Below are positions 1 through 64,000 of a stretch of 64,000 bases of DNA, in pieces. Numbering within the stretch: position 1 is the stretch's first letter; each line of letters begins with the position of its first letter. Below the pieces are notes generated by a model. It made no database searches and was not told the origin of the DNA. It saw nothing but the letters and a program-made list of their open reading frames with translations. Position numbers and translations under genes: made by a program. Origin of the DNA: an uncultured Anaerolineae bacterium (GTDB taxonomy: Bacteria; Chloroflexota; Anaerolineae; Aggregatilineales; Phototrophicaceae); NCBI GenBank assembly GCA_937944445.1, contig CALDYP010000045.1, positions 16,887 to 80,886 of the forward strand, read 5' to 3'.

Positions 1-388
1 TGAGCAGCTCATAGATCAGCGTGCTGGTCGTCGTCTTGCCGTCCGTCCCCGTCACGCCGATCACGATCAGATCGCGCGAGGGGAACCCGTGAAACGACGC
101 CGCCAGATACCCCAGCGCGGCCATGCCCTCCGCCACGCGCACATAAGGCACAGGCAGATCAATCAGCGCCTGCTCGCCCACCACAGCCGCCGCGCCGTTG
201 GCGATGGCCTGCGGGATGAAGGCGTGGCCGTCAGCGCTGCGGCCTGCCCGCGCTACGAACACCCCGCCCGGCTGGACAAGCGCCGCGTTTTCCTCAAACG
301 GCGCGCCAATCAACACATCTGCATCGCCTGTGATCGACCGCAGCGCCCCAGCAGGGAGCGCTTGAAGATGAGTTAAGAGAGACTGCAT
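1..388 (-). CDS. murE: MurE-like UDP-MurNAc-peptide ligase, N-terminal part (gene runs off the left edge)
   Basis: Only the first ~129 codons are inside the window. The N-terminal substrate-binding domain shows the Mur-ligase pattern QPGGVFVARAG...DGHAFI...AIANGAAAVV. It is followed by the ATP-binding P-loop GVTGTDGKTTTSTL, which starts the central domain. MurE adds the third amino acid to UDP-MurNAc-dipeptide in the cytoplasm; its amino acid choice cannot be read because the C-terminal part is missing. The usual DSR motif ahead of the PG(D/G)xFVA block is not present (FEEN stands in that place). It lies about 43 kb from the rest of the dcw genes and is separated from atpFH by a strong terminator. 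MurF is the main alternative; spacing and P-loop favour MurE. Confidence 0.75.
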   Translation of the reverse strand, partial: MQSLLTHLQALPAGALRSITGDADVLIGAPFEENAALVQPGGVFVARAGRSADGHAFIPQAIANGAAAVVGEQALIDLPVPYVRVAEGMAALGYLAASFHGFPSRDLIVIGVTGTDGKTTTSTLIYELL

Positions 389-441
389 GAGCCGTGTCAC
401 CGTGTGGGTTGAAGCTGCTTGAGCGCTTTAACATCCTAACG

Positions 442-471
442 AAAAAAGGGCATTGGGAAAATGCCCTTTTT
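442..471 (-). terminator. Rho-independent terminator of the nuo-atp cluster
   Basis: A perfect 7-bp stem (GGGCATT/AATGCCC) with a five-base loop is flanked by an A-run on one side and a T-run on the other. It can therefore stop transcription in both directions. It lies about 30 bp beyond the atpFH stop codon and ends the long minus-strand cluster before murE. Confidence 0.9.
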
Positions 472-502
472 CGATCTTTACGCTGTTTGGTTAAAACTGG
501 CC

Positions 503-1318
503 CTAGCCCAGACGCCCCGACAGCTCGTTCAGGCCGCTGCGCACGCTGCCATCCACCACGCGGTTCGCGCTGCGCACGACCACGCCGCCGAGGATGCTCG
601 GATCGACCGTGAACGTCACCTCTTCCGCGTTGAGGGCCTGCTTGGCGCTGGCCTGCTCCGCCTCGGTCAAGGGCATCGCGCTGATGACCTCTACCTTGCC
701 GCCGAGGTTCTTGGCGGCGTCTGGCACGTTGCTGAAGAAGTTGCTGACCAGCTCGGCCTGCTTTTTCGCGTCGATGTTGGCGTTCAAGATGCGACCGGCC
801 ATCGCCACGCTGATGTCTACGACGCGGTCGCGCAGGCCAGCCAGCTCCGCGTTGCGCGCGGTGACGGCCTCGGCTTGGGCGTCGCTGCGGATCTTGTCTG
901 CTTCGGCGCGGGCTTCAGCGGTGATCGTCTTGGCGACCTCTTCAGCGCGGTTGCGCGCCTCTTCGATCATCTTGTTGCCCTCAGCTTTGGCGTCCGCGAT
1001 GATCTTGGCCGCGTCGGCTTCAGCGTTCTGGCGGGCGCGCGCAGCCGCTGCCGCGTCTTCCAGCCCGCGCTTGATCTTCTCCGTGCGCGCGTCCAGCATG
1101 TTGAGCGCGGGCCGCCACAGCAGCACCGTCAAGATGGCCGCCACCAGCAGGAAGTTGAACGTGTGCACGATCAGCAGGCCGCCGTTGATGCCCAGCGGGG
1201 TCAGCGGGTTGTCGCTGCCGGCGGCTTCAGCGGCGTAGGCGGGCATCGTCGCCAGCGCGACGACGGCCAACGCCGCCAGCCCTTTCAAAAGTCGCTTCAT
1301 GTTCGTCATGGTCATCAT
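503..1318 (-). CDS. atpF: ATP synthase subunit b fused to the C-terminal domain of subunit delta
   Basis: This 271-residue protein joins two stator parts. Residues ~43-70 are the b-subunit membrane anchor. Residues ~70-200 are a long charged, alanine-rich coiled coil that forms the peripheral stalk. Residues ~207-271 match the C-terminal half of subunit delta (KVEVISAMPLTEAEQ ... VDPSILGGVVVRSANRVVDGS...L). The N-terminal F1-binding six-helix domain of delta is absent. An extra hydrophobic, signal-like segment (~8-29) precedes the b anchor. It is the last gene of the cluster, 24 bp downstream of atpE, and no F1 genes follow. Mycobacteria have a different, longer b-delta fusion; this short form is worth noting. 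The start is one of several nearby ATGs behind AGGGGAG. Confidence 0.88.
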   Translation of the reverse strand: MMTMTNMKRLLKGLAALAVVALATMPAYAAEAAGSDNPLTPLGINGGLLIVHTFNFLLVAAILTVLLWRPALNMLDARTEKIKRGLEDAAAAARARQNAEADAAKIIADAKAEGNKMIEEARNRAEEVAKTITAEARAEADKIRSDAQAEAVTARNAELAGLRDRVVDISVAMAGRILNANIDAKKQAELVSNFFSNVPDAAKNLGGKVEVISAMPLTEAEQASAKQALNAEEVTFTVDPSILGGVVVRSANRVVDGSVRSGLNELSGRLG

Positions 1319-1342
1319 TTCGTAAACTCCCCTAGATGGTGC

Positions 1343-1621
<279 letters not shown>

Positions 1622-1665
1622 TCACAGGGCGCGCGCCAAGCACGCGCCCCAACCGACACCAATGT

Positions 1666-3282
1666 TTAGTGATGCGCCGCCGCTGCTTCGCCGTGGCCAT
1701 GCTCTTCGTCGTCGTGGTGGTGGCTGACCATCGCCTGCGCGCTGAAGATCAACGTCAGGATCGAGAAGACCGCCGCCTGCGCCACGCCGATGATGATCTC
1801 GAGCAGCAGGATGATCGCCGGGATGGTCGTGCCGACCAAGAACAGGATCACCGCGAACAGCACCGTGCCCGCGAACAACGCGCCGAAGAGACGGAACGAC
1901 AGCGACACAATCTTACCCAACTCTGAGATGATCTCAAACAACCCGACGATGAAATCCACCGCGCCGAGCGGGCGCTTGCCGATGTTGCCGATTGCGCCGA
2001 TGTTGATGAACTTCTGGAAGTAGGACAGGCCCAGCTCGCTCACGCCGAAGTACTGGATCACGACGAACGACAGCAGCGCCAAGCCGATGGTGAAGCTCAG
2101 GTCGGTCGTCACGCCGCGCACAAACGGGGCCACCGTGAAGATTTGATTGTGCAGCGTCGTCGCCTTCTCACCCAGCAGTTCTGGGCGGATGACAATCGTC
2201 TGGCCGGGGACGAGCGCGGCGGTGGCGTTGACGCCGGGGGCGGCCTCAGCGGGGGCGGGTTCGGCTTCGGCGGGCGCTGGCTCGGCTTCCGCCTCCACAG
2301 GCGCCGGCTCGCCTTCAGCCTGCTGCGGCGCCACTTCCACAACGGGCAGGCGGCTGTGCGCTTCGCCTTCGCCGTGCTCCTCGCCAGCGGCGGCAGCCTC
2401 AAACTGGATGTTCACCACCCCGTTGACGGTGTTCGCGGCCACGATGTCCGCAGGGGTGATCGTCAGCTCAGCCCACCCCTCATAGGGCACTTGGACGTAA
2501 GAGGACACCTGTATCGGGTCAGACTCAGTGCGCGCGGTGATCTCATCGTTGAAGCGCGCGGCGATGCTGGCCAGCGTGTCGCCCTGCTGAACGGTGTACG
2601 TCACCTGTTTGTCGAGGAAGGGGTCAAGCCGCCGCGGCAGATAGTCTTGATAGCGCTGCACGCCGAACATCGCTTGGCACTGCTTGTAGGATTTTTCTGT
2701 TGCAGGTGTGCCGATGTTGAGCGGCGTCTCGCTGCGGTAGACGAAGTACGGGCGGCCCAAGAAGCTCGTCTCATGCACAGGGAAGCCGTTCAGCGGCTGC
2801 GGCTCATAGACGGCGCAGTGCACCACGCCGATCGTCTCCACGCCCGGCAGCAGCTTGCCCAAATTAGCGGCAAGCAAGAACAAGAACAGCGACGCCACTA
2901 GCGGGAAGAGCAGATTACGCACGCGCGGCTTGTCGCCTGCTTGCTGCTTCGTCAGCCCCCACAGGCCGTCGATGATGACCTCTACAGCCCCTTGAAAACG
3001 GCCCGGCACTTCTTTCGTCCAGCCGTTGCTGTGGCGGCGCGCGATGAGCGCAATGGCGAACACGATCACCATCGCCAGCACGGCCCCGCCCAGCGAGTTC
3101 CTGATCTCGAAGTCTGCGCTCGGCCAGTGCTTGAGGTAGTACTCAGCCGGCACGGTGATCACGGGCAGCGTCACCGCTTGGCCAACGCCCGGCAGCAGAA
3201 TGAACGGGATCAAGATGCACGCGAAGAATGCAAACGCTAAGAAACCAAGCAGGCCTAAACAACCACGTTGACTCGCACTCAT
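1666..3282 (-). CDS. atpB: ATP synthase subunit a with an inserted, interrupted LysM domain
   Basis: At 538 residues this is about twice the usual length. The normal core is intact: TM segments at ~65-83, 122-145, 393-413 and the C-terminal helices, with the essential stator arginine R464 in SLSFRLFGALFAG. An additional N-terminal hydrophobic segment lies at ~9-33. The extra length lies between TM2 and TM3 (~148-390), a loop that faces outside in E. coli subunit a. It contains LysM pieces in order: YTVQQGDTLASIAARF (~229-244), ITPADIVAANTVNG (~275-288) and LVPGQTIVIRP (~357-367). A Pro/Ala/Glu-rich linker separates the last two. The C terminus is His/Asp/Glu-rich (HHHDDEEHGHG). A strong AAGGAGGAGG site fixes the start. 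Peptidoglycan contact by the insert is inference. Confidence 0.93.
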   Translation of the reverse strand: MSASQRGCLGLLGFLAFAFFACILIPFILLPGVGQAVTLPVITVPAEYYLKHWPSADFEIRNSLGGAVLAMVIVFAIALIARRHSNGWTKEVPGRFQGAVEVIIDGLWGLTKQQAGDKPRVRNLLFPLVASLFLFLLAANLGKLLPGVETIGVVHCAVYEPQPLNGFPVHETSFLGRPYFVYRSETPLNIGTPATEKSYKQCQAMFGVQRYQDYLPRRLDPFLDKQVTYTVQQGDTLASIAARFNDEITARTESDPIQVSSYVQVPYEGWAELTITPADIVAANTVNGVVNIQFEAAAAGEEHGEGEAHSRLPVVEVAPQQAEGEPAPVEAEAEPAPAEAEPAPAEAAPGVNATAALVPGQTIVIRPELLGEKATTLHNQIFTVAPFVRGVTTDLSFTIGLALLSFVVIQYFGVSELGLSYFQKFINIGAIGNIGKRPLGAVDFIVGLFEIISELGKIVSLSFRLFGALFAGTVLFAVILFLVGTTIPAIILLLEIIIGVAQAAVFSILTLIFSAQAMVSHHHDDEEHGHGEAAAAHH

Positions 3283-3366
3283 CAGCGCCCCCTCCTCCTT
3301 TCAGCACTCAACTCTGTATTCATCAACGAATCACTCCTCCTCTTGCGTGCGATGTAACCTCATTAT

Positions 3367-3621
3367 TTATTCGCTTGGAAGCTGCTGCTGTGGCAAGCGC
3401 TTCACCAACGTCAGCGTCAGCCAGATCATGAGGGTCAAGCTGAGCGGCACACTCGCCACCAAGAGGCAGATCGTCGCCGGGCCACGCCAGCCCAACTGTG
3501 CGTCAATCCAAAGCCCCAACAGCAGCGCCCCGATCACCAGCACTACCGTCACAAACCCTGAGAGCGCCGTGATGCCTGCAATCCCTAAGTTTTGCAGTCG
3601 GCCACGGCGCGCCTCAGCCAC
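3367..3621 (-). CDS. atpI: AtpI/AtpZ-type small membrane protein of the ATP synthase operon
   Basis: 84 residues with two predicted membrane helices (~13-38 and ~46-70) joined by a short polar turn, ending in KRLPQQQLPSE. It stands directly upstream of atpB, where AtpI or AtpZ normally sits. AtpI is reported to help c-ring assembly or magnesium supply, but this family is weakly conserved. The assignment rests on size, topology and position more than on sequence motifs. A candidate promoter lies just upstream, after the nuoN stop. Confidence 0.7.
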   Translation of the reverse strand: MAEARRGRLQNLGIAGITALSGFVTVVLVIGALLLGLWIDAQLGWRGPATICLLVASVPLSLTLMIWLTLTLVKRLPQQQLPSE

Positions 3622-3648
3622 GTTGGCCTACCCAGATTGCGATTGCGC

Positions 3649-3678
3649 ATTGTATCACAAAGGTTTTGGACAATGCAA
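3649..3678 (-). promoter_or_regulatory. Candidate promoter in front of atpI
   Basis: On the minus strand, TTGCAT and TACAAT are separated by 18 bp, in the short gap after the nuoN stop and about 30 bp before the atpI start. The layout matches the other candidate promoters in this window. If active, it would let the atp genes be transcribed apart from nuo. Confidence 0.45.
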
Positions 3679-3686
3679 ACATCCCT

Positions 3687-5210
3687 CTACAGCAGCCCTG
3701 TCCGCAGCGCAATCTGGATCGCCTCTGCGCCGGCCCGCGCCCAGTCGATGATCTGCGACGGGATCACCCCCAAGAACAGCACCACCACCGAGCTGATCGC
3801 CAGCGCCCACCCATATGGCGCGCCGATGGCAATCGGCTTGTCCTCGTCTTGGCCCGGGTCTACCCACATCACCTTGACCACGATCAAGTAGTAGTACAGA
3901 GCCACGATGCTCGTCAGCACGCCGATCATCGCTAAGCCGGTCAAGTTGCTGTTGACCGCCGCTTGGAACAGGAAGAACTTGCCGAAGAAGCCCGCCGCCG
4001 GGGGGATGCCCGCCAGCGACAGCAGGCTGATCGTCATCGCCAGCGCCAGCATCGGGCTGCGCCGCTGCAAGCCAGCCAAATCGCGGATTTCCTCGCTGCC
4101 TGTCGCCTCGGTGAAGAGGACGATGCCCGCGAAGATCAGCAAGTTGCTGAAGGTGTACATGAACAGGTAGAAGGCGGTGCTGCTCACGCCGTAGGTTGGG
4201 TCGCCAGATTGCAGGGCGGCCACGCCCACCAGCGCATAGCCCGCCTGCGCAATGCTGGAGTAGGCCAGCAGGCGCTTGAGGTTGCTCTGACGCAGCGCCA
4301 ACACGTTCCCGATGATCATCGAGAGCACTGCCGCAATCGCCACCAAGTTCACCCATATGGCTTGCATCTCTTGCCCTTGCAGGACGAGCGACTGCGGGAA
4401 GACCACCACCAAAAAGCGCAGCAGCAGCGCGAAGCTGGCCGCCTTGCTGGCCACGCTGACGAAGGCCGTCACCGGCGTGGGCGCGCCTTCATAGACGTCT
4501 GGCGTCCAGAAGTGGAAGGGAACCACGCTCACCTTGAAGCCGAAGCCCACCAAGACCATCGTCAGCGCGATCACCACCGGCGGGAGGGTGTCGCCAACGA
4601 TGTCGCCGCGCACCAGCGCCTCGGCAATTAGTGCGATGTTGGTCTGGCCGCTGAAGCCGAACAGCAGGCTGAAGCCGAACAGCAAAATCGCACTGGCGAA
4701 GCTGCCGAAGAGGAAGTACTTGAGGCCGCTCTCGGCGCTGCGCTCGCTCTTACGCTGGAACGAGGCCAAGATGTACAGGGGGATCGAAACCGTCTCCAGC
4801 GCGATGAAGATCATGATCAGGTCGTTGGCAGCCACCAGCAGGCACGCGCCCAACGTGCTGATGACCACGATCAGATGATACTCGCCGCGGTTGCGCGTGC
4901 CGCGGTCATCGATCGCCATCAAGCAGGCAATCGCCCCCGCCAAGCACACCATCACCTGAAAGATCTGCGTCACGCCGTCGTAGACGATCGTCCCGCCCCA
5001 GAACACGGTCTGCTCAACGGGCGGCCAGATGAAGGGCGTAAAGGCCACCGCCGCCGTCCCAAAGGACGCCACGTAGGCGATGCCGCGGCGGTGCTGCGCC
5101 CCCAGATAAGCGTCCAAGAGCAGGATAACCACCGCCATCACCGTGAGGCCGACAACCGGCGCAATCGAGGCGATGCTCTCCAAAAAGTTGAATTCAGTGG
5201 CCGTTGGCAC
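3687..5210 (-). CDS. nuoN: NADH-quinone oxidoreductase subunit N
   Basis: 507 residues, about 14 membrane helices, antiporter-like subunit nearest the NuoK/J/A end of the membrane arm. The conserved proton-path residues are present: E139 in the ALETVSIPLYIL helix, K226 in GFGFKVSVVPFHFW, and K256 in VASKAASF. The signature PDVYEGAPTPVTAF separates the two lysine helices. Length is normal for the family. It follows the second nuoM by one base, which implies translational coupling, and is the last nuo gene of the cluster. Confidence 0.95.
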   Translation of the reverse strand: MPTATEFNFLESIASIAPVVGLTVMAVVILLLDAYLGAQHRRGIAYVASFGTAAVAFTPFIWPPVEQTVFWGGTIVYDGVTQIFQVMVCLAGAIACLMAIDDRGTRNRGEYHLIVVISTLGACLLVAANDLIMIFIALETVSIPLYILASFQRKSERSAESGLKYFLFGSFASAILLFGFSLLFGFSGQTNIALIAEALVRGDIVGDTLPPVVIALTMVLVGFGFKVSVVPFHFWTPDVYEGAPTPVTAFVSVASKAASFALLLRFLVVVFPQSLVLQGQEMQAIWVNLVAIAAVLSMIIGNVLALRQSNLKRLLAYSSIAQAGYALVGVAALQSGDPTYGVSSTAFYLFMYTFSNLLIFAGIVLFTEATGSEEIRDLAGLQRRSPMLALAMTISLLSLAGIPPAAGFFGKFFLFQAAVNSNLTGLAMIGVLTSIVALYYYLIVVKVMWVDPGQDEDKPIAIGAPYGWALAISSVVVLFLGVIPSQIIDWARAGAEAIQIALRTGLL

Positions 5211-5211
5211 G

Positions 5212-6918
5212 TTACATCCTCCCCAGCAGCATGAGAACGGGGATGATCCCCTCAGTAATCATCGGGGCCATGATGCTCGGATACAGCCCCAACACGATCA
5301 GCGGCACGCCCAGCAGCAGCAGGACGGCGCGCTCCACGATGGTAATCGGCGGCAGTTCGCCGTAGCGCGCGCGGTTGTACTCGCCGAAGAACACCTGACT
5401 CGTGACGCGCAGCACATACGCCGCCGTGATGACGATGCCCAGCGCGGCCAAGATCACCAAGAACGAGTAGTAGCTGCTGAGCGTCGTCACGCCGAGGTCG
5501 AGGCTCACAGCGTCCGAGGCTTCCCACATGCCTTGAAAGATCGGGAACTCGGCCACGAAGCCGCTGAAGCCCGGCATGCCCATGCTCGTCAAGCCGCCGA
5601 TGATGAAGAAGACGCCCGTCCACGGCAGGATCTTCATGAAGCCGCCCAGCGATGGGATGTCGCGCGTGTGGGCGCGGTCATAGACCATCCCCACACAGCC
5701 GAAGAAGAGCGCGGTCATCGCCCCGTGGCTGAACATCTGCAAGCCTGCGCCCGTCATGCCGACCGCGTTCATCGTCGCCCAGCCCATCGTCACCAAGCCC
5801 ATATGGCTGACGGACGAGAAGCCGATGACGTACTTGAAGTCGCGCTGGCGGAAGGCGATCAGCGCCCCGTACACGACGTTGACCGTCGCAAGGAAGACGA
5901 TCCACGGCAGATGGGTCTGCGCGCCCTCTGGCATCATCTGCACCGCCGTCCGCAGCGCCGCGAACGCCCCCAGCTTCATCAGCACGCCCGCGTGGATCAT
6001 CGACACAGCAGTCGGCGCGGCCACGTGGCCATCCGGCGACCAGTTGTGGAAGGGGAACAAGCCCGCCATGACGCCGAAGCCGATGAAGATGAACGGGAAC
6101 CAGAACACATCAAACGACACCGTGCCCAAGAACGGCAGCGAAAACGCCCCGTTCTCCGCCGCCAGCGTCAGTTGGATCAAGTCGAAGCTGACCGCTGTCG
6201 CGTTGGGGTTGATGACCCCCGCCGCGATGGCTGCCTGCAAGACCTGCCGCCCGGCCTCCGTCTCGAAGTACGTTGCAGCGGTGACGACCATCGCAATCGC
6301 CCCCACCAGCGCCACCACCGAGCCGATCAGGATGTAGAGCGTGAGCTTCATCGCTGCGTATTCGCGCAGCTTCACCCAACCCCAGCCTGCGATCAAGATG
6401 TACATCGGGAAGATCGCCAGCTCGTAGAAGAAGAACAGCAGGAACATGTCCAACGAGATGAACACGCCCATCACGCCCGCCACCAACAGCATGAAGAAGG
6501 CGTAGAACTCGCGCTGCCGATCGCTGATTTGCCAGCTAATCAGCACGCCAGCCACCGCCACCATGCCAGTGAGCAGCACCATCGGCCCGCTCAGGCCGTC
6601 CATGCCGAGGTGGTACGAGATGCCCACGCTTGGAACCCACGGGATGTTCTCCACGTAGAACTGACGGTCTTTGAAAGCCGCTGTCGCGCGGAAGCTGCCC
6701 TCTTCCGCTTCAACGGTGGTCTGTGGGATTGCGCCCGCGTTCACCGCGTTGAGGTAGCTGAAGTAGACTAACGCGCTAAGCGACAGCGTCACAACCGCCG
6801 ACGTGATGGCCACACCGCGGATGATGTCGCGGCTGGCAGCCGGAATGAACAAGATCAACACCCCTGCCACGACAGGGATGAAGATCAACGCGCTGAGGAC
6901 GGGGAACCCAAATTCCAT
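5212..6918 (-). CDS. nuoM: NADH-quinone oxidoreductase subunit M, second copy, TM7 lysine lost
   Basis: 568 residues with the NuoM/MrpD fold. E166 (FFFYELAIFPMYIL) and the TM8 lysine K315 (AGVLMKLGAFAAL) are present. The conserved TM7 lysine is not: where the first NuoM has AFCIKVPIWPFH, this copy has FGVMAGLFPFH, with M284 at the lysine position. It also has extra length in loops (for example ~218-262). It lies four bases from the other nuoM. Sequence divergence from that copy is large, so this is an old duplication, not a recent one. Two NuoM subunits in one operon suggest a complex I with an additional antiporter-like module. Confidence 0.92.
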   Translation of the reverse strand: MEFGFPVLSALIFIPVVAGVLILFIPAASRDIIRGVAITSAVVTLSLSALVYFSYLNAVNAGAIPQTTVEAEEGSFRATAAFKDRQFYVENIPWVPSVGISYHLGMDGLSGPMVLLTGMVAVAGVLISWQISDRQREFYAFFMLLVAGVMGVFISLDMFLLFFFYELAIFPMYILIAGWGWVKLREYAAMKLTLYILIGSVVALVGAIAMVVTAATYFETEAGRQVLQAAIAAGVINPNATAVSFDLIQLTLAAENGAFSLPFLGTVSFDVFWFPFIFIGFGVMAGLFPFHNWSPDGHVAAPTAVSMIHAGVLMKLGAFAALRTAVQMMPEGAQTHLPWIVFLATVNVVYGALIAFRQRDFKYVIGFSSVSHMGLVTMGWATMNAVGMTGAGLQMFSHGAMTALFFGCVGMVYDRAHTRDIPSLGGFMKILPWTGVFFIIGGLTSMGMPGFSGFVAEFPIFQGMWEASDAVSLDLGVTTLSSYYSFLVILAALGIVITAAYVLRVTSQVFFGEYNRARYGELPPITIVERAVLLLLGVPLIVLGLYPSIMAPMITEGIIPVLMLLGRM

Positions 6919-6922
6919 GTTG

Positions 6923-8533
6923 TTATCCTATCCCGTGCATAAACAGGTGCGTCACCGAGGTGTTGATGACGCTCAAAATCCAGTTAGGCGCAATGCCCGT
7001 CACCAAGATCAAGACCATCAGCGGGGCGACTGCGATTAGCTCGCGGCGCTCGATCTCAAGGTGATAGTCCTTCCAGTGCAGGTTGAAGGGGCCGTGCAGC
7101 ACCCCGCGGATGCCCTTCAAGATGTAGCTGCCAGTGAAGAGCAGGCCGATCATGGCGATGGCCGTTAGCGCGGTGAAGACCGGCCACGAGCCGCGCACCA
7201 CCAAGAACTCGCTCACGAAGCCGTTTAGGCCCGGCAGGCCGAGGCTCGCCATGCTCATGTAGATGAAGATCACGCCGAAGATCGGGGCTTTCACCCACAA
7301 GCCGCCGTACTCGTCGAGGTTGCGCGTGTGCGTCTTGTGGTAGATGCCGCCCGCCAGCAAGAACATCCCTGCGCTTGACAAGCCGTGGTTGAACATCTGA
7401 AGCACTGCGCCGTTGGTGGCGATGATCGCGTTCTGCATCGAGGCGGCATCCAGCCCTGCGCCGGCTGCGTCTGCCCACGCCTTGCCGTAGAGCGCCGCCA
7501 TCACCGCCAACCCCATGCCGACAAAGCCCATATGGTTGACCGAGCTGTATGCCACCAGCCGCTTGATGTCGTTCTGGCCGAAGGCGGCAAACGCCCCCAG
7601 CACGATCCCGAGCACCGACAGCACCGCGAACAGCGTCGCCACGTCGATCCCAAGCAGCGGAACCTCGCTGATCCACACGTCAGGGAAGAATGGGATCACC
7701 AAGCGCAGGAAGCCATACGCCCCCAGCTTGAGCATGACGCCCGCCAGCAGCATCGAGCCAGCGGTGGGCGCTTCACCGTGCGCGTCTGGCAGCCACGTGT
7801 GGAACGGCCAGATCGGCACTTTGATGCAGAAGGCGATGAAGAACCCGACGAACGCCAGCGCCTTGACCGTGTTCACCGAGATGCCGAGGAAGGCCGGCGC
7901 GTCCGCGGCGAAGTTTGGCCACGTCGCGGTGATCTGCGCGATCTCATACGTCCCCGCGCTGAAGCCGATCAACTGCGTCGCCAGCAGCATCCCCAGCGTG
8001 CCGCCGATGCTGTAGATCATGAACTTGGTCGAGGCGTAGTGACGGTTCGGGCCGCCCCACTGGTTGATGACGAAGTACATCGGAACCAGCGACAGCTCAT
8101 AGAAGAGAAAGAAGATCATCAAGTCCATGCTGACGAACACGCCCATCAGCCCCGCCTCAAAGAAGAGCAGCAGCGCGAGGTGCGTGTTCGGGCGGTCGTC
8201 GATCTCCCAACTGATAAGCACCGCGAGCGGCGTCAAGATGCCGGTCAGCAGCACCATCGCCACGCTGATCCCGTCTACGCCCACGTGCCAGTTGGCATCT
8301 AGCAGCTGGAACCACGGCACTTTCACCACGAACAGGAATTGATCCTGCCCCAGCGTGGCGTTGGCCTGATAGGCGAAGAACACCACGACGCTGATCGCCC
8401 CGACGAAGAGCGCCCCCGCCAGCGCGATCACCCGCGACAGCAAGCGGCTCTGCGGCAGCACCATCAGCAGCAGGCCGATCACCGCCGGAGCGACGATCAG
8501 GAAGGATAAGATATCAATACCCAAAATCGACAT
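6923..8533 (-). CDS. nuoM: NADH-quinone oxidoreductase subunit M, first copy
   Basis: 536 residues, typical of NuoM in length and motifs. E146 (FLFYELSLVPMYF), K238 (AFCIKVPIWPFHTWLPDAH) and K269 (GVMLKLGAYGFLR) are all in place, as is the late GFVSEF glutamate. It is one of three or four antiporter-like proton-translocating subunits of the complex I membrane arm. It starts 10 bp after nuoL and is followed by the divergent second copy. This is the canonical copy of the pair. Confidence 0.95.
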   Translation of the reverse strand: MSILGIDILSFLIVAPAVIGLLLMVLPQSRLLSRVIALAGALFVGAISVVVFFAYQANATLGQDQFLFVVKVPWFQLLDANWHVGVDGISVAMVLLTGILTPLAVLISWEIDDRPNTHLALLLFFEAGLMGVFVSMDLMIFFLFYELSLVPMYFVINQWGGPNRHYASTKFMIYSIGGTLGMLLATQLIGFSAGTYEIAQITATWPNFAADAPAFLGISVNTVKALAFVGFFIAFCIKVPIWPFHTWLPDAHGEAPTAGSMLLAGVMLKLGAYGFLRLVIPFFPDVWISEVPLLGIDVATLFAVLSVLGIVLGAFAAFGQNDIKRLVAYSSVNHMGFVGMGLAVMAALYGKAWADAAGAGLDAASMQNAIIATNGAVLQMFNHGLSSAGMFLLAGGIYHKTHTRNLDEYGGLWVKAPIFGVIFIYMSMASLGLPGLNGFVSEFLVVRGSWPVFTALTAIAMIGLLFTGSYILKGIRGVLHGPFNLHWKDYHLEIERRELIAVAPLMVLILVTGIAPNWILSVINTSVTHLFMHGIG

Positions 8534-8543
8534 AACGCTCCCC

Positions 8544-11009
8544 TTAGCCCGCTGTCACAACGCCGCTTGAGACGGCCAAAACGATGCCGATGATCAAGAA
8601 GGCGATCAGCACCGCCAACAAGTACTGCTGAATGCGCCCGGTCTGCGTCCCGCGCAGCCAGCCGCCCAGCGTGTAGATCGACCGCGGGATGCCATCACCC
8701 ACCCCGTCGATCAGCCACGAGTTGAGCACCTTGATCAGGTCGCCCAGCCATGTGAAGAACGCGCCGATGGCGTGCAGCGTCCCGTCGATCACGCCGCGGT
8801 CGAGGAAGGTGTTCACCTGCCGCGCCAGCCACTGCGAGGGCTTCACGAACAGCACGCTGTAGAGGTCGTCCATGTAGTAACGCTTCTGCAGCGTCGTGTA
8901 GACCGCGCTGCCGAGGATGCGCTCCATCGGGTCGGTCTCACCGGCTTGCAGCGGCCGCCGCCCGTACATGCGCCAGCCGAGATACAGCCCGCCCAACGCC
9001 ACCGCGAACGACACCAACACCGGGAAGAGGTTGAACGGCGGGTGGAAGGGCGCGAAGTTCGGCTCTGGCAGCACGGAGAACTCAAGGAAGTGGAAGAAGG
9101 GGTTGCCATCGGGGCTGAAGATCGGCCCGAAGAGGGGGAACTCTTTGGGCACGCCCACGAAGCCCGCGAACAGCGCGAAGAACGACAGGATGATCAGCGG
9201 CAGCTGCATCGTGATGCTGACGATGCTGCGCGCCCCGCCGAGGCCAGCGTGCTTGGCCTCTTCCGTGCGCGGCTCGCCGAGGAAGGTCAAGCAGATCTGG
9301 CGCATCGTGTAGAAGGCCGTCAGGAAGGCGGCAACCGCCAGCAGGAAGAACACCAGCGCCTGCGGCCCATAGCCCTTGAGCGTGCCGTACCACGCCTCCG
9401 CGAGGATCTCATCCTTTGACCAGAAGCCCGCGGTAATCAGCGGGAAGCCCGCCAGCGCGAAGCCGCCGATCACGAAGCCGACGAACGTCACCGGGATCTT
9501 CTTGGCCAGCCCGCCCATGTTGCGCATGTCCTGCGGGTCGAAGGCGTGGCCGTGGCCGTGTTCTTCATGGTGACCATGCTCGGCGTGGTGGCCGTGGTCG
9601 TGCGCGTGAGGGTCGTCGTGGGCGGCGTGGGCCGCTTCAGGGTGCGCCTCAGCCGCCTGCGCCGTCTCGTAATAGGGGCGTGTTGTCGGCTCTGGCTCGT
9701 GGTCGTGCGCATGCTCGTGCAGGTGATGCGCCCCGTGCTCCATCGCGTGGATGACCGAGCCAGACGCCATGAACAGCAGCGCTTTGAAAAAGGCGTGCGT
9801 GATGAGGTGGAAGGCCGCCGCCACATACGCGCCGATGCCCAGCGCCGCCATCATGAAGCCGAGCTGCGAGATCGTCGAATAGGCCAGCACCGCTTTGACG
9901 TCGTTCTGCGCGACGGCCATCGTGGCCGCGAACAGCGCCGTAAACGCCCCGACCACCGCCAGCAGCACCAGCGGCAGGTTGTAGACGCCGATGTGTGGGT
10001 TGGCCACCCCGCCGATGGGGTCGCCCGCGCCGACGAACAACGGGAACATGCGCAGCACCGCGTAGATGCCCGCGCTGACCATCGCCGCCGCGTGGATCAT
10101 CGCGCTGACGGGCGTCGGGCCTTCCATCGCGTCCGGCAGCCACACGTGCAATGGGAACTGCGCAGACTTGCCGATCGTGCCGATGATGAGGAAGCTGCCG
10201 ATCAAGCCGCCCGCGCTGACCCCCAAGCCGCCGAACAAGATGGCCGGCGCGGTGTTGATCGCGTTGAGCAGCGCCGCATCCTGCATGATCTCGCGGAAGT
10301 TGAGCGTGCCCGTCATCGTGTACAAGTAGGCGATGCCCAGCAGCATGATCACATCGGCGACGCGCGTCACAGTGAAAGCTTTGATCGCTGCGCGGTAGGC
10401 GCTGTGCTTCTCGAACCAGAAGCCGATGAGCATGTACGAGCACAAGCCCATCACCTCCCAGCCGACGAACAGCAGCAGCAGGTTGTCGGCCACCGTCAGC
10501 GTGAGCATGGCCGCGGCGAAGAGGCTGATGAGCGCGAAGAAGCGGCTCTGGCGCGGATCGTGCGCCATGTAGCCGATGCTGTAGATGAAGATGCACAGCA
10601 CCGCAATCGGAACCATCACCAGCAGCAGCGCGTTGAGCGGGTCAACCATCACCCCCATGCGGAAGGCCGTCGTGCCGGTTGCCATCCACTCCACCGCGCT
10701 GGCGAAGACGACTTCCTCGCCGAAGTGCCGCACGCCCAGCGCCTGCCCAACGATGTTGAGCGAGATGAGCAGCGCCATCACCACCCCGCTGAGGCCGACC
10801 GTCACGCTCAGCACACGGCTGAGGGGCGTCACGACGGGCACGAGCATCCCGTTGTAATCGGGGTGGTGGCCGCCGTATTCGTGGCTCGTGGCCGGGACCA
10901 GCCGTGCGCGGTTGGTGGCGAAGGTGATGATGATGAAGGCCAGCAGCGGCCCGACCGGAACCAGCCACGGCAAAAAGTTAGGATCGTTCAACAACAAGGC
11001 TATGTCCAT
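8544..11009 (-). CDS. nuoL: NADH-quinone oxidoreductase subunit L, enlarged
   Basis: 821 residues against about 610-660 usually. The antiporter core is standard: WEVMGLCSYMLIGFW, K281 in GTIGKSAQFPLHVWLPDAMEG, and IHAAAMVSAGIY. Two enlargements are visible. The first is a His/Glu/Asp-rich loop at ~424-492, between GSVIHAMEHG and DPQDMRNMGGL. The second lies in the C-terminal lateral-helix region, where residues ~735-760 and ~761-786 form two similar units in tandem with a 26-residue period (FLDRGVIDG... and VLNSWLIDG..., each followed by LG and a hydrophobic run). They precede the final TM anchor after TQTGRIQQY. The longer lateral helix fits the presence of two NuoM subunits. Confidence 0.95.
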   Translation of the reverse strand: MDIALLLNDPNFLPWLVPVGPLLAFIIITFATNRARLVPATSHEYGGHHPDYNGMLVPVVTPLSRVLSVTVGLSGVVMALLISLNIVGQALGVRHFGEEVVFASAVEWMATGTTAFRMGVMVDPLNALLLVMVPIAVLCIFIYSIGYMAHDPRQSRFFALISLFAAAMLTLTVADNLLLLFVGWEVMGLCSYMLIGFWFEKHSAYRAAIKAFTVTRVADVIMLLGIAYLYTMTGTLNFREIMQDAALLNAINTAPAILFGGLGVSAGGLIGSFLIIGTIGKSAQFPLHVWLPDAMEGPTPVSAMIHAAAMVSAGIYAVLRMFPLFVGAGDPIGGVANPHIGVYNLPLVLLAVVGAFTALFAATMAVAQNDVKAVLAYSTISQLGFMMAALGIGAYVAAAFHLITHAFFKALLFMASGSVIHAMEHGAHHLHEHAHDHEPEPTTRPYYETAQAAEAHPEAAHAAHDDPHAHDHGHHAEHGHHEEHGHGHAFDPQDMRNMGGLAKKIPVTFVGFVIGGFALAGFPLITAGFWSKDEILAEAWYGTLKGYGPQALVFFLLAVAAFLTAFYTMRQICLTFLGEPRTEEAKHAGLGGARSIVSITMQLPLIILSFFALFAGFVGVPKEFPLFGPIFSPDGNPFFHFLEFSVLPEPNFAPFHPPFNLFPVLVSFAVALGGLYLGWRMYGRRPLQAGETDPMERILGSAVYTTLQKRYYMDDLYSVLFVKPSQWLARQVNTFLDRGVIDGTLHAIGAFFTWLGDLIKVLNSWLIDGVGDGIPRSIYTLGGWLRGTQTGRIQQYLLAVLIAFLIIGIVLAVSSGVVTAG

Positions 11010-11021
11010 AAGCGCTCTGTC

Positions 11022-11330
11022 CTACCCTCGCAGCGCGTCGGCTTCTTCCGGGATGACGGAACGCCGAGTGCGATAAATCGAGATAATGATGGCCAAGCCG
11101 ACCGCCGCTTCTGCCGCGGCGATGACGAAGACGAAGGCGGCGAAGGCGAACCCGTTCACCTCCATCGGGGCGGTAAAGCGCCAAAACGCCACAAGGTTGA
11201 TGTTGACCGCGTTGAGCATCAGCTCCACGCTCATCAACACTGCAATGCCGTTGCGACGCGCGAGCACGCCAAACGTGCCGATGCTGAACAGCGCCGCAGC
11301 CACAACTAGGTACATCCACAAAGGCGGCAT
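11022..11330 (-). CDS. nuoK: NADH-quinone oxidoreductase subunit K
   Basis: 102 residues with three membrane helices, the normal size. The two buried glutamates typical of NuoK are visible: one in LMSVELMLNAVNI (helix 2) and one in FVIAAAEAAVGLAI (helix 3). It lies between nuoJ and nuoL with short gaps, the usual order. NuoK/MrpC-like proteins form part of the link between the quinone-site end and the antiporter subunits. Confidence 0.96.
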   Translation of the reverse strand: MPPLWMYLVVAAALFSIGTFGVLARRNGIAVLMSVELMLNAVNINLVAFWRFTAPMEVNGFAFAAFVFVIAAAEAAVGLAIIISIYRTRRSVIPEEADALRG

Positions 11331-11339
11331 CGTTCCCCC

Positions 11340-11864
11340 CTACACCAGATCATCCGTGTCGCGGGCGATCACGATTGCGCCGATCATCGCCGCGGTCAAT
11401 AAGAGTGAGGCGACCTCAAACGGGATGACGAAGCCGTTGCCGCTAGCCAGCGCCACCCCCAGATCAACCGTGCGGATCACCTCATCCGAGACGGGCGGCT
11501 GCGGGTTGGCAGCGAACAGCGGCAGGATCACACCGACAACGATCAGCACGAACAACAGCACCGCCCCCACCAAGTTGATCTGCGGTCGCACATAAAGATC
11601 GCGCAGATTGGTCAGGCTGCGCGTCAGCATCACCGCGAAGGTGAACAGAATGGCAATCGCGCCGATGTACACCAAGATCTGCACCGCGGCCAAGAACGGC
11701 GCGCTCAGCGTCAAGTACAAGCCCGACACGCCGAACAGCGACATCATCAGCCAGATCGTCCCCCGAAAGAGGTTCTTGGCGGTCACGACGGCGTAGCCCC
11801 CGGCCAGCGTGATGAAGCTGAACACGAAGAACGCCACCGTCACAACGTTGAATTCGAATTCCAT
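11340..11864 (-). CDS. nuoJ: NADH-quinone oxidoreductase subunit J
   Basis: 174 residues from the preferred ATG, which follows a GGGGGAAAG ribosome site. An in-frame ATG 27 bp upstream would overlap the nuoH stop and is less likely. Five hydrophobic helices are seen, with the family pattern AVVTAKNLFRGTIWLMMSLFG and YIGAIAILFTFAVML, whose flexible TM3 glycine-rich segment helps couple the quinone site to proton pumping. It sits between nuoH and nuoK as usual. Confidence 0.94.
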   Translation of the reverse strand: MEFEFNVVTVAFFVFSFITLAGGYAVVTAKNLFRGTIWLMMSLFGVSGLYLTLSAPFLAAVQILVYIGAIAILFTFAVMLTRSLTNLRDLYVRPQINLVGAVLLFVLIVVGVILPLFAANPQPPVSDEVIRTVDLGVALASGNGFVIPFEVASLLLTAAMIGAIVIARDTDDLV

Positions 11865-11883
11865 CTTTCCCCCGTCCTTGCGT

Positions 11884-13116
11884 TTAGTCACCCACCGCCG
11901 GCGAAGCCATGCGCGCTTGCTGACGGCGCTCGTTGGCCAGCCGCGCCTCGCGCCCGATGTTGCGCCAGCGGTTGAGGATCGGCGCGATCATCAGCGCGTT
12001 GACTGCCAGCAGCGCCAGCGTCAGCGGCAGCATGTCGAACAGATTCGCCCCTGCTAGCTGCATGTTGCCCGCCGCGTCGAGCGGAACCAGCCCCACCGTC
12101 TTGAAGATCATCACCACGCCCGACGTCACCAGCAGCAGGATGATGCTCAGCGGCACAAGGAAGAACCAATTGAAGTTCATCACTTGGTCGATGCGCAGGC
12201 GCGGGACGGTGTTGCGAATCCACAGCGAGACGAAATAGAACAGCGCCGACTTGATCCCCAGCCACAAGAAGGCGATGATCGGCTCGTTCCACAGCAGCCC
12301 CAGCCACCCGCCGAAGAACAAGATCGTGATCAGCACCGCGTTGGTGAACACGTGCAGGAACTCGGCGGCGAAGAACATGCCGAACTTCATGCCGCTGTAC
12401 TCGATGTTGAACCCGGCCACCAATTCAGACTCGGCCTCGATCAAGTCGAAGGGGGCGCGGCCGGTCTCGGCTTGGCTGCTGATGAAGAACAGCACTGCCG
12501 CCAGCGGCGAGAGGAACACGAACCACATGCCGCTCTGCGCGAAGACGATGTCCAGCAGGCTCATGCTGCCCGCCAGCATGACGGGGATCAGCAAGCTGAA
12601 CACCAGCGGGATCTCATAGCTCACCAGCAGCGCCACCACGCGGAACGCGCCCAGCAGCGCGTACTTGTTGTTGCTGGCCCAGCCCGCTGTCATGATCGCC
12701 AGCGTGCCCAACGAGGCCACCGCCACAAAATAAAGCACCCCGATCTCAAGGTCTGCGCCGTAGTGATACGGGGTGTAGGGGATGACCGCCCAGATCAAGA
12801 TGACCGAGGCAAAGGACACCAGCGGGGCCAAGTTGTACAGCAGGCGATCCGCCGAGGTGGGGGTGATGTCCTCTTTGAGCAGCAGCTTGATCAAATCGGC
12901 GAAGGTTTGCAGCAAGCCGAACGGCCCAACGCGGTTGGGGCCGATGCGGTCTTGGATGCGCGCCGCCACCTTGCGCTCGACCCAGATCAGGAAGATCACC
13001 GTGACGAGCGGAACCCCGCTGACGAACAGCACCCCAGCGAAGATCGACAGGAACTGCGCCAGCCCTTGATCCATCCCGCCGCGGTACAGCGCCTCACAAA
13101 GTCCAGTACAATCCAT
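11884..13116 (-). CDS. nuoH: NADH-quinone oxidoreductase subunit H
   Basis: 410 residues from an ATG behind GAGGAG. Eight or more membrane helices are predicted. NuoH hallmarks are ERKVAARIQDRIGPNRVGP, GLLQTFADLIKLLLKED, the acidic quinone-channel stretch RAPFDLIEAESELVAGF, and the late RVRP-like segment RNTVPRLRIDQVM. It holds most of the quinone chamber and docks to NuoB/D/I, none of which is encoded here. The C terminus has a basic tail (RRQQAR). nuoH follows nuoA directly, so nuoB-G and nuoI have been left out of this locus. Confidence 0.96.
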   Translation of the reverse strand: MDCTGLCEALYRGGMDQGLAQFLSIFAGVLFVSGVPLVTVIFLIWVERKVAARIQDRIGPNRVGPFGLLQTFADLIKLLLKEDITPTSADRLLYNLAPLVSFASVILIWAVIPYTPYHYGADLEIGVLYFVAVASLGTLAIMTAGWASNNKYALLGAFRVVALLVSYEIPLVFSLLIPVMLAGSMSLLDIVFAQSGMWFVFLSPLAAVLFFISSQAETGRAPFDLIEAESELVAGFNIEYSGMKFGMFFAAEFLHVFTNAVLITILFFGGWLGLLWNEPIIAFLWLGIKSALFYFVSLWIRNTVPRLRIDQVMNFNWFFLVPLSIILLLVTSGVVMIFKTVGLVPLDAAGNMQLAGANLFDMLPLTLALLAVNALMIAPILNRWRNIGREARLANERRQQARMASPAVGD

Positions 13117-13145
13117 ACACAACGCTCCTCAATTTTTTGACAAGC

Positions 13146-13508
13146 TCAGCGCCACGCCAGCACTTCTTTACGCCACGCATAGATCAGCGCGTCGGCCAAC
13201 AAGAAGATGAACAAGAAGCCTGCGCCGAACGCGAACAAGTCGAGCTGGGAATAGGCCATCGCCCACGGGAACAAGAACACCATTTCCACATCAAACACCA
13301 AAAACACCAGCCCATACAGGTAGTACTGCACGCGGAACTGCACCCATGTGTCCCCCACCGTCTCAACGCCACACTCGTAGGTTTGGCTCTTGAGTATGTT
13401 GGGCTTTTTGGGGCGCAGGATGGCCGCAATCAAAATTGGCAGGGCGGGGAAGATCGGGGCCATGATCGCAAACACACCGATGAATGCCCACTCGTTCAGA
13501 ACGGTCAT
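13146..13508 (-). CDS. nuoA: NADH-quinone oxidoreductase subunit A
   Basis: 120 residues with three membrane helices. NuoA signatures are YECGVETVGD on the loop that meets the quinone site and FLVFDVEMVFLFPWA in helix 2. It is the first gene of the nuo-atp cluster and starts behind GGGAGAC. Normally nuoB follows nuoA; here nuoH does, leaving only membrane-arm genes in the operon. Confidence 0.96.
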   Translation of the reverse strand: MTVLNEWAFIGVFAIMAPIFPALPILIAAILRPKKPNILKSQTYECGVETVGDTWVQFRVQYYLYGLVFLVFDVEMVFLFPWAMAYSQLDLFAFGAGFLFIFLLADALIYAWRKEVLAWR

Positions 13509-13604
13509 GGAGCTGTCTCCCTGAATATTAAATGTTGCCTCGCTGACACGTTTCAGTTGTCTGAGAACGGCTGTAGATTGCGCGATTTCTCACAAACGCG
13601 CCAC

Positions 13605-13634
13605 ATTGTAGCACTTTACCCGTCTGACAGGCAA
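13605..13634 (-). promoter_or_regulatory. Candidate promoter of the nuo-atp operon
   Basis: Minus-strand TTGCCT and TACAAT are spaced by 18 bp, about 100 bp before the nuoA start. This is the best sigma70-like match in the 392-bp gap between the divergent nuoA and the first FemAB gene. The remainder of that gap holds a MITE (13715-13824) and no other feature I can support. Confidence 0.45.
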
Positions 13635-13714
13635 TAATGCACTTGTCCGCCGCACCAGCCACCGCGGCGGATTTTAGCACACAACCCAACGCCCTCAAAA
13701 TGATTGGTCGCTCA

Positions 13715-13824
13715 GGGAGTGTCTAAATTCGAACAGAGGCCTCATCCAGCCCCTTTCAGGGGGCACGCCCTAGCCGAGTGCTTGAGCGCTCGGCGCGACT
13801 GTCTGTTTATCCTTAGACACTCCC
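13715..13824 (+). mobile_element. 110-bp MITE with 12-bp inverted ends and 8-bp target duplication
   Basis: The element begins GGGAGTGTCTAA and ends with its exact reverse complement TTAGACACTCCC. Both sides are flanked by the same 8 bp, GTCGCTCA (13707-13714 and 13825-13832), a target-site duplication. The interior has no coding capacity. A second copy, inverted and 20 bp shorter, is at 61835-61924. The 8-bp duplication and GGGNGTGTCT-type ends resemble IS256-family elements, so mobilisation by such a transposase is a reasonable inference. No transposase gene is in the window. Confidence 0.9.
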
Positions 13825-13900
13825 GTCGCTCAGAATCCGCCGTAGAACGCCGCCCTATGACCAATTACACTACCGATGCGGAACTTGATGACCACGAGAA

Positions 13901-14926
13901 ATGAGGCCGCTTTTGCAAGTCATAACGCCTGATGCTCCCCTTTGGGATGCGTTCGTCCGTCAGCACCCACACGGCCACCTGCTCCAACTTTCGGCGTGGG
14001 CCACGCTGAAACAAGCCTCTGGCTGGAGGGCAGAGCGCATAGCCCTGTGCGAGGAGGGCCGCGTGATGGCCGGGGCGCAGGTGCTGTTCATGCCGCTGCC
14101 GCTGCGGGTGGGGACGATTGCCTACCTGCCGTTTGGCGGGCTGGTGAGCGAGGCGCGCCACTGGCCGCCCCTCTGGGATGCTGTGCGCGCGGCCTGCCGC
14201 CGCCATCGCGCTGTCTTCCTCAAATGGGAGCCGGGCTTCGACGCGCCGTCAACGGACGATCTGCGCCGGTGGGGCTTTCGCCCGTCGCCGCAGACGGTTC
14301 AGCCGCCCAACACAATCTTGATCGACCTCGCTGACGACGAGACGATGCTCGCGCGGATGAATCAGGGCACGCGCCGCAAGATTCGCCAAGCGCTCAAGGG
14401 GGACGTGCGCTGCTTCCAAGCCAGCGCGGACGACCTGCCGCGCTTTACCGAGCTGATGGCGGTTACCAGCCAGCGCAACGCTTTCGGCGTCCACGCGCCC
14501 GAGTACTACGCGCTGGCCTATCGGCTGTTCGTGCCGCAGGATGCCGCCCTCATCCTCGCTGAACACGAGGGGCAGGCGCTGGCGGGGGTGTTCGTGTTCG
14601 CGCTGGGAGGCACAGCGTGGTATCTCTACGGCGCGTCCAGCAGTGAGAAGCGCCATCTGATGGCCAGCTACGGCGCGCAGTGGCGGGCGATCCAGTGGGC
14701 GCGCGACCGCGGCTGCCGCGTCTACGACATGTGGGGCATCCCCGACGCGGACGCGGCCACGCTGGAAGCGCAGTTCGAGCAGCGCAGCGACGGCCTCTGG
14801 GGGGTCTACGGCTTCAAGCGCGGCTGGGGCGGGCGCATCGCGCGCACCGTCGGCGCGTGGGATCTGCCTTATCAAAGCCTGCTCTATCAGCTCTATCGTC
14901 TGTACATACAGCGCAAGGCAGCGTGA
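13901..14926 (+). CDS. FemAB-family aminoacyltransferase/GNAT-type protein, copy 1
   Basis: 341 residues with the duplicated acetyltransferase fold of FemAB/FemX proteins. Seen: an N-terminal domain with LLQLSAWATLKQASGW, the NQGTRRKIRQALK basic helix (~147-160), and the C-terminal block WYLYGASSSEKRHLMASYGAQW ... YDMWG ... GVYGFKRGWGG. Members add amino acids from tRNA to lipid-linked peptidoglycan precursors on the inner membrane face; other members act on unrelated acceptors. It is transcribed away from the nuo operon and overlaps the next paralogue by one base, so the two are translationally coupled. The acceptor is unknown. Confidence 0.85.
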   Translation: MRPLLQVITPDAPLWDAFVRQHPHGHLLQLSAWATLKQASGWRAERIALCEEGRVMAGAQVLFMPLPLRVGTIAYLPFGGLVSEARHWPPLWDAVRAACRRHRAVFLKWEPGFDAPSTDDLRRWGFRPSPQTVQPPNTILIDLADDETMLARMNQGTRRKIRQALKGDVRCFQASADDLPRFTELMAVTSQRNAFGVHAPEYYALAYRLFVPQDAALILAEHEGQALAGVFVFALGGTAWYLYGASSSEKRHLMASYGAQWRAIQWARDRGCRVYDMWGIPDADAATLEAQFEQRSDGLWGVYGFKRGWGGRIARTVGAWDLPYQSLLYQLYRLYIQRKAA

Positions 14927-15999
14927 TGAGCGCCCTCACGATTACCCCCATCGACGACCGCGCGGCGTGGAACGACGCCCTGCGCCAGTTTGAGACGGCG
15001 CACATCCTGCAAACGTGGGAATGGGGCGAGTTCAAGCGCGCTACGACCGGCTGGCAGCCGCTGCGCTGGGCCTTCCGCCGTGATGAGCAGCTCGTCGCCC
15101 TCATCAGCTTGGGCGTGCGGCGCGTTGGGCCGCTGTCGCTCATGTACGCCCCGAAAGGCTTCGTCTGCGCGCCCGACGACCTTGAGACCGCCGAGCACGT
15201 GTTGGCCAGCTTAGAGCGCTTCAGCCGCCGCCGCCCGACTGTGTGGCTCAAAGTGGATCCAGACGTCGTGATCGCCACTGGCCTGCCCGCCAGCCCCGAC
15301 GACCAACCAAACCCCGTCGGCCAGCGCTGGCAGGCCCTCTTAGCGCGGCGCGGCTGGCGCTTCAGCGCCGATCAAGTGCAGTTCCGCAACACGCTGTGCG
15401 TTGACCTGACGCAGGATGAAGAGGCGCTGCTGGCCGCCATGAGCCAGAATACCCGCCGCAAGGTGCGCACCGCCGAGAAGCGCGGCGTGACGATCCGCGC
15501 GGGGACGCTGGACGATCTGCCGCTGCTCTACGCGCTCTACCAGATCACCGGCGCGCGGGACGGCTTCCTCATCCGCCCATACGAGTACTATCAACGGGCG
15601 TGGCGCGACTTCATGGCGGACGGCCTCGCTCACGCGCTGATCGCCGAGCTGGACGGCCAGCCCCTCGCCCATGTGATCCTGTTGCACTTTGGCCGCACGT
15701 GCTGGTATTTCTACGGCGCGAGCAGCAGCGAACACCGCGACGCGATGCCCAACTACGCCTTGCAGTGGGCAGCCATGCGCTGGGCCAAAGCGCAGGGTTA
15801 CGCCGTTTACGACATGTGGGGCGCGCCCAACGACTTTGTAGAGAGCGACCCGCTGTGGGGCGTCTACGAGTTCAAGCGCGGCTTCCGTGGGGTGATCACC
15901 CGCCACCTCGGCGCGTGGGACTACGCCCCGCACCCGCCGCTCTATTGGGCGTACACGCGGGCCGTCCCCGCCCTGCGCCGTCTGATGCGGCGCTCATAA
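14926..15999 (+). CDS. FemAB-family aminoacyltransferase/GNAT-type protein, copy 2
   Basis: 357 residues, a paralogue of the gene just upstream. The ATG is taken from the TGATG overlap with that gene's stop. Shared blocks include ILQTWEWGEFKRATTGW, SQNTRRKVRTAEKRG, WYFYGASSSEHRDAMPNYALQW, YDMWGAPNDF and GVYEFKRGFRG. The pair probably arose by tandem duplication and then diverged. In Firmicutes, paired Fem proteins add successive residues of an interpeptide bridge; whether that applies here is unknown. Confidence 0.85.
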   Translation: MSALTITPIDDRAAWNDALRQFETAHILQTWEWGEFKRATTGWQPLRWAFRRDEQLVALISLGVRRVGPLSLMYAPKGFVCAPDDLETAEHVLASLERFSRRRPTVWLKVDPDVVIATGLPASPDDQPNPVGQRWQALLARRGWRFSADQVQFRNTLCVDLTQDEEALLAAMSQNTRRKVRTAEKRGVTIRAGTLDDLPLLYALYQITGARDGFLIRPYEYYQRAWRDFMADGLAHALIAELDGQPLAHVILLHFGRTCWYFYGASSSEHRDAMPNYALQWAAMRWAKAQGYAVYDMWGAPNDFVESDPLWGVYEFKRGFRGVITRHLGAWDYAPHPPLYWAYTRAVPALRRLMRRS

Positions 16000-16089
16000 A
16001 GATGTAGTAAACCAATGATGGCGGCTCAGGCATCCGATGCCGCTGTCCACTGTCCACGATGTGAGTGTGTTCACTGAAAGGCTTGCTCC

Positions 16090-17001
16090 ATGCTGCCCAT
16101 CCCTTACGAGACCCAGATGATTGCCACCAACGGCGTTCACCTGCACACCGTCCTCGCGGGTGACCCCAACGGGGAACCCATCGTCTTCTTGCACGGCTTC
16201 CCGGATTTTTGGTACGGCTGGCACAATCAGATCCCCTTCTTCGCCGAGCGCGGCTACCGCGTCATCGTCCCTGACCAGCGCGGCTACAACCTCAGCGACA
16301 AGCCGAGCGACGTGCTGGCCTACCGCATCAACACCCTCGCCACCGACGTCAAAGGCTTGATCGACGTGCTGGGCTATGACAGGGTGCACCTCGTCGGCCA
16401 TGACTGGGGCGCCGCCGTCGCGTGGTGGGTGGCGACGATGTACCCTGAGCGCCTCAAAACGCTCAACATCCTCAACGTGCCCTACCCGACCGTGATGATG
16501 AAGCAGTTGCAATCCGGCGATCTGTCACAGCTTCTCAAGAGTTGGTACATGTTCTTCTTCCAAATTCCCGGGCTGCCGGAGGCGCTCATCAGCGCGGACG
16601 GCTACGCGCGCATGGGCGAGGTGCTGCGGCGCACGTCCAACCCCGGCAGCTTCAGCGATGAGGACATCGCGCGCTATCGCGAAGCGTGGGCGCAGCCGGG
16701 CGCGATGACCGCCAGCATGAACTGGTATCGCGCCATGTTCCGCAGCGCGCGCGAGGCCAGCCAAACCGCCAAGCAGAACGCGCTCGACAGCGGCAAGAAG
16801 ATCCAAACGCCCACCCTCATCCTGTGGGGCGAAAAAGATCAATTCCTCGGCACGGCTGTCGCGCGCGCCAGCCTGAACGTGGTCGAACAGGGTGAACTGG
16901 TCTTCTTCCCCAAGTCTACCCACTGGATTCAGCACGACGAACCCGACGACGTGAACAAGTACCTGCTGGAATGGATCACGAGCGACCACCACAGCGCATA
17001 A
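16090..17001 (+). CDS. Alpha/beta hydrolase, epoxide-hydrolase type
   Basis: 303 residues. The oxyanion motif HGFPDFW (~35-41) and the nucleophile elbow GHDWGA, with Asp (D105) as nucleophile, point to the epoxide hydrolase/haloalkane dehalogenase branch. D250 (GEKDQF) and H278 (STHWIQHDEPD) can complete the triad. HGxP at the oxyanion position is typical of epoxide hydrolases. The substrate is unknown. GAAAGG precedes the ATG. The 3' end overlaps the next gene by 31 bp. Confidence 0.85.
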   Translation: MLPIPYETQMIATNGVHLHTVLAGDPNGEPIVFLHGFPDFWYGWHNQIPFFAERGYRVIVPDQRGYNLSDKPSDVLAYRINTLATDVKGLIDVLGYDRVHLVGHDWGAAVAWWVATMYPERLKTLNILNVPYPTVMMKQLQSGDLSQLLKSWYMFFFQIPGLPEALISADGYARMGEVLRRTSNPGSFSDEDIARYREAWAQPGAMTASMNWYRAMFRSAREASQTAKQNALDSGKKIQTPTLILWGEKDQFLGTAVARASLNVVEQGELVFFPKSTHWIQHDEPDDVNKYLLEWITSDHHSA

Positions 17002-17618
17002 GCGCGAAATGGCTGCTGCGGGGCGCGTTGGCGGCAGCAGCCGGCTGGCTGCTGATCCAGCTTGGGCTGATGCTGACGGTGCACGTCTACGGCGTGACGC
17101 GCCCGCCCGTGGCCCAAGCCGACGCGCTCATCGTGCTGGGGGCGGGGGTCAACCACGACGGGCGCGCCGGCCCCGCGCTGACGCGCCGCGCCACGTTGGG
17201 GGCGGAGCTGTTCGCGCAGGGGGTCGCGCCGCGCGTCGTCTGCTCGGGCGGCCAGCCCTACAATCGCCCGACCACGGAAGCCAGCGCCTGCCGTGAGGTG
17301 CTGCTGCGCCTCAGCGTGCCCGATGCGGCCATCCTGCAAGAAGACCGCAGCCACAGCACCGAAGAGAACGCCCTCCGCACCGCCCAACTGCTGCCCAACG
17401 CGCGCGTCGTCGTCGTCAGCGACAGCTACCACCTGCTGCGCGCGGGGATCTTGTTCCGCAGTTACGGCTTTGACGTGCAGCTCGCGGGGGTCGCGCCTGA
17501 GCGCAGCGTGAGCCGCCAGAGCTACTTCAACTCGGTCACCCGTGAGGCGCTGGCGCTGCAATGGCAGTTCATCAAGGACTTGCTCGGGCTGCCCTTCACG
17601 CGCGTGACCGGCTTCTGA
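16971..17618 (+). CDS. YdcF/SanA/ElyC-family (DUF218) membrane-anchored protein
   Basis: 215 residues. An N-terminal membrane anchor (~15-40) is followed by the DUF218 domain: ADALIVLGAGVNHDGR, the acceptor-binding ALTRRATLGAELF, VCSGGQPYNRPTTEA, EDRSHSTEENAL and VVVSDSYHLLRAG. Family members include SanA and ElyC, linked to envelope integrity and peptidoglycan or polysaccharide metabolism; their chemistry is not settled. The ATG chosen lies inside the preceding hydrolase gene; later starts would cut into the anchor. Confidence 0.85.
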   Translation: MDHERPPQRISAKWLLRGALAAAAGWLLIQLGLMLTVHVYGVTRPPVAQADALIVLGAGVNHDGRAGPALTRRATLGAELFAQGVAPRVVCSGGQPYNRPTTEASACREVLLRLSVPDAAILQEDRSHSTEENALRTAQLLPNARVVVVSDSYHLLRAGILFRSYGFDVQLAGVAPERSVSRQSYFNSVTREALALQWQFIKDLLGLPFTRVTGF

Positions 17619-17738
17619 GCGCAGCTTGCCCGTTCGTCAGGCGTAGGGCAGCCGTGTAAACCTCATCGGCCATTATTGCCAATTCGGCATATACTGAAAA
17701 TAAGTAAATCTGATCTTCGACGACACACAGGGGGATGT

Positions 17739-20700
17739 ATGCGGCGATTTTTTGTGATGCTTCTATTCGGCTTAGCTTCGGCGCTGTCGCTGCAAGCCCA
17801 AGCCAGCCCAGCCGAACTGCTGGTGACTTCTTTCTACCCATCCAGCGAGACCGCCGTCCCAACCGACAGCCGAATCATCGTGGTGTTCAACCGCCCGGTT
17901 GTGCCGCTGTCGCTCAGCCCTGACCAAGCCAACCTGCCCAGCCCCTTGCAGATCAGGCCGACGGTGCAGGGCAAGGGGGAATGGGTCAACACCTCCATCT
18001 ACCAGTTCACGCCAGAGGTCGGCTTGGCGGGCGGCGTCACCTACGAGGTGACGATCCCCGCGGGCGAGCTGACAGCGGTGGACGGCAGCACGCTCAGCGC
18101 GGCGTTCAGCGCGTCTTTCGCCGTGCAGCGCCCCTCGATCGTCTCGTTGACGCCCAGCGCGGACGAGGTCAACGTCTCACAGCGCGCGCAGGTGGTCATC
18201 CGCTTCTCTGAGGCGGTCGATCGCGCCAGCGCCGAGAGCTTGACCGTCACGCCTGAGAGCGGCGCGCCGCTGGCCGGCACGTTCCGCTGGAACGAGACGA
18301 ACACGGAGTTGATCTTCACCCCCGCCGAGCGCCTCGCGCTGGACACGCGCTACACCGTGGACTTCAGCCGCCAAGTGATGGCCGCTGGTGGGGGCCGCGT
18401 GAATGTTGAAGGCGTGCCCTATTCGTTCAAGACGGTTCCGCTGCCCGCCGTGCTGAGCACGTCACCGTTCGACGGGCAAACCAACGTCGAGTTGGATGAG
18501 TTCGGCAATTCGATTAACATTCGCTTCGTCTCCAACATGAACGAGGCGAGCCTGCGCCAGCACGTTACGATTGAGCCAGCGCTGCCCAATGAAGGCTTCC
18601 GCTTCTTTAGCCCATATCAAAACAGCTACGTGCTGAACGGGCTGACCCTCGCGCCGCGCACCCGCTACACGGTGACCGTCGGGGCGGACGCAGAAGACGC
18701 CGAGGGCAACAAGCTCGGGACGCCCTTCGTCTTCACCTTCGAGACGGGCGACGCCTCGCCGGTCATGGCCCTGCGCACGCCCGGCACAGTAGGCTTCTAC
18801 AATGCTGCCCGCGGCGATTACGGCTTCTACGTGGCGTATCGCAACATCGAGGCGTTCACCGCTTCGGTCTACCGCGTGAACACGTCCGACTTCGTCCTGT
18901 TCAACACCGAGAACCTCTACTCAGACGCCTTAGTTAGCCCTGAAGACGTGTCATCGCTCGATCTGCTCGGGGCGCGCACCTTCCTGAGCGAAGCCCCACC
19001 CAATCAATACCGCTTCCAACTGGTTGACTTGGCCGCGCTGACCGCACAAGGGAGCTGCGCGGGCGCGCCCGTCTCGCGGCTGCGCGTGGGCGACACCGCG
19101 CAGGTGATCCTGCGCGATGGGCCGGTGCGGGCGCGGCGTGAGCCGGGCGGCGAGATCGTCGACCTGCTCTACCGCGGCTACGCGCTGCGCGTGATCGGCG
19201 GGCCAGTGTGCGAGGGTGGCTTCCAATTCTGGAACGTGCTGCTGCGCGGCGACGTCAGCGCGTGGGTGGCCGAGGGCAGTGCCGAGGAGTACTTCCTCGC
19301 GCCGACCGCGCTCGCCGACGACACGACCCCGCCGCAGCTCGTCAGCGCGGAGGCGACGCCCCTCGGCCCGGGCCTGTACTACGTGGTCGTCGAAACGCCT
19401 GAATTGGCTGGCGTCGGCTGGCGTGATCTGTCGGTGCAGGCGCACATGATGATGGTCAGCACGAGCAGCCTGACGATCAAAACCGCCATCGACGAGGTCG
19501 TTGTGTGGGCGGTGGATCTCAACACAGGCGAGCCGCTGGCAAACACGCCCGTAACGCTCTACATCAGCGCGATGGAGGATCAGACCCCTACCCTACAGGC
19601 CACCCTCACCGCTCAGACGAACGCCGAGGGCGTCGCCACCTTTGACATCCCGCGCGACCAGCTGATGCGCAGCCGCTATGTTGCTGTGGTCGAGACTGCT
19701 GAGCACTTCGGCGTTGTGAGCAGCAGCATGAGCGACGGGATCGAACCCTACTTTTTCGGCCTGCGCGCGGATTACTTCCAAGACTACTACCGCATGCACC
19801 TCTTCACCGATCGCCCGCTGTACCGCCCCGGGCAGGAGGTGCACTTCAAGGGCATCGTGCGCGCGCGGACGGACGTGAGTTACACGCTGCCCGAGGAGCG
19901 CAGCGCGACCGTCGTCATCCGCGACGGGAGCTACAACGAGGTGTTCCGCCAGACGTACACTCTGAACGAGTTCGGCACGCTGAACGGCACGCTCACCCTG
20001 CCCGCAGACGCCGAACTCGGCGAATACTACGCTGAAATCTCGGTGCTGTCGCCGTTCCGCGATTACCCGGAGCAATACTACACGATGTTCTCCGTCGCGG
20101 AGTTCCGCACGCCGGAGTTCTCAGTGGCAGGCCAAGCTGCTCAACCGGAGGTCGTGCAGGGTGACGCGGTCAACGTGACCTTCAACGCGGAATACTTCTT
20201 CGGCGGCCCCGTCAGCGGCGCGCAGGTGGAGTACACCGTGACACAGCGGCCCTACCTCTTCAACTACACCGGCCCTGATTCCTACAGCTTCACCTACTAC
20301 GATTACTACCGAGGGCTGCCCTTTGACGACGGCTTCGGCAGCGTGATCAACTCGGGCACGCTGACCGCTGACAGCGCAGGCAGCGCCACGGTGACGCTGC
20401 CGACGTCCCTGCCCGACGACGGGCGCAGCGCACGTTGGATCGTCGAAGCGGCCTTCCGCGATGAGAGCGGCCAGACGATCAGCAGCCGCGTGCCGGTGGT
20501 CGTCCACGTGGCGGAGGCTTACGTCGGCGTGCGCCCCGAGCGCTACGTCTACGCCGCTGGCGAGGAAGTCACGCTCAACTTGATCGCCGTCGATTGGCAG
20601 AGCACCCCGCTGGCGCGGCAGAACATCGACGTGCGCATCAGCCGCGTCGAGTGGCGCAGCGTGCAAGAGCTGGGGCCAGATGGCCGCACTGTCTTTAACT

Positions 20701-23684
20701 CCATGCCGGAGTATGTGACCGTTGAGCAGGAACGCTTCATCCCTACCGGCCCCGACGGGCGAACGACCTACGCCTTCCGCCCCGACGAGGCGGGCATGTA
20801 CATGGTGACAGCCACCACGCGCGACGCTGAAGGGCGCGAACACACCACCAACGACTACTTCTGGGTGGGCGGCGGCAGCCTCAGCATGCGCGAGACGAAC
20901 AGCAAGCGCATCGACCTGATCGCGGATCGGACGGACTACCTCATCGGCGACACCGCGCAGATCCTCATCACGTCGCCCTTCCCCGGCGAGGTGGAGGCGC
21001 TTGTGACGGTCGAACGCGGGCGCACTCTGCGCTATGAGCGCGTGCGCTTTGCGGGCAGCCTGCTCTATGACCTGCCCATCGAGGCCGACTACTCGCCCAA
21101 CGTGTTCGTGAGCGTGGTGCTGGTCAGCCCTGCGGCCAACAACGAGGATCAAATTGCTGATTTCCGCGTGGGCTACGTCGGCCTCAACGTGGAGCGCACC
21201 CGCCGCGAGATCACCCTTACGGTGGAACGCACCATCGACAACCGCCCGGCTGAGACCGCCCTGCCCGCGCAAACCGTGCGCTACACCATCACCGCAACCG
21301 ACTACCTCGGCAACCCGGTGCAAGCCGAGATCAGCGCGCAGATGATCGATGAGGCGGTGCTCTCGCTCATCCCTGACGCGACCGAGCCGCTATTGGATCG
21401 CTTCTTCGGCCCACAGGCGATCAGCGTGCGCACAGGGACGCTGCTCATCTTCAACGGCGATGCCGCCCGTCAGGAGATCCTCGACACGTTCAAGGGCGGC
21501 GGCGGTGGCGGCGGCGGCGGGCCGCTGGGCGTCGCCGAGGTGCGCGATGAGCTGCTGGACGCGGCCTATTGGAACGCCGTCCTGCGCACCGACCGTAACG
21601 GCGTCGTCAGCTTCGACGTGAAGCTGCCCGACAACCTGACGACATGGCGGCTGACGCTGCGAGCGCTTACCCGCGGCGAGGACGGCAACCTGCTGGTGGG
21701 CGAAGCGGTCGACACGCTGCGCAGCACCAAGCCGCTGATCGTCCGCCCGATCACGCCCCGCTTCTTCGTGACCGGCGACCGCGTGACGCTGGGCGCAGTT
21801 GTCAACAACAACACCGACGAAGCGCTGACCGTGGACGTGCGCATCAACGCGACCGGCGTGCAGTTCGTCGATCTGGCGACGGAGACGCAGACCGTGCGCA
21901 TCGCCCCGCGCGACCGCGCCGAGGTCTCATGGGATGTCCTCATCACCGACGATCGCGCCGTCACTGCCATCTTCAGCGCGGAGAGCGCCGCGTTTGCCGA
22001 CGCGACCATCTCGCCCGTCAGCGTTGACCGCGATGGCACGCTGCGCGTCTACCGCTACGAAGTGCCCGAGTTCGTCGGCACGGCGGGCACGCTGGCCACG
22101 CCCAGCCCCATCACCGAGCGCATCGACCTGCCCGCAGATGTGACCAGCGGCACGCTCGACGTGCAGGTAGAGCCGTCGCTGGCGGCGGTCGCGCTGCGCG
22201 CAGCCGAGGTCGCCCGCCGCAGCGACGACGACTGCCTTGAGTGCGTCATCAGCAAGCTGATCGTCAACTTGGCGGCCTACAACGCGCTGAGCGCCGCCGA
22301 CGCGCTGACCGCCGATCAAGCGACCGTCATCAGCGACCAAGTGGCGCAGGCGCGCGCCCGCCTGCTCAACAGCCAGCTAGCCGACGGTGGCTGGCCGTGG
22401 ACGGGCACGACCCAGAGCGACGCGCTGGTAACCGCCTACGCGCTGCTGGGGCTGACGCTGATCGACGAGTACGACGGCTCAATTGACGACGCGCCGCTGC
22501 AATCTGCCGCCAGCTTCCTCAACCGCGGCGCGCTGCCCATCAACGCGCGCCTCGAGGTGTGGGAGCTGAACCGCACTGCGTTCGAGCTGTGGGCGCTGGC
22601 GCGCAGCGGCCGGCCGAACCCATCGCGCGCGGCGAACCTCTACGAACAAGCGGCGCGGCTGCACCTTTACGCGAAGGCGCTGCTGGCGCAGACCCTCATG
22701 ATGAGCGACCCACAAGACCCACGCGCGGCCCAACTCGTCAGCGAGTTGGCCAGCGCCGCCCGCTTGAGCGCCAGCGGCGCACGCTGGGAAGAGCCAACGC
22801 GCGACTTCTTTAACTGGAACACCGACACCCGCGCCAGCGCGATGGTCGTGCAGACGCTCGTCATGGCTGACGCAGACCCCGCCCTGCTGGCGAACGGCGT
22901 GCGCGGCCTCATCACTGCTCGCCGCGCCGACATCTGGCCGACGCTGCAAGAAACCGCGTGGGCGCTGTGGGCGCTGACCGACTACGCTGAGGCCAGCGGC
23001 GAACTGACCCCCAACTTTACATTTGACGTCGCGCTCAACGGCGAGACGCTGCTCAGCGGGCAGGCCACCGCTCAAACCGTGGCCGACACGGTGAGCGAGC
23101 GCGTTTCCGTGAGCGAGCTGGCCAGCGGGGCGAACACGCTGGTGTTCGATCGCGCCGACGGCAATGGCGTGCTGTACTACACTGTCAACCTGCAAGCTGA
23201 CCTGCCGATCACCGCATTTGAAGACTATGCCAGCGGCTTCTTCGTCGCGCGGCGTTACCTGCGCCCGGGGACGGATGAAGTCGTCCGCAGCGCCGCCGTC
23301 GGCGAGCTTGTCGAAGTGCGGATCACCGTCATCGCGCCTGACGATCAATACTTCGTGGTCGTGGAGGACTACCTGCCCGCGGGCATGGAGGCGATCAACC
23401 CGCGCTTTGAGACCAGCGCGCAGGCCGGCACAGCGCCCGAACTCAACCCGCTCGACCCGCTGGCGCGCGGCTGGGGCTGGTGGCTGTTCGACGACATCCA
23501 ATTCCGGGCGCAGAAGGTCGTGATGAGCGCGTCCTACCTGCCGCGCGGCACGTATGAGTTCGTCTACACGATGCGGGCGACCGTCCCGGGCGTCTACAAC
23601 GTCATCCCGACGACCGCGCGCGAACAGTACTTCCCCGATATCTACGGGCGCAGCGCCGGGCAGATCTTCACTGTCACACGCTAA
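17739..23684 (+). CDS. Giant secreted alpha-2-macroglobulin family protein with altered thioester motif
   Basis: 1981 residues. The start follows an AGGGGG ribosome site and opens a signal peptide (MRRFFVMLLFGLASALSLQA, cleavage near QAQA-SPAE); there is no lipobox. Three N-terminal Ig-like domains (~26-340) contain SLTPSADEVNVSQ and DTRYTV. An SH3b-like module (~440-520, LRVGDTAQVILRDGPVRAR) and MG repeats with LFTDRPLYRPGQEVHFKG follow. A Gly9 run near 1252 precedes the A2M block (AAYWNAVLRTDRNGVVSF, LPDNLTTWRLTLRALT). The alpha-helical thioester domain holds CLECVISKL at 1499 where CxEQ is expected, so the thioester Gln is Cys (C1502). These proteins trap proteases. Without a thioester, covalent trapping is not expected, and C1499-C1502 might form a disulfide. 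Confidence 0.92.
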   Translation: MRRFFVMLLFGLASALSLQAQASPAELLVTSFYPSSETAVPTDSRIIVVFNRPVVPLSLSPDQANLPSPLQIRPTVQGKGEWVNTSIYQFTPEVGLAGGVTYEVTIPAGELTAVDGSTLSAAFSASFAVQRPSIVSLTPSADEVNVSQRAQVVIRFSEAVDRASAESLTVTPESGAPLAGTFRWNETNTELIFTPAERLALDTRYTVDFSRQVMAAGGGRVNVEGVPYSFKTVPLPAVLSTSPFDGQTNVELDEFGNSINIRFVSNMNEASLRQHVTIEPALPNEGFRFFSPYQNSYVLNGLTLAPRTRYTVTVGADAEDAEGNKLGTPFVFTFETGDASPVMALRTPGTVGFYNAARGDYGFYVAYRNIEAFTASVYRVNTSDFVLFNTENLYSDALVSPEDVSSLDLLGARTFLSEAPPNQYRFQLVDLAALTAQGSCAGAPVSRLRVGDTAQVILRDGPVRARREPGGEIVDLLYRGYALRVIGGPVCEGGFQFWNVLLRGDVSAWVAEGSAEEYFLAPTALADDTTPPQLVSAEATPLGPGLYYVVVETPELAGVGWRDLSVQAHMMMVSTSSLTIKTAIDEVVVWAVDLNTGEPLANTPVTLYISAMEDQTPTLQATLTAQTNAEGVATFDIPRDQLMRSRYVAVVETAEHFGVVSSSMSDGIEPYFFGLRADYFQDYYRMHLFTDRPLYRPGQEVHFKGIVRARTDVSYTLPEERSATVVIRDGSYNEVFRQTYTLNEFGTLNGTLTLPADAELGEYYAEISVLSPFRDYPEQYYTMFSVAEFRTPEFSVAGQAAQPEVVQGDAVNVTFNAEYFFGGPVSGAQVEYTVTQRPYLFNYTGPDSYSFTYYDYYRGLPFDDGFGSVINSGTLTADSAGSATVTLPTSLPDDGRSARWIVEAAFRDESGQTISSRVPVVVHVAEAYVGVRPERYVYAAGEEVTLNLIAVDWQSTPLARQNIDVRISRVEWRSVQELGPDGRTVFNSMPEYVTVEQERFIPTGPDGRTTYAFRPDEAGMYMVTATTRDAEGREHTTNDYFWVGGGSLSMRETNSKRIDLIADRTDYLIGDTAQILITSPFPGEVEALVTVERGRTLRYERVRFAGSLLYDLPIEADYSPNVFVSVVLVSPAANNEDQIADFRVGYVGLNVERTRREITLTVERTIDNRPAETALPAQTVRYTITATDYLGNPVQAEISAQMIDEAVLSLIPDATEPLLDRFFGPQAISVRTGTLLIFNGDAARQEILDTFKGGGGGGGGGPLGVAEVRDELLDAAYWNAVLRTDRNGVVSFDVKLPDNLTTWRLTLRALTRGEDGNLLVGEAVDTLRSTKPLIVRPITPRFFVTGDRVTLGAVVNNNTDEALTVDVRINATGVQFVDLATETQTVRIAPRDRAEVSWDVLITDDRAVTAIFSAESAAFADATISPVSVDRDGTLRVYRYEVPEFVGTAGTLATPSPITERIDLPADVTSGTLDVQVEPSLAAVALRAAEVARRSDDDCLECVISKLIVNLAAYNALSAADALTADQATVISDQVAQARARLLNSQLADGGWPWTGTTQSDALVTAYALLGLTLIDEYDGSIDDAPLQSAASFLNRGALPINARLEVWELNRTAFELWALARSGRPNPSRAANLYEQAARLHLYAKALLAQTLMMSDPQDPRAAQLVSELASAARLSASGARWEEPTRDFFNWNTDTRASAMVVQTLVMADADPALLANGVRGLITARRADIWPTLQETAWALWALTDYAEASGELTPNFTFDVALNGETLLSGQATAQTVADTVSERVSVSELASGANTLVFDRADGNGVLYYTVNLQADLPITAFEDYASGFFVARRYLRPGTDEVVRSAAVGELVEVRITVIAPDDQYFVVVEDYLPAGMEAINPRFETSAQAGTAPELNPLDPLARGWGWWLFDDIQFRAQKVVMSASYLPRGTYEFVYTMRATVPGVYNVIPTTAREQYFPDIYGRSAGQIFTVTR

Positions 23685-23692
23685 CTGACCGT

Positions 23693-23757
23693 GGGGTTTG
23701 GCGTGCCAAACCCCATACGCGGAGGGGATGAGGTAGGGGCATGGCATGCCATGCCCC
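23693..23757. repeat. Two perfect extragenic palindromes after the A2M gene
   Basis: The first, at 23693-23714, has 10-bp arms (GGGGTTTGGC and its complement) around GT. The second, at 23736-23757, is a 22-bp perfect palindrome with half-site GGGGCATGGCA, preceded by GTA. Neither has a T-run. They resemble the GTAGGGGCAYGGC palindromes that are frequent between genes in Chloroflexota and cyanobacteria. They may act as structural terminators or mRNA stabilisers. Confidence 0.8.
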
Positions 23758-23760
23758 ACA

Positions 23761-23859
23761 GCGCGCCATGCTCGTAGGGACGCGGCCTATTGGGAGCGGC
23801 GCGTATGATCGCTTACTGCCAGCGCGCCATGCCTGTAGGGACGTGGCCTGCTGCGTCCG
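23761..23859. repeat. Direct repeat pair of a GTAGGGAC-type palindrome
   Basis: The block GCGCGCCATG(C/T) followed by (C/T)GTAGGGACGYGGCCT occurs at 23761-23789 and again at 23822-23850. The second copy completes a hairpin with GCTGCGTCCGC. The core GTAGGGAC..GGCCTGC..GTCCG is the same as in the terminator-like repeats at 46550-46586 and 63865-64000, so these belong to one dispersed family. The 260 bp between the A2M gene and the zinc-ribbon gene holds nothing else beyond a TATGAT hexamer at 23905. Confidence 0.75.
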
Positions 23860-23944
23860 CAGGGAAGTTAAGAGCCAGCCGCGCCACGTAGTTCAAACTT
23901 GTTGTATGATCTAATTGATATTAGAGATAGCTAAGGGGATCATT

Positions 23945-25009
23945 GTGTCGCGGGAAAAACATTATGAAATGCTGTGGGACTGCCAGTTCTGCGGCACGAA
24001 AAAACTGCTTGGCAAAACGCATCGCTTTTGCCCCAACTGCGGTGCGCCGCAGAACCCCGCCTCGCGCTACTTCCCTTCAGACGCTGAAAAAGTCGCTGTG
24101 GAAGATCATGTTTTCGTCGGCGCAGACATCACCTGCCCGGCCTGCGGCCAGCTCAACGCGGCCACGTCAGAGTACTGCCAGCAGTGCGGCTCGCCGCTGG
24201 CGGGGGGTATCGTCGCGCAGACCCTCGGCCCGCAGTCGCGCGCGATGGATGAGGTCTTTGAGTCCAGCGGCTCGCGCGACGTCGTCAAGGAAAAATTCGA
24301 CGCCGAGATGGAGCGCATCGGCGTGAAGAAGAAGAACACCGAACAGAAAGGCATCCCGCGCTGGCTGATCGTGGCGGCGGTCGTCGCCTTGCTTGTGATC
24401 GGCGGGGCGATCTTCCTCTTGACGCGCACGGTCGAAGCCACGGTGAACGTGGTAGGCCACGAGTGGACGCGCACCACCTACGTCCAGCAGTACAGCTCGT
24501 TTGTCGAGTCAAACTGGTGGAACCTGCCGCCAATGGGCGATAACGTCGTGCGCGGGGCCTGCACGCGCCAGCAGCGCAGCGTGCGCCAAGTGCCCGACGG
24601 CGAGGACTGCCGCATGATACGGATGGATCGCGGCGACGGCACGTTCAGCGAGAGCCAAGTCTGCACCACGCGCTACCGCTCTGAGCCGATTTATGACGAC
24701 TGGTGCACCTTCAGCGGCTATCGCTGGGAGCCGAAACGCGAAGTCGTGGTCAAAGGCGGCCTCAACGACACGCCCGACTGGGGCAGCCCCAACCTCAACT
24801 GCGCTGATCAGCGCCGCGTGGGCTGTGAGCGGATCGACCGCCGTGAAGAGGTCTATGAGCTGCTGCTGCGCGGCCCCGAGCACAGCTACCGCTGCGCCGT
24901 AGAAACCGCGATGTGGCGCAGCGCCCGCATCGAACAAGCCTTCAAGCTGCAAGTGATGGCAATCGACAACTCACAGCCGCGCTGCGAGACGCTGGAACCC
25001 GTGAACTGA
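23945..25009 (+). CDS. Zinc-ribbon membrane protein of unknown function
   Basis: 354 residues from a GTG start behind AAGGGG. Upstream in-frame TTG codons are less likely. The N-terminal part has four CxxC knuckles, two double zinc ribbons: CQFC/CPNC at ~13-36 and CPAC/CQQC at ~70-90. A basic linker then leads to one membrane helix (~141-160, IVAAVVALLVIGGAIFLL). The ~190-residue C-terminal part, probably outside, is rich in Trp, Tyr, Arg and Cys (VVGHEWTRTTYVQQY, YRSEPIYDDWCTF). I do not recognise this domain. It is convergent with nrdJ. Confidence 0.8.
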   Translation: MSREKHYEMLWDCQFCGTKKLLGKTHRFCPNCGAPQNPASRYFPSDAEKVAVEDHVFVGADITCPACGQLNAATSEYCQQCGSPLAGGIVAQTLGPQSRAMDEVFESSGSRDVVKEKFDAEMERIGVKKKNTEQKGIPRWLIVAAVVALLVIGGAIFLLTRTVEATVNVVGHEWTRTTYVQQYSSFVESNWWNLPPMGDNVVRGACTRQQRSVRQVPDGEDCRMIRMDRGDGTFSESQVCTTRYRSEPIYDDWCTFSGYRWEPKREVVVKGGLNDTPDWGSPNLNCADQRRVGCERIDRREEVYELLLRGPEHSYRCAVETAMWRSARIEQAFKLQVMAIDNSQPRCETLEPVN

Positions 25010-25025
25010 ATCCACAGCGGGGCGT

Positions 25026-25083
25026 GGCCTCATCCCCCAGCCCCTTCTCCATTCGAGAGAAGGGGGTTAGGAGATGGGGCCTT
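25026..25083. terminator. Bidirectional hairpin between the zinc-ribbon gene and nrdJ
   Basis: A 9-bp stem CCCCTTCTC/GAGAAGGGG around CATTCGA lies inside a CCTCATCCCCCAGCCCC-type dispersed repeat, in the 84-bp gap between convergent genes. Related sequence recurs at 52022-52072 and 61791-61826. It has no T-run. Its position makes it a likely transcription end for both genes. Confidence 0.6.
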
Positions 25084-25093
25084 CAATTGCGTG

Positions 25094-28000
25094 TTAGCAC
25101 TCCGTGTAGCCGCAGGTCATGCAGCGGCGGCAGCCCTCCGCGCGGATGAGCGAGATCGTGCCGCATTCAGGGCACATATCCGCCCCACTGTTAAAGCCGG
25201 ACGCTTCCATCGCGGGCATGAACGTGACGTTAGGGACGGTTTGAACGCCGTTGGTCTGGCGGCGCGGCGCGGGCGGCACAGGCTCCACCCCGGCCATGGG
25301 CAGGCCGAGCTGCTGCGGCGTGTCCTCTTTGAAGTAGTAATCGGCGATGGCGTTCGCCACCGCATCTGGCAGCGACAGCACGCGGTTCGAGCCGATGCCG
25401 GTCGGGCGCGCCCCGCCGATGCCGTGAAGCTGCTCCATGATGAGGCGCAGCATCTCGCGGCGGTTGTGCGGCGCGGTCGTGCGCAGTTGCAGGCTGATCA
25501 TGCGGCCCATCGCCTCCGCGTCGGCTTGGATGTCGCTGCCGGCCTTGCCCACGGTGATGAACACCTCGAACGGGTTGCCATGTTCGTCGTTGTTCATCGT
25601 GATGTAAGACGTGCCGAACGGCGTGCGGAACTTGACCGTTGTGCCGCTCAAGCGCACAGGGCGCGGGTACTCTTTGTGCGGCGTCTGGACTGGCTCGGGC
25701 GCGGGCTTCTCTTCCTTGCGCAGGTGTTCCATCTCTTTCTCAGCGCGCTCGTCACCCTTGAGCATCAGCACCTGCTCATCGCGGCTGCCGTCGCGGTAGA
25801 TCGTGCCGCCTTTGCAGCCCAGATCATACATCTGGAGGTAGAGCTGGCTCACCTGCTCAACCGTGTAGTGGTTTGGCACGTTGCACGTCTTGCTGATGGC
25901 GCTGTCGATCCAGCGTTGGAACGCCCCCTGCACTTTGACGTGCTCCTCAGGCGCGAGATCCATCGCCGTGACGAAGTGCTCTGGCAGCTTCTCCGCGCCC
26001 GGGTTCTTGGCGTACCAATCGGCCACCACCGGCACTTGCTCCTCGTGCAGGCCGAGACGGCTCTTACGGTAGTAGACCCACGAGAAGAACGGCTCGATGC
26101 CCGTGCTGGTGTTGACCATCGTTCCGGTGGTGTTGTGGCTCACAAAGCCGTTGGCGATGTAGGTCTGGTTGCTGGGCACAGAGATGTCGTATGTGTAGGA
26201 CATGCCATCGGTGATCTCGGCCACATCGTCGAGGAAGATGTCGAGGTTGACCAACTGAGCAAGGCGCGAGTCGAGAAACTGCGGGTGCTCTGCGATCACT
26301 TCCTTCACATAGTGCTGGGTGAGCGCACCGTTGCTGACCAAGCCGACCATGCGCTGGCGCACCTCATTCGGCAAGCCTTGCGACACGGCGTAGAACTCTT
26401 GCAGCAGCACCGGCTCATCGATGCTATCGCCGCGATCAGACATCGCCCCCAGATCAGCCAGTTTGGCGCGTTTGCGCTCGCTGATGAAGCCCACAACATC
26501 GGCGAAGCGGGCGGCCTCACGCCGATTCAGCACGCGCACCTCATACATGGCTCGTTTGCCCATGTGGCTTTCCTGCGGCGGCAGTTGGCGCAAGGTCGCC
26601 ACGATGCCCAGCCCAAGCAGAGCGACTTGCACCTGCTTGGCCAACGTCGCTGAGGTCGTCGCTAGGGTGATCGTGCCGCGCGTGACGCAGCCATCGGCTT
26701 CGAACAAGCCGCGCAAGAACGCTGCCACCATCGGCTTACCGCCGCGCAGCACCGCCTGCGGGATGAACGCACCCGCTGCCCCTTCACCACGATTGCCGCT
26801 CGGCTTGGCCAGCCTGTTCGCTTCGAAGAAGCGCCCGATGTAGTAGCCGGTCAGATTGACCGTCCAGCAGCCTTGACGCTCCTCGACCCCGATCTGGCGC
26901 TCACCCCACACTTGCTGCATGAGCTGCTGCACGTGCGCCACAAGGTCGGCATCTTGCTTGCTGACGACGATGTGCAGGCCGCCACGCTTCTTGGTGTAGC
27001 CATCACCCATGTAAAGGCCGAGCAGCTCAGCAAGCTCGGCAGTGAGAGATGTGGGCAGCGCGCTCATGGAGCGGTTTCCCTGTTCAACCGGCTTCAACGC
27101 GACCGTTTCGCCCTCGCCCAACGTGCCTCGCTTGAGCACCATGCGGTCGCCAATCTGCATTTCATCCATGCGCCGCCACACATAATTGCCCGCGTGGTCG
27201 ATTATGCGTAGGCGATGGTTGTGGGTGGCGGTGATGCTGAAACCGTGCCGCGTGGTGATCTTCTTGACCGGTTGCAGGCCGTTCACGTAGAAGTGCGACG
27301 TGCTCTCAAGGCCAGTGTCACTGTAGACCCGACGGTTCATGATCTGCCACTGCGGGCCGTTGGGGTCGCCCATCGCCACAATCGGCATCATGCCCTGCTC
27401 TGTGCTGACGAGCGTATCGGGGGCCACACAGCCTGTGGGGGCTTGCGTGAGCAGCGTCACGTTGCGCAGGCCCTTCTGCTTGACGCGCTGGCGCACCTCC
27501 TCTGGCATCTGGCGCATGAAGCCGCTTTGCAGCACCTTCTCGGCGTCGAAGGCCTCAAACGGGCCTTTTTCGGCGGCAAGGTCGGCGCTGGTCTCATAGG
27601 CGGCGATGGCAATCGCCTTGTAGAGCTTCTCGATGAACGCCACGCTCTCATCGCTGCCGTAGCGAATCCCTAAGTAGAGCATCAACTCCGCGACGCCCAT
27701 CGTGCCGAGGCCCACGCGCCGCTCACTGCGCTGTTTGCGCTCGTTCTCTTCGAAGAAGTAGGGCGTGCTGTCTACCACGTTGTCGAGGAAGCGCACGGCG
27801 TAGCGCACCGTGCGATCGAGCTTGTCCCATGCCACGTCGTGCTTGTCGGGGTCGTAGAACCGCGCGAGGTTGATCGCGCCGAGGTTGCAGACGCTCCACG
27901 CGCTCAAGGGCTGCTCACCGCAGTTATGAACGACGATGCCGTTGGCGACGAAACTGTGCGTCACCTCTTCGATCAGATCGTAAACAGGCTCTTCTCCCTC

Positions 28001-31000
28001 CGGCACGATAGCCGTCACCGTCGCGGTGAAGGGCTGTCTGTAAAAGCCTTCTGGGTGCGCTGCCAATGCATTGTGAAGGCGCTTTTGTTTGGCCTCAGTC
28101 AAGAAGCCAACTTCACGGGCAAAGGTGGCAATATTACCGCGCGTGATGAGCAGTTCATGGTTGGCGCGCGTGTGATACAGGCGCTTGCCCCCCTTGCCCT
28201 CTGGCATCAAGCGCAATTTGTCTGATCGGCGATTTTTGTAAAGCTGAGAAGCAATCCCAAAGTTGGCGAGCAGCATTTGAACTTGTGATAGAAGCTCGAC
28301 CGTGCTGGAGGCTAGTCGAATGCTGAAACCTTTCTCACTTGTCCCTTGCACACTGCCATCTGCGGTGAATAGCGCCTGAAGGAACCCCCGCTGCATCTCC
28401 TCGCTTCCAGAGAACACCACTTCAGGCACTTGGAGTTTGTTATCCACAAGGCCATAAGCTTTGACATGGCTGCGCAGACGTTCTGATTGCACGCGGACTT
28501 CGTCGCGGTCTCCTACTTCTACGATGCCGACCGCATAGGTGCGTCGCGTGGTCATCGGCGCTACCAACCGATTGACCGCCTCTGAGAACAACGGAGCCAG
28601 CTCTTGTTTCTCGCTGCCGAAGAAACTCAACACGACACGATCTGATTTGATTGTGCCATCACCAACCAACCATCCCAGAATACGGCCTTCGTCAAGGCTG
28701 CCCGCACTTCCGAAACCGCCCTTACGATTCAGGATATGAACCTCGTCGCCGGGTTGCAGATGCTGAAGCTCGACCCAGCCGCGCGTGGTCATGATGCGAT
28801 GGTCAGCCGTCGCGCGCACGCTGTAGCCCTGCTTCGTTTGGAGACGATACACGGGCTTCACCCCCGTCATGAACACACGGCTAGACGGCGCAAACTGAAC
28901 CCCTGCCCCAAGCCGCTCATCAATCACCACATCGAAGCCTGCGCCCTCGGCAAACAAGTCAGCGATGCGCCGCATGCCGCGGTTGGTGTAGGCCCGTGTT
29001 TCCCCGGTGACGCAAGGGTTGGTGCTGATGAGCGGGCTGAAGTACCAACTGTTGCTCATCTTGTTGCTGCGATCACGGAACCACACGCCCGGCTCGGCGC
29101 TGGCCCATGCGCTCTCGATGATGGCGTTCCACAGCTCGCGCGCCTTGATCGTCTTGTAGTGGATCACCTTGCCGCCTTTGGCCTGCCACGCTTCAAGGTC
29201 GCCGTCCCACTCGTCATCGTAGTTGGGCGCGCTCGTGTCCGGGAACACCAAGTCCCAATCGCCATCGGCCTTCACCGCCTCCATGAAGCGGTCGCTGATG
29301 CCCACGCTGATGTTGGCGTTGGTGATGTTGCCGGCCTCGCGCTTGCTGTTGATGAAGTTGAACACGTCCGGATGCCAGTCGTTGAGGATGAGCATCAACG
29401 CGCCCCTCCTACTTCCGCCTTGTTCGATCAAGCCGGTGACGAAGCTGTAGAGCGCCCCCCACGAGACGGCCCCGCTGGAGCGCCCGTTCACGCCCTTCAC
29501 GTAGGCATGGCGGGGCCGCAGCGATGAGATGTTGATCCCAACGCCGCCGCCACGGGACATGATCTCGGTCATGTGGCTCAGCGTCTCCATGATCCCGCCG
29601 CGGCTGTCGCGCGGGGACGGTATCACGTAGCAGTTTGAGACGACTAGCCCCGCTGAGACGAACGAGTGATCTTCGTCAACTTCCATATCCATGACAATGC
29701 CACGGTAAGTTTCGACCTCAATTGACTGCACACGCACCCAGCGCAAATCATCGTGTTGAATGGAGTAACGCAAGTCAACATCATAAGATGGCGCTGGCGT
29801 ATCGAAAAGCGCTTCGAACAATGGCGCACATTCGTTAGCCGTCGCGTGTAGGCGGTAGGCAGGCGTGCGACCGTTCTTGTGTGTGTTCTCTTCGATCGAG
29901 AAGAAATAGCCCAAACGAAGCAGTAGTTGATGGATCTGCGTTGCCAACGTCCGATTAGCCAACAGCAAGCCAATGCTGTTGCCGCTCATGTAGCCCTCCG
30001 CGCTGAAGATGCCGCGCAGCAGCGCGAGGGTTTCAATATCAGGCAGTTGCATCAGCTTGGCGGGAATCGTCTTGGCATAGCTGTATGCGCCGAAGAAGGC
30101 CTTGAAGAACTCGCCCACTGGCATCGAATTAACCCACAGATCCAACCAGCGCTCAGTGCTGCTCAGCTTCAGCGCAGCAGGTATGCCGAACTTGGCTTCG
30201 ATGATAGCAGCAATGTGCTCTGCTTCAGCGTGTTCATCAAGGTTAAAGACGATCTTAATCCCTGATGGGATGTCGCTGCCAGTGCGGTGTGTCACACAGC
30301 CATTCCCCAACCAGCGCCCGAACAAGAACATCAGATCGGCATCCACAGGCAGTGTATTGTTGAGCGGCAGCGGCCGTTTGCCCAACGTGATGCTGCCATC
30401 AAGCTGAACGCGCGACTTGATTAGTTGGTTCTCGACCACCGCATAGACACTTTGTGGTTGGTCGTGTCCTTGCGCCTCCATGAGGCTATCCACGCCGATG
30501 TAGTCGGATAAGCGAATCTCAGCGACGGGGCACACTTCGGCATTGTGAGCCACCGCCACAAAGTCACCAACGCGAATTTCACTGGCAGGAATCCAAGCAG
30601 GGGCTTGGTCTAGGCGCAGCCCATCGCGCGATTTGTATGTGTTCACCCACTCTGATCGAATCACCAGCACCTTATGTTCCCCAGTCAAGCGCAACGCATC
30701 GTAGCCTATTTTCTGCGCATTGAGGATGTAAAGCGCTTCCTCAGTCTCCCGTTCAAACTTGTGCAGGACTTTTCGCAGGCGGTTGCGATGGGTGACAACA
30801 TAGTCACCGACTTGCACTTCCGCAATGGGGCGATAACCGTGTTGGGTCAACACCTCTTGACTCGGCGGCATGCAATTGTAGTACGTCAGCTTTTGATCCG
30901 TGCCCGCGCCGGTCAGGATGCGCCCACCGGGGACGAACTTCCAGTCATCCAGCAGCCAGCGGAAGTTCTGCGTCCACGTCTGGCGCAGCGCCTCGGTCGG

Positions 31001-31312
31001 CTCGATCTGCGCGATGCCGGCCGCCACGCGATCCATCATCTGCTCGGGCTGCGTCTCCAGCGGCTTGTCGACGTTCTCAAGGTCGCGCTCGACCACTTGC
31101 CCATCGTTGAGCTGCACCGTCACTTTGGGCAGGTTGATCGCCGTGACCGTGCCAATTTCACGCTGGCCCGTTTTTGAGTCCACCACGACGATCACCGTGT
31201 CGCCGACTGTCAGCGTCGCGCGCGTCATGTCCTTTTGAGCGTAGCGATCCAAAAAGATCTTGTAGCCCAGCTCATGCAGCGCGTTAGGTTTGTTTACCGT
31301 TGATTGCACCAT
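25094..31312 (-). CDS. nrdJ: Adenosylcobalamin-dependent (class II) ribonucleotide reductase precursor with three inteins
   Basis: The 2072-residue precursor gives an 861-residue mature enzyme once inteins at 147-560, 767-1130 and 1295-1727 splice out. It reduces ribonucleotides to deoxyribonucleotides using a thiyl radical made from B12 coenzyme. Extein motifs: LTYYN/CYVIPSPRDS (first redox Cys), RGGGVGINISSLRP, STNP/CGEQPLSAWSVCNLGAINL (radical Cys and second redox Cys), QAPTG/TTGTMVNTSTGIEP (phosphate-binding loop) and a C-terminal Cys cluster CPEC...CRRCMTCGYTEC. Inteins 1 and 2 each end immediately before a catalytic Cys. The N-terminal ~100 residues include a small beta-rich segment (VGDTVIVVVDSKTGQ). 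A cobalamin riboswitch precedes the gene. Confidence 0.96.
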   Translation of the reverse strand: MVQSTVNKPNALHELGYKIFLDRYAQKDMTRATLTVGDTVIVVVDSKTGQREIGTVTAINLPKVTVQLNDGQVVERDLENVDKPLETQPEQMMDRVAAGIAQIEPTEALRQTWTQNFRWLLDDWKFVPGGRILTGAGTDQKLTYYNCMPPSQEVLTQHGYRPIAEVQVGDYVVTHRNRLRKVLHKFERETEEALYILNAQKIGYDALRLTGEHKVLVIRSEWVNTYKSRDGLRLDQAPAWIPASEIRVGDFVAVAHNAEVCPVAEIRLSDYIGVDSLMEAQGHDQPQSVYAVVENQLIKSRVQLDGSITLGKRPLPLNNTLPVDADLMFLFGRWLGNGCVTHRTGSDIPSGIKIVFNLDEHAEAEHIAAIIEAKFGIPAALKLSSTERWLDLWVNSMPVGEFFKAFFGAYSYAKTIPAKLMQLPDIETLALLRGIFSAEGYMSGNSIGLLLANRTLATQIHQLLLRLGYFFSIEENTHKNGRTPAYRLHATANECAPLFEALFDTPAPSYDVDLRYSIQHDDLRWVRVQSIEVETYRGIVMDMEVDEDHSFVSAGLVVSNCYVIPSPRDSRGGIMETLSHMTEIMSRGGGVGINISSLRPRHAYVKGVNGRSSGAVSWGALYSFVTGLIEQGGSRRGALMLILNDWHPDVFNFINSKREAGNITNANISVGISDRFMEAVKADGDWDLVFPDTSAPNYDDEWDGDLEAWQAKGGKVIHYKTIKARELWNAIIESAWASAEPGVWFRDRSNKMSNSWYFSPLISTNPCVTGETRAYTNRGMRRIADLFAEGAGFDVVIDERLGAGVQFAPSSRVFMTGVKPVYRLQTKQGYSVRATADHRIMTTRGWVELQHLQPGDEVHILNRKGGFGSAGSLDEGRILGWLVGDGTIKSDRVVLSFFGSEKQELAPLFSEAVNRLVAPMTTRRTYAVGIVEVGDRDEVRVQSERLRSHVKAYGLVDNKLQVPEVVFSGSEEMQRGFLQALFTADGSVQGTSEKGFSIRLASSTVELLSQVQMLLANFGIASQLYKNRRSDKLRLMPEGKGGKRLYHTRANHELLITRGNIATFAREVGFLTEAKQKRLHNALAAHPEGFYRQPFTATVTAIVPEGEEPVYDLIEEVTHSFVANGIVVHNCGEQPLSAWSVCNLGAINLARFYDPDKHDVAWDKLDRTVRYAVRFLDNVVDSTPYFFEENERKQRSERRVGLGTMGVAELMLYLGIRYGSDESVAFIEKLYKAIAIAAYETSADLAAEKGPFEAFDAEKVLQSGFMRQMPEEVRQRVKQKGLRNVTLLTQAPTGCVAPDTLVSTEQGMMPIVAMGDPNGPQWQIMNRRVYSDTGLESTSHFYVNGLQPVKKITTRHGFSITATHNHRLRIIDHAGNYVWRRMDEMQIGDRMVLKRGTLGEGETVALKPVEQGNRSMSALPTSLTAELAELLGLYMGDGYTKKRGGLHIVVSKQDADLVAHVQQLMQQVWGERQIGVEERQGCWTVNLTGYYIGRFFEANRLAKPSGNRGEGAAGAFIPQAVLRGGKPMVAAFLRGLFEADGCVTRGTITLATTSATLAKQVQVALLGLGIVATLRQLPPQESHMGKRAMYEVRVLNRREAARFADVVGFISERKRAKLADLGAMSDRGDSIDEPVLLQEFYAVSQGLPNEVRQRMVGLVSNGALTQHYVKEVIAEHPQFLDSRLAQLVNLDIFLDDVAEITDGMSYTYDISVPSNQTYIANGFVSHNTTGTMVNTSTGIEPFFSWVYYRKSRLGLHEEQVPVVADWYAKNPGAEKLPEHFVTAMDLAPEEHVKVQGAFQRWIDSAISKTCNVPNHYTVEQVSQLYLQMYDLGCKGGTIYRDGSRDEQVLMLKGDERAEKEMEHLRKEEKPAPEPVQTPHKEYPRPVRLSGTTVKFRTPFGTSYITMNNDEHGNPFEVFITVGKAGSDIQADAEAMGRMISLQLRTTAPHNRREMLRLIMEQLHGIGGARPTGIGSNRVLSLPDAVANAIADYYFKEDTPQQLGLPMAGVEPVPPAPRRQTNGVQTVPNVTFMPAMEASGFNSGADMCPECGTISLIRAEGCRRCMTCGYTEC
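26132..27430 (-). other. NrdJ intein 3 (433 residues) with LAGLIDADG homing endonuclease
   Basis: It begins CVAPDTLVSTEQGMMPIV after QAPTG. Block B is ITATHNHRLRII. Endonuclease motifs are LLGLYMGDGYT and FLRGLFEADGCV. It ends in TYIANGFVSHN, followed by extein Thr (TTGTMVNTSTG). It splits the phosphate-binding loop APTGTT of the reductase. It covers residues 1295-1727. Confidence 0.95.
27923..29014 (-). other. NrdJ intein 2 (364 residues) with LAGLIDADG homing endonuclease
   Basis: It begins CVTGETRAYTNRGMRRIADL after STNP. Block B is ATADHRIMTTRGWVE. Endonuclease motifs are ILGWLVGDGTI and FLQALFTADGSV. It ends in EEVTHSFVANGIVVHN, followed by the extein CGEQPL, so the +1 nucleophile is the thiyl-radical cysteine of the reductase. 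All splice residues are canonical. It covers residues 767-1130. Confidence 0.95.
29633..30874 (-). other. NrdJ intein 1 (414 residues) with LAGLIDADG homing endonuclease
   Basis: It begins with Cys (CMPPSQEVLTQHGYRPIAEV) directly after LTYYN. Block B is TGEHKVLV. Endonuclease motifs are FLFGRWLGNGCV and LLRGIFSAEGYM. The C-terminal block is DMEVDEDHSFVSAGLVVSN, followed by extein Cys. The penultimate residue is Ser, not the usual His. It occupies residues 147-560 of the precursor, just before the redox Cys of CYVIPSP. Confidence 0.93.
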
Positions 31313-31421
31313 GCATCACCTCATTCGGTTATTCATCACAGACAAATCGAAGCCATGCAGAGCGCCGTTGACTGGCTCTACATCGACAGACACTCATTTG
31401 GCTCTCATATAAGACGACGGC

Positions 31422-31445
31422 GGGGCAGGCTCTGCAAGCCGCCCC
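31422..31445 (-). promoter_or_regulatory. GC-rich hairpin between riboswitch and nrdJ start
   Basis: On the transcript strand GGGGCGGCT and AGCCTGCCCC pair around TGCAG with one imperfect position. It stands about 40 nt past the riboswitch core and ~110 nt before the nrdJ ATG. There is no T-run, so it may be part of the expression platform without being a classic terminator. Nothing else is seen between it and the start codon. Confidence 0.45.
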
Positions 31446-31485
31446 TGTGCCCCAATGACCTCCCACGCGAAGGGTTTGAGCGATT

Positions 31486-31581
31486 AGACAGAGGTGGGTT
31501 ATCGGGCTATACCGTTGCGCGTCAGCGGCGGATTTGCACCGCACTTCCCCCACTCTCCAAGAATCTCTTGACTCTCTGTCT
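31486..31581 (-). promoter_or_regulatory. Cobalamin riboswitch upstream of nrdJ
   Basis: Read on the minus strand, the 96-nt core is closed by AGACAGAG at the 5' end pairing with CTCTGTCT at the 3' end. Inside are GGGAAGTGCGGTGCAAATCC, then GCTGACGCGCAACGGTA, then a B12-box-like AGCCCGATAACCCACC, in the order of cobalamin aptamers. The gene controlled is the B12-dependent reductase itself. In actinobacteria such switches repress a B12-independent reductase; here the switch sits on the B12-dependent one. A TATGAT hexamer lies ~48 nt upstream; no clear -35 was found. With the ftsZ hairpin, this accounts for the 437-bp gap. Confidence 0.85.
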
Positions 31582-31691
31582 CCGAGGTTATGAAAACGTT
31601 AAGCAACCAAGTTCAGTTCTTGAAATGTATCATAGATAGATGGGGTTGGCAAACGAGTTGGGATAGTTGTGGGAAAAGTGGCATAACGCGA

Positions 31692-31716
31692 AACGGCACA
31701 GGGTAGCTGTGCCGTT
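31692..31716 (-). terminator. Hairpin after ftsZ
   Basis: A perfect 10-bp stem, AACGGCACAG/CTGTGCCGTT, with a five-base loop lies ~35 bp beyond the ftsZ stop and ~50 bp before the putative nrdJ promoter region. There is no long T-run after it on the minus strand, but position and stability suit the end of the dcw transcript. Confidence 0.65.
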
Positions 31717-31749
31717 AGTAGATAATTTAATAGAAGGTTCGTTGCGTCG

Positions 31750-32937
31750 TCAATTCTTCGGGCGGCGCAGGAAGGCCGGGATGTCGTCGGTGCTCTCTTC
31801 GCCCCACGTCCGCGGTTGAACGGGTGGGGGCGCAGGCGGGGTTTGTGGGGGCTGCGCTTGGCGCGGCGGCTGAGCAGGCGGCGGCGGAGCCGCGCTAACG
31901 TACTCGTTGTGGCGCATCTCCGGCGCTTGGCGCGTAGGCTGCATCGGGCGATGCGGCTGTTCGTTGGCGATGCGGCGCTCAGCGCGGCTTTGATCGAAGC
32001 CCGTGGCGATCACGGTGATGCGCACTTCGTCGCCCATCGCGTCGTCGACTTGCGCGCCAAAGATCATGTTCACGTCAGGGTGGGCGCTCTGACGGATGAT
32101 CTCGGCGGCTTCGTTGCACTCGAACAGCGTCAGGTCTTTGCCGCCAGTGATGTTGAACAGGATGCCGCGCGCGCCGTCAATCGTCACGTCGAGCAGGCCG
32201 CTCTGGATGGCCATCTCAGCGGCCCGCCGCGCGCGATCATCGCCCGACGAGCGCCCGACCGCCATGAGCGCCGCGCCGCCCTCGCTCATGATCGTGCGCA
32301 CGTCGGCAAAGTCGAGGTTGATCAAAGCCGGGACGGTGATCAACTCCGAGATGCCTTGAATGCCCTGCCGCAGCACGTCATCGGCCAGCGAAAACGCCTG
32401 CTGCAGCGTCGCGCGTTTGTCCGCAATCGAAAGCAGTCGATCATTGGGGATGACGATGAGGGTGTCTACTTGGGCTTTGAGGTTTTCGATCCCCGCTTGT
32501 GCCATCTGGCTGCGGCGTGTGCCCTCAAAGGTGAAGGGGCGCGTCACAACGCCAATCGTCAAGGCCCCCAACTCTTTAGAGATTTGGGCGATGACCGGCG
32601 CGGCCCCCGTGCCCGTGCCGCCGCCCATGCCACAGGCGATGAACACCATGTCTGCGCCACGCAGCACATCGTACAGCTCATCGGCGCTCTCTTCAGCGGC
32701 TTTGCGGCCAATTTCGGGGTTGCCCCCGGCCCCTAAGCCCTTCGTCAGCTTGTCGCCAATGCGCACCTTCGTTTTGGACTTCGAGAGCATGAGCGCTTGG
32801 GCATCTGTGTTGACCGTGATGAACTCCACACCGCCGAGACCTTCGTTAATCATGCGGTTGACCGCATTGCTGCCGCCCCCCCCAACGCCGATCACCTTGA
32901 TCTGTGCCAAGCCTGCTGGATTAAAATCGCCCATCAT
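31750..32937 (-). CDS. ftsZ: Cell division protein FtsZ
   Basis: 395 residues, tubulin-like GTPase that forms the division ring. Seen: [13 protein letters not shown], the GTP-binding signature [13 protein letters not shown] (~106-118), the NTDAQAL loop, the T7 catalytic segment [11 protein letters not shown], and a Pro/Gln-rich flexible linker (~335-380). The linker ends in the conserved tail DDIPAFLRR that binds FtsA and other partners. It is the last dcw gene and is followed by a hairpin. Two adjacent ATGs are possible starts. Confidence 0.98.
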
Positions 32938-32994
32938 AGTTTAGACAATCCTTTACACCCCTCCGGAGAATTCCCCCCAGACCTATACTCGTTG

Positions 32995-33022
32995 ATTGTA
33001 CTCGCTTCAATATTGTACGCAA
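32995..33022 (-). promoter_or_regulatory. Candidate ftsZ promoter
   Basis: Minus-strand TTGCGT and TACAAT are separated by 16 bp in the 139-bp ftsA-ftsZ gap. The -35, spacing and -10 closely match the candidate ftsL promoter at 46518-46545. An internal ftsZ promoter is common in dcw clusters. Confidence 0.4.
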
Positions 33023-33076
33023 GCAGGGCGCTGTGATATATCCCACAATAACCCCAGTTATCCCAAAGCAACTGAC

Positions 33077-34324
33077 TCAGGATGTGCCTTCATCGGGCAG
33101 CAAGCGGCGGAACAAACGGCTGACCGCGCGCATCACGACGTTGAAGCCCGGCTCGCCTTGTGGGGCTTCATCCTCGGCGACTACGGCGCTTTCGAGGTTC
33201 AAACCCACGCGCAGCAGCCCAACGCTCGTGGCGTAAGCCGGTGAACGCAGCGCGTCGGCGGTCCCAGTCAGGCGCTCGGGCTTGCCGATGCGCACCGGGC
33301 ACTGTAGGAAGCGCGCGGCGATCTCTTGCATGCCCGGCAGCAGCGACGCGCCACCCGTCAGCACGGCGCCCGCCCGCAGCAGTTGGTCATACCCGCTGCG
33401 TTTGACCTCTTTCCGCACCTCTTCAAAGATTTCCTCAATGCGCGCTTCGATGACCCCCGCCATCTGATGGCGCGAGATTTCGCGCGGGGGGCTGTCGCCG
33501 AACGGTTCCACGAGGAACGTCTCCAACTGCGACACGGCGCGCGGCAGCGTGCTGCCATGTTGAAGTTTGACCGTCTCCGCCAGCGCAAACGGCACGTTCA
33601 TCCAGTAGGTGAGGTCGTTGGTGACGTGGTTGCCGCCGATGGGGATCACCGCTGTGTGCCACACCGCGCCTTCGATCAGCACCGCGAGGTCTGTCGTGCC
33701 GCCGCCGATGTCGATCACCACCACGCCCATCTCACGCTCTTGATCGGTCAGGACGGCTTCCGCTGCTGCCAGCGGGTTCAAGATGAACCGATCCACCTCC
33801 ACGCCCGCCGAGGCCGTGGCCTGCTCGATGTTGCTCAGGCTGGTGCTGCCCGCGGTGATGATGTGCGCGTCCACCTCAAGGCGGAAGCAGTGCATCCCGA
33901 TCGGGTTGCGCACGCCATCCTGCCCGTCGAGCGTGTAGCTGCGCGGGATGACGTGCAGGATCTCGCGGTTGTGGGGGATGGCAATGGTGCGCGCGGCGTC
34001 AAGGGCGCGGTCGAGATCCTCTTGGCGCACGCTACGCGAGCCGGTGATGCCCGTCATGCCGCGGCTGGTCATCGACTGGATGTGCCCGCCGGCCACGCTC
34101 ACGAACGCGCGCTGAATTTGAAAGCCGCTGCTGCGCTCGGCTTTGTGGATGGAGGCCGACACTGCCCCAGACAACGCCATCACATCGTTGACGACGCCCT
34201 TCTTCATGCCTTTGCTCGGCTCGATGCCGAGGCCAACCACGTAAATATCATCGGCGCGCACTTCGCCAACGATCGTACAAATCTTGTGGGTTCCGATGTC
34301 AAGGCCGACGACGATTTCGCTCAT
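33077..34324 (-). CDS. ftsA: Cell division protein FtsA
   Basis: 415 residues. The actin-like ATPase fold shows DIGTHKICTIVGE at the N terminus, the phosphate-2 motif VVIDIGGGTTDLAVL (~200-215), and the adenosine motif AVLTGGASLLPG (~345-356). The C-terminal VVMRAVSRLFRRLLP is an amphipathic helix that anchors FtsZ filaments to the membrane. The ATG chosen opens the actin-like domain; further upstream reading is not homologous. It lies 10 bp after ftsQ. Confidence 0.97.
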   Translation of the reverse strand: MSEIVVGLDIGTHKICTIVGEVRADDIYVVGLGIEPSKGMKKGVVNDVMALSGAVSASIHKAERSSGFQIQRAFVSVAGGHIQSMTSRGMTGITGSRSVRQEDLDRALDAARTIAIPHNREILHVIPRSYTLDGQDGVRNPIGMHCFRLEVDAHIITAGSTSLSNIEQATASAGVEVDRFILNPLAAAEAVLTDQEREMGVVVIDIGGGTTDLAVLIEGAVWHTAVIPIGGNHVTNDLTYWMNVPFALAETVKLQHGSTLPRAVSQLETFLVEPFGDSPPREISRHQMAGVIEARIEEIFEEVRKEVKRSGYDQLLRAGAVLTGGASLLPGMQEIAARFLQCPVRIGKPERLTGTADALRSPAYATSVGLLRVGLNLESAVVAEDEAPQGEPGFNVVMRAVSRLFRRLLPDEGTS

Positions 34325-34334
34325 GAACCGCGCT

Positions 34335-35168
34335 CTACGATCCCCATTGCTTGGTATAGTACGGATAGTCGGGGTCGGCCACGTTGACCTCCCCGGGTTG
34401 GATGCCGCGCGCCACCAACTCCGCGGCAATCGCGCGGTAGATCGCCACTTTTTCGGCGATGTGCTGCCCCGTGCCCAGCCACACCTGCCAGCCGCCGGGG
34501 TCAACAAAGCCCAAGCCTTTGGCCGGCTCATAGCGCAGGCGGGTCACGGTTGGGATGAGCGTTTGCACTTGCAGCGCGCCCAACACCAGCTCCGGGCTGA
34601 CGCGCCCGCGGTCGCTCATCGGCCCCTCTGGCACGAACTCCGAGGCCTGCACGACGAGCAGATCAGGCCGATCGACACGCTGCGCCATGATGCGCCCCTG
34701 CACATCGACCCACACCGCCGCCCCGCCCTGCTCCCAGACGAGGGCCGGTTCGCGCTCTTCAACCACGATGTGCACCATCTGCGGCGGCCATGTGACCCGC
34801 ACGCGCGCATCAGCGATGCTCGGCGAGCGCAGCAGGTTCTCACGCACTGCCTGCGGGTTCACCCAGAAGATGTGCATGTTGGCGATGTCCGCAAACGCGA
34901 ACACCTCTTCTTTGGTCAGGTACTTCAGGCCGCCCACCGCGATGCTGCGCACGTAGAACACGCCCGACGTGTAGAAGAACACCAGCACCAGCGACAGCAC
35001 GACGATGATCGCCGCGCTCACCCAACGCCAGCTAAAGCCCTTGTCGCGCGGGGCGCTGTGGTTGAGGGCGATCGGTTCGGTGCTGGGTGTGATGCGGCTG
35101 TCGCGCAGCACACCGGTGTAGCCTGTGCCGCGCTGCCGTCGTTCACGGCGGTTGCGTGTGCCTATCAT
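34335..35168 (-). CDS. ftsQ: Cell division protein FtsQ/DivIB
   Basis: 277 residues. A basic cytoplasmic tail (~1-47) is followed by one membrane helix (~48-68, AAIIVVLSLVLVFFYTSGVF) and a POTRA domain beginning VRSIAVGGLKYLTKEEVF, with VNPQAVRENLLRSPSIADARV. The FtsQ domain then has EREPALVWEQGGAAVWVDVQG. It recruits FtsL/FtsB partners to the septum. It stands between murB and ftsA, as in many dcw clusters. There is no ddl gene here. Confidence 0.93.
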   Translation of the reverse strand: MIGTRNRRERRQRGTGYTGVLRDSRITPSTEPIALNHSAPRDKGFSWRWVSAAIIVVLSLVLVFFYTSGVFYVRSIAVGGLKYLTKEEVFAFADIANMHIFWVNPQAVRENLLRSPSIADARVRVTWPPQMVHIVVEEREPALVWEQGGAAVWVDVQGRIMAQRVDRPDLLVVQASEFVPEGPMSDRGRVSPELVLGALQVQTLIPTVTRLRYEPAKGLGFVDPGGWQVWLGTGQHIAEKVAIYRAIAAELVARGIQPGEVNVADPDYPYYTKQWGS

Positions 35169-35236
35169 CCCGCAAGCTCTGTCTGACTAGTCTTTCTTTT
35201 CAATCATAGTCTATTGGGGGCACATGTGCAATTCAG

Positions 35237-36139
35237 TCACCACTCCCCGACGAACTGGATCTCCGGCTCCAGCCAGACGCCGCAGCGCTCTTGCACCACC
35301 TGTTGGACGTGTTCGATCAGCGCGCGGTAGTCGGCAGCGCGGGTGTGGCCGTCGCTCAGGAAGAAGTTGGCGTGCAGCGGCGAGACCTGCGCCGTGCCGA
35401 TCTGACAGCCTTTGAGGCCGCACGCCTCGATGAGCCGCCCTGCGTAGTCGTTGGGGGGGTTCTTGAAGACGCTGCCGAGGCTCGCGCCCGTGGGCTGAGT
35501 GCGGCGGCGGTGGGCCGTGTATTCGGCCATGCGCGCGTGGATCGCGTCGGGGTCATCCGTTGTGAAGCGCAGGCGAACAGTCAGCACGAAGAATGGCGCG
35601 GGGTGATGCTTGAGCGCAGACGCGCGGTAGCCGAATTGCAGCCGTTCGGCCGGCCATGTCTCAATCGTGCCGTCGGCGTGGGCAATGCGCGCGTCTACGA
35701 CGCTGGCCGCCATGTCTGAGCCGTGCGCGCCCGCGTTGTTCACCAGCGCCCCGCCGAGCGTGCCCGGCACGCCGATGGCCCATTCAAAGCCGCGCCAGCC
35801 GCGCGCCGCCGCTGCCCGCGCCAGCGCCAGCAGGCCTGTCCCGGCCCGCGCCGTCACCGTGCCATCGGCCTGCCAGTCGAAGCCGGCTGCGCGGTTGACG
35901 ATCACCAGCCCACGCACGCCCGCATCGCTCACGAGGATGTTGGCCCCACCGCCGATCACGCGGACGGGCACGCCCGCTTGCAGCGCCGCGCTGAAGAGCG
36001 CCACGAGCTGATCGTCCGTCGTCGCGCTGTCAGCCACGAAGAGGTAATCCGCTGGCCCGCCGATGCGCGCCGCGGTGTACTTGCCGATGGGCTGCTGCTG
36101 CGGCAACCCCGCCGCGATCTGCGCCCAACTGGTCATCAC
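35237..36139 (-). CDS. murB: UDP-N-acetylenolpyruvoylglucosamine reductase
   Basis: 300 residues. Reduces UDP-GlcNAc-enolpyruvate to UDP-MurNAc with FAD. Seen: NTAARIGG-like KYTAARIGGPADYL, the FAD site VIGGGANILVSDAG, the loop EWAIGVPGTLGGALVNNAGAHG, the active-site serine in GASLGSVFKNP, and the C-terminal glutamate in EPEIQFVG. Its ATG overlaps the murC stop by four bases. Short type II MurB by length. Confidence 0.97.
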   Translation of the reverse strand: MMTSWAQIAAGLPQQQPIGKYTAARIGGPADYLFVADSATTDDQLVALFSAALQAGVPVRVIGGGANILVSDAGVRGLVIVNRAAGFDWQADGTVTARAGTGLLALARAAAARGWRGFEWAIGVPGTLGGALVNNAGAHGSDMAASVVDARIAHADGTIETWPAERLQFGYRASALKHHPAPFFVLTVRLRFTTDDPDAIHARMAEYTAHRRRTQPTGASLGSVFKNPPNDYAGRLIEACGLKGCQIGTAQVSPLHANFFLSDGHTRAADYRALIEHVQQVVQERCGVWLEPEIQFVGEW

Positions 36140-37500
36140 AAGCCCCCCCGCGCCGCGAGGAACTGCTCACCGATTTGGGGGGCGTCGCCCGCGCTCATGA
36201 TCAAGATCACCGCCGGCGCGGTGACTTCTGCGATCAAGGCCTGCGCCGTCGCGTGCAGGTCGCCGGTGGCGCGCGCATCCGGGTGCTGCATGCGCGCTAC
36301 GACGTCGCGGCTGTGGACACGATCCGTGAACGCCTCGCGCGCAGGGAAGATGTCGGTTACGAGCGCGTGGTGGGCGCGGTCGAAGGCGCGCGCGTACTCG
36401 TCGCGCAGCTCCAGTGTGCGCGAGAAGGTGTGCGGCTGCCAGACCGCCCACAGCGTATGCTCCGGGTAGCGCTGCCGCGCCGCCTCAATCGTCGTGGCAA
36501 TCGCGGTCGGGTGGTGCGCGTAGTCGTCGATGACGATCACGCCGTCCGCCTCGCCTTTGACCTCGAAGCGGCGGCCTGTCCCGCGGAAGGTCGCCAGCGC
36601 CGCCAGCCCATCCCGCAGCGGCACGCCGTAGGCTGCTGCTGCCAGCGCCGCCCCCAGCGCGTTGAGCGCGTTGTGCTGCCCGTAAACCCTCACAACGGCC
36701 TCGGCGGCGGGGTCGTCGCCGTGGCAGACGTCAAACCGCATCTCATCGCCCGCATAACGTAGATCACGGGCGCGCCACTCGCCCCCGCTCAAGCCGTAGG
36801 TCACGACTGGCGCAGGGCTGACCGCGGCCAGCCGCCGCGCGTCGCCCTCCGCACAGACGATGAGCCGCCCGTCAGGGTCGAGCTGGCGCACGAACGCTTC
36901 AAAGCTGGCGATCATCGCGTCATACGTTGGGAAGAAGTCGGGGTGGTCGTACTCAAGGCTGGTCACGAGCGCCACGTATGGCCGCAGGCCGTGGAACATG
37001 TTGTCGTATTCGTCTGCCTCGATCACGAAGGCGCGGCCTACGCCGTGACGCGCGTTGTCGCCAGTGTTGGCCAACACGCCGCCCACGATGTAAGAGGGGT
37101 CGTGACCAGTCGCCCGCAGGATGTGTGCCAGCATGGCGCTAGTGGTGGTCTTGCCGTGCGTGCCGGCGACGGCCAGCGTCTGCCGCCCATCCAGCAGCGC
37201 CGCCAACATCTCGGAACGCTTCAAGACGGGCACGCCGCGCTCGTGGGCGGCGCGCACCTCTGGGTTGTCGGGCTGTACCGCCGACGAGATGATGACCGCC
37301 TGCGCCGCGCCGATCTGCCCCGCGGCGTGCCCGATGAACACCCGCGCCCCCGCCGCCGCCAACTGGCGCGTGAGAGCGTTCTCCGCCCGGTCAGAGCCGG
37401 TGACGGTATACCCCTGTTGGAGCATCACCCGCGCGATGGCCGACATCCCAAAGCCGCCCACGCCCACGAAGTGCACTGGCTGGTCGAGCGAAAAGCGCAT
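36136..37500 (-). CDS. murC: UDP-N-acetylmuramate--L-alanine ligase
   Basis: 454 residues. Adds L-Ala to UDP-MurNAc in the cytoplasm. Seen: HFVGVGGFGMSAIARVM at the N terminus, the ATP loop VAGTHGKTTTSAML, the EADEYDNMF and SLEYDHPDFFP metal-binding region, and the C-terminal VIDDYAHHPTAIATTI. It is a full-length family member. It follows the CvpA-like pair closely and is coupled to murB. Confidence 0.98.
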   Translation of the reverse strand: MRFSLDQPVHFVGVGGFGMSAIARVMLQQGYTVTGSDRAENALTRQLAAAGARVFIGHAAGQIGAAQAVIISSAVQPDNPEVRAAHERGVPVLKRSEMLAALLDGRQTLAVAGTHGKTTTSAMLAHILRATGHDPSYIVGGVLANTGDNARHGVGRAFVIEADEYDNMFHGLRPYVALVTSLEYDHPDFFPTYDAMIASFEAFVRQLDPDGRLIVCAEGDARRLAAVSPAPVVTYGLSGGEWRARDLRYAGDEMRFDVCHGDDPAAEAVVRVYGQHNALNALGAALAAAAYGVPLRDGLAALATFRGTGRRFEVKGEADGVIVIDDYAHHPTAIATTIEAARQRYPEHTLWAVWQPHTFSRTLELRDEYARAFDRAHHALVTDIFPAREAFTDRVHSRDVVARMQHPDARATGDLHATAQALIAEVTAPAVILIMSAGDAPQIGEQFLAARGGL

Positions 37501-37506
37501 AGGCGG

Positions 37507-38037
37507 CTACAGCAAGACGAAGACGATGAACAGCATCACGATCACGATCACCGCCAGCAGGTCGCCCGTTCCGCTCGCGCCGCCGCCCACCAACACCAGC
37601 GGGATCGTGTTGATGTTCTGCGCGCTGGGGCTGTTGACGGCGGGCGCAGTGATGAACTGCTGGAAGGGGTATTCGTTGATGTCCAGCAGATACCAGATGC
37701 CCCCGCCCAACAGGTAACCGTTCAAAAAGCCGACCACCGCGCCGAGCACCCCCGCGCCGAGGTTGTTGCGCGCGCGCGCCTGCACCCCGCGCAGCTCACG
37801 GTTTTGATAGACGGTGAAGGTGATAAACAGCAGGATGGCCAATTCGATCAAGAAGATCTGCTCACGCGGCAGCGTGAAGAACAACAGCCCGCGCGTGGCG
37901 TTGTCGAACTGCAAGATGGCGAACATGGCCAGCAGCAGCCCGCCCGTCGCCACCAGCTCTTGGTTCCACCCGCGCAGGAAGCCGATGATGCCGAAGGCCA
38001 GCGCGAAAATCCACATCATCGAGTAGAGTTCAACCAT
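37507..38037 (-). CDS. CvpA-like membrane protein, copy 2
   Basis: 176 residues with about four membrane helices. The opening MWIFALAFGIIGFLRGWNQE resembles the GxxxGxxRG-E start of CvpA-family proteins. It shares QFDN-TRG and VGFLNGYLLGGGIWYLLDIN with the gene upstream, so the two are tandem paralogues. CvpA proteins affect envelope integrity in other bacteria. The position inside a dcw cluster, six bases before murC, hints at a wall or division role; that is inference. Confidence 0.7.
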   Translation of the reverse strand: MVELYSMMWIFALAFGIIGFLRGWNQELVATGGLLLAMFAILQFDNATRGLLFFTLPREQIFLIELAILLFITFTVYQNRELRGVQARARNNLGAGVLGAVVGFLNGYLLGGGIWYLLDINEYPFQQFITAPAVNSPSAQNINTIPLVLVGGGASGTGDLLAVIVIVMLFIVFVLL

Positions 38038-38050
38038 GTGCGCCCCTCCT

Positions 38051-38599
38051 CTAGATCAACGCTAAGACGACGATGAACAGCGCCACCACCGCCAGCGACA
38101 GCAGATCGCCGTTGGTTCCGTTGTTCGTCAACACGTAGAGCGGCAAGTTGGCGATGGCCGAGGCGCTGGCCGTACCCGGCGGCGGGGCGACGATATAGGG
38201 CGCAAGCGGGTACTGCCCGTTGGGCAGGCGGTTGATGTCCAGCAGATACCAGATCGTGCCGCCGATGAGGTAGCCGTTGGCGAAGCCCACCAGCGCCCCC
38301 AGCGCGCGCGTCTGCAGCGGATCGCGGTTGTCTTGGCGCTGCCCCGTCTGGCGACCGATGCGGTCGTCATAGGCCAACCCCACGATGATCAAGAACAGGA
38401 TCGTCTGGATGTAGAAGCGCTGATCGTTGGGGAACGCCAGCAAAACTTGCCCACGGATGACGTTGTCAAACTGGAACAAGCCAAACAAGCCGAGCATGAT
38501 GCCCGCCATCGAGATGATTTCTTTCGTCCAGCCGCGCCGCCAGCCCAACACCCCGAAGATGATCGCCAGCGCCCACACCAGAATGTTTAGTTCGATCAC
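38051..38599 (-). CDS. CvpA-like membrane protein, copy 1
   Basis: 182 residues with about four membrane helices; N-terminal VWALAIIFGVLGWRRGWTKE. It shares FQFDNVIRG and GALVGFANGYLIGGTIWYLL with copy 2 (identity concentrated in these blocks). Its ATG overlaps the murG stop by four bases, so it is co-translated with murG. Function is not established. An alternative is a Chloroflexota-specific division protein outside the CvpA family. Confidence 0.7.
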   Translation of the reverse strand: MIELNILVWALAIIFGVLGWRRGWTKEIISMAGIMLGLFGLFQFDNVIRGQVLLAFPNDQRFYIQTILFLIIVGLAYDDRIGRQTGQRQDNRDPLQTRALGALVGFANGYLIGGTIWYLLDINRLPNGQYPLAPYIVAPPPGTASASAIANLPLYVLTNNGTNGDLLSLAVVALFIVVLALI

Positions 38600-39693
38600 G
38601 TCTCGTCACCCGCCAACCGGATCAACTCCTGCGCCAGCGCCGCCGCGCCCTCACGGGCTACGCTGCGGGCGGCTGCGCGCATTGCTTCCCATTGTACCGT
38701 ATCTTGCAGCAGTCTGCGGAGTGTAGGCAGAAGCTGCTCAGCCATGTGCTCATCGTTCAGGCGGATGGCCGCGCCGCGCTCTGCCAGCCAGTCGGCGTTG
38801 GTGCGTTGATAGCGCCATGCGTGCGGATAGGGCACGAGCACCGCCGGCAGCCCAAAATGGGGCAGTTCCCCCAGCGCGCTGGCCCCCGCGCGGCACACCG
38901 CCACATCCGCTGCCGCCAGCGCCAGCGCCATCTCGGCGTGCAGGTAGCTGAAGGGGTGATAGTGCGGGTGCGGCGGCGTGGCGGCCTGTGACCGTTCCCA
39001 GTCGAGCGTGCCCGTCACGTGGATCACCTGCACGCCGTCGGCCAGCAGCTCGGGCAGGATGGCCTCCAGCGCTTGGTTGATGCTGCGCGCGCCGCGGCTG
39101 CCGCCGAAGACGAGCAGCGTCCGCCGCTGCGGGTCAAGCTTGAAGTGCGCTTGCCCGGCGGCGCGCGTGGCGGTCAGCATCGATTGGCGCAGCGGGTAGC
39201 CCGTGACGACCGTCTGCCTCGGCTTGAAATAGCGCTGCGACGCCTCAACCGTGACGGCTACGCGCGGCCCCAACTTGGCGAGGTATTGGATCGTCTGGCC
39301 GGGTTCGACGTCCGGCAGGTAGACCAGCATCGGCACGCGCCGCGCCCACGCCGCCAGCGCCACCGGCACGTTGGGCCAGCCGCCCGTCAGCAGGATGGCC
39401 TGCGGGCGCTGCTGTTGGATCAAGCGCGCGGCCTGCGCCACGCCCAGCGCGATCTGGCCGAGGCTGCGCGCCGCCCGCAGCGCCCCCACCCCATTGAGTG
39501 GCCCCGCGCTCACCTCGGCGTAGTGGTCGAGCTGCGCGTCGCTCTGCGCAATGAGCGGGCGCTCAAAGCCATCGGTTGAGCCGACAAAGGTGATCGTGTG
39601 GGGCTGGCCGCCCTTACGCAGCGCCTCCACGACGGCCAGTGCGGGATAGATGTGTCCGCCCGTCCCGCCAGCGCCGATCAGCAGTCGCGCCAT
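38596..39693 (-). CDS. murG: UDP-GlcNAc:lipid I N-acetylglucosaminyltransferase
   Basis: 365 residues. Converts lipid I to lipid II on the inner membrane face. Seen: the N-terminal GAGGTGGHIYPALAV, the TGGWPNVP loop, GGSRGARSINQAL (donor-binding glycine loop), and CRAGASALGELPHFGLPAVLVPYP (nucleotide-sugar motif). The ATG chosen follows GGAGAC; nine further in-frame residues upstream are possible. The first 80 bp overlap the 3' end of ftsW in another frame. Confidence 0.96.
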   Translation of the reverse strand: MARLLIGAGGTGGHIYPALAVVEALRKGGQPHTITFVGSTDGFERPLIAQSDAQLDHYAEVSAGPLNGVGALRAARSLGQIALGVAQAARLIQQQRPQAILLTGGWPNVPVALAAWARRVPMLVYLPDVEPGQTIQYLAKLGPRVAVTVEASQRYFKPRQTVVTGYPLRQSMLTATRAAGQAHFKLDPQRRTLLVFGGSRGARSINQALEAILPELLADGVQVIHVTGTLDWERSQAATPPHPHYHPFSYLHAEMALALAAADVAVCRAGASALGELPHFGLPAVLVPYPHAWRYQRTNADWLAERGAAIRLNDEHMAEQLLPTLRRLLQDTVQWEAMRAAARSVAREGAAALAQELIRLAGDET

Positions 39694-40858
39694 ATTGTCT
39701 CCGTTGTGTGGTTGCGCCACGCTGAGCCGAGACCCGCGCCACGCTCAAAATCAACCCGAAGCCTACCATCAACACCAACAAGGCCGAGCCGCCGTAGCTG
39801 ATGAAGGGCAGCGGCAGCCCCGACGAGGGGATGACCGCGGTCATCACGGCGATGTTCATCAGCGACTGAATGGCCACCCACGACGTCAACCCCGCCACCA
39901 ACAGCGACCCGAACGGGTCCACCGCCCGCCGTGCGATCTGAAAGCCGCGGATGATATACGCCACGAACAAGCCCACCACCACCACCGCGCCCATCACGCC
40001 CAGCTCCTCGCCGATCACAGCAAAGATGCTGTCCGTGTGGGGCGCGGGCAGCGACTCAATCTTCTGCTCGCTCTGGCCGAGGCCGCGCCCCAGCCACCCG
40101 CCGTTGACGAACGCGATGATCGCCTGTTGAGTGTGGTAGTTGTTGCGCATCGGGTCTTGCAGGCCGATCAAGTAGCTGTTGACGCGGTCTTGGGCGTAGG
40201 GCGTCGCCTGCACCACGCCCAAGCCGATCACCCCCGCCACAGTAAAGCCGACGATGAGGTAGACCAGCCGCGCGCCAGACAGGAAAAACATGATGAACGC
40301 CGTCAACGCGATGATGACCGCCGAGCTGAGATCCGGCTGCAGCGCCACCGGCACGATCACGACGCCGGTGATGACGCCGAACAAGATCATCCCGACCAGC
40401 GTATCCGGGCGGGCGTTCTTGGCGCTCAACCACGCGGCCATGTAGATCACCGTGGCCAGCGTCGCCAGCTCGCCGGGCTGCAAGCGCCCAGCAATCAGCG
40501 AGCGGCGCGCGCCGAACGTCGTATCGCCCAGCGCCAACACGCCGACCATGACGACGATCGTCCCGAACAGAATGAGCGGCGCGAACCGCTTCCAGAAGCG
40601 ATAATCGACCACCGCGAACACCGTCGCCGCCGCGCCGCCGATCAGCACGTTGCGCAGTTGATCCATGAACAACTGCTGATTCCAGTAGAACGTTGTGCTG
40701 TAGACCATCATCGAGCCAATCGTCAGCAACACGCCGACGATGAGCAGCATCGGCTTGTCCAGCGTGGCCCACAAGCCCAGCCGTTCCTCGCGCTTCACCT
40801 CGCCAGACGGCGCGGCTGACCGCCTGCGGGGCGTCGTTTCCAATGTTCGATCTGTCAT
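39614..40858 (-). CDS. ftsW: SEDS glycosyltransferase FtsW
   Basis: 414 residues with ten predicted membrane helices. Polymerises lipid II at the septum together with FtsI. Seen: MVYSTTFYWNQQLFMDQL, AGRLQPGELATLATV, LQPDLSSAVIIALTAF, the large external loop with GGWLGRGLGQSEQKIESLPAPHTDSIFAVIGEELG, and SSGLPLPFISYGGSALLVLM. The long Arg-rich C-terminal tail exists only because the reading frame runs 80 bp into murG. The start opens MTDRTLETTPRRR. Confidence 0.96.
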   Translation of the reverse strand: MTDRTLETTPRRRSAAPSGEVKREERLGLWATLDKPMLLIVGVLLTIGSMMVYSTTFYWNQQLFMDQLRNVLIGGAAATVFAVVDYRFWKRFAPLILFGTIVVMVGVLALGDTTFGARRSLIAGRLQPGELATLATVIYMAAWLSAKNARPDTLVGMILFGVITGVVIVPVALQPDLSSAVIIALTAFIMFFLSGARLVYLIVGFTVAGVIGLGVVQATPYAQDRVNSYLIGLQDPMRNNYHTQQAIIAFVNGGWLGRGLGQSEQKIESLPAPHTDSIFAVIGEELGVMGAVVVVGLFVAYIIRGFQIARRAVDPFGSLLVAGLTSWVAIQSLMNIAVMTAVIPSSGLPLPFISYGGSALLVLMVGFGLILSVARVSAQRGATTQRRQYGATADRRWRDGRTHLSRTGRRGGAA

Positions 40859-40888
40859 GCGCTGTGACCTTCTCGTGTTCCCACGTTG

Positions 40889-40917
40889 AGTATAGCCGAA
40901 TGCCTTATAATGGGCAA
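40889..40917 (-). promoter_or_regulatory. Candidate ftsW promoter, overlapping a divergent one
   Basis: Minus-strand TTGCCC and TATACT lie 17 bp apart, ~30 bp before the ftsW ATG. On the plus strand the same segment contains TATAAT (40906-40911) for the DUF4058 gene, with TTGAGT only 14 bp away. The two promoters would overlap and compete. Confidence 0.5.
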
Positions 40918-40942
40918 AAGGCAGACAGGCGGAGCACCGGAG

Positions 40943-41755
40943 ATGAGCCGCAGCAACCCCTATCGCGGCGTCAACGCTCATTTGAACAGTTGGCTGCAAC
41001 AAGACGACCGCTGGCGCGACTTCCACACGGTCTACCTCGCTTACTTGCGCAACACGCTGGCGCAGGCGCTCACAGGGCGCGGCTACCGTGTCACGGTCGA
41101 GCGATCAATTCAGCTTCGGATTGACCTGCCAACCCGCCCCAAACAGCCCGATCTGATCGTGCTCGACCCACAGGAACGCCCGACACAGCCCAGCGCGTAT
41201 GTGGTTCCTGCCTCAGCGCAAGTGATGAACTTGCACGAACTGCTCCTGCAAGATGACCCAGAAGACGAGCCGAGCGCAATAGCGGTCTATCATGCCTCTG
41301 GGCGGGTTGTGTTGTGGTTTGAGTTGCTTTCCCCTACCAACAAGGCTCCGTCTGGCGGGTTCGATGTCTACGCACTCAAGCGCCGCCAAATCCTGCAATC
41401 GGACATCGCTTTTGTGGAGCTTGACCTACTGCACGAGCAGCCACCAGCCTACAAACAGCTCCCAACGGTCACATCGTTTCGCCTCGTCGTCGTTCCGCCC
41501 GCATGGGGCGAGCCACGCCAGACTTGGCTGTTTCACTTTGAGGTTGATGAGCCGCTGCCGTCCCCCAGCGTGCCCATTGTAACAGGCGAGACGATCACGC
41601 TCCCATTAGAAGAGGTCTATCAGCGCGTCTTTGTCGAGAGCGCTTACGACGCAGATTTGGACTACACGCAGCTTCCGCTTCACTTTGAGCGCTACTCACC
41701 GGCGGCACAAGAGGCCGTCCGCGCGGTGATGCGCCGCGCTCAGTCGACGGCGTGA
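40943..41755 (+). CDS. DUF4058 family protein
   Basis: 270 residues from the ATG of MSRSNPYRGVNAHL, which follows GGAG. It has the DUF4058 opening (NPY.G.N..L..W ... W.DFH..YL..L...L), the ERSIQLRIDLP strand and the acidic PDLIVLDP and IEL-like VLWFELLSPTNKAPSGGFDVYALKRRQIL core. That core resembles PD-(D/E)xK-type nuclease folds, though activity is unproven. It sits on the opposite strand between murD (convergent, 7 bp apart) and ftsW (divergent), interrupting the dcw cluster. Confidence 0.85.
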   Translation: MSRSNPYRGVNAHLNSWLQQDDRWRDFHTVYLAYLRNTLAQALTGRGYRVTVERSIQLRIDLPTRPKQPDLIVLDPQERPTQPSAYVVPASAQVMNLHELLLQDDPEDEPSAIAVYHASGRVVLWFELLSPTNKAPSGGFDVYALKRRQILQSDIAFVELDLLHEQPPAYKQLPTVTSFRLVVVPPAWGEPRQTWLFHFEVDEPLPSPSVPIVTGETITLPLEEVYQRVFVESAYDADLDYTQLPLHFERYSPAAQEAVRAVMRRAQSTA

Positions 41756-41762
41756 CGCACGC

Positions 41763-43169
41763 TTATTCCAGCGCGTGCACCAACTGGCGGAAGTGCTCGC
41801 CGCGGGCCTCAAAGTCCCGATAGGCGTCGTAGCTCGTCCCGCCCGGCGAGAGCAGCACGACATCGCCCGCCTGCGCCACCTGCGCCGCCACCTGCACCGC
41901 TTCGTCCAGCGTTTCAACCCGCGTGAACACGCCTTGATCCGCCCCGCGCAGCGTGAGCAGCTTGGCCACCTTGTCGCTTACCTGCTTCTCGCCGGCCTTG
42001 CCAAACAGCACGATGTGGCGCGCCTTGCGCATCGCCAGCGACGCGGCCGCCTCCCACGGCAGGTCTTTGTCTGCGCCGCCCAACAGCAGCACCAGCGGCT
42101 CGTTGAAGCTGCGTAGCGCGGCGATCAACCGCTCTGGCGCGGTGGCGATACTGTCGTTGACGTAGGTCACATCGCGCAGCACGCGCACCACCTCCAAGCG
42201 ATGCGGCACAGCCTTGAAGCTGCGGATCGCCTCGCTCATCACCTCTGGCTCGATGCCCGGGCGATCCGTCGCAATGCCGAGGCTGCCCGCAATCGCGCAG
42301 GCCGCCAGCACGTTCAGCAGGTTGTGATCGCCGCGCAGCGGGACATCACCGCGCTCACACAGCACATGCGGCTGATAGTCATAGCTAGCCGACCCGGCCA
42401 AGATCAGGCGCTCGCCCATCAAGAACGCGCCGTCCGTGACTATCTTACGCGCGCTGAAGGTGACAATCTCGCCCTGCGCCACCGCCTCCAGCGCAAGGCT
42501 GTTCGCGTCGTCCTCACACAGCACGGCAATATCTGACGGGTACTGATGCAGGATGATGTTGGCCTTCGCGCGGATGTAAGCTTCCATCGTCTTGTGGCGG
42601 TCAAGGTGGTTGGGGGTGATGTTGAGCACCGCGCCCACCTGTGGGCTGACGCTCATCAGCTCCAGTTGGAAGCTGCTCAGCTCCATCACAACGACCGATT
42701 CAGGGGTGATCTGCGGCAGCACATCGAGCAGCACGTGGCCGATGTTGCCACCGATCCACGTCTCATAGCCGGCGCGGCGCACGATCTCGCCCGTGAGGCT
42801 GGTCGTGGTCGTCTTGCCCGCGCTGCCGGTGATGCCGATGATCGGCGCGGGGCAGCGCTCGATGAACAGTTGGGCGTCGTTGGTCAGCGGGATTCCCTTC
42901 TCCAACGCCAGCGCCACCAGCGGGTTGTCCAGCGGCACACCGCCCGACACGCACACCAGATCCACGCGCCGCAGCGCCTCCTCCGGATGCCCCCCAAAGA
43001 TAAAGCGCGTGTTGGGGTAGTCGTCGGGGTAGATGGTGAATTGATCAGCCGGGCGGCTGTCGTTCACCACGACGGACGCCCCCAACGTCGGCAGCCAGCG
43101 AGCCAGCGCTTGCCCCTGCCGCGCAAACCCTAACACCAAGACCCTTTTCCCGTTCAGCGCGTCTGGCAT
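41763..43169 (-). CDS. murD: UDP-N-acetylmuramoylalanine--D-glutamate ligase
   Basis: 468 residues. Adds D-Glu to UDP-MurNAc-L-Ala. Seen: VLVLGFARQGQALARWL, the ATP loop ITGSAGKTTTTSLTGEI, GGNIGHVLLDVL, VMELSSFQLELM, NITPNHLDRHKTMEAY, and the C-terminal LLLGGADKDLPWEA and LLSPGGTSYDAYRDFEARGEHF. It follows mraY by 21 bp and ends against the opposite-strand DUF4058 gene. Confidence 0.97.
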   Translation of the reverse strand: MPDALNGKRVLVLGFARQGQALARWLPTLGASVVVNDSRPADQFTIYPDDYPNTRFIFGGHPEEALRRVDLVCVSGGVPLDNPLVALALEKGIPLTNDAQLFIERCPAPIIGITGSAGKTTTTSLTGEIVRRAGYETWIGGNIGHVLLDVLPQITPESVVVMELSSFQLELMSVSPQVGAVLNITPNHLDRHKTMEAYIRAKANIILHQYPSDIAVLCEDDANSLALEAVAQGEIVTFSARKIVTDGAFLMGERLILAGSASYDYQPHVLCERGDVPLRGDHNLLNVLAACAIAGSLGIATDRPGIEPEVMSEAIRSFKAVPHRLEVVRVLRDVTYVNDSIATAPERLIAALRSFNEPLVLLLGGADKDLPWEAAASLAMRKARHIVLFGKAGEKQVSDKVAKLLTLRGADQGVFTRVETLDEAVQVAAQVAQAGDVVLLSPGGTSYDAYRDFEARGEHFRQLVHALE

Positions 43170-43190
43170 GTGCTTTACCTTGCTTGACTT

Positions 43191-44222
43191 TTACAACAAC
43201 GCGAGCGCAACGCCGACCATCGCGCTGAGAATGCCCACCAGCCAAAAGCGCTGCACCACTTGGGTTTCACTCCAGCCAGAAAGTTCAAAGTGATGATGCA
43301 GCGGCGCGCGCTTGAAGATGCGAATGTCCGCGCCCAAGTAGCGCCGCGAGTACTTGGCTGAGGCGACTTGCAGGATGACGCTCAGCATCTCCACGACTGG
43401 CACGAGCGCGATAATCGGCAGCAGCAGCCATTCGCCGGTCATCACCGCCACCACGCCCAGCGTCGCCCCCAACGAGAGCGACCCGATGTCCCCCATGAAC
43501 AACTGCGCGGGGTGGGCGTTATACCACAAGAAGGCGAAGGACGCCCCCACCAAGATGAAGCACAACTGCACAAGGTAGACCTGCCCTTGCAAGAAGGCAA
43601 TCACCCCATAGGCGGCAAAGGCGCTGGCGGTGATGATGCCCGCCAGCCCATCCAGCCCGTCGGTGAAGTTCAGCGCGTTCGACGTGCCGATGATGATGAA
43701 CATCGTGATCGGGATGAACAACAGCGGCGGCAGCGGCAGCGAGAACGACAGCAGCGGGATCTTCATCTCGTTGGCGAAGGCGAAGCCCCCCTCAAAGAGC
43801 GAGAGCACCCCCGCCGCCCCGCCCGCCAACACCACCTGCCCCGCGAACTTGGCACGCGCCGAGAGGCCTTCGCCGACGATCCCGCGCGAGCTGCGGATGC
43901 CCTCCCAGTCGTCGATGAAGCCCAACAAAGCGAACCCCAACAGCACCCCCAACGGCAGGAAGATGCTCGCGCCTTCGCCGCGCAGCAGGATGCTCGGGAC
44001 GTTCAGCGCCAGCATGATGAGCGTCGCCGGGATGATGATCATGAAGCCGCCCATCGTGGGCGTGCCGATCTTCTTGCCGTGGGTGTCTTGGAGTTCTTTA
44101 CGAACCTGCTTGCCCACGCGCAGGCGGCGCAGCACTTCGATGAACGGCGCACCCCAGATCACCCCCAGCAGGAAGGTCACAAAGCCAATCGTCAGCGCAA
44201 GCGGCAGCGGCGATTCCATCAT
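43191..44222 (-). CDS. mraY: Phospho-N-acetylmuramoyl-pentapeptide-transferase
   Basis: 343 residues, ten membrane helices. Makes lipid I from UDP-MurNAc-pentapeptide and undecaprenyl phosphate. Seen: KIGTPTMGGFMIIIP, the Asp pair in LLGFIDDWEGI, NALNFTDGLDGLAGI, and the C-terminal HHHFELSGWSE-type segment KRAPLHHHFELSGWSETQVV. The ATG overlaps the ftsI stop by one base (TGATG). Confidence 0.97.
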   Translation of the reverse strand: MMESPLPLALTIGFVTFLLGVIWGAPFIEVLRRLRVGKQVRKELQDTHGKKIGTPTMGGFMIIIPATLIMLALNVPSILLRGEGASIFLPLGVLLGFALLGFIDDWEGIRSSRGIVGEGLSARAKFAGQVVLAGGAAGVLSLFEGGFAFANEMKIPLLSFSLPLPPLLFIPITMFIIIGTSNALNFTDGLDGLAGIITASAFAAYGVIAFLQGQVYLVQLCFILVGASFAFLWYNAHPAQLFMGDIGSLSLGATLGVVAVMTGEWLLLPIIALVPVVEMLSVILQVASAKYSRRYLGADIRIFKRAPLHHHFELSGWSETQVVQRFWLVGILSAMVGVALALL

Positions 44223-45988
44223 CACTGCCCTGAAGTGTTGCCGCCCATGCTGCGCAGCCGCAGCCGGACTTCGTCGTTCGGGATGCCCATCAAGATCACC
44301 AAGCGCTCTGCGAGGCGGCGGAAGACGGGCGCCGCCACCCGCGACCCCCAATAGTCGCGCGGGCGATCCAAGCGCACGATGATCGACACCTGCGGGTCGT
44401 CGGCGGGCAGGAAGCCGACGAAGCTCACGATGCTGGCGTTCGGCTCATAGCCGGTGGCCGTCGGGATTTGCGCTGTGCCCGTCTTGCCGGCGATGCTGTA
44501 GCCGGGCAAGCGCGCCAAGCCCACGCCGTTCTCGTCCTCCACCACGCGGATCATCATCATCGTCACCGCGTCGGCGGTCTCTTTAGAGATCACTCGCCCC
44601 AGCGCGGTCACGTCGCTGTTGACGACGCTGTCGCCATCGACTTTTTGGAGGACGATGCGCGGCTGCATCATCAGGCCGTCGTTGGCAATGGCGTTGACCG
44701 CCGTCAGCATTTGCAGCGGCGTCACGCTGATGCCCTGCCCGTAGGCGTTCGTCGCAAGGTTGGCCTCGCTCCAGTCTGGTTCACCGGGGACGCGCATGAT
44801 GCCCGCCTCTTCGCCGGGCAGGTCAACGCGCGTGGGCAGCCCGAAGCCGAAGGTGCGCATCTGGCTGTAGAAGCGCTCTGGCCCCATGTTGAGCGCCAAC
44901 TGCGCCGCGCCCACGTTCAGCGACTGCACGAGCATCGTCGTGATGTCTACCACGCCGTAGGCGTTGCGATCCCAGTTGCGGACGTTGATGCCGCCCACCG
45001 TCAGCGCGCCGGTGTCGTTGTACGTCCAGTCTGGGTTGGCGACGCCTAGTTCCAGCGCTGCCGCCACCGTGATCACCTTCATCACGCTGCCCGGCTCGTA
45101 CATGTCGCTGATGGCTGGGTTGCGCAGCAGGCGTGGATCCGAGACTGAGGCAAAGTTGTTCGGGTCGAAGTTGGGGTAGCTGGCCATCGCGAGGATGTCG
45201 CCATTGCGCGGGTTCATCAAGATGATCGTGCCGCGGGTGCTGCCCGTCTCTTCAATGGCGGCGCGCAGCTGGGCTTCTACCCAGAACTGCAAGTCGCGGT
45301 CAATCGTCAACACGAGCGATGTGCCGCGCTGAGCCGTCTGGCGCTCGTTGTCGGGCAGCTCGAACGGCACGTTGCGCACCTGCTCGGTGAGCGTCTGCCC
45401 AGCCAGCGCCGCGTTGTAATAGCCCTCCACGCCCAGCGCCCCGCGCGACACGTCGTTGTTGTCTGGGATCGTGAAGCCGATCACCTGCCCCGCAAGGTCG
45501 CCCTGCGGGTAGTAGCGTTTCTGGATCGGGTTCAGGATGATGCCGAACATGTTCAAATCGGCGATGCGCTGGCCCACCTCCGCGCTGACGGGGCGGGCGA
45601 TCAACTGCCACGGCGCGTTGGTGTTCAACTGGTTGAGGATGCGCACCTCGTCGATGTTGAGGATGACGGCAAGCTGCCGCGCCATCTCGACGCGGCGCGA
45701 GGGCACGACCAAGTTCGCGCTGACGCCCACCTCGTACTCGATCGTGTTGAAGGCCAGCGGTTCGCCGTCGCGGTCATAGATGATGCCGCGCTCAGCGGGC
45801 AGGCGGCGCAGGCTGCTCGTGTTGCGCTGCCCCTGCGCGATGAACTCGCGCTCTACGGAAGGCGGCAGCCATTGATAGCGCGAGACCGACACGAGCAACC
45901 CGCCGCTGACGACCAGCAAGAAGCCAATCACGAAGGGCAGGCGGCGGTTGATGATCTGCTGGCGATCTTGGATGGGCAGGCTTGCCAT
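44222..45988 (-). CDS. ftsI: Septal peptidoglycan transpeptidase (class B PBP)
   Basis: 588 residues. One N-terminal membrane helix (~17-36) is followed by a dimerisation/pedestal domain (LPAERGIIYDRDGEPLA) and the transpeptidase domain. The latter has SxxK (EPGSVMKVI, Ser ~301), SxN (SLNVGAAQ, Ser ~356) and KTG (AGKTGTAQ, Lys ~502). There are no C-terminal PASTA repeats. It works with FtsW. It is placed between ftsL and mraY, the usual order. Confidence 0.95.
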   Translation of the reverse strand: MASLPIQDRQQIINRRLPFVIGFLLVVSGGLLVSVSRYQWLPPSVEREFIAQGQRNTSSLRRLPAERGIIYDRDGEPLAFNTIEYEVGVSANLVVPSRRVEMARQLAVILNIDEVRILNQLNTNAPWQLIARPVSAEVGQRIADLNMFGIILNPIQKRYYPQGDLAGQVIGFTIPDNNDVSRGALGVEGYYNAALAGQTLTEQVRNVPFELPDNERQTAQRGTSLVLTIDRDLQFWVEAQLRAAIEETGSTRGTIILMNPRNGDILAMASYPNFDPNNFASVSDPRLLRNPAISDMYEPGSVMKVITVAAALELGVANPDWTYNDTGALTVGGINVRNWDRNAYGVVDITTMLVQSLNVGAAQLALNMGPERFYSQMRTFGFGLPTRVDLPGEEAGIMRVPGEPDWSEANLATNAYGQGISVTPLQMLTAVNAIANDGLMMQPRIVLQKVDGDSVVNSDVTALGRVISKETADAVTMMMIRVVEDENGVGLARLPGYSIAGKTGTAQIPTATGYEPNASIVSFVGFLPADDPQVSIIVRLDRPRDYWGSRVAAPVFRRLAERLVILMGIPNDEVRLRLRSMGGNTSGQ

Positions 45989-46018
45989 GAGCCGTCGGCC
46001 TTCCTTTAATAAGAAGAA

Positions 46019-46486
46019 CTATTGACCAAAACTCTCAAACTGGCGGCGCAGCAGGTCGATCTGAACTTCAAGCCAGCCGCTGAACGTCTCATCATAAATC
46101 GGCACACTCGGGCTGACCTCTTGCGCCACCAGCGGCGCAGACGTAATCGCCCGATTCGGATTGTACCCCTCAACCACCAGATACTCTAGGTCGGTCGCTT
46201 GCGCCAGCCGAAAGCCGCGAGCTTGCGCTCGCTCCAATAGGCGGGGCACGGTCTCCAGCTCGGCGATCTGGCCACGCAGTTCCTCATTGCGTCGTTCGAG
46301 TTGGTCGCGCTGTTCGATGAGGCCCTGCGTCTCGCGGTTGAGGATGGCGAAGTTCGCCACCTGCGAGAGGTAGATGCCTGCGAACACCAGCGTAATCAAG
46401 ATCGCCAGCAGCCCCAGCGTCACCACTTGATTTTGCGGCTTCCAGCCAGTGCGCGCTAGCGCGTGCTGCACCCACGTTTGCGCCAT
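46019..46486 (-). CDS. ftsL: FtsL-like division protein
   Basis: 155 residues from MAQTWVQHAL. One membrane helix (~24-44, VTLGLLAILITLVFAGIYL) is followed by a coiled coil (NRETQGLIEQRDQLERRNEELRGQIAELET in part) and a ~70-residue tail. FtsL and DivIC are short, fast-evolving proteins of this design, and the position between rsmH and ftsI supports FtsL. An upstream in-frame GTG at 46534 would lie before the candidate promoter, so the ATG at 46486 is preferred. Confidence 0.8.
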   Translation of the reverse strand: MAQTWVQHALARTGWKPQNQVVTLGLLAILITLVFAGIYLSQVANFAILNRETQGLIEQRDQLERRNEELRGQIAELETVPRLLERAQARGFRLAQATDLEYLVVEGYNPNRAITSAPLVAQEVSPSVPIYDETFSGWLEVQIDLLRRQFESFGQ

Positions 46487-46517
46487 GATGCCATTCACTG
46501 CTTGCTCATTTACCTTG

Positions 46518-46545
46518 ATTGTAACGAGGCACACTCAGGGCGCAA
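46518..46545 (-). promoter_or_regulatory. Candidate ftsL promoter
   Basis: Minus-strand TTGCGC and TACAAT have a 16-bp spacer. It lies immediately downstream of the terminator palindrome at 46550-46586 and ~32 bp before the ftsL ATG. It matches the candidate ftsZ promoter almost base for base. Confidence 0.45.
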
Positions 46546-46549
46546 GTGG

Positions 46550-46586
46550 GGAGCGGGAAAAAACGGACAGGGCAGGCCCTGTCCCT
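46550..46586 (-). terminator. Dispersed palindrome acting as a likely terminator between rsmH and ftsL
   Basis: On the minus strand GGACAGGG and CCCTGTCC pair around CCTG and are followed directly by G and six T. The same unit, including the T-run, is tandemly repeated at 63865-64000. It stands after rsmH in the direction of dcw transcription. Upstream at 46600-46700 are further fragments of the same family (GCCCTGTCCCCTACG). Confidence 0.75.
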
Positions 46587-46704
46587 GCGCAGGCGAGGTC
46601 ACGGTGGGTAGACGCGGACGGGGTGACGGACGCCGCGCCCTGTCCCCTACGCAGGCAGGGTTGGGCGCGCCTCCCCGCGGGCACTACGCTGCCGTCTGTG
46701 GCCT

Positions 46705-47634
46705 TCACGCGCCGCGCTTCTGCACCACGCGCAGCTTGGCGCTGCGGGCGCGCGGGTTGCGGGCGATTTCCTCCGCGCTGGCTTCAATCGGCTTGGGGGT
46801 GATCAGGTCAACCGTGGCCGGCTTGGGGCGGATGCTGGCCATGCCGGGCGGCGAGACGACCTCCGTCGCCGCCTCGCGGAACACGTCCTTGACGATGCGA
46901 TCTTCCAAGCTGTGAAAGCTGATGACTGCCAGCCGCCCACCCGGCCGCAGCAGGTCAATCGCCCGCGGCAGCGTGCGCTCGATCACGCCCAGTTCGTCGT
47001 TGACGGCGATCCGCAGCGCTTGAAAGACGCGCGTCGCCGGGTGGATCGACTTGGCGGCGGGTTTGCCGCGCGGGCGCGGGGCGGCCTGCTCGATCAGCGC
47101 GGCGAGCTGCGTCGTCGTGTGGATCGGGCGCTGCTGGACGACGGCGCGCGCGTACTGGCGGCTGAGCGGCTCCTCGCCGTAGCGGTAGAACACGTCGGCC
47201 AGCGCCCGCTCATCCCAACTGTTGACGATGTCCGCGGCGGTCAAGCGCCCATCCTCGGCGAAACGCATGTCTAACGGGGCCTCGTGGCGGAAGGCAAAGC
47301 CGCGCTCCGGGGTGTCGAGCTGCATCGACGACACGCCCAGATCGAGCAGGATCGCGTCGACGCCGTCCCAGCCGAGCCGCCGCGCGTGCTCCGCCATGCG
47401 CTCATAGCTGTCCGGCACGATCGTCAGGCGCGCCGCGTAGGGCGCGGTAGTCTCGCGGGCGAGCGCGACCGCCTGCGGGTCGAGGTCAAACGCCAGCACA
47501 TGCCCTGCGCCGCGCTCCAGCAGCGCCCGCGTGTGGCCGCCCGCCCCCAGCGTGCCGTCGATCGCCCGCAGCGGCGGCTCATGTGGGATCAACGCGGCCA
47601 GCACCTCCGCCAGCAGCACCGGAACGTGGCTCAT
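46705..47634 (-). CDS. rsmH: 16S rRNA (cytosine-1402 N4) methyltransferase
   Basis: 309 residues (MraW). Seen: HVPVLLAEVL, the SAM loop AIDGTLGAGGHTRALLE, ILLDLGVSSMQLD, GFAFRHEAPLDMR, SWDERALADVFYRYGEE, the internal helical domain, and AVISFHSLEDRIVKD. Full length. It overlaps the upstream Uma2 gene by four bases. MraZ, which often precedes it, is absent. Confidence 0.97.
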   Translation of the reverse strand: MSHVPVLLAEVLAALIPHEPPLRAIDGTLGAGGHTRALLERGAGHVLAFDLDPQAVALARETTAPYAARLTIVPDSYERMAEHARRLGWDGVDAILLDLGVSSMQLDTPERGFAFRHEAPLDMRFAEDGRLTAADIVNSWDERALADVFYRYGEEPLSRQYARAVVQQRPIHTTTQLAALIEQAAPRPRGKPAAKSIHPATRVFQALRIAVNDELGVIERTLPRAIDLLRPGGRLAVISFHSLEDRIVKDVFREAATEVVSPPGMASIRPKPATVDLITPKPIEASAEEIARNPRARSAKLRVVQKRGA

Positions 47635-48176
47635 ACGCCCTTGAACACCTCTTGCAGCGGCAGGCTTGCGCTGAGCAGCGGCGAGGTCAGCGTTTCATCG
47701 GCGTAGAAGATGCCCACGCGACGGAAGCCCTCGCCCGTGCGCTGGAATACCTCCACGCTGCCATCACGCGGGTCAACGATCCAATACTCGCGCACGCCTG
47801 ATCGCTCGTAGAGCGCATATTTCATCTGACGGTCACGCCGCGCGGTTGACTCTGAGGTCACCTCGATCACCAAGTCCGGCGCGCCCTGCCAGTAGCGGTC
47901 GTCCACCAGCACACACGCGCTGTCCGGCGCGATCCAGAACAAGTCAGGTTGAACGACCGACTGCGCCTGAATGGCCACATCCGTCGGAGCAGTGCGCAGT
48001 GTGCCATCGGTCACTGTTTGCAGCAGCCATCGCAGCAAGGCGATCACAACCGCTTGATGGCGATCGGTGGGCGCGGGCATCTGCAGCATCACTCCTTCTA
48101 ACAGCTCGGTCGGTTGTGTCGTCTCTGGCAGCGCGAGGTACTCAGCCAGCGTCATCGTCTTAGTTGGGGCGGCCAT
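47631..48176 (-). CDS. Uma2-family (DUF820) putative endonuclease
   Basis: 181 residues. The PD-(D/E)xK-like core shows E (YLALPETTQPTELLEGV), VVQPDLFWI, GAPDLVIEVTSEST and a following RRDRQMKYALYERSGVREYWIVDP, the typical Uma2 layout. The family is strongly expanded in Chloroflexota and cyanobacteria; its role is not settled. Its stop overlaps the rsmH ATG, so it heads the dcw transcript here, which is unusual for a presumed accessory gene. Confidence 0.88.
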   Translation of the reverse strand: MAAPTKTMTLAEYLALPETTQPTELLEGVMLQMPAPTDRHQAVVIALLRWLLQTVTDGTLRTAPTDVAIQAQSVVQPDLFWIAPDSACVLVDDRYWQGAPDLVIEVTSESTARRDRQMKYALYERSGVREYWIVDPRDGSVEVFQRTGEGFRRVGIFYADETLTSPLLSASLPLQEVFKGV

Positions 48177-48214
48177 CGCAACAGCCTCCAGCGGTTGGCG
48201 GTCAATTTTATAGA

Positions 48215-48244
48215 TTGTAGCACAGCCTGCCGCTGCGGTATGAT
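48215..48244 (+). promoter_or_regulatory. Candidate uvrC promoter
   Basis: TTGTAG and TATGAT with 18 bp between them lie ~32 bp before the uvrC ATG. On the opposite strand the same place reads TACAAT (48214-48219), which could serve the divergent Uma2-rsmH unit. Confidence 0.45.
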
Positions 48245-48275
48245 TTAGAACAAATCATCCACCAACACGCTGCTT

Positions 48276-50162
48276 ATGGCCTACACACCGTCTGACCATC
48301 TCAAGTCCATCCTCGACAACCTGCCGCACCAGCCGGGCGTCTACCTGATGAAGAACGCCGCGGGCAAGATCATCTACATCGGCAAGGCCAAGAGCCTGCG
48401 CAATCGCGTTCGCAGCTACTTCACGAGCAGCGCCGATGGCCGCGCCAAGACGATCCGCATGCGCGACCAAGTGGCCGAGATTGAGTACATCCTCTGCGAG
48501 AACGAGGTGAAAGCCCTCATCGTCGAGGAGAGCATGATCAAGCAGCACAAGCCGCGCTACAACATCAGCCTGAAGGACGACAAGCGCTACCCTTACATCC
48601 GCATCACATGGCAGGACGACTTCCCGCGCGTGGAGACGACCCGCCGCGTGGAGAACGACGGCGCGCGCTACTTTGGGCCGTATGCCGCCATGTGGGCCGT
48701 CCAGAACACCCTGCGCACGCTGCGCCGCGCCTTCCCTTACCTGACGTGCGACCGTGAGATCACCGGCCGCGACGAGCGCGCCTGCCTGTTCTACGACATC
48801 AAACTGTGCAACGCCCCCTGCATCGGCGCGGTCAACAAAGACCAGTACCGCGCGATGATCAAGGAGCTAATGGACGTGCTGAGCGGCAAGAGCGAGGACG
48901 TGCTGGCCCGCATGGAGCGCGAGATGCTGGCCGAGGCGGAGGCGCTCAACTTTGAGCGCGCGGCCCTGCTGCGCGACCAGATCAAAGCCATCGAGTTCAT
49001 CACCACGCGCCACAAAGCCGTCAGCCCCAAGATGACCGACCAAGACGTGATCGCCATCGCCCGCGAGGAGGGCACAGCCGTCGTGCAGATCCTCTTCATA
49101 CGCAACGGCAAGCTCATCGGCAGCGACAGCCGCCAGCTCGAAAACGCCGACGAAGAACCCGATGAAGCCGTGCTCGAACAGTTCGTCACCCAGTTTTACG
49201 CCGACGCGAGCGAAGTGCCCAACGAAATCCTGCTGCCGCAGGACATCGAACAAGCCCGCATCATCGAACGCTGGCTGCGCGACAAGCGCGGCGGCAAAAA
49301 GCTCGAGATCACCGTCCCGCAGCGCGGCGACAAGCGCGAGCTGATTGCGCTGGCGCAGCGCAACGCCGCCGAAGCCATGCGCATGATCCGCGCCCAATAC
49401 GAGACCGACACGACCAAACACGAGGAAGCGCTGGCCGAATTGCAGCGCGAGCTGAACCTGCCGCGCATCCCCAACCGCATCGAGTGTTTCGACATCAGCA
49501 CGACGCAGGGCACGTCCATCGTCGCCAGCCGCGTGGTGTTCACGCAGGGCGTGGCAACCAAGAGCGAATACCGCCGCTTCAACATCCGCACGGTGATCCA
49601 CGACGGGCCGGACGACTTCCAGAGCATGCGCGAGGCGCTCACCCGGCGTTTCGCCCGCTGGAAAGACGCCGTGGACAACCCGCCGACCGTCGAGCCGGGC
49701 GGCCAAGACAAAGATGAGACGTGGAAGAAGCTGCCCGACCTGCTGTTGATCGACGGCGGCAAAGGGCAGCTTGGGGTGGCGGTGGAGGTGCTGACCGCCT
49801 TCGGCTTGACCGAGCGCGTGCCCGTCGCCAGCCTCGCCAAGCAGTTTGAGGAGGTCTTCCTGCCCAACCGCCCGACGAGCGTGATGCTCAGTCGGCGCAG
49901 CCCCGCGCTCTACCTGATCCAGCGGGTGCGCGACGAAGCCCACCGCTACGCCATCACCACCCATCGCAACCAGCGCACGAAGGCCAGCATGGCCAGCAAG
50001 CTGGAGGCGATTCCGGGCATCGGCCCAAAGAAGAAGCGGGCGCTGCTGAAGCACTTTGGCAACAGCATCCAAGCCATCCGCCAAGCCAGCGTGGAAGAGC
50101 TGTGCCGCGTGCCGGGCATCAACCGTGTGCTGGCCGAGACGATCCACATGAGCCTAGAGTAG
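48276..50162 (+). CDS. uvrC: Excinuclease ABC subunit C
   Basis: 628 residues. Makes both incisions in nucleotide excision repair. Seen: the GIY-YIG domain (QPGVYLMKNAAGKIIYIGKA), LCENEVKALIVEESMIKQHKPRYN, the Cys region around CDREITGRDERACLFYDIKLCNAPC, a UvrB-binding helix pair (AEAEALNFERAALLRDQIKAI), the RNase H-like nuclease (ECFDISTTQGTSIVAS, LLIDGGKGQLGVA), and C-terminal helix-hairpin-helix motifs (IPGIGPKKKRALLKHFG, RVPGINRVLAETI). Normal length. Confidence 0.98.
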   Translation: MAYTPSDHLKSILDNLPHQPGVYLMKNAAGKIIYIGKAKSLRNRVRSYFTSSADGRAKTIRMRDQVAEIEYILCENEVKALIVEESMIKQHKPRYNISLKDDKRYPYIRITWQDDFPRVETTRRVENDGARYFGPYAAMWAVQNTLRTLRRAFPYLTCDREITGRDERACLFYDIKLCNAPCIGAVNKDQYRAMIKELMDVLSGKSEDVLARMEREMLAEAEALNFERAALLRDQIKAIEFITTRHKAVSPKMTDQDVIAIAREEGTAVVQILFIRNGKLIGSDSRQLENADEEPDEAVLEQFVTQFYADASEVPNEILLPQDIEQARIIERWLRDKRGGKKLEITVPQRGDKRELIALAQRNAAEAMRMIRAQYETDTTKHEEALAELQRELNLPRIPNRIECFDISTTQGTSIVASRVVFTQGVATKSEYRRFNIRTVIHDGPDDFQSMREALTRRFARWKDAVDNPPTVEPGGQDKDETWKKLPDLLLIDGGKGQLGVAVEVLTAFGLTERVPVASLAKQFEEVFLPNRPTSVMLSRRSPALYLIQRVRDEAHRYAITTHRNQRTKASMASKLEAIPGIGPKKKRALLKHFGNSIQAIRQASVEELCRVPGINRVLAETIHMSLE

Positions 50163-50314
50163 GCATGCGTCACGTCATTTGAGAAGACCTTCATGAAGGG
50201 GAACCCATGAGCCAGCTTGAACACTCACACCAACCGAGACGATCGCCTGTTTGTCACGGCGCTGAGACTGCACTAAAATCTCCCCAATAAACGTTCTTGT
50301 TAGGAAAAAACCTG

Positions 50315-51949
50315 ATGTCTTTTGTTCACGGGGGAGAGTTGGTTGCCCGCTCGCTGGCGCAGCAGGGCGTGACGACCATTTACACGCTGTGCGGTGGGCA
50401 CATCGCGCCGATCTACGAGGGCTGCGCCAACCACCGCCTCCACATCATTGACTTCCGCCATGAGCAGGCCGCCGCCCACGCCGCGGACGCCCATGCCCGC
50501 CTGACGCGCAACGTCGGCGTGTGCGTCGTGACGGCTGGCCCGGGCGTGACGGACGCCGTCACCGGCGTAGCGAACGCCTATCAAGCGCGCAGCCCGCTGC
50601 TGCTGTTGGGCGGGGCGGCCCCGCTCCAGACGAAGGGGATGGGCGCGCTGCAAGAGATGCCCCAAGTCGAGATGTTCAAGACCTTCACGAAGGCCAGCTT
50701 CACCGTCACCAACACCGCCGACATCCCGCAGGCGTTTCATGAAGCCTACCAGATCATGCTCAGCGGGCGGCCCGGCCCGGCCTTCATCGAGCTGCCGTTC
50801 GACGTGCTCTTCAACACCGTGGACGCGCCAGAGGCGATGCCGCCACGCGTCGTGCCCGCGCCAGTTGCGCCGCCCCTGCCCGTCGTCCAGCAGATGTTTG
50901 AGCTGCTGCGCGCGGCGCAGCGCCCCGTGCTGATCGCCGGGACGCAGGTCTACTGGGACGACGCCAGCGCCGCCCTGCGCGACCTGACCGACGCCACCGC
51001 CATCCCCGTCTACACCAACGGCGGCGGGCGCGGCACGCTCCCGATGACCCACCCCAACTGCTTCAAAGCATCGCGCGGGCAAGCGCTCAAAGAAGCCGAT
51101 GTCGTCGTCATGATCGGCACGCCGCTCGACTTTCGCTTGAAGTACGGGCAGGGCTGGAGCCGTGACGCCAAGCTCATCCAGATCGACCACGACGAGGCCG
51201 AACTCAACCACAACCGCAAAGCCGACGTCGCGATCAGCGCCAACGCGCGGCTGGTGCTGGAGGCGCTGACCGAGGGGCTGCAAGGCGTGCGCTACGACGA
51301 CTGGCGCGCGCGCTGCGCCGAGCTGGAACGCCCCTTTGACGAGCAGCAAGCCGCGTGGATGCAGCTGCCCGACGTGCCGATCAACCACTTTCGCATGGGC
51401 GGCGCAATCAACCAATTGGTCGACGAGAACACGATCCTCATCGGCGACGGCGGCGACATCGTGAGCGCCTGCGCCAAAGTGATCGACCTGACGCTGCCCG
51501 GCCAGTGGCTCGACCCCGGGCCGCTGGGCTGCTTGGGGGTGGGCGCGCCCTTCGCCATCGCCGCCAAGCACCTGTTTCCTGAGAAGCGCGTGCTCATCAT
51601 CAACGGGGATGGGGCGTTCGGCTTGAACGGCTTCGAGTTCGACACGGCAGTGCGCTTCAACCTGCCGATCGTGAGCATCGTCGGCAACGACGCCGGTTGG
51701 GGGCAAATCCGCCTGCCGATCCAGAACATGATGGGGGCAGATCGCGCGTTTGCGACAGGCCTCGCGCTCACCCGCTATGATCGCGTCGTCGAGGCGCTGG
51801 GCGGCTACGGCGAGTTCGTCGAACAGCCAGAGGACATCCTGCCCGCGCTGGAACGCGCCTTCGCCAGCGGCAAGCCCGCCTGCGTCAACGTCGTGATCGA
51901 CCCATACGGCCTCAAGAAAACCGGCGCGAGCACGCCCTACATTGTGTAA
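50315..51949 (+). CDS. Thiamine-diphosphate-dependent enzyme of the acetolactate synthase family
   Basis: 544 residues from an ATG behind TTAGGA. Three-domain ThDP fold: the Pyr domain with the catalytic glutamate E50 (DFRHEQAAAHAADA) and VVTAGPGVTDAVTGVANAY; the central FAD/nucleotide-like domain (RPVLIAGTQVYWDD); and the PP domain with GDG at ~431-433 (INGDGAFGLNGFEFDTAVRFNLP...) and GWGQIRLP. Relatives include acetolactate synthase, oxalyl-CoA decarboxylase and benzaldehyde lyase. There is no regulatory subunit gene nearby, so biosynthetic acetolactate synthase is less likely. Substrate unknown. The 152 bp before it holds only a 12-bp palindrome at 50188. Confidence 0.85.
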   Translation: MSFVHGGELVARSLAQQGVTTIYTLCGGHIAPIYEGCANHRLHIIDFRHEQAAAHAADAHARLTRNVGVCVVTAGPGVTDAVTGVANAYQARSPLLLLGGAAPLQTKGMGALQEMPQVEMFKTFTKASFTVTNTADIPQAFHEAYQIMLSGRPGPAFIELPFDVLFNTVDAPEAMPPRVVPAPVAPPLPVVQQMFELLRAAQRPVLIAGTQVYWDDASAALRDLTDATAIPVYTNGGGRGTLPMTHPNCFKASRGQALKEADVVVMIGTPLDFRLKYGQGWSRDAKLIQIDHDEAELNHNRKADVAISANARLVLEALTEGLQGVRYDDWRARCAELERPFDEQQAAWMQLPDVPINHFRMGGAINQLVDENTILIGDGGDIVSACAKVIDLTLPGQWLDPGPLGCLGVGAPFAIAAKHLFPEKRVLIINGDGAFGLNGFEFDTAVRFNLPIVSIVGNDAGWGQIRLPIQNMMGADRAFATGLALTRYDRVVEALGGYGEFVEQPEDILPALERAFASGKPACVNVVIDPYGLKKTGASTPYIV

Positions 51950-52021
51950 TTGAGCGTTTTAGGGCAAAATCAGGTGAAATCTGCGTCAGTTGACAGCATT
52001 TTGGCAGTGTCTGAGTCAGTC

Positions 52022-52072
52022 GGGGTGAGGCCTCATCCCCTTTCTCTTTTTCCTGAAGAAGGGGTGGGGGGG
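52022..52072. repeat. Dispersed CCTCATCCCC-type extragenic repeat
   Basis: GGGGTGAGGCCTCATCCCC and a CCCCTT...GAAGGGG pair form imperfect hairpins in the 172-bp gap before proA. The same wording recurs at 25026-25083 and 61791-61826. It may end the transcript from the ThDP enzyme gene. No other feature is seen in this gap. Confidence 0.55.
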
Positions 52073-52121
52073 TGGCGCGCCAAACCCAGCCCCGATATTT
52101 TGTTCATTTCAAGGTGGATGC

Positions 52122-53390
52122 ATGATCTCATCAGACGTCATCAACATGCTCGAACTCGGCCAGCGGGCGAAAGCCGCCAGCCAGCACCTCGCGGCGCTCA
52201 CGACTGAGCAGAAGAACGCCGCGTTAGGGCGCATCGCCGACCTGCTGGCTGCCCACACCGACGACATCCTGCGCGCCAACCGCGAGGACATCGCCCGCGC
52301 CACGGCCAACGGGGTTGACCCGGTGTGGATCCGCGATCGGCTGGACTTGGAGAAGCGCATGAGCGGCCTCATCGCCGACGTGCGGCGCGTGGTCGATCTG
52401 CCCGACCCGGTGGGCACGGTCTACGACGAACGCGACGTGCCGCCCAACCTGCGCGTGCACAAGCGGCGCGTGCCGATCGGCGTGCTGGGCGTGATCTACG
52501 AGAGCCGCCCGAACGTGACCGTTGACGTCAGCACGCTGGCGCTCAAGACGGGCAACGCGGTCATCTTGCGCGGCGGCAGCGACACGCTGACGACCAACCT
52601 CGCGCTGGTGGACGTGCTGCGGCGCGCCCTGCGCGAGGCGGGCATCCCTGACGACGCGATGCAGTACGTCGCCAGCGCCGATCGGCGCTACGTGACCGAG
52701 ATGCTCAAGCTGCACCAGTTCATCGACCTGATCATCCCGCGCGGCGGGGCCAGCCTGCACGACTTCTGCCGCGAGCACAGCACGATCCCGGTCATCATCG
52801 GCGGCATGGGCATCTGTCACCTGTTCGTTGACCACAGCGCCAACCTGCCCGCCAGCCTCGACGTGATCGCCAACGCCAAGCTCCAGCGGCCTGCCGTCTG
52901 CAACGCGCTCGACACGCTGCTTGTGCATGAGCGGATCGCCGCCAGCTTCCTGCCGCAGGTGGTCGAACGCTTGGCGGCGGCGGGCGTGCAGTTCCGCGCG
53001 GAGCCGCGCGCCCACGCGCTGCTCGATCACCCCGCGGTGCGCGCCGCCCGTGAAGGCGACTTCGACACCGAGTGGATGGGCCTCACGCTGGGGCTGAAAG
53101 TCGTCCGCGATCTAGACGAGGCGATTGCCCACATCCGCGCCCACAGCACCCAACACAGCGACGGCATCTTGACCGAGGACGCCGCAGCCGCCGAGCGTTT
53201 CTTGAACGCCGTGGACAGCGCCGCCGTCTACTGGAACGCCAGCACGCGCTTCACCGACGGCAGCGCGCTGGGCTTGGGGGCCGAGGTGGCCATCAGCACG
53301 CAGAAGCTGCACGCGCGCGGCCCGATGGCGCTAGAAGAGTTGACTACTTACAAATGGGTCGTCGTCGGCCAGTACACCCCCCGCCCGTGA
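52122..53390 (+). CDS. proA: Glutamate-5-semialdehyde dehydrogenase (gamma-glutamyl phosphate reductase)
   Basis: 422 residues. Second step of proline synthesis. Seen: PIGVLGVIYESRPNVTVDV, LKTGNAVILRGGSDTL, IIPRGGASLHDF, VIIGGMGICHLFVD and the catalytic Cys C260 in NAKLQRPAVCNALDTLLVH; the C-terminal TDGSALGLGAEVAISTQKLHARGPM is typical. Normal length. proB is not next to it. The ATG follows AAGGTGG. Confidence 0.97.
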   Translation: MISSDVINMLELGQRAKAASQHLAALTTEQKNAALGRIADLLAAHTDDILRANREDIARATANGVDPVWIRDRLDLEKRMSGLIADVRRVVDLPDPVGTVYDERDVPPNLRVHKRRVPIGVLGVIYESRPNVTVDVSTLALKTGNAVILRGGSDTLTTNLALVDVLRRALREAGIPDDAMQYVASADRRYVTEMLKLHQFIDLIIPRGGASLHDFCREHSTIPVIIGGMGICHLFVDHSANLPASLDVIANAKLQRPAVCNALDTLLVHERIAASFLPQVVERLAAAGVQFRAEPRAHALLDHPAVRAAREGDFDTEWMGLTLGLKVVRDLDEAIAHIRAHSTQHSDGILTEDAAAAERFLNAVDSAAVYWNASTRFTDGSALGLGAEVAISTQKLHARGPMALEELTTYKWVVVGQYTPRP

Positions 53391-53393
53391 CCG

Positions 53394-54302
53394 ATGACCC
53401 GCTCACTCATCATCATCAACCCCCATGCAGGCGGCGGGCGTGCCCGCCGCATCTGGCAGCGGCACGCGGATTACATCCGCGCGCGGCTGGGCGACGTTGA
53501 AGCGGTCGAGACCAACTCACAGGATGACGTGGCGGACGTGCTGTGCAGCGCGAGCCGCCGCGGGGTGACGCGCGTCATCAGCATTGGCGGCGACGGAACC
53601 AACCACTACAGCGTCAACGCCATCCTCCGCCACAACCACGCCCACCCCCATCACCCCCTGACCTACGCCAGCTTGCCGGCTGGCACTGGCCGCGACTGGT
53701 CGCGCGGGGCGGCCATGCCGCTGAGCATCCCTCAAGCGGTCGATTGGATCGCCAGCGCGCGCCTGCGCAATGTGGACGTGGGGCGCGCCCTGCTCGATGG
53801 GCAGGAACGCTTCTTCCTCAACGCGAGCAGCGTCGGCGTCAGCGGGGAGGTGGTGAAGCGCGTCGAGGCGTCGGCCAAAGGCGGGCGCATCACCTACTTA
53901 AAGGCGATCCTGAAAGCGCTGCTGGCCTACCGCCCGACGCCGATGCAGATCGACGTGGACGGTCAGCGCTGGTTGGAGGGGCCGGTGTATCTGGCGGCGG
54001 TGTGCAATGGGCAGTTCTTCGGGCAGGGGTTGAAGGTCGCGCCGGACGCACAGATCGACGATGGCCTGTTTGACCTCGTCGCCGCGGGCGATCTGCGACT
54101 GCCAGTGGTGCTGCGACTGCTCCAGCAGATGTACCGCGGCGCACACATCTTCAGCCCACATGTGCAGCTTCAGCGCGGCAGCGTCGTCACCATCACCCAC
54201 ACAGCAGGCGGACAAATCGGCCTCGACCTCGACGGGGAGGGGGCCTTTGCGCAGCAAGTCAGCTACAGCCTGCTGCCCCGCGCGTTAGGGATGCACACGT
54301 GA
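53394..54302 (+). CDS. Diacylglycerol kinase family (YegS/DagK-like) lipid kinase
   Basis: 302 residues. Seen: IIINPHAGGGRA at the N terminus, the ATP-binding ISIGGDGTNHYSVNAI, SLPAGTGRDWSRG, the NASSVGVSGEVVK core and a C-terminal beta sandwich with LDLDGEGA. Members phosphorylate diacylglycerol or related lipids at the membrane. GTGRDW replaces the more usual GT.NDFAR, so the exact lipid is uncertain. It starts three bases after proA and is convergent with the response regulator gene. Confidence 0.9.
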   Translation: MTRSLIIINPHAGGGRARRIWQRHADYIRARLGDVEAVETNSQDDVADVLCSASRRGVTRVISIGGDGTNHYSVNAILRHNHAHPHHPLTYASLPAGTGRDWSRGAAMPLSIPQAVDWIASARLRNVDVGRALLDGQERFFLNASSVGVSGEVVKRVEASAKGGRITYLKAILKALLAYRPTPMQIDVDGQRWLEGPVYLAAVCNGQFFGQGLKVAPDAQIDDGLFDLVAAGDLRLPVVLRLLQQMYRGAHIFSPHVQLQRGSVVTITHTAGGQIGLDLDGEGAFAQQVSYSLLPRALGMHT

Positions 54303-54315
54303 CAGGCGGCGCGCG

Positions 54316-54753
54316 CTAGGCCTGCGCCACCACGTACTGACGCACGCCGTACTGGTCGATGATGAGCGGCACTTGCGGGCGCAGCCCGTCCGCCGAGGTG
54401 AGGCTCAGCCGCTTGAACAAGTCGGTAAAGCCGTGCGGCTTGACGAGGAAGATGTCACAGCCTTTGCTGAAGGCGCTCTCCATTATGCTGCGGTCGTCGT
54501 GCATGGTCGCCACGATCAAGCAGCACTCAGGGTGCTGACGCCGCAGCCGCACCAGCAGCTCAAGCCCGCTCATGTCGCCGATCTCCAAGTCCACCAGCGC
54601 AGCAGACAGGACGGGCAGCGCGGTCATGGCCGTGACGGCCTCTGCGCCGCTGCGCGCGCTGGTCACGGTGCAGCCTGCTTGGGTCATTAAGCGTTCGAAA
54701 AAAAAACGGTTGGCGTCCGTGTCGTCAACAATAAGAACATTTTTTGTAGACAT
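54316..54753 (-). CDS. Single-domain response regulator
   Basis: 145 residues, a receiver domain and short tail, no output domain. The acidic pair (IVDDTD), phospho-acceptor D55 (LVDLEIGDMSG), T83 (VATMHDD) and K105 (FLVKPHG) are all present. It follows the histidine kinase and a second receiver on the same strand, 26 bp downstream. A role in phosphotransfer or protein-protein control is likely. Confidence 0.9.
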   Translation of the reverse strand: MSTKNVLIVDDTDANRFFFERLMTQAGCTVTSARSGAEAVTAMTALPVLSAALVDLEIGDMSGLELLVRLRRQHPECCLIVATMHDDRSIMESAFSKGCDIFLVKPHGFTDLFKRLSLTSADGLRPQVPLIIDQYGVRQYVVAQA

Positions 54754-54779
54754 GTAATATATTTCCTGTGGCTTGTTGA

Positions 54780-55271
54780 TTACAAATCAGCGGGTGAGGA
54801 TGCGGGAGCGTCCTCCTCTCTGATAGCAGGCAGCGGCTGCGTGTCTGACATGTCGGGCTTCTCTTGCAGCACCGACACGGCCAGCCGCTCCGACGTGGAC
54901 AAGCGCGCGGGGGTGTTCTGCGCGTACTGCTGGAACAACTGCACCAAATGCGGGATCGGCAGCGGCTTGGCCATGTAATCGTCGCAGCCAGCTTCTAGAC
55001 AGCGTTCGCGGTCACCGACCATCGCATAGGCCGTCACGGCCACGATAGGCGTTTTGACCCCGTCCGCGCGCAGGCGCTGCACCACCTCCAACCCATTCAG
55101 TTCGCCGCTGATCTGGATGTCCATCAGCACCAGATCGGGGTTGACACTGTGAAAGCGCGCGAGCGCCTCCGTGCCATCGACAAAGCTGATGACCTCATGG
55201 TTGCCCATCTTGGCCACGCGCTTCACGAGAAAGACGTTCGCCGGGTTGTCCTCTACATACAAAATGCGCAT
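54780..55271 (-). CDS. Single-domain response regulator (CheY/DivK-like)
   Basis: 163 residues from the ATG of MRILYVEDN, which sits behind GGAG, one base past the kinase stop. D51 (LVLMDIQISGELNG), T80 (AVTAYAM) and K102 (YMAKPLP) form the receiver active site. AVTAYAMxGDRERCLEAGCDDYMAKP resembles DivK-type and hybrid-kinase receivers. A ~40-residue disordered tail (MSDTQPLPAIREEDAPASS) follows. Co-translated with the kinase. Confidence 0.92.
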   Translation of the reverse strand: MRILYVEDNPANVFLVKRVAKMGNHEVISFVDGTEALARFHSVNPDLVLMDIQISGELNGLEVVQRLRADGVKTPIVAVTAYAMVGDRERCLEAGCDDYMAKPLPIPHLVQLFQQYAQNTPARLSTSERLAVSVLQEKPDMSDTQPLPAIREEDAPASSPADL

Positions 55272-55272
55272 T

Positions 55273-56733
<1,461 letters not shown>

Positions 56734-56773
56734 TCAAAAACTCAATTAAAGATAGCTTAAGCTGTTTAAAAGT

Positions 56774-56801
56774 ATTGTAACAAGTAATGCGCGAACTGCA
56801 A
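56774..56801 (-). promoter_or_regulatory. Candidate promoter of the histidine kinase operon
   Basis: Minus-strand TTGCAG and TACAAT with 16 bp between, ~40 bp before the kinase ATG. Same -35 and -10 words as the ftsL and ftsZ candidates. Confidence 0.4.
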
Positions 56802-56839
56802 TAACTCCATGGCAAATCTATGCGAATCTCACGACGAAT

Positions 56840-56871
56840 GGGGCTGCGTGCACGGATGATCACGCAGTCCC
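56840..56871 (-). terminator. Hairpin after the SH3b exoprotein gene
   Basis: An 11-bp stem (GGGRCTGCGTG/CACGCAGYCCC, one G-T or mismatch position) with a ten-base loop lies 22 bp beyond the stop of the SH3b protein gene. There is no T-run. Confidence 0.5.
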
Positions 56872-56893
56872 ATCTCACATGCCTGACAAAGTG

Positions 56894-58555
56894 TTACGAA
56901 CCGCAGCGCACGGTGACGGTTAGCGTTTCGCCTGCCTGTGACGAGAACGACGCAGAGAAGGCCGTGTCCGCTTGGAAGGTGTGGGTGAGGACGCGCTGAT
57001 CGCCGCTTTGGGCGACGATGCCAGTCACGGCGTTCAAGCGGATGAAGTTGTTGAACGACGGCTGGAACGTGCCGCCGCTCACTTCAAAGGTGGCGGTTGT
57101 TCCGGCCGTGGCGCGCCAGATGCCGCCGACGTCGGTGATCGTCCCAACGGGGCTGGCAGGCTCAGTCAGCGTGGCCGGGGCCGCCCCGCACAGTTCGCCG
57201 GTGGCGGCGCTGGTCAAGCTGCCGGTGACGGGCGGCGCGTCGGGGATCGTCTCCGCAGGCACGACGGGCGTCGGCAGCGCGTCCGGCAGCGTCGGCGGCT
57301 CTTCAACCGCGGTCACCTCTTCTGGCGTCGGCTCTTCTGTCGCGGCGGCTTCTTGCGGGGTTGGCTCTGGCAGGTCAACCGCGGGTAGCGCCACCAAGCG
57401 CCCTAACAGCGACACCGGCAAGTGGCGCACTAAGCTCGCGTCGTAGGTGTCGGGCACGGGGGCGCTTGTCGCTTGCGATTGCCCGTCCACGCTGACGATC
57501 ACCTCCAACCCTGAGACCGCCTCCGAGCGGAAGTTGTCGGCGATGAAGCGCGCCTCGCCCTCTAGGACGATCGCGGAAAAGCTGGCGTTGGGCTGGCTGC
57601 GGATGAACAGCGTGCCGTTGAACTCGATCAACACCTTGTTGATGCGGGTGCGCACGCGGCTGGACAGGCCGTCGGGCGATTGCAGCAGCAGGCCGCTGTT
57701 GGGCGCATCGGCACACGACGGATCAACATCGCGGCTGCTGACGATGAAGGCCTGCATGGTGGTGAACTCGGGCGTCTGCTGCGCGATGGGGGTCGGCGCA
57801 GGCGTGTTCACATCCACCACCGGCACGGTCTCAATCCCGCCGGCGATCTCCAAATACGGCGCGTAGACCCAACCCGGCGTGCCAAAGCCGTTGGGGATGA
57901 CGACGCGCACCCATGAGCGATCGGCTAAGCGCCCCGTCACCGTGACCGACTCGCCCGGGCGAAGCTGCCACAGCAAGTCCGCGCCGCCGTCCGGCCCACG
58001 ACGAATGTTCAGGCCGAAGTCGGCGATGACGCGCCCGCTGCGCTGGCCTGTCACTTCCTGCACGACGTCGGCATCATCTGTCACTGTCACGTCCCCAAAG
58101 GCGATCATCAACACGTTGACCAGTTGATTGTTGACCGTCAGCAGGCGCGGGCGCGCTGCGACCACTGTCAGCAGGCCGTTTTCCGTGTCGAGCGTGCGCA
58201 GCCGTAAGCTCGTGAAGTCGGTGATCGGGCGGCGATCGGCAGGCTGGGCGAGCGCGGCGCCCTCGGTGCGCGCGGTTGTCTCTACGATGCCGTTGCCGAG
58301 GCAGGCTTGGCCGTCCTGCAAGTTCTCACAGATCAAGCGCGCGGCGTTGAACGCGGCGGTCACCTGCGCGGGGCACGTGCGGCTGAGCGCCGGGGCCGCC
58401 GGCGGCGCAGGCTGGGCCGCGTCGGGCGGCGCGGGTTGCAGCGGCGCAGGCTGGGCGGGGTCAGGCGGGGGCAGCGTCGGCTGGGCGGGCACTTGCGCCG
58501 TCACGCTGACAGCCGCCACGCTGAGCATCAACAGCCCTACGACGAATCGTTTCAT
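56894..58555 (-). CDS. Secreted SH3b-domain protein with Pro-rich linkers
   Basis: 553 residues from the ATG behind GGGAGACC. Signal peptide (MKRFVVGLLMLSVAAVSVTA), a Pro/Ala/Gln-rich stretch (~21-60), a ~120-residue Cys-containing domain beginning SRTCPAQVTAAFNAARLICE, an SH3b module (~165-225: FGLNIRRGPDGGADLLWQLRPGES... W.Y.PYLE), a beta-rich domain with DPSCADAPNSGLLLQ, a Thr/Pro/Glu-rich linker (~400-445) and a C-terminal beta domain (~470-553). Probably wall-associated. The two non-SH3b domains are not recognised; similar multi-domain exoproteins are common in Chloroflexota. Confidence 0.8.
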   Translation of the reverse strand: MKRFVVGLLMLSVAAVSVTAQVPAQPTLPPPDPAQPAPLQPAPPDAAQPAPPAAPALSRTCPAQVTAAFNAARLICENLQDGQACLGNGIVETTARTEGAALAQPADRRPITDFTSLRLRTLDTENGLLTVVAARPRLLTVNNQLVNVLMIAFGDVTVTDDADVVQEVTGQRSGRVIADFGLNIRRGPDGGADLLWQLRPGESVTVTGRLADRSWVRVVIPNGFGTPGWVYAPYLEIAGGIETVPVVDVNTPAPTPIAQQTPEFTTMQAFIVSSRDVDPSCADAPNSGLLLQSPDGLSSRVRTRINKVLIEFNGTLFIRSQPNASFSAIVLEGEARFIADNFRSEAVSGLEVIVSVDGQSQATSAPVPDTYDASLVRHLPVSLLGRLVALPAVDLPEPTPQEAAATEEPTPEEVTAVEEPPTLPDALPTPVVPAETIPDAPPVTGSLTSAATGELCGAAPATLTEPASPVGTITDVGGIWRATAGTTATFEVSGGTFQPSFNNFIRLNAVTGIVAQSGDQRVLTHTFQADTAFSASFSSQAGETLTVTVRCGS

Positions 58556-58673
58556 GGTTGGTCTCCCTTCTCCATGTTTCATGAGCATTACAGCGCCCGT
58601 CGAACGCGGAAACTGAGCTATAATGCGCCCTGAGGGTGTGCGGTACTCATCATACCTGACGAAAGGTGCGCCT

Positions 58674-59924
58674 GTGAAGCAAACAATCCTACTCGTTCTG
58701 GCGGCGCTGCTGGCGGCCTGCCAGCCCGCGGAACCCCCTCTGCCCACCTTAGCCAACCTGAGCGACCTCCAAACGCAGGCGGCAGCTGTTCAACCGACTG
58801 ACGCGCCCACCGAAACGCTCACCCCCACCGAGACCCCGCGCGGCCTTGTGCTGCCGCCTACTTTCACGCCGACTGCACCGCCGCCGACCGAGACGCCCCC
58901 CTCGACGCGCGCGCCCGCCACGCCTACTCCCAACACCTTTGAGGTCAGCGGCACGCTCTACTACGTGGTCAATGGGCGGCAGTTCATCGCCCACGACCTC
59001 GCCAGCGACGCGCCGCGCGTCCTGCGCGAGTTTGAGCCGGGCGTGTTCATCCGCGATCTGACGCTCTCGCCCGACAGTGCGCTGATCGCTTTCGTCGCTC
59101 AGATCACCCCCCTCCTGAGCGAAATCTTCGTGATGGATCTGACGGGGAACTACCTCCAGCAGGTGTCGTGCCTGCGCTTTGGGTTTGCGCAGCGCCCTGC
59201 ATGGCGCGACAGCGACACCTTGACGTGGTTCGCTGCGCCGTCCGAGGGCGCGGCGGGCAACATCTTCCAAGCGAGCGTGACGGGCAGCGGAGCCTGCCCT
59301 GAGGGCAACAACCAGCAGCCGCTCGTCCGATTGGAGCTGCCCACGTTCTACGGCATGGTGTGGGAAGGCGACACGCTCTACTACGTCCGCACGGACGCGC
59401 TGCTGACGTTCGACCCCGTGACGCAGCTTACGAGCACCGTCGTGCCGCACACCGGCTACGGCCCCAACCGCTTCCCGATTGTGTCATCACAGGGGGACAT
59501 CGCCTTCATCGTGGATCGCGTCCTCACTGGCGGGCAGATCGCCGCCAACGCCAACGTCTACACCGCCCCCGGGCCAGATGGCCGCCGCCGCGTCTTCCCC
59601 ACGCTCTTCCCGCCCTTCATCGAGCGCCTCGTGTGGTCGAACAGCGGCGCGCTGCTGCTTGGGATCGGGCGCGACCAGATCAACTTACGAGACAGCGCCA
59701 CCGGTGACGTGCGCCTGATTGCGGATCGCCTCGTGAACCCCGCAGCGGCTTTCAGCCCAGATGACGCCTTCATCGCTTACACCGCCCCCAGCGCGAGCGG
59801 CGCGCCGCAGTGGGTGATTCACGAGCTGGCCAGCGGGCGGCGGCGCATCCTGCTCAACGCGCCGCTCGGCCTCTACAGCGATCCATTATGGCTCAACAGC
59901 GATGAGTTCACCTTGCAGGGCTAG
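58674..59924 (+). CDS. Lipoprotein with a WD40/TolB-like beta-propeller
   Basis: 416 residues from a GTG behind GAAAGG. Lipobox LLAAC near residue 17, then a Thr/Pro-rich tether (~45-90, TPTETP, TPTAPPPTETPP). The rest consists of repeated units: FIRDLTLSPDSALIAFVAQ, GNYLQQVSC..RPAWRDSDTLTWFA, IERLVWSNSGALLLGIG and AFSPDDAFIAYTAP. Each resembles a TolB/WD40 blade. No catalytic residues stand out; it may bind a surface ligand. It is divergent from the SH3b gene and convergent with the acyl-CoA synthetase. TATAAT at 58619-58624 is a possible -10. Confidence 0.82.
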   Translation: MKQTILLVLAALLAACQPAEPPLPTLANLSDLQTQAAAVQPTDAPTETLTPTETPRGLVLPPTFTPTAPPPTETPPSTRAPATPTPNTFEVSGTLYYVVNGRQFIAHDLASDAPRVLREFEPGVFIRDLTLSPDSALIAFVAQITPLLSEIFVMDLTGNYLQQVSCLRFGFAQRPAWRDSDTLTWFAAPSEGAAGNIFQASVTGSGACPEGNNQQPLVRLELPTFYGMVWEGDTLYYVRTDALLTFDPVTQLTSTVVPHTGYGPNRFPIVSSQGDIAFIVDRVLTGGQIAANANVYTAPGPDGRRRVFPTLFPPFIERLVWSNSGALLLGIGRDQINLRDSATGDVRLIADRLVNPAAAFSPDDAFIAYTAPSASGAPQWVIHELASGRRRILLNAPLGLYSDPLWLNSDEFTLQG

Positions 59925-59934
59925 GCCGCCCGCG

Positions 59935-61695
59935 TCACTCGGTGACGCCTTCTAGCTTGGGCAGGTCGCGCCGAACGAGCTTGCCGGCGTCGTTGTAGGG
60001 CAGGCGGTCGACAAAAACGTACTTGCGCGGCACTTCATAGGCGGCTAAGTGCGGCTTCAAGAACGCCACCAGCTCAGCGCTCTTGACGGTCATCCCCGGC
60101 TTGAGGACGATCCACCCCTGCACGGCTTCCTCGCCGACGACTTTGGGGTGCGGCACGTACCACACGCCCGCATCAGCCACGGCGGGGTGCTCTTTCAACA
60201 CCTTCTCGATGTTGGCCGGGTAGACGTTGAAGCCGCCGATGATCGCCATGTCCTTCTTGCGATCCACCAAGTAGAGGTAGCCTTCCTCGTCCATGTAGCC
60301 CACGTCGCCCGTGTACATCCAGCGCTTGCCCTCCAGCTCGCGCAGCACCTTCGCCGACTCTTCGGGCTGGTTGTAATAGCCCAGCATCACGTTGGGCGCG
60401 TGGAGGATGACCTCGCCCACCTCGCCCACCGGCAGGACGCGCGTGCCCGTCTCCACGTCTACGATGCGAAAGTCCACATCGGGCATGGCAAGGCCGACCG
60501 AGTTCGGGCGGACGGGGCCCGTGATCGGGTTGGCGTGGTTGCCGATGGGCACTTCGCTCAGGCCGTAGGCGTCTACAAGGTTCGGGACGCCCGCGGCTGT
60601 GGCCGCCTCCCACACGGTGCGATGCAGCGGCGACGCCGCGCTGATCGCCAGCACCATGTGCTTGAAGTTGACCTCGCCTTTTTTCACGCGGTCATGGTTG
60701 GCCATCGCGTGCCACAGCAGCGGCACGGCGCACATCACCTCTGGCTTATAGGTGGCGATGAGGTCAATCAGCGTGTTCGTGTCGCGCGCATCAGGGACGA
60801 GCAGCACCTGCCAGCCGCACAAGATCGACTGGTTGAGCACGACGATCAAGCCAAAGATGTGGAACATCGGCAGCGCCACGACCGACGTGAAGTTCTCGCG
60901 CTTGTAGTGCTTGCCGTACTTGGTGTAGTCAACGTTCGTCCACGCGCCGACCTGTTCGGTGCTGAACGCCAGCATGCGGTGCGTGGCCATTGCGCCTTTG
61001 GGCGTGCCGGTCGTCCCGCCGGTGTACTGCAAGAAGGCGATGTCGTCCGGCTCAACGACGACTTCCGGCGTTTGGCCTTTGTGCTTGCGCAGCAGATCTT
61101 GGAACCAGAAATCGCCCGCTTGAATCTCTTTGAGCGCGTGGCCGCCCTTCTCTTCCTGCGTCGCCGAGAAGGCCGTGCGCGCCAGCGGCGCAAGGTATTC
61201 CTTGACGTTGGTCACGATCACATGGCGGACTTTCGTCCCTGCCTGCACCGATTTGAACGTGTTGTACAGCGCGGTGATCGTCACCAGCACCACCGCATCG
61301 CAGTCGTTGGCTTGATACTGAATCTTGGGCGGGGGATAAGCGGGGTTGATCGTGGCGACGACGCCGCCCGCCTTCAAGATGCCGTAATAGGCGATGACGA
61401 AGGCCGCGATGTTGGGCATCAGCAGGGCGACGTGCTGCCCCTTCTGCAAGCCGATCTCCACCAGCGCCGCCGCGAAGGCGTCGCTCGCCTCGTCCAGTTC
61501 TTTATAGGTCACGACGTGCTTCTGATGCCCGACGACTGGCAAGCGCACGCTGGTGATGAGCGCCGGCCGGTTGGGATGGCGGGCCGCCGTGTCTCGCAGA
61601 TACGATTGTACGGTACGCTCTGGCGGCGTCCCTAGCGTGGTCGGCACGCCCGGCTCATAGTGCTTCAACCACGGTTTATCGGCATACGTTACCAC
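59935..61695 (-). CDS. Long-chain acyl-CoA synthetase (AMP-forming)
   Basis: 586 residues. ANL-superfamily signatures in order: the P-loop LQYTGGTTGTPKGAMATH (~220-237), MFHIFGL, DAYGLSEVPIG (A5-like motif), GEVILHAPNVMLGYYNQPE, YTGDVGYMDEEGYLYLVDRKKDM (A7/A8 hinge) and the catalytic Lys in YNDAGKLVRRDL near the C terminus. It activates a fatty acid to its CoA thioester. Substrate length cannot be read from sequence. FadD-like by overall similarity. Confidence 0.93.
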   Translation of the reverse strand: MVTYADKPWLKHYEPGVPTTLGTPPERTVQSYLRDTAARHPNRPALITSVRLPVVGHQKHVVTYKELDEASDAFAAALVEIGLQKGQHVALLMPNIAAFVIAYYGILKAGGVVATINPAYPPPKIQYQANDCDAVVLVTITALYNTFKSVQAGTKVRHVIVTNVKEYLAPLARTAFSATQEEKGGHALKEIQAGDFWFQDLLRKHKGQTPEVVVEPDDIAFLQYTGGTTGTPKGAMATHRMLAFSTEQVGAWTNVDYTKYGKHYKRENFTSVVALPMFHIFGLIVVLNQSILCGWQVLLVPDARDTNTLIDLIATYKPEVMCAVPLLWHAMANHDRVKKGEVNFKHMVLAISAASPLHRTVWEAATAAGVPNLVDAYGLSEVPIGNHANPITGPVRPNSVGLAMPDVDFRIVDVETGTRVLPVGEVGEVILHAPNVMLGYYNQPEESAKVLRELEGKRWMYTGDVGYMDEEGYLYLVDRKKDMAIIGGFNVYPANIEKVLKEHPAVADAGVWYVPHPKVVGEEAVQGWIVLKPGMTVKSAELVAFLKPHLAAYEVPRKYVFVDRLPYNDAGKLVRRDLPKLEGVTE

Positions 61696-61790
61696 AAAAC
61701 TTGCCCCAGTATGGTGAGAACTTAACTCGTCAGCCTATAGTTTGCCAAAATGAACGGAATTTTACGAGTTAGAAGAATGGCGGCGTGCTA

Positions 61791-61826
61791 GCCCCTGACT
61801 CCCGAAGGGTTGGGGGATGAGGCCTT
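61791..61826 (-). repeat. Dispersed CCTCATCCCCC-type repeat next to MITE copy 2
   Basis: Minus-strand GGCCTCATCCCCCAACCC and a CCCTTCGGGAG hairpin-like end recall the repeats at 25026-25083 and 52022-52072. It directly abuts the target duplication of the MITE. This, the MITE and a TACAAT hexamer at 61964 are all I see in the 308-bp gap between the acyl-CoA synthetase and LysM genes. Confidence 0.5.
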
Positions 61827-61834
61827 CACAATGG

Positions 61835-61924
61835 GGGGAGTCGCGCCGAGCGCTCAAGCACTCGGCTAGGACGCGCCCGCTGAAGGGGGCTGGATGAGTC
61901 CTCTGTTCGAATTTAGACACTCCC
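61835..61924 (-). mobile_element. 90-bp MITE copy with 8-bp target duplication and a 20-bp end deletion
   Basis: In reverse orientation this repeats the element at 13715-13824: GGGAGTGTCTAAATTCGAAC at one end, then the CTCATCCAGCCCC and GCCGAGTGCTTGAGCGCTCG blocks. The flanks are the direct repeat CACAATGG (61827-61834 and 61925-61932). The distal inverted end is shortened: 20 bp between two ACT triplets are missing, leaving GCGCGACTCCCC. Being flanked by a different duplication, it is an independent insertion. Confidence 0.88.
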
Positions 61925-62003
61925 CACAATGGAACCCAACGTGCGCAATTGTCGTCATAACGATACAATAGAAACAATTGGTCAAGATGTGAAGGAGGGT
62001 TTG

Positions 62004-62855
62004 ATGGGCAAGAAGATTATTGTGCTGCTGATCGTGCTGCTGATCGGCGCGGCCAGCGCTGCCGCACAAGAGCGCAGCCACACCGTGCAGCGCGGGGAAA
62101 ACCTGACGCGCATCGCGCGGCTCTACGGCGTCAGCGTGCAGTCGATCATCACGCGCAACAACCTCGCCAACCCAAACCGCATCCTGCCCGGCCAAGTCCT
62201 CATCATCCCATCGACCACGCCGCCGCTGGTCACGGCGCCCGTCCCGCCGACGAGCGTCACCACCTACACGGTGCAGCGCGGCGACACCCTGAACACCATC
62301 GCAGCGCGCTTTGGGCTGTCCTCGTGGCGGCAGATCGGCGCGTTCAACAACTTGCAAACGCCCAACGTGATCTTTGCCGGGCAGGTGCTGCAAATCCCGC
62401 CCGCCAGCTATGTGCCGCCTGCCAGCTATCAGCCCAACCTCAGCGCGGGGCAAGGCGGCGGCGCGCTCCCACCGCAGCAGACCATCACCTACATCGTTCG
62501 GCAGGGCGACACGCTCGACAGCATCGCTCGCGTCTACAACACGACTCAAGCGGCCATCCTGCAAGCGAACAACCTCGTGACGACCGTCGTGATCCCCGGG
62601 CAGGTGCTGCTCGTCCCGCTCAACACCGTCGTAGTTCAGCCGACGCCCCTCCCGATAGTTCAGCCGCCGGCGGTTGTGCTGCCAACGCCAGTCAACAACA
62701 CGCCGATCCGTGGGCCGCGTTACGTCGTCCAGCCCGGCGACACGATGATCCAGATCGGACGGCGCGCCAACCGCAGCCCGTGGGCCATCGCCGCTGCCAA
62801 CGGCATCTACAACTTAAATCGCATTTTCGTCGGGCAGGTGCTGATCATCCCGTAA
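62004..62855 (+). CDS. Secreted protein with four LysM domains
   Basis: 283 residues from an ATG behind GAAGGAGGG. Signal peptide (MGKKIIVLLIVLLIGAASAAA) followed by four LysM units: HTVQRGENLTRIARLYG, YTVQRGDTLNTIAARFG, YIVRQGDTLDSIARVYN and YVVQPGDTMIQIGRRAN. Each ends in a GQVL.IP motif, and Pro-rich spacers lie between. No catalytic domain follows, so it is a pure glycan-binding protein of the wall. The second unit is very close in wording to the LysM pieces in the ATP synthase subunit a of this window. Confidence 0.93.
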   Translation: MGKKIIVLLIVLLIGAASAAAQERSHTVQRGENLTRIARLYGVSVQSIITRNNLANPNRILPGQVLIIPSTTPPLVTAPVPPTSVTTYTVQRGDTLNTIAARFGLSSWRQIGAFNNLQTPNVIFAGQVLQIPPASYVPPASYQPNLSAGQGGGALPPQQTITYIVRQGDTLDSIARVYNTTQAAILQANNLVTTVVIPGQVLLVPLNTVVVQPTPLPIVQPPAVVLPTPVNNTPIRGPRYVVQPGDTMIQIGRRANRSPWAIAAANGIYNLNRIFVGQVLIIP

Positions 62856-62861
62856 CCGCGC

Positions 62862-63854
62862 GTGTCTCGCCGCCTGCTCACAGTCTGGGGGGTGCGCCTG
62901 TGGTTTGGGGCGCTCCTGCTCTTCGGGTCAGACGTGTTGATCTGGACAGACCCGCTTGCCCTATCGATCGTCGATTGGCTGGGGCGCGGCTTCGTCTGCA
63001 CGCTCATCGCGGCCCTGCTGCTCGACCTCGCTGTGCGCTTTCGCATCCGTGACATCTACGACAGCATGGCGCTGATCGCCATCGGCGCGCTCTTGATCGG
63101 CCTGCTCATCGCGCCCGATTTCGCCCATGCCGACTTCCCGCGGACGCTGCTCACGCGGGTGTTGGGGGCGTATGGGCTGACCGCGCTGGAGATGTTCGGG
63201 CTGATGCTCGTCCTGTGCCGCGTGGTGGATCGCCGAACGCAGCGGCTGATCCTGCCCGTAGCCGCGTGGAACGGCTTCTACCTCGGCGTGTGGCTGCGCT
63301 GGATGCCCGTTTTCAACCCGCAGGTTGCGCCGCTCGTGCCGTTGGAGCAGGCGCTGCTGCTGACGGGCGGGGTGTTCGCCCTCAGCGTGGGGCTGTGGTG
63401 GGGGCTGCGGCGTCCGCTGCGCCAGCTTCACCCCATCGACTTGCGCCTGCCCGGTGTGCCCTTCCTGCTGCTGATCGCCGCCCTGATCGCCCTCAGCCTG
63501 CCCGTGCTCGCCTCTGGCGCGCTGACGACGGGGCCGCTGGTCGCCTCGCTGCTGCTGATCGGCGTGTCGTATGCCGTGCTGTACTTCCGCCGCAGCCCGC
63601 GCGACCCGATGCTACTGGACGCCTATCTGCCCGCCGCGCCGACAAACGGCCTGTGGCTCATCGGGATCGCGGGGGCGTTCCTCGCGGCCTGCCTGTTCGC
63701 CTACAGCCTGCCGCTGGCAGGCAGCGAGCAGATCAACCAACTGTGGCTGATGGAGGTCGGCTTTGGCGCGGTGGGGGCGTTGTGGTATCCGTTGGTGGCG
63801 GCGGTGCTGGCCTTCCGCGCGGTCGATGAGCAGATGCGCCGCAGCGAGTTGTGA
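62862..63854 (+). CDS. Polytopic membrane protein of unknown function
   Basis: 330 residues from a GTG six bases after the LysM gene. About nine or ten hydrophobic helices are spread over the whole length, with short polar turns (for example RRTQRLIL, RRSPRDPM). I recognise no family motif. Close spacing suggests cotranscription with the LysM protein. It is followed by the tandem terminator repeats. Confidence 0.75.
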   Translation: MSRRLLTVWGVRLWFGALLLFGSDVLIWTDPLALSIVDWLGRGFVCTLIAALLLDLAVRFRIRDIYDSMALIAIGALLIGLLIAPDFAHADFPRTLLTRVLGAYGLTALEMFGLMLVLCRVVDRRTQRLILPVAAWNGFYLGVWLRWMPVFNPQVAPLVPLEQALLLTGGVFALSVGLWWGLRRPLRQLHPIDLRLPGVPFLLLIAALIALSLPVLASGALTTGPLVASLLLIGVSYAVLYFRRSPRDPMLLDAYLPAAPTNGLWLIGIAGAFLAACLFAYSLPLAGSEQINQLWLMEVGFGAVGALWYPLVAAVLAFRAVDEQMRRSEL

Positions 63855-63864
63855 CCCCCACAGC

Positions 63865-64000
63865 GCCTGCCCTGTCCGTTTTTTTCATCGTCCGCAGCAG
63901 CATTGTAGGGACAGGGCCTGCCCTGTCCGTTTTTTCATCGTCCGCAGCAGCATTGTAGGGACAGGGCCTGCCCTGTCCGTTTTTTTCATCGTCCGCAGCA
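63865..64000 (+). repeat. Tandem 50-51-bp repeats, each carrying a terminator hairpin
   Basis: 2.7 copies of a unit made of CATTGTAGGGACAGGGCCTG, CCCTGTCCG, a run of six or seven T, and CATCGTCCGCAGCAG. Each full unit forms an 8-bp stem (GGACAGGG/CCCTGTCC) followed by the T-run on the plus strand, so each is a complete Rho-independent terminator for the preceding gene. The array continues past the window edge. A single reverse copy is at 46550-46586. Confidence 0.9.

Follow-up and report, generated by a model that had tools for sequence, protein, structure and literature searches.

Locus and genes

The window, by which we mean the whole 64,000-nucleotide stretch of DNA that was analyzed, carries a group of minus-strand FO genes from an uncultured Anaerolineae bacterium (Table 1). 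The preliminary description of this DNA had placed subunit a of ATP synthase at 1666..3282 and had called the AtpB core intact, including its essential arginine. Translation confirmed the frame, strand and coordinates and gave 538 amino acids on the minus strand (3282-1666). The encoded protein (P0001) matched PF00119 (ATP-synt_A) at 108.6 bits, against a cut-off of 33.9, in a match split over two stretches, and R464 was invariant in 121 AtpB rows and corresponds to E. coli R210 in the alignment with 5t4o_K, where the position was counted by hand. The predicted structure has the fold of an F-type subunit a, and the FO neighbors atpE and atpF follow downstream (Pfam).

Several other features of this region were noted. 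The atpF product (503-1318, minus strand) has a signal-peptide-like start. The 84-amino acid protein at 3367..3621 matched no Pfam family at E values up to 0.01. The C-terminus of AtpB (1666-1720, minus strand) is His-rich, with H521 and H523 invariant in a set of 22 rows. Directly downstream of atpF and the FO genes lies a Mur ligase gene (1-388, minus strand; L061, 15745-16950; Mur_ligase_M, 168.8 bits), which by its look is murE. NuoL of the same genome (8544-11009) has a His/Asp/Glu-rich insert of ~67 residues before its QDMR motif (9542-9743, minus strand).

P0001 is the sole AtpB found in its own draft genome (81% complete, 92 contigs), and a LysM-bearing AtpB is also the sole one found in three relatives (G001, G010, and G028), each at least 93% complete. 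A paralogous or decoy AtpB is excluded for these genomes, own included, as both PF00119 matches belong to one LysM-bearing frame. Overall, a PF00119 match was present in 56 of 61 genomes, again counting that of P0001. Short AtpB frames of 222-321 residues occur in G050, G056, G045, and G005 (loci L003, L004, L005, and L006), three of which also have a long-loop AtpB; these short proteins perhaps belong to a second kind of ATPase.

Table 1. Features of the FO gene region, with window coordinates; residue numbers refer to AtpB (P0001).
Feature	Coordinates	Strand	Basis
atpB, F-type ATP synthase subunit a with LysM insert, 538 aa	1666..3282	-	translation; Pfam PF00119 and PF01476
Essential Arg R464 (E. 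coli R210), in RLFG helix	1891..1893	-	alignment
Extra N-terminal helix, residues 3-32	3187..3276	-	AlphaFold2 model
Core helix 119-142, entering external loop	2857..2928	-	AlphaFold2 model; homology to 9itj and E. coli
Loop subdomain 149-222 with C156 (2815-2817) and C202 (2677-2679), common to LysM-less relatives too	2617..2838	-	conservation
LysM piece 1 (strand 1 and helix 1), residues 226-246	2545..2607	-	Pfam, 27.7 bits; block pLDDT 98
Linker 1 inside LysM, residues 247-273, Y-E-G-W-like motif	2464..2544	-	alignment
LysM piece 2 (helix 2), residues 274-288, with LysM Asn N284	2419..2463	-	conservation; helix 277-283 in model
Linker 2, residues 289-354, Ala/Glu/Pro-rich	2221..2418	-	low model confidence in 301-340, block pLDDT 44-52
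LysM piece 3 (strand 2), residues 355-367	2182..2220	-	conservation; strand 362-366 in model
Exit segment 368-390, back to membrane	2113..2181	-	conservation
atpE, subunit c, 76 aa, next gene downstream of atpB	1343..1573	-	PF00137
atpF, subunit b fused to C-terminal part of delta, 271 aa	503..1318	-	PF00430 and PF00213
Small protein, 84 aa, atpI position, upstream of atpB	3367..3621	-	position only

Evidence for a LysM domain in the subunit a loop

An insert of ~240 residues had been proposed between two core helices; in the AlphaFold2 model it comprises 242 residues (149-390), between core helices 119-142 and 395-417. In the E. coli enzyme, the loop between these helices lies on the external side. 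Homology to solved AtpB structures predicts the same side for P0001, so that the insert-bearing loop would face outward, toward the wall, as had been expected of it. The subunit a of Chloroflexus aurantiacus (PDB 9itj, 9itm; 312 aa) has 41 residues between the matched stretches (137 to 179) versus 226 in P0001 (156 to 383); the LysM profile, at 43 positions, is longer than this interval. P0001 and E. coli subunit a (5t4o, 6oqr) have the core helices and R210 in common, but in E. coli 16 residues (122 to 139) stand there against 241 in the corresponding interval (146 to 388). The Chloroflexus entries contain two subunit a chains each (36 chains in 18 entries).

The insert opens with the cysteine-bearing subdomain, in which C202 is invariant and C156 is kept in at least 90% of the 121 AtpB rows. 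The LysM pieces follow in the order first described, at residues 229-244, 277-288, and 357-367, separated by a short and a long linker (27 and 66 residues, with borders set by us). Pfam detected LysM (PF01476) at residues 229-245 (27.7 bits, cut-off 20.9, E 2.7e-6), that is, in piece 1 alone, because the linkers come after helix 1 and helix 2. When the pieces were joined without their linkers, three homologues scored 49.1, 38.9, and 48.3 bits, each match covering positions 1-42 of the 43 in the profile; controls in which segments from elsewhere in the loop of the same protein stood in for pieces 2 and 3 scored 25.6, 22.7, and 26.8 bits. The likeness of the pieces to LysM exceeds chance.

Conservation follows the LysM signature, namely a Gly and a Thr at the start of helix 1, the Asn of helix 2, and the Leu and Gln of the (P)GQ strand. 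Across the 70 AtpB rows with a split LysM, G234, T236, and N284 are each kept in 69, and L357 and Q361 in all 70. Mean pairwise identity in these rows was 0.50 for piece 1, 0.35 for piece 2, and 0.56 for piece 3, alongside 0.33 for linker 1, 0.23 for linker 2, 0.69 for the exit segment, and 0.74 for the C-terminal core. Linker 1 ranged from 26 to 49 residues (counted from 246) and linker 2 from 12 to 114 (counted from 287), and the exit segment had 23 residues in all 70 rows. N284 is probably the counterpart of the buried N32 of the AtlA LysM. The AtlA study describes that buried Asn and a contact of T13 with a lactyl group (PMC4083421).

The predicted structure agrees with this assignment. 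AlphaFold2 gave the LysM pieces of P0001 a pLDDT of 95-98, and the modeled insert has a strand-helix-helix-strand arrangement; its superposition on solved LysM domains covered 47-49 residues at 1.6-2.2 Å. Foldseek returned no match at E 0.001 with the first P0001 model because its core was poorly modeled. A second model matched ATP synthase chains among the best 50 of 95 rows, and a further PDB structure search with it returned chains of ATP synthase and of V/A-ATPase, so it is the first model that underlies the LysM superposition. The three pieces are thus predicted to fold as one LysM domain. Relative to known examples (Thermus thermophilus NlpC/P60, 4uz3; Enterococcus faecalis AtlA), the element order, signature residues, and predicted fold are alike, whereas the P0001 domain is cut by two linkers, sits in a membrane-protein loop of a housekeeping enzyme, and has a putative role in glycan binding. 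Taken together, sequence, conservation, and predicted structure support well the presence of a LysM domain built into the external loop of AtpB.

Relatives, distribution, and history of the insert

The insert search, which scored 7997 candidates out of 5.8 billion, yielded 22 protein clusters, query included, at E <= 0.001. Searching again with P0020 as the query gave 472 matches, of which the best 120 were used. The resulting 121 distinct proteins (including those best 120 of 472) were sorted by eye, and 70 non-partial proteins showed the split form and 11 an unsplit or decayed one. The insert was kept and the signature residues were near-invariant in the 70 split proteins. None of the outcomes that the preliminary description had named as refuting came about: the insert models as LysM, homology to solved AtpB puts it in the external loop, and homologues retain it. 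The C156/C202 subdomain, the N-terminal helix, and the existence of relatives with an uninterrupted LysM go beyond that description. Pfam recognized LysM at E 0.01 in 41 of 82 relatives scanned, one partial protein included. LysM-bearing AtpB was also present in the single-contig genome G028 and in four named Anaerolineae draft records among 19 loci.

In another lineage of AtpB, this loop holds a LysM that is unsplit, with the groove uninterrupted: P0078 matched profile positions 1-42 at 39.3 bits, and P0076 scored 17.3, below the cut-off. The segment from C202 to R389 spans 68-244 residues across the 121 proteins, and the long AtpB loop is wider spread than LysM. Loops lacking LysM are often charged and, by eye, helix-like. 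In LysM-less members of the same family (L038, L039, L041, L042, L049, L050, and L054), long charged inserts that look coiled-coil-like by eye occupy this loop.

Genome searches with a LysM-module profile of the split form (A2) found it in 6 of the 98 family genomes, spread over 4 of 24 genera; the same 6 genomes matched among 154 of the order, and the only match among 400 genomes of a phylum sample was the genome of P0001. In a class sample, 52 of 396 genomes matched at E 0.001, with just 4 matches being AtpB by score (181-232 bits), and a LysM-bearing AtpB throughout the class is thereby ruled out. Loci were available for 26 of the 52 weaker rows (<28 bits), and a script check of those 26 showed no AtpB motif. 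A profile of the unsplit form (A5) had no match in the 98 family genomes at E 1e-9, in a search run without a positive control, and matched 7 of 396 class genomes at E 1e-7, where 0 of 9 loci had the AtpB motif. As the A5 searches gave no AtpB locus, the unsplit form is known here from database proteins only.

For the phylogenies, forms were labeled by eye from loop sequences (database proteins) or by motif (loci), with L043, L045, L047, and L048 labeled as having none by default. The FastTree tree was built without P0022 (partial), P0083-P0090 (near copies), L001 and L002 (own), and L018, L035, L040, L057, and L058 (no frame extracted). All split rows fell on one side of one branch, both with FastTree (74 of 74 rows, support 99) and with IQ-TREE (20 of 20, support 100/99). 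The unsplit rows lay elsewhere with LysM-less rows mixed in (6 in the FastTree tree, 4 in the IQ-TREE tree), and both trees needed a minimum of 5 changes. The exit segment has, by eye, equal spacing in both LysM forms, a sequence feature that hints at a common source for the two. LysM may have been gained once and then lost, or gained twice.

A possible tether to the cell wall

Of the possible readings we favor a wall tether, as the preliminary description had suggested, and see about an even chance that the split LysM in the external loop of this AtpB grips a GlcNAc-containing wall glycan and so holds the stator against peptidoglycan. In this mechanism, the loop would expose LysM toward the wall, the domain would grip GlcNAc-containing glycan there, and the grip would hold the FO stator to peptidoglycan, fixing the place of the enzyme. 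LysM binds a GlcNAc-X-GlcNAc glycan rather than whole murein, according to the AtlA study (PMC4083421); with the domain on the outer face, the enzyme would therefore be held to the wall. The genome encodes peptidoglycan functions, with 6 matches to Mur ligases and 8 to transpeptidases, the latter spread over 7 frames. A wider proposal, that a clade of Anaerolineae has a cell-wall-anchored ATP synthase whose FO stator holds peptidoglycan through the subunit a LysM, is offered more tentatively and at somewhat less than even confidence. Separately, the LysM search of this genome found a secreted-looking protein of 308 residues with four LysM modules (61929-62855, plus strand).

The flagellar stator, part of another ion-driven rotary motor, is fixed to the wall by the OmpA-like domain of MotB. 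The proposed likeness is one of principle, a rotary-motor stator held through a wall-binding domain, and a tether of this kind would work as in MotB, though through an unrelated domain and in a different motor; an OmpA-like domain is absent from the 5 Pfam families that P0001 matched up to E 10. Closer in lineage is a PilO-LysM fusion in Litorilinea aerophila, suggested as a wall anchor in a passage that its authors mark as speculative (PMC13319060). Like P0001, it joins LysM to a motor-associated membrane protein in Chloroflexota, but PilO is a type IV pilus alignment protein, the gene lies near archaellum genes, and the fusion occurs in 3 organisms of 244 screened (PMC13319060). A literature search, with most subscription papers outside its reach, found no account of a LysM domain in ATP synthase subunit a, and papers retrieved on ATP synthase and peptidoglycan-binding stator domains concerned other motors only, judged by title. 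The pairing of PF00119 with PF01476 is already visible in precomputed domain lists.

Alternatively, a LysM fold may have been captured as a rigid block that packs on the loop, subunit b, or the c-ring, binds no sugar, and serves to stabilize the stator or to shield the proton path on its outer side. This is unlikely but carries real weight: the loop lining the sugar groove in AtlA is where linker 2 enters, which interrupts the glycan lip, P0001 has one LysM only, and LysM-less relatives have their charged, helix-like inserts at the same place, as if other modules suffice; for these reasons the block explanation keeps its standing. The C156/C202 subdomain, common to LysM-bearing and LysM-less AtpB, is also in its favor. 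Against it, the kept residues are those of the LysM signature, among them T236, which corresponds to the lactyl-contacting T13 of AtlA, although this is a weak point since a helix cap could also keep T236. The uninterrupted groove of the unsplit lineage likewise speaks for a sugar ligand over a block.

If the domain does bind sugar, its partner might be a different GlcNAc compound, such as lipid II, nascent glycan, or a glycosylated surface layer, which would place ATP synthase near wall synthesis or the poles. We regard this as improbable. The GlcNAc-X-GlcNAc preference would suit such ligands, the murE-like gene lies directly beyond atpF, and layered envelopes are described for Chloroflexota (PMC13319060); gene neighborhood by itself is, however, weak evidence. 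Less probable still is that the acidic, partly His-containing linker 2 is the working part, a brush that gathers protons or metal close to the outer half-channel, with LysM merely displaying it. P0001 has 14 Glu in the ~67 residues of linker 2, two of four linkers inspected contain five His, and the NuoL of this genome has its own His-rich insert, but some members retain the LysM pieces with a linker 2 of just 12-14 residues. Finally, nothing but the draft state of the genome (92 contigs) could be set in favor of an assembly error, a gene-prediction artefact, or a chance LysM-like motif, which is ruled out by the 22 insert-matching clusters from several sources, the single-contig genome, the four named Anaerolineae records, and the joined-piece controls.

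The solved bacterial subunit a proteins compared here have only short outer loops at this place, in a highly conserved subunit. The P0001 domain has been opened by two linkers yet retained, and its unsplit relatives are a natural control. If it binds glycan, the wall would serve some bacteria to fix or position their ATP synthase, and the location of ATP synthase in bacteria and the mechanical support of its stator would become directly testable. The ATP synthase of these organisms would then be a rotary machine bolted to the wall like the flagellar motor, not free in the membrane.
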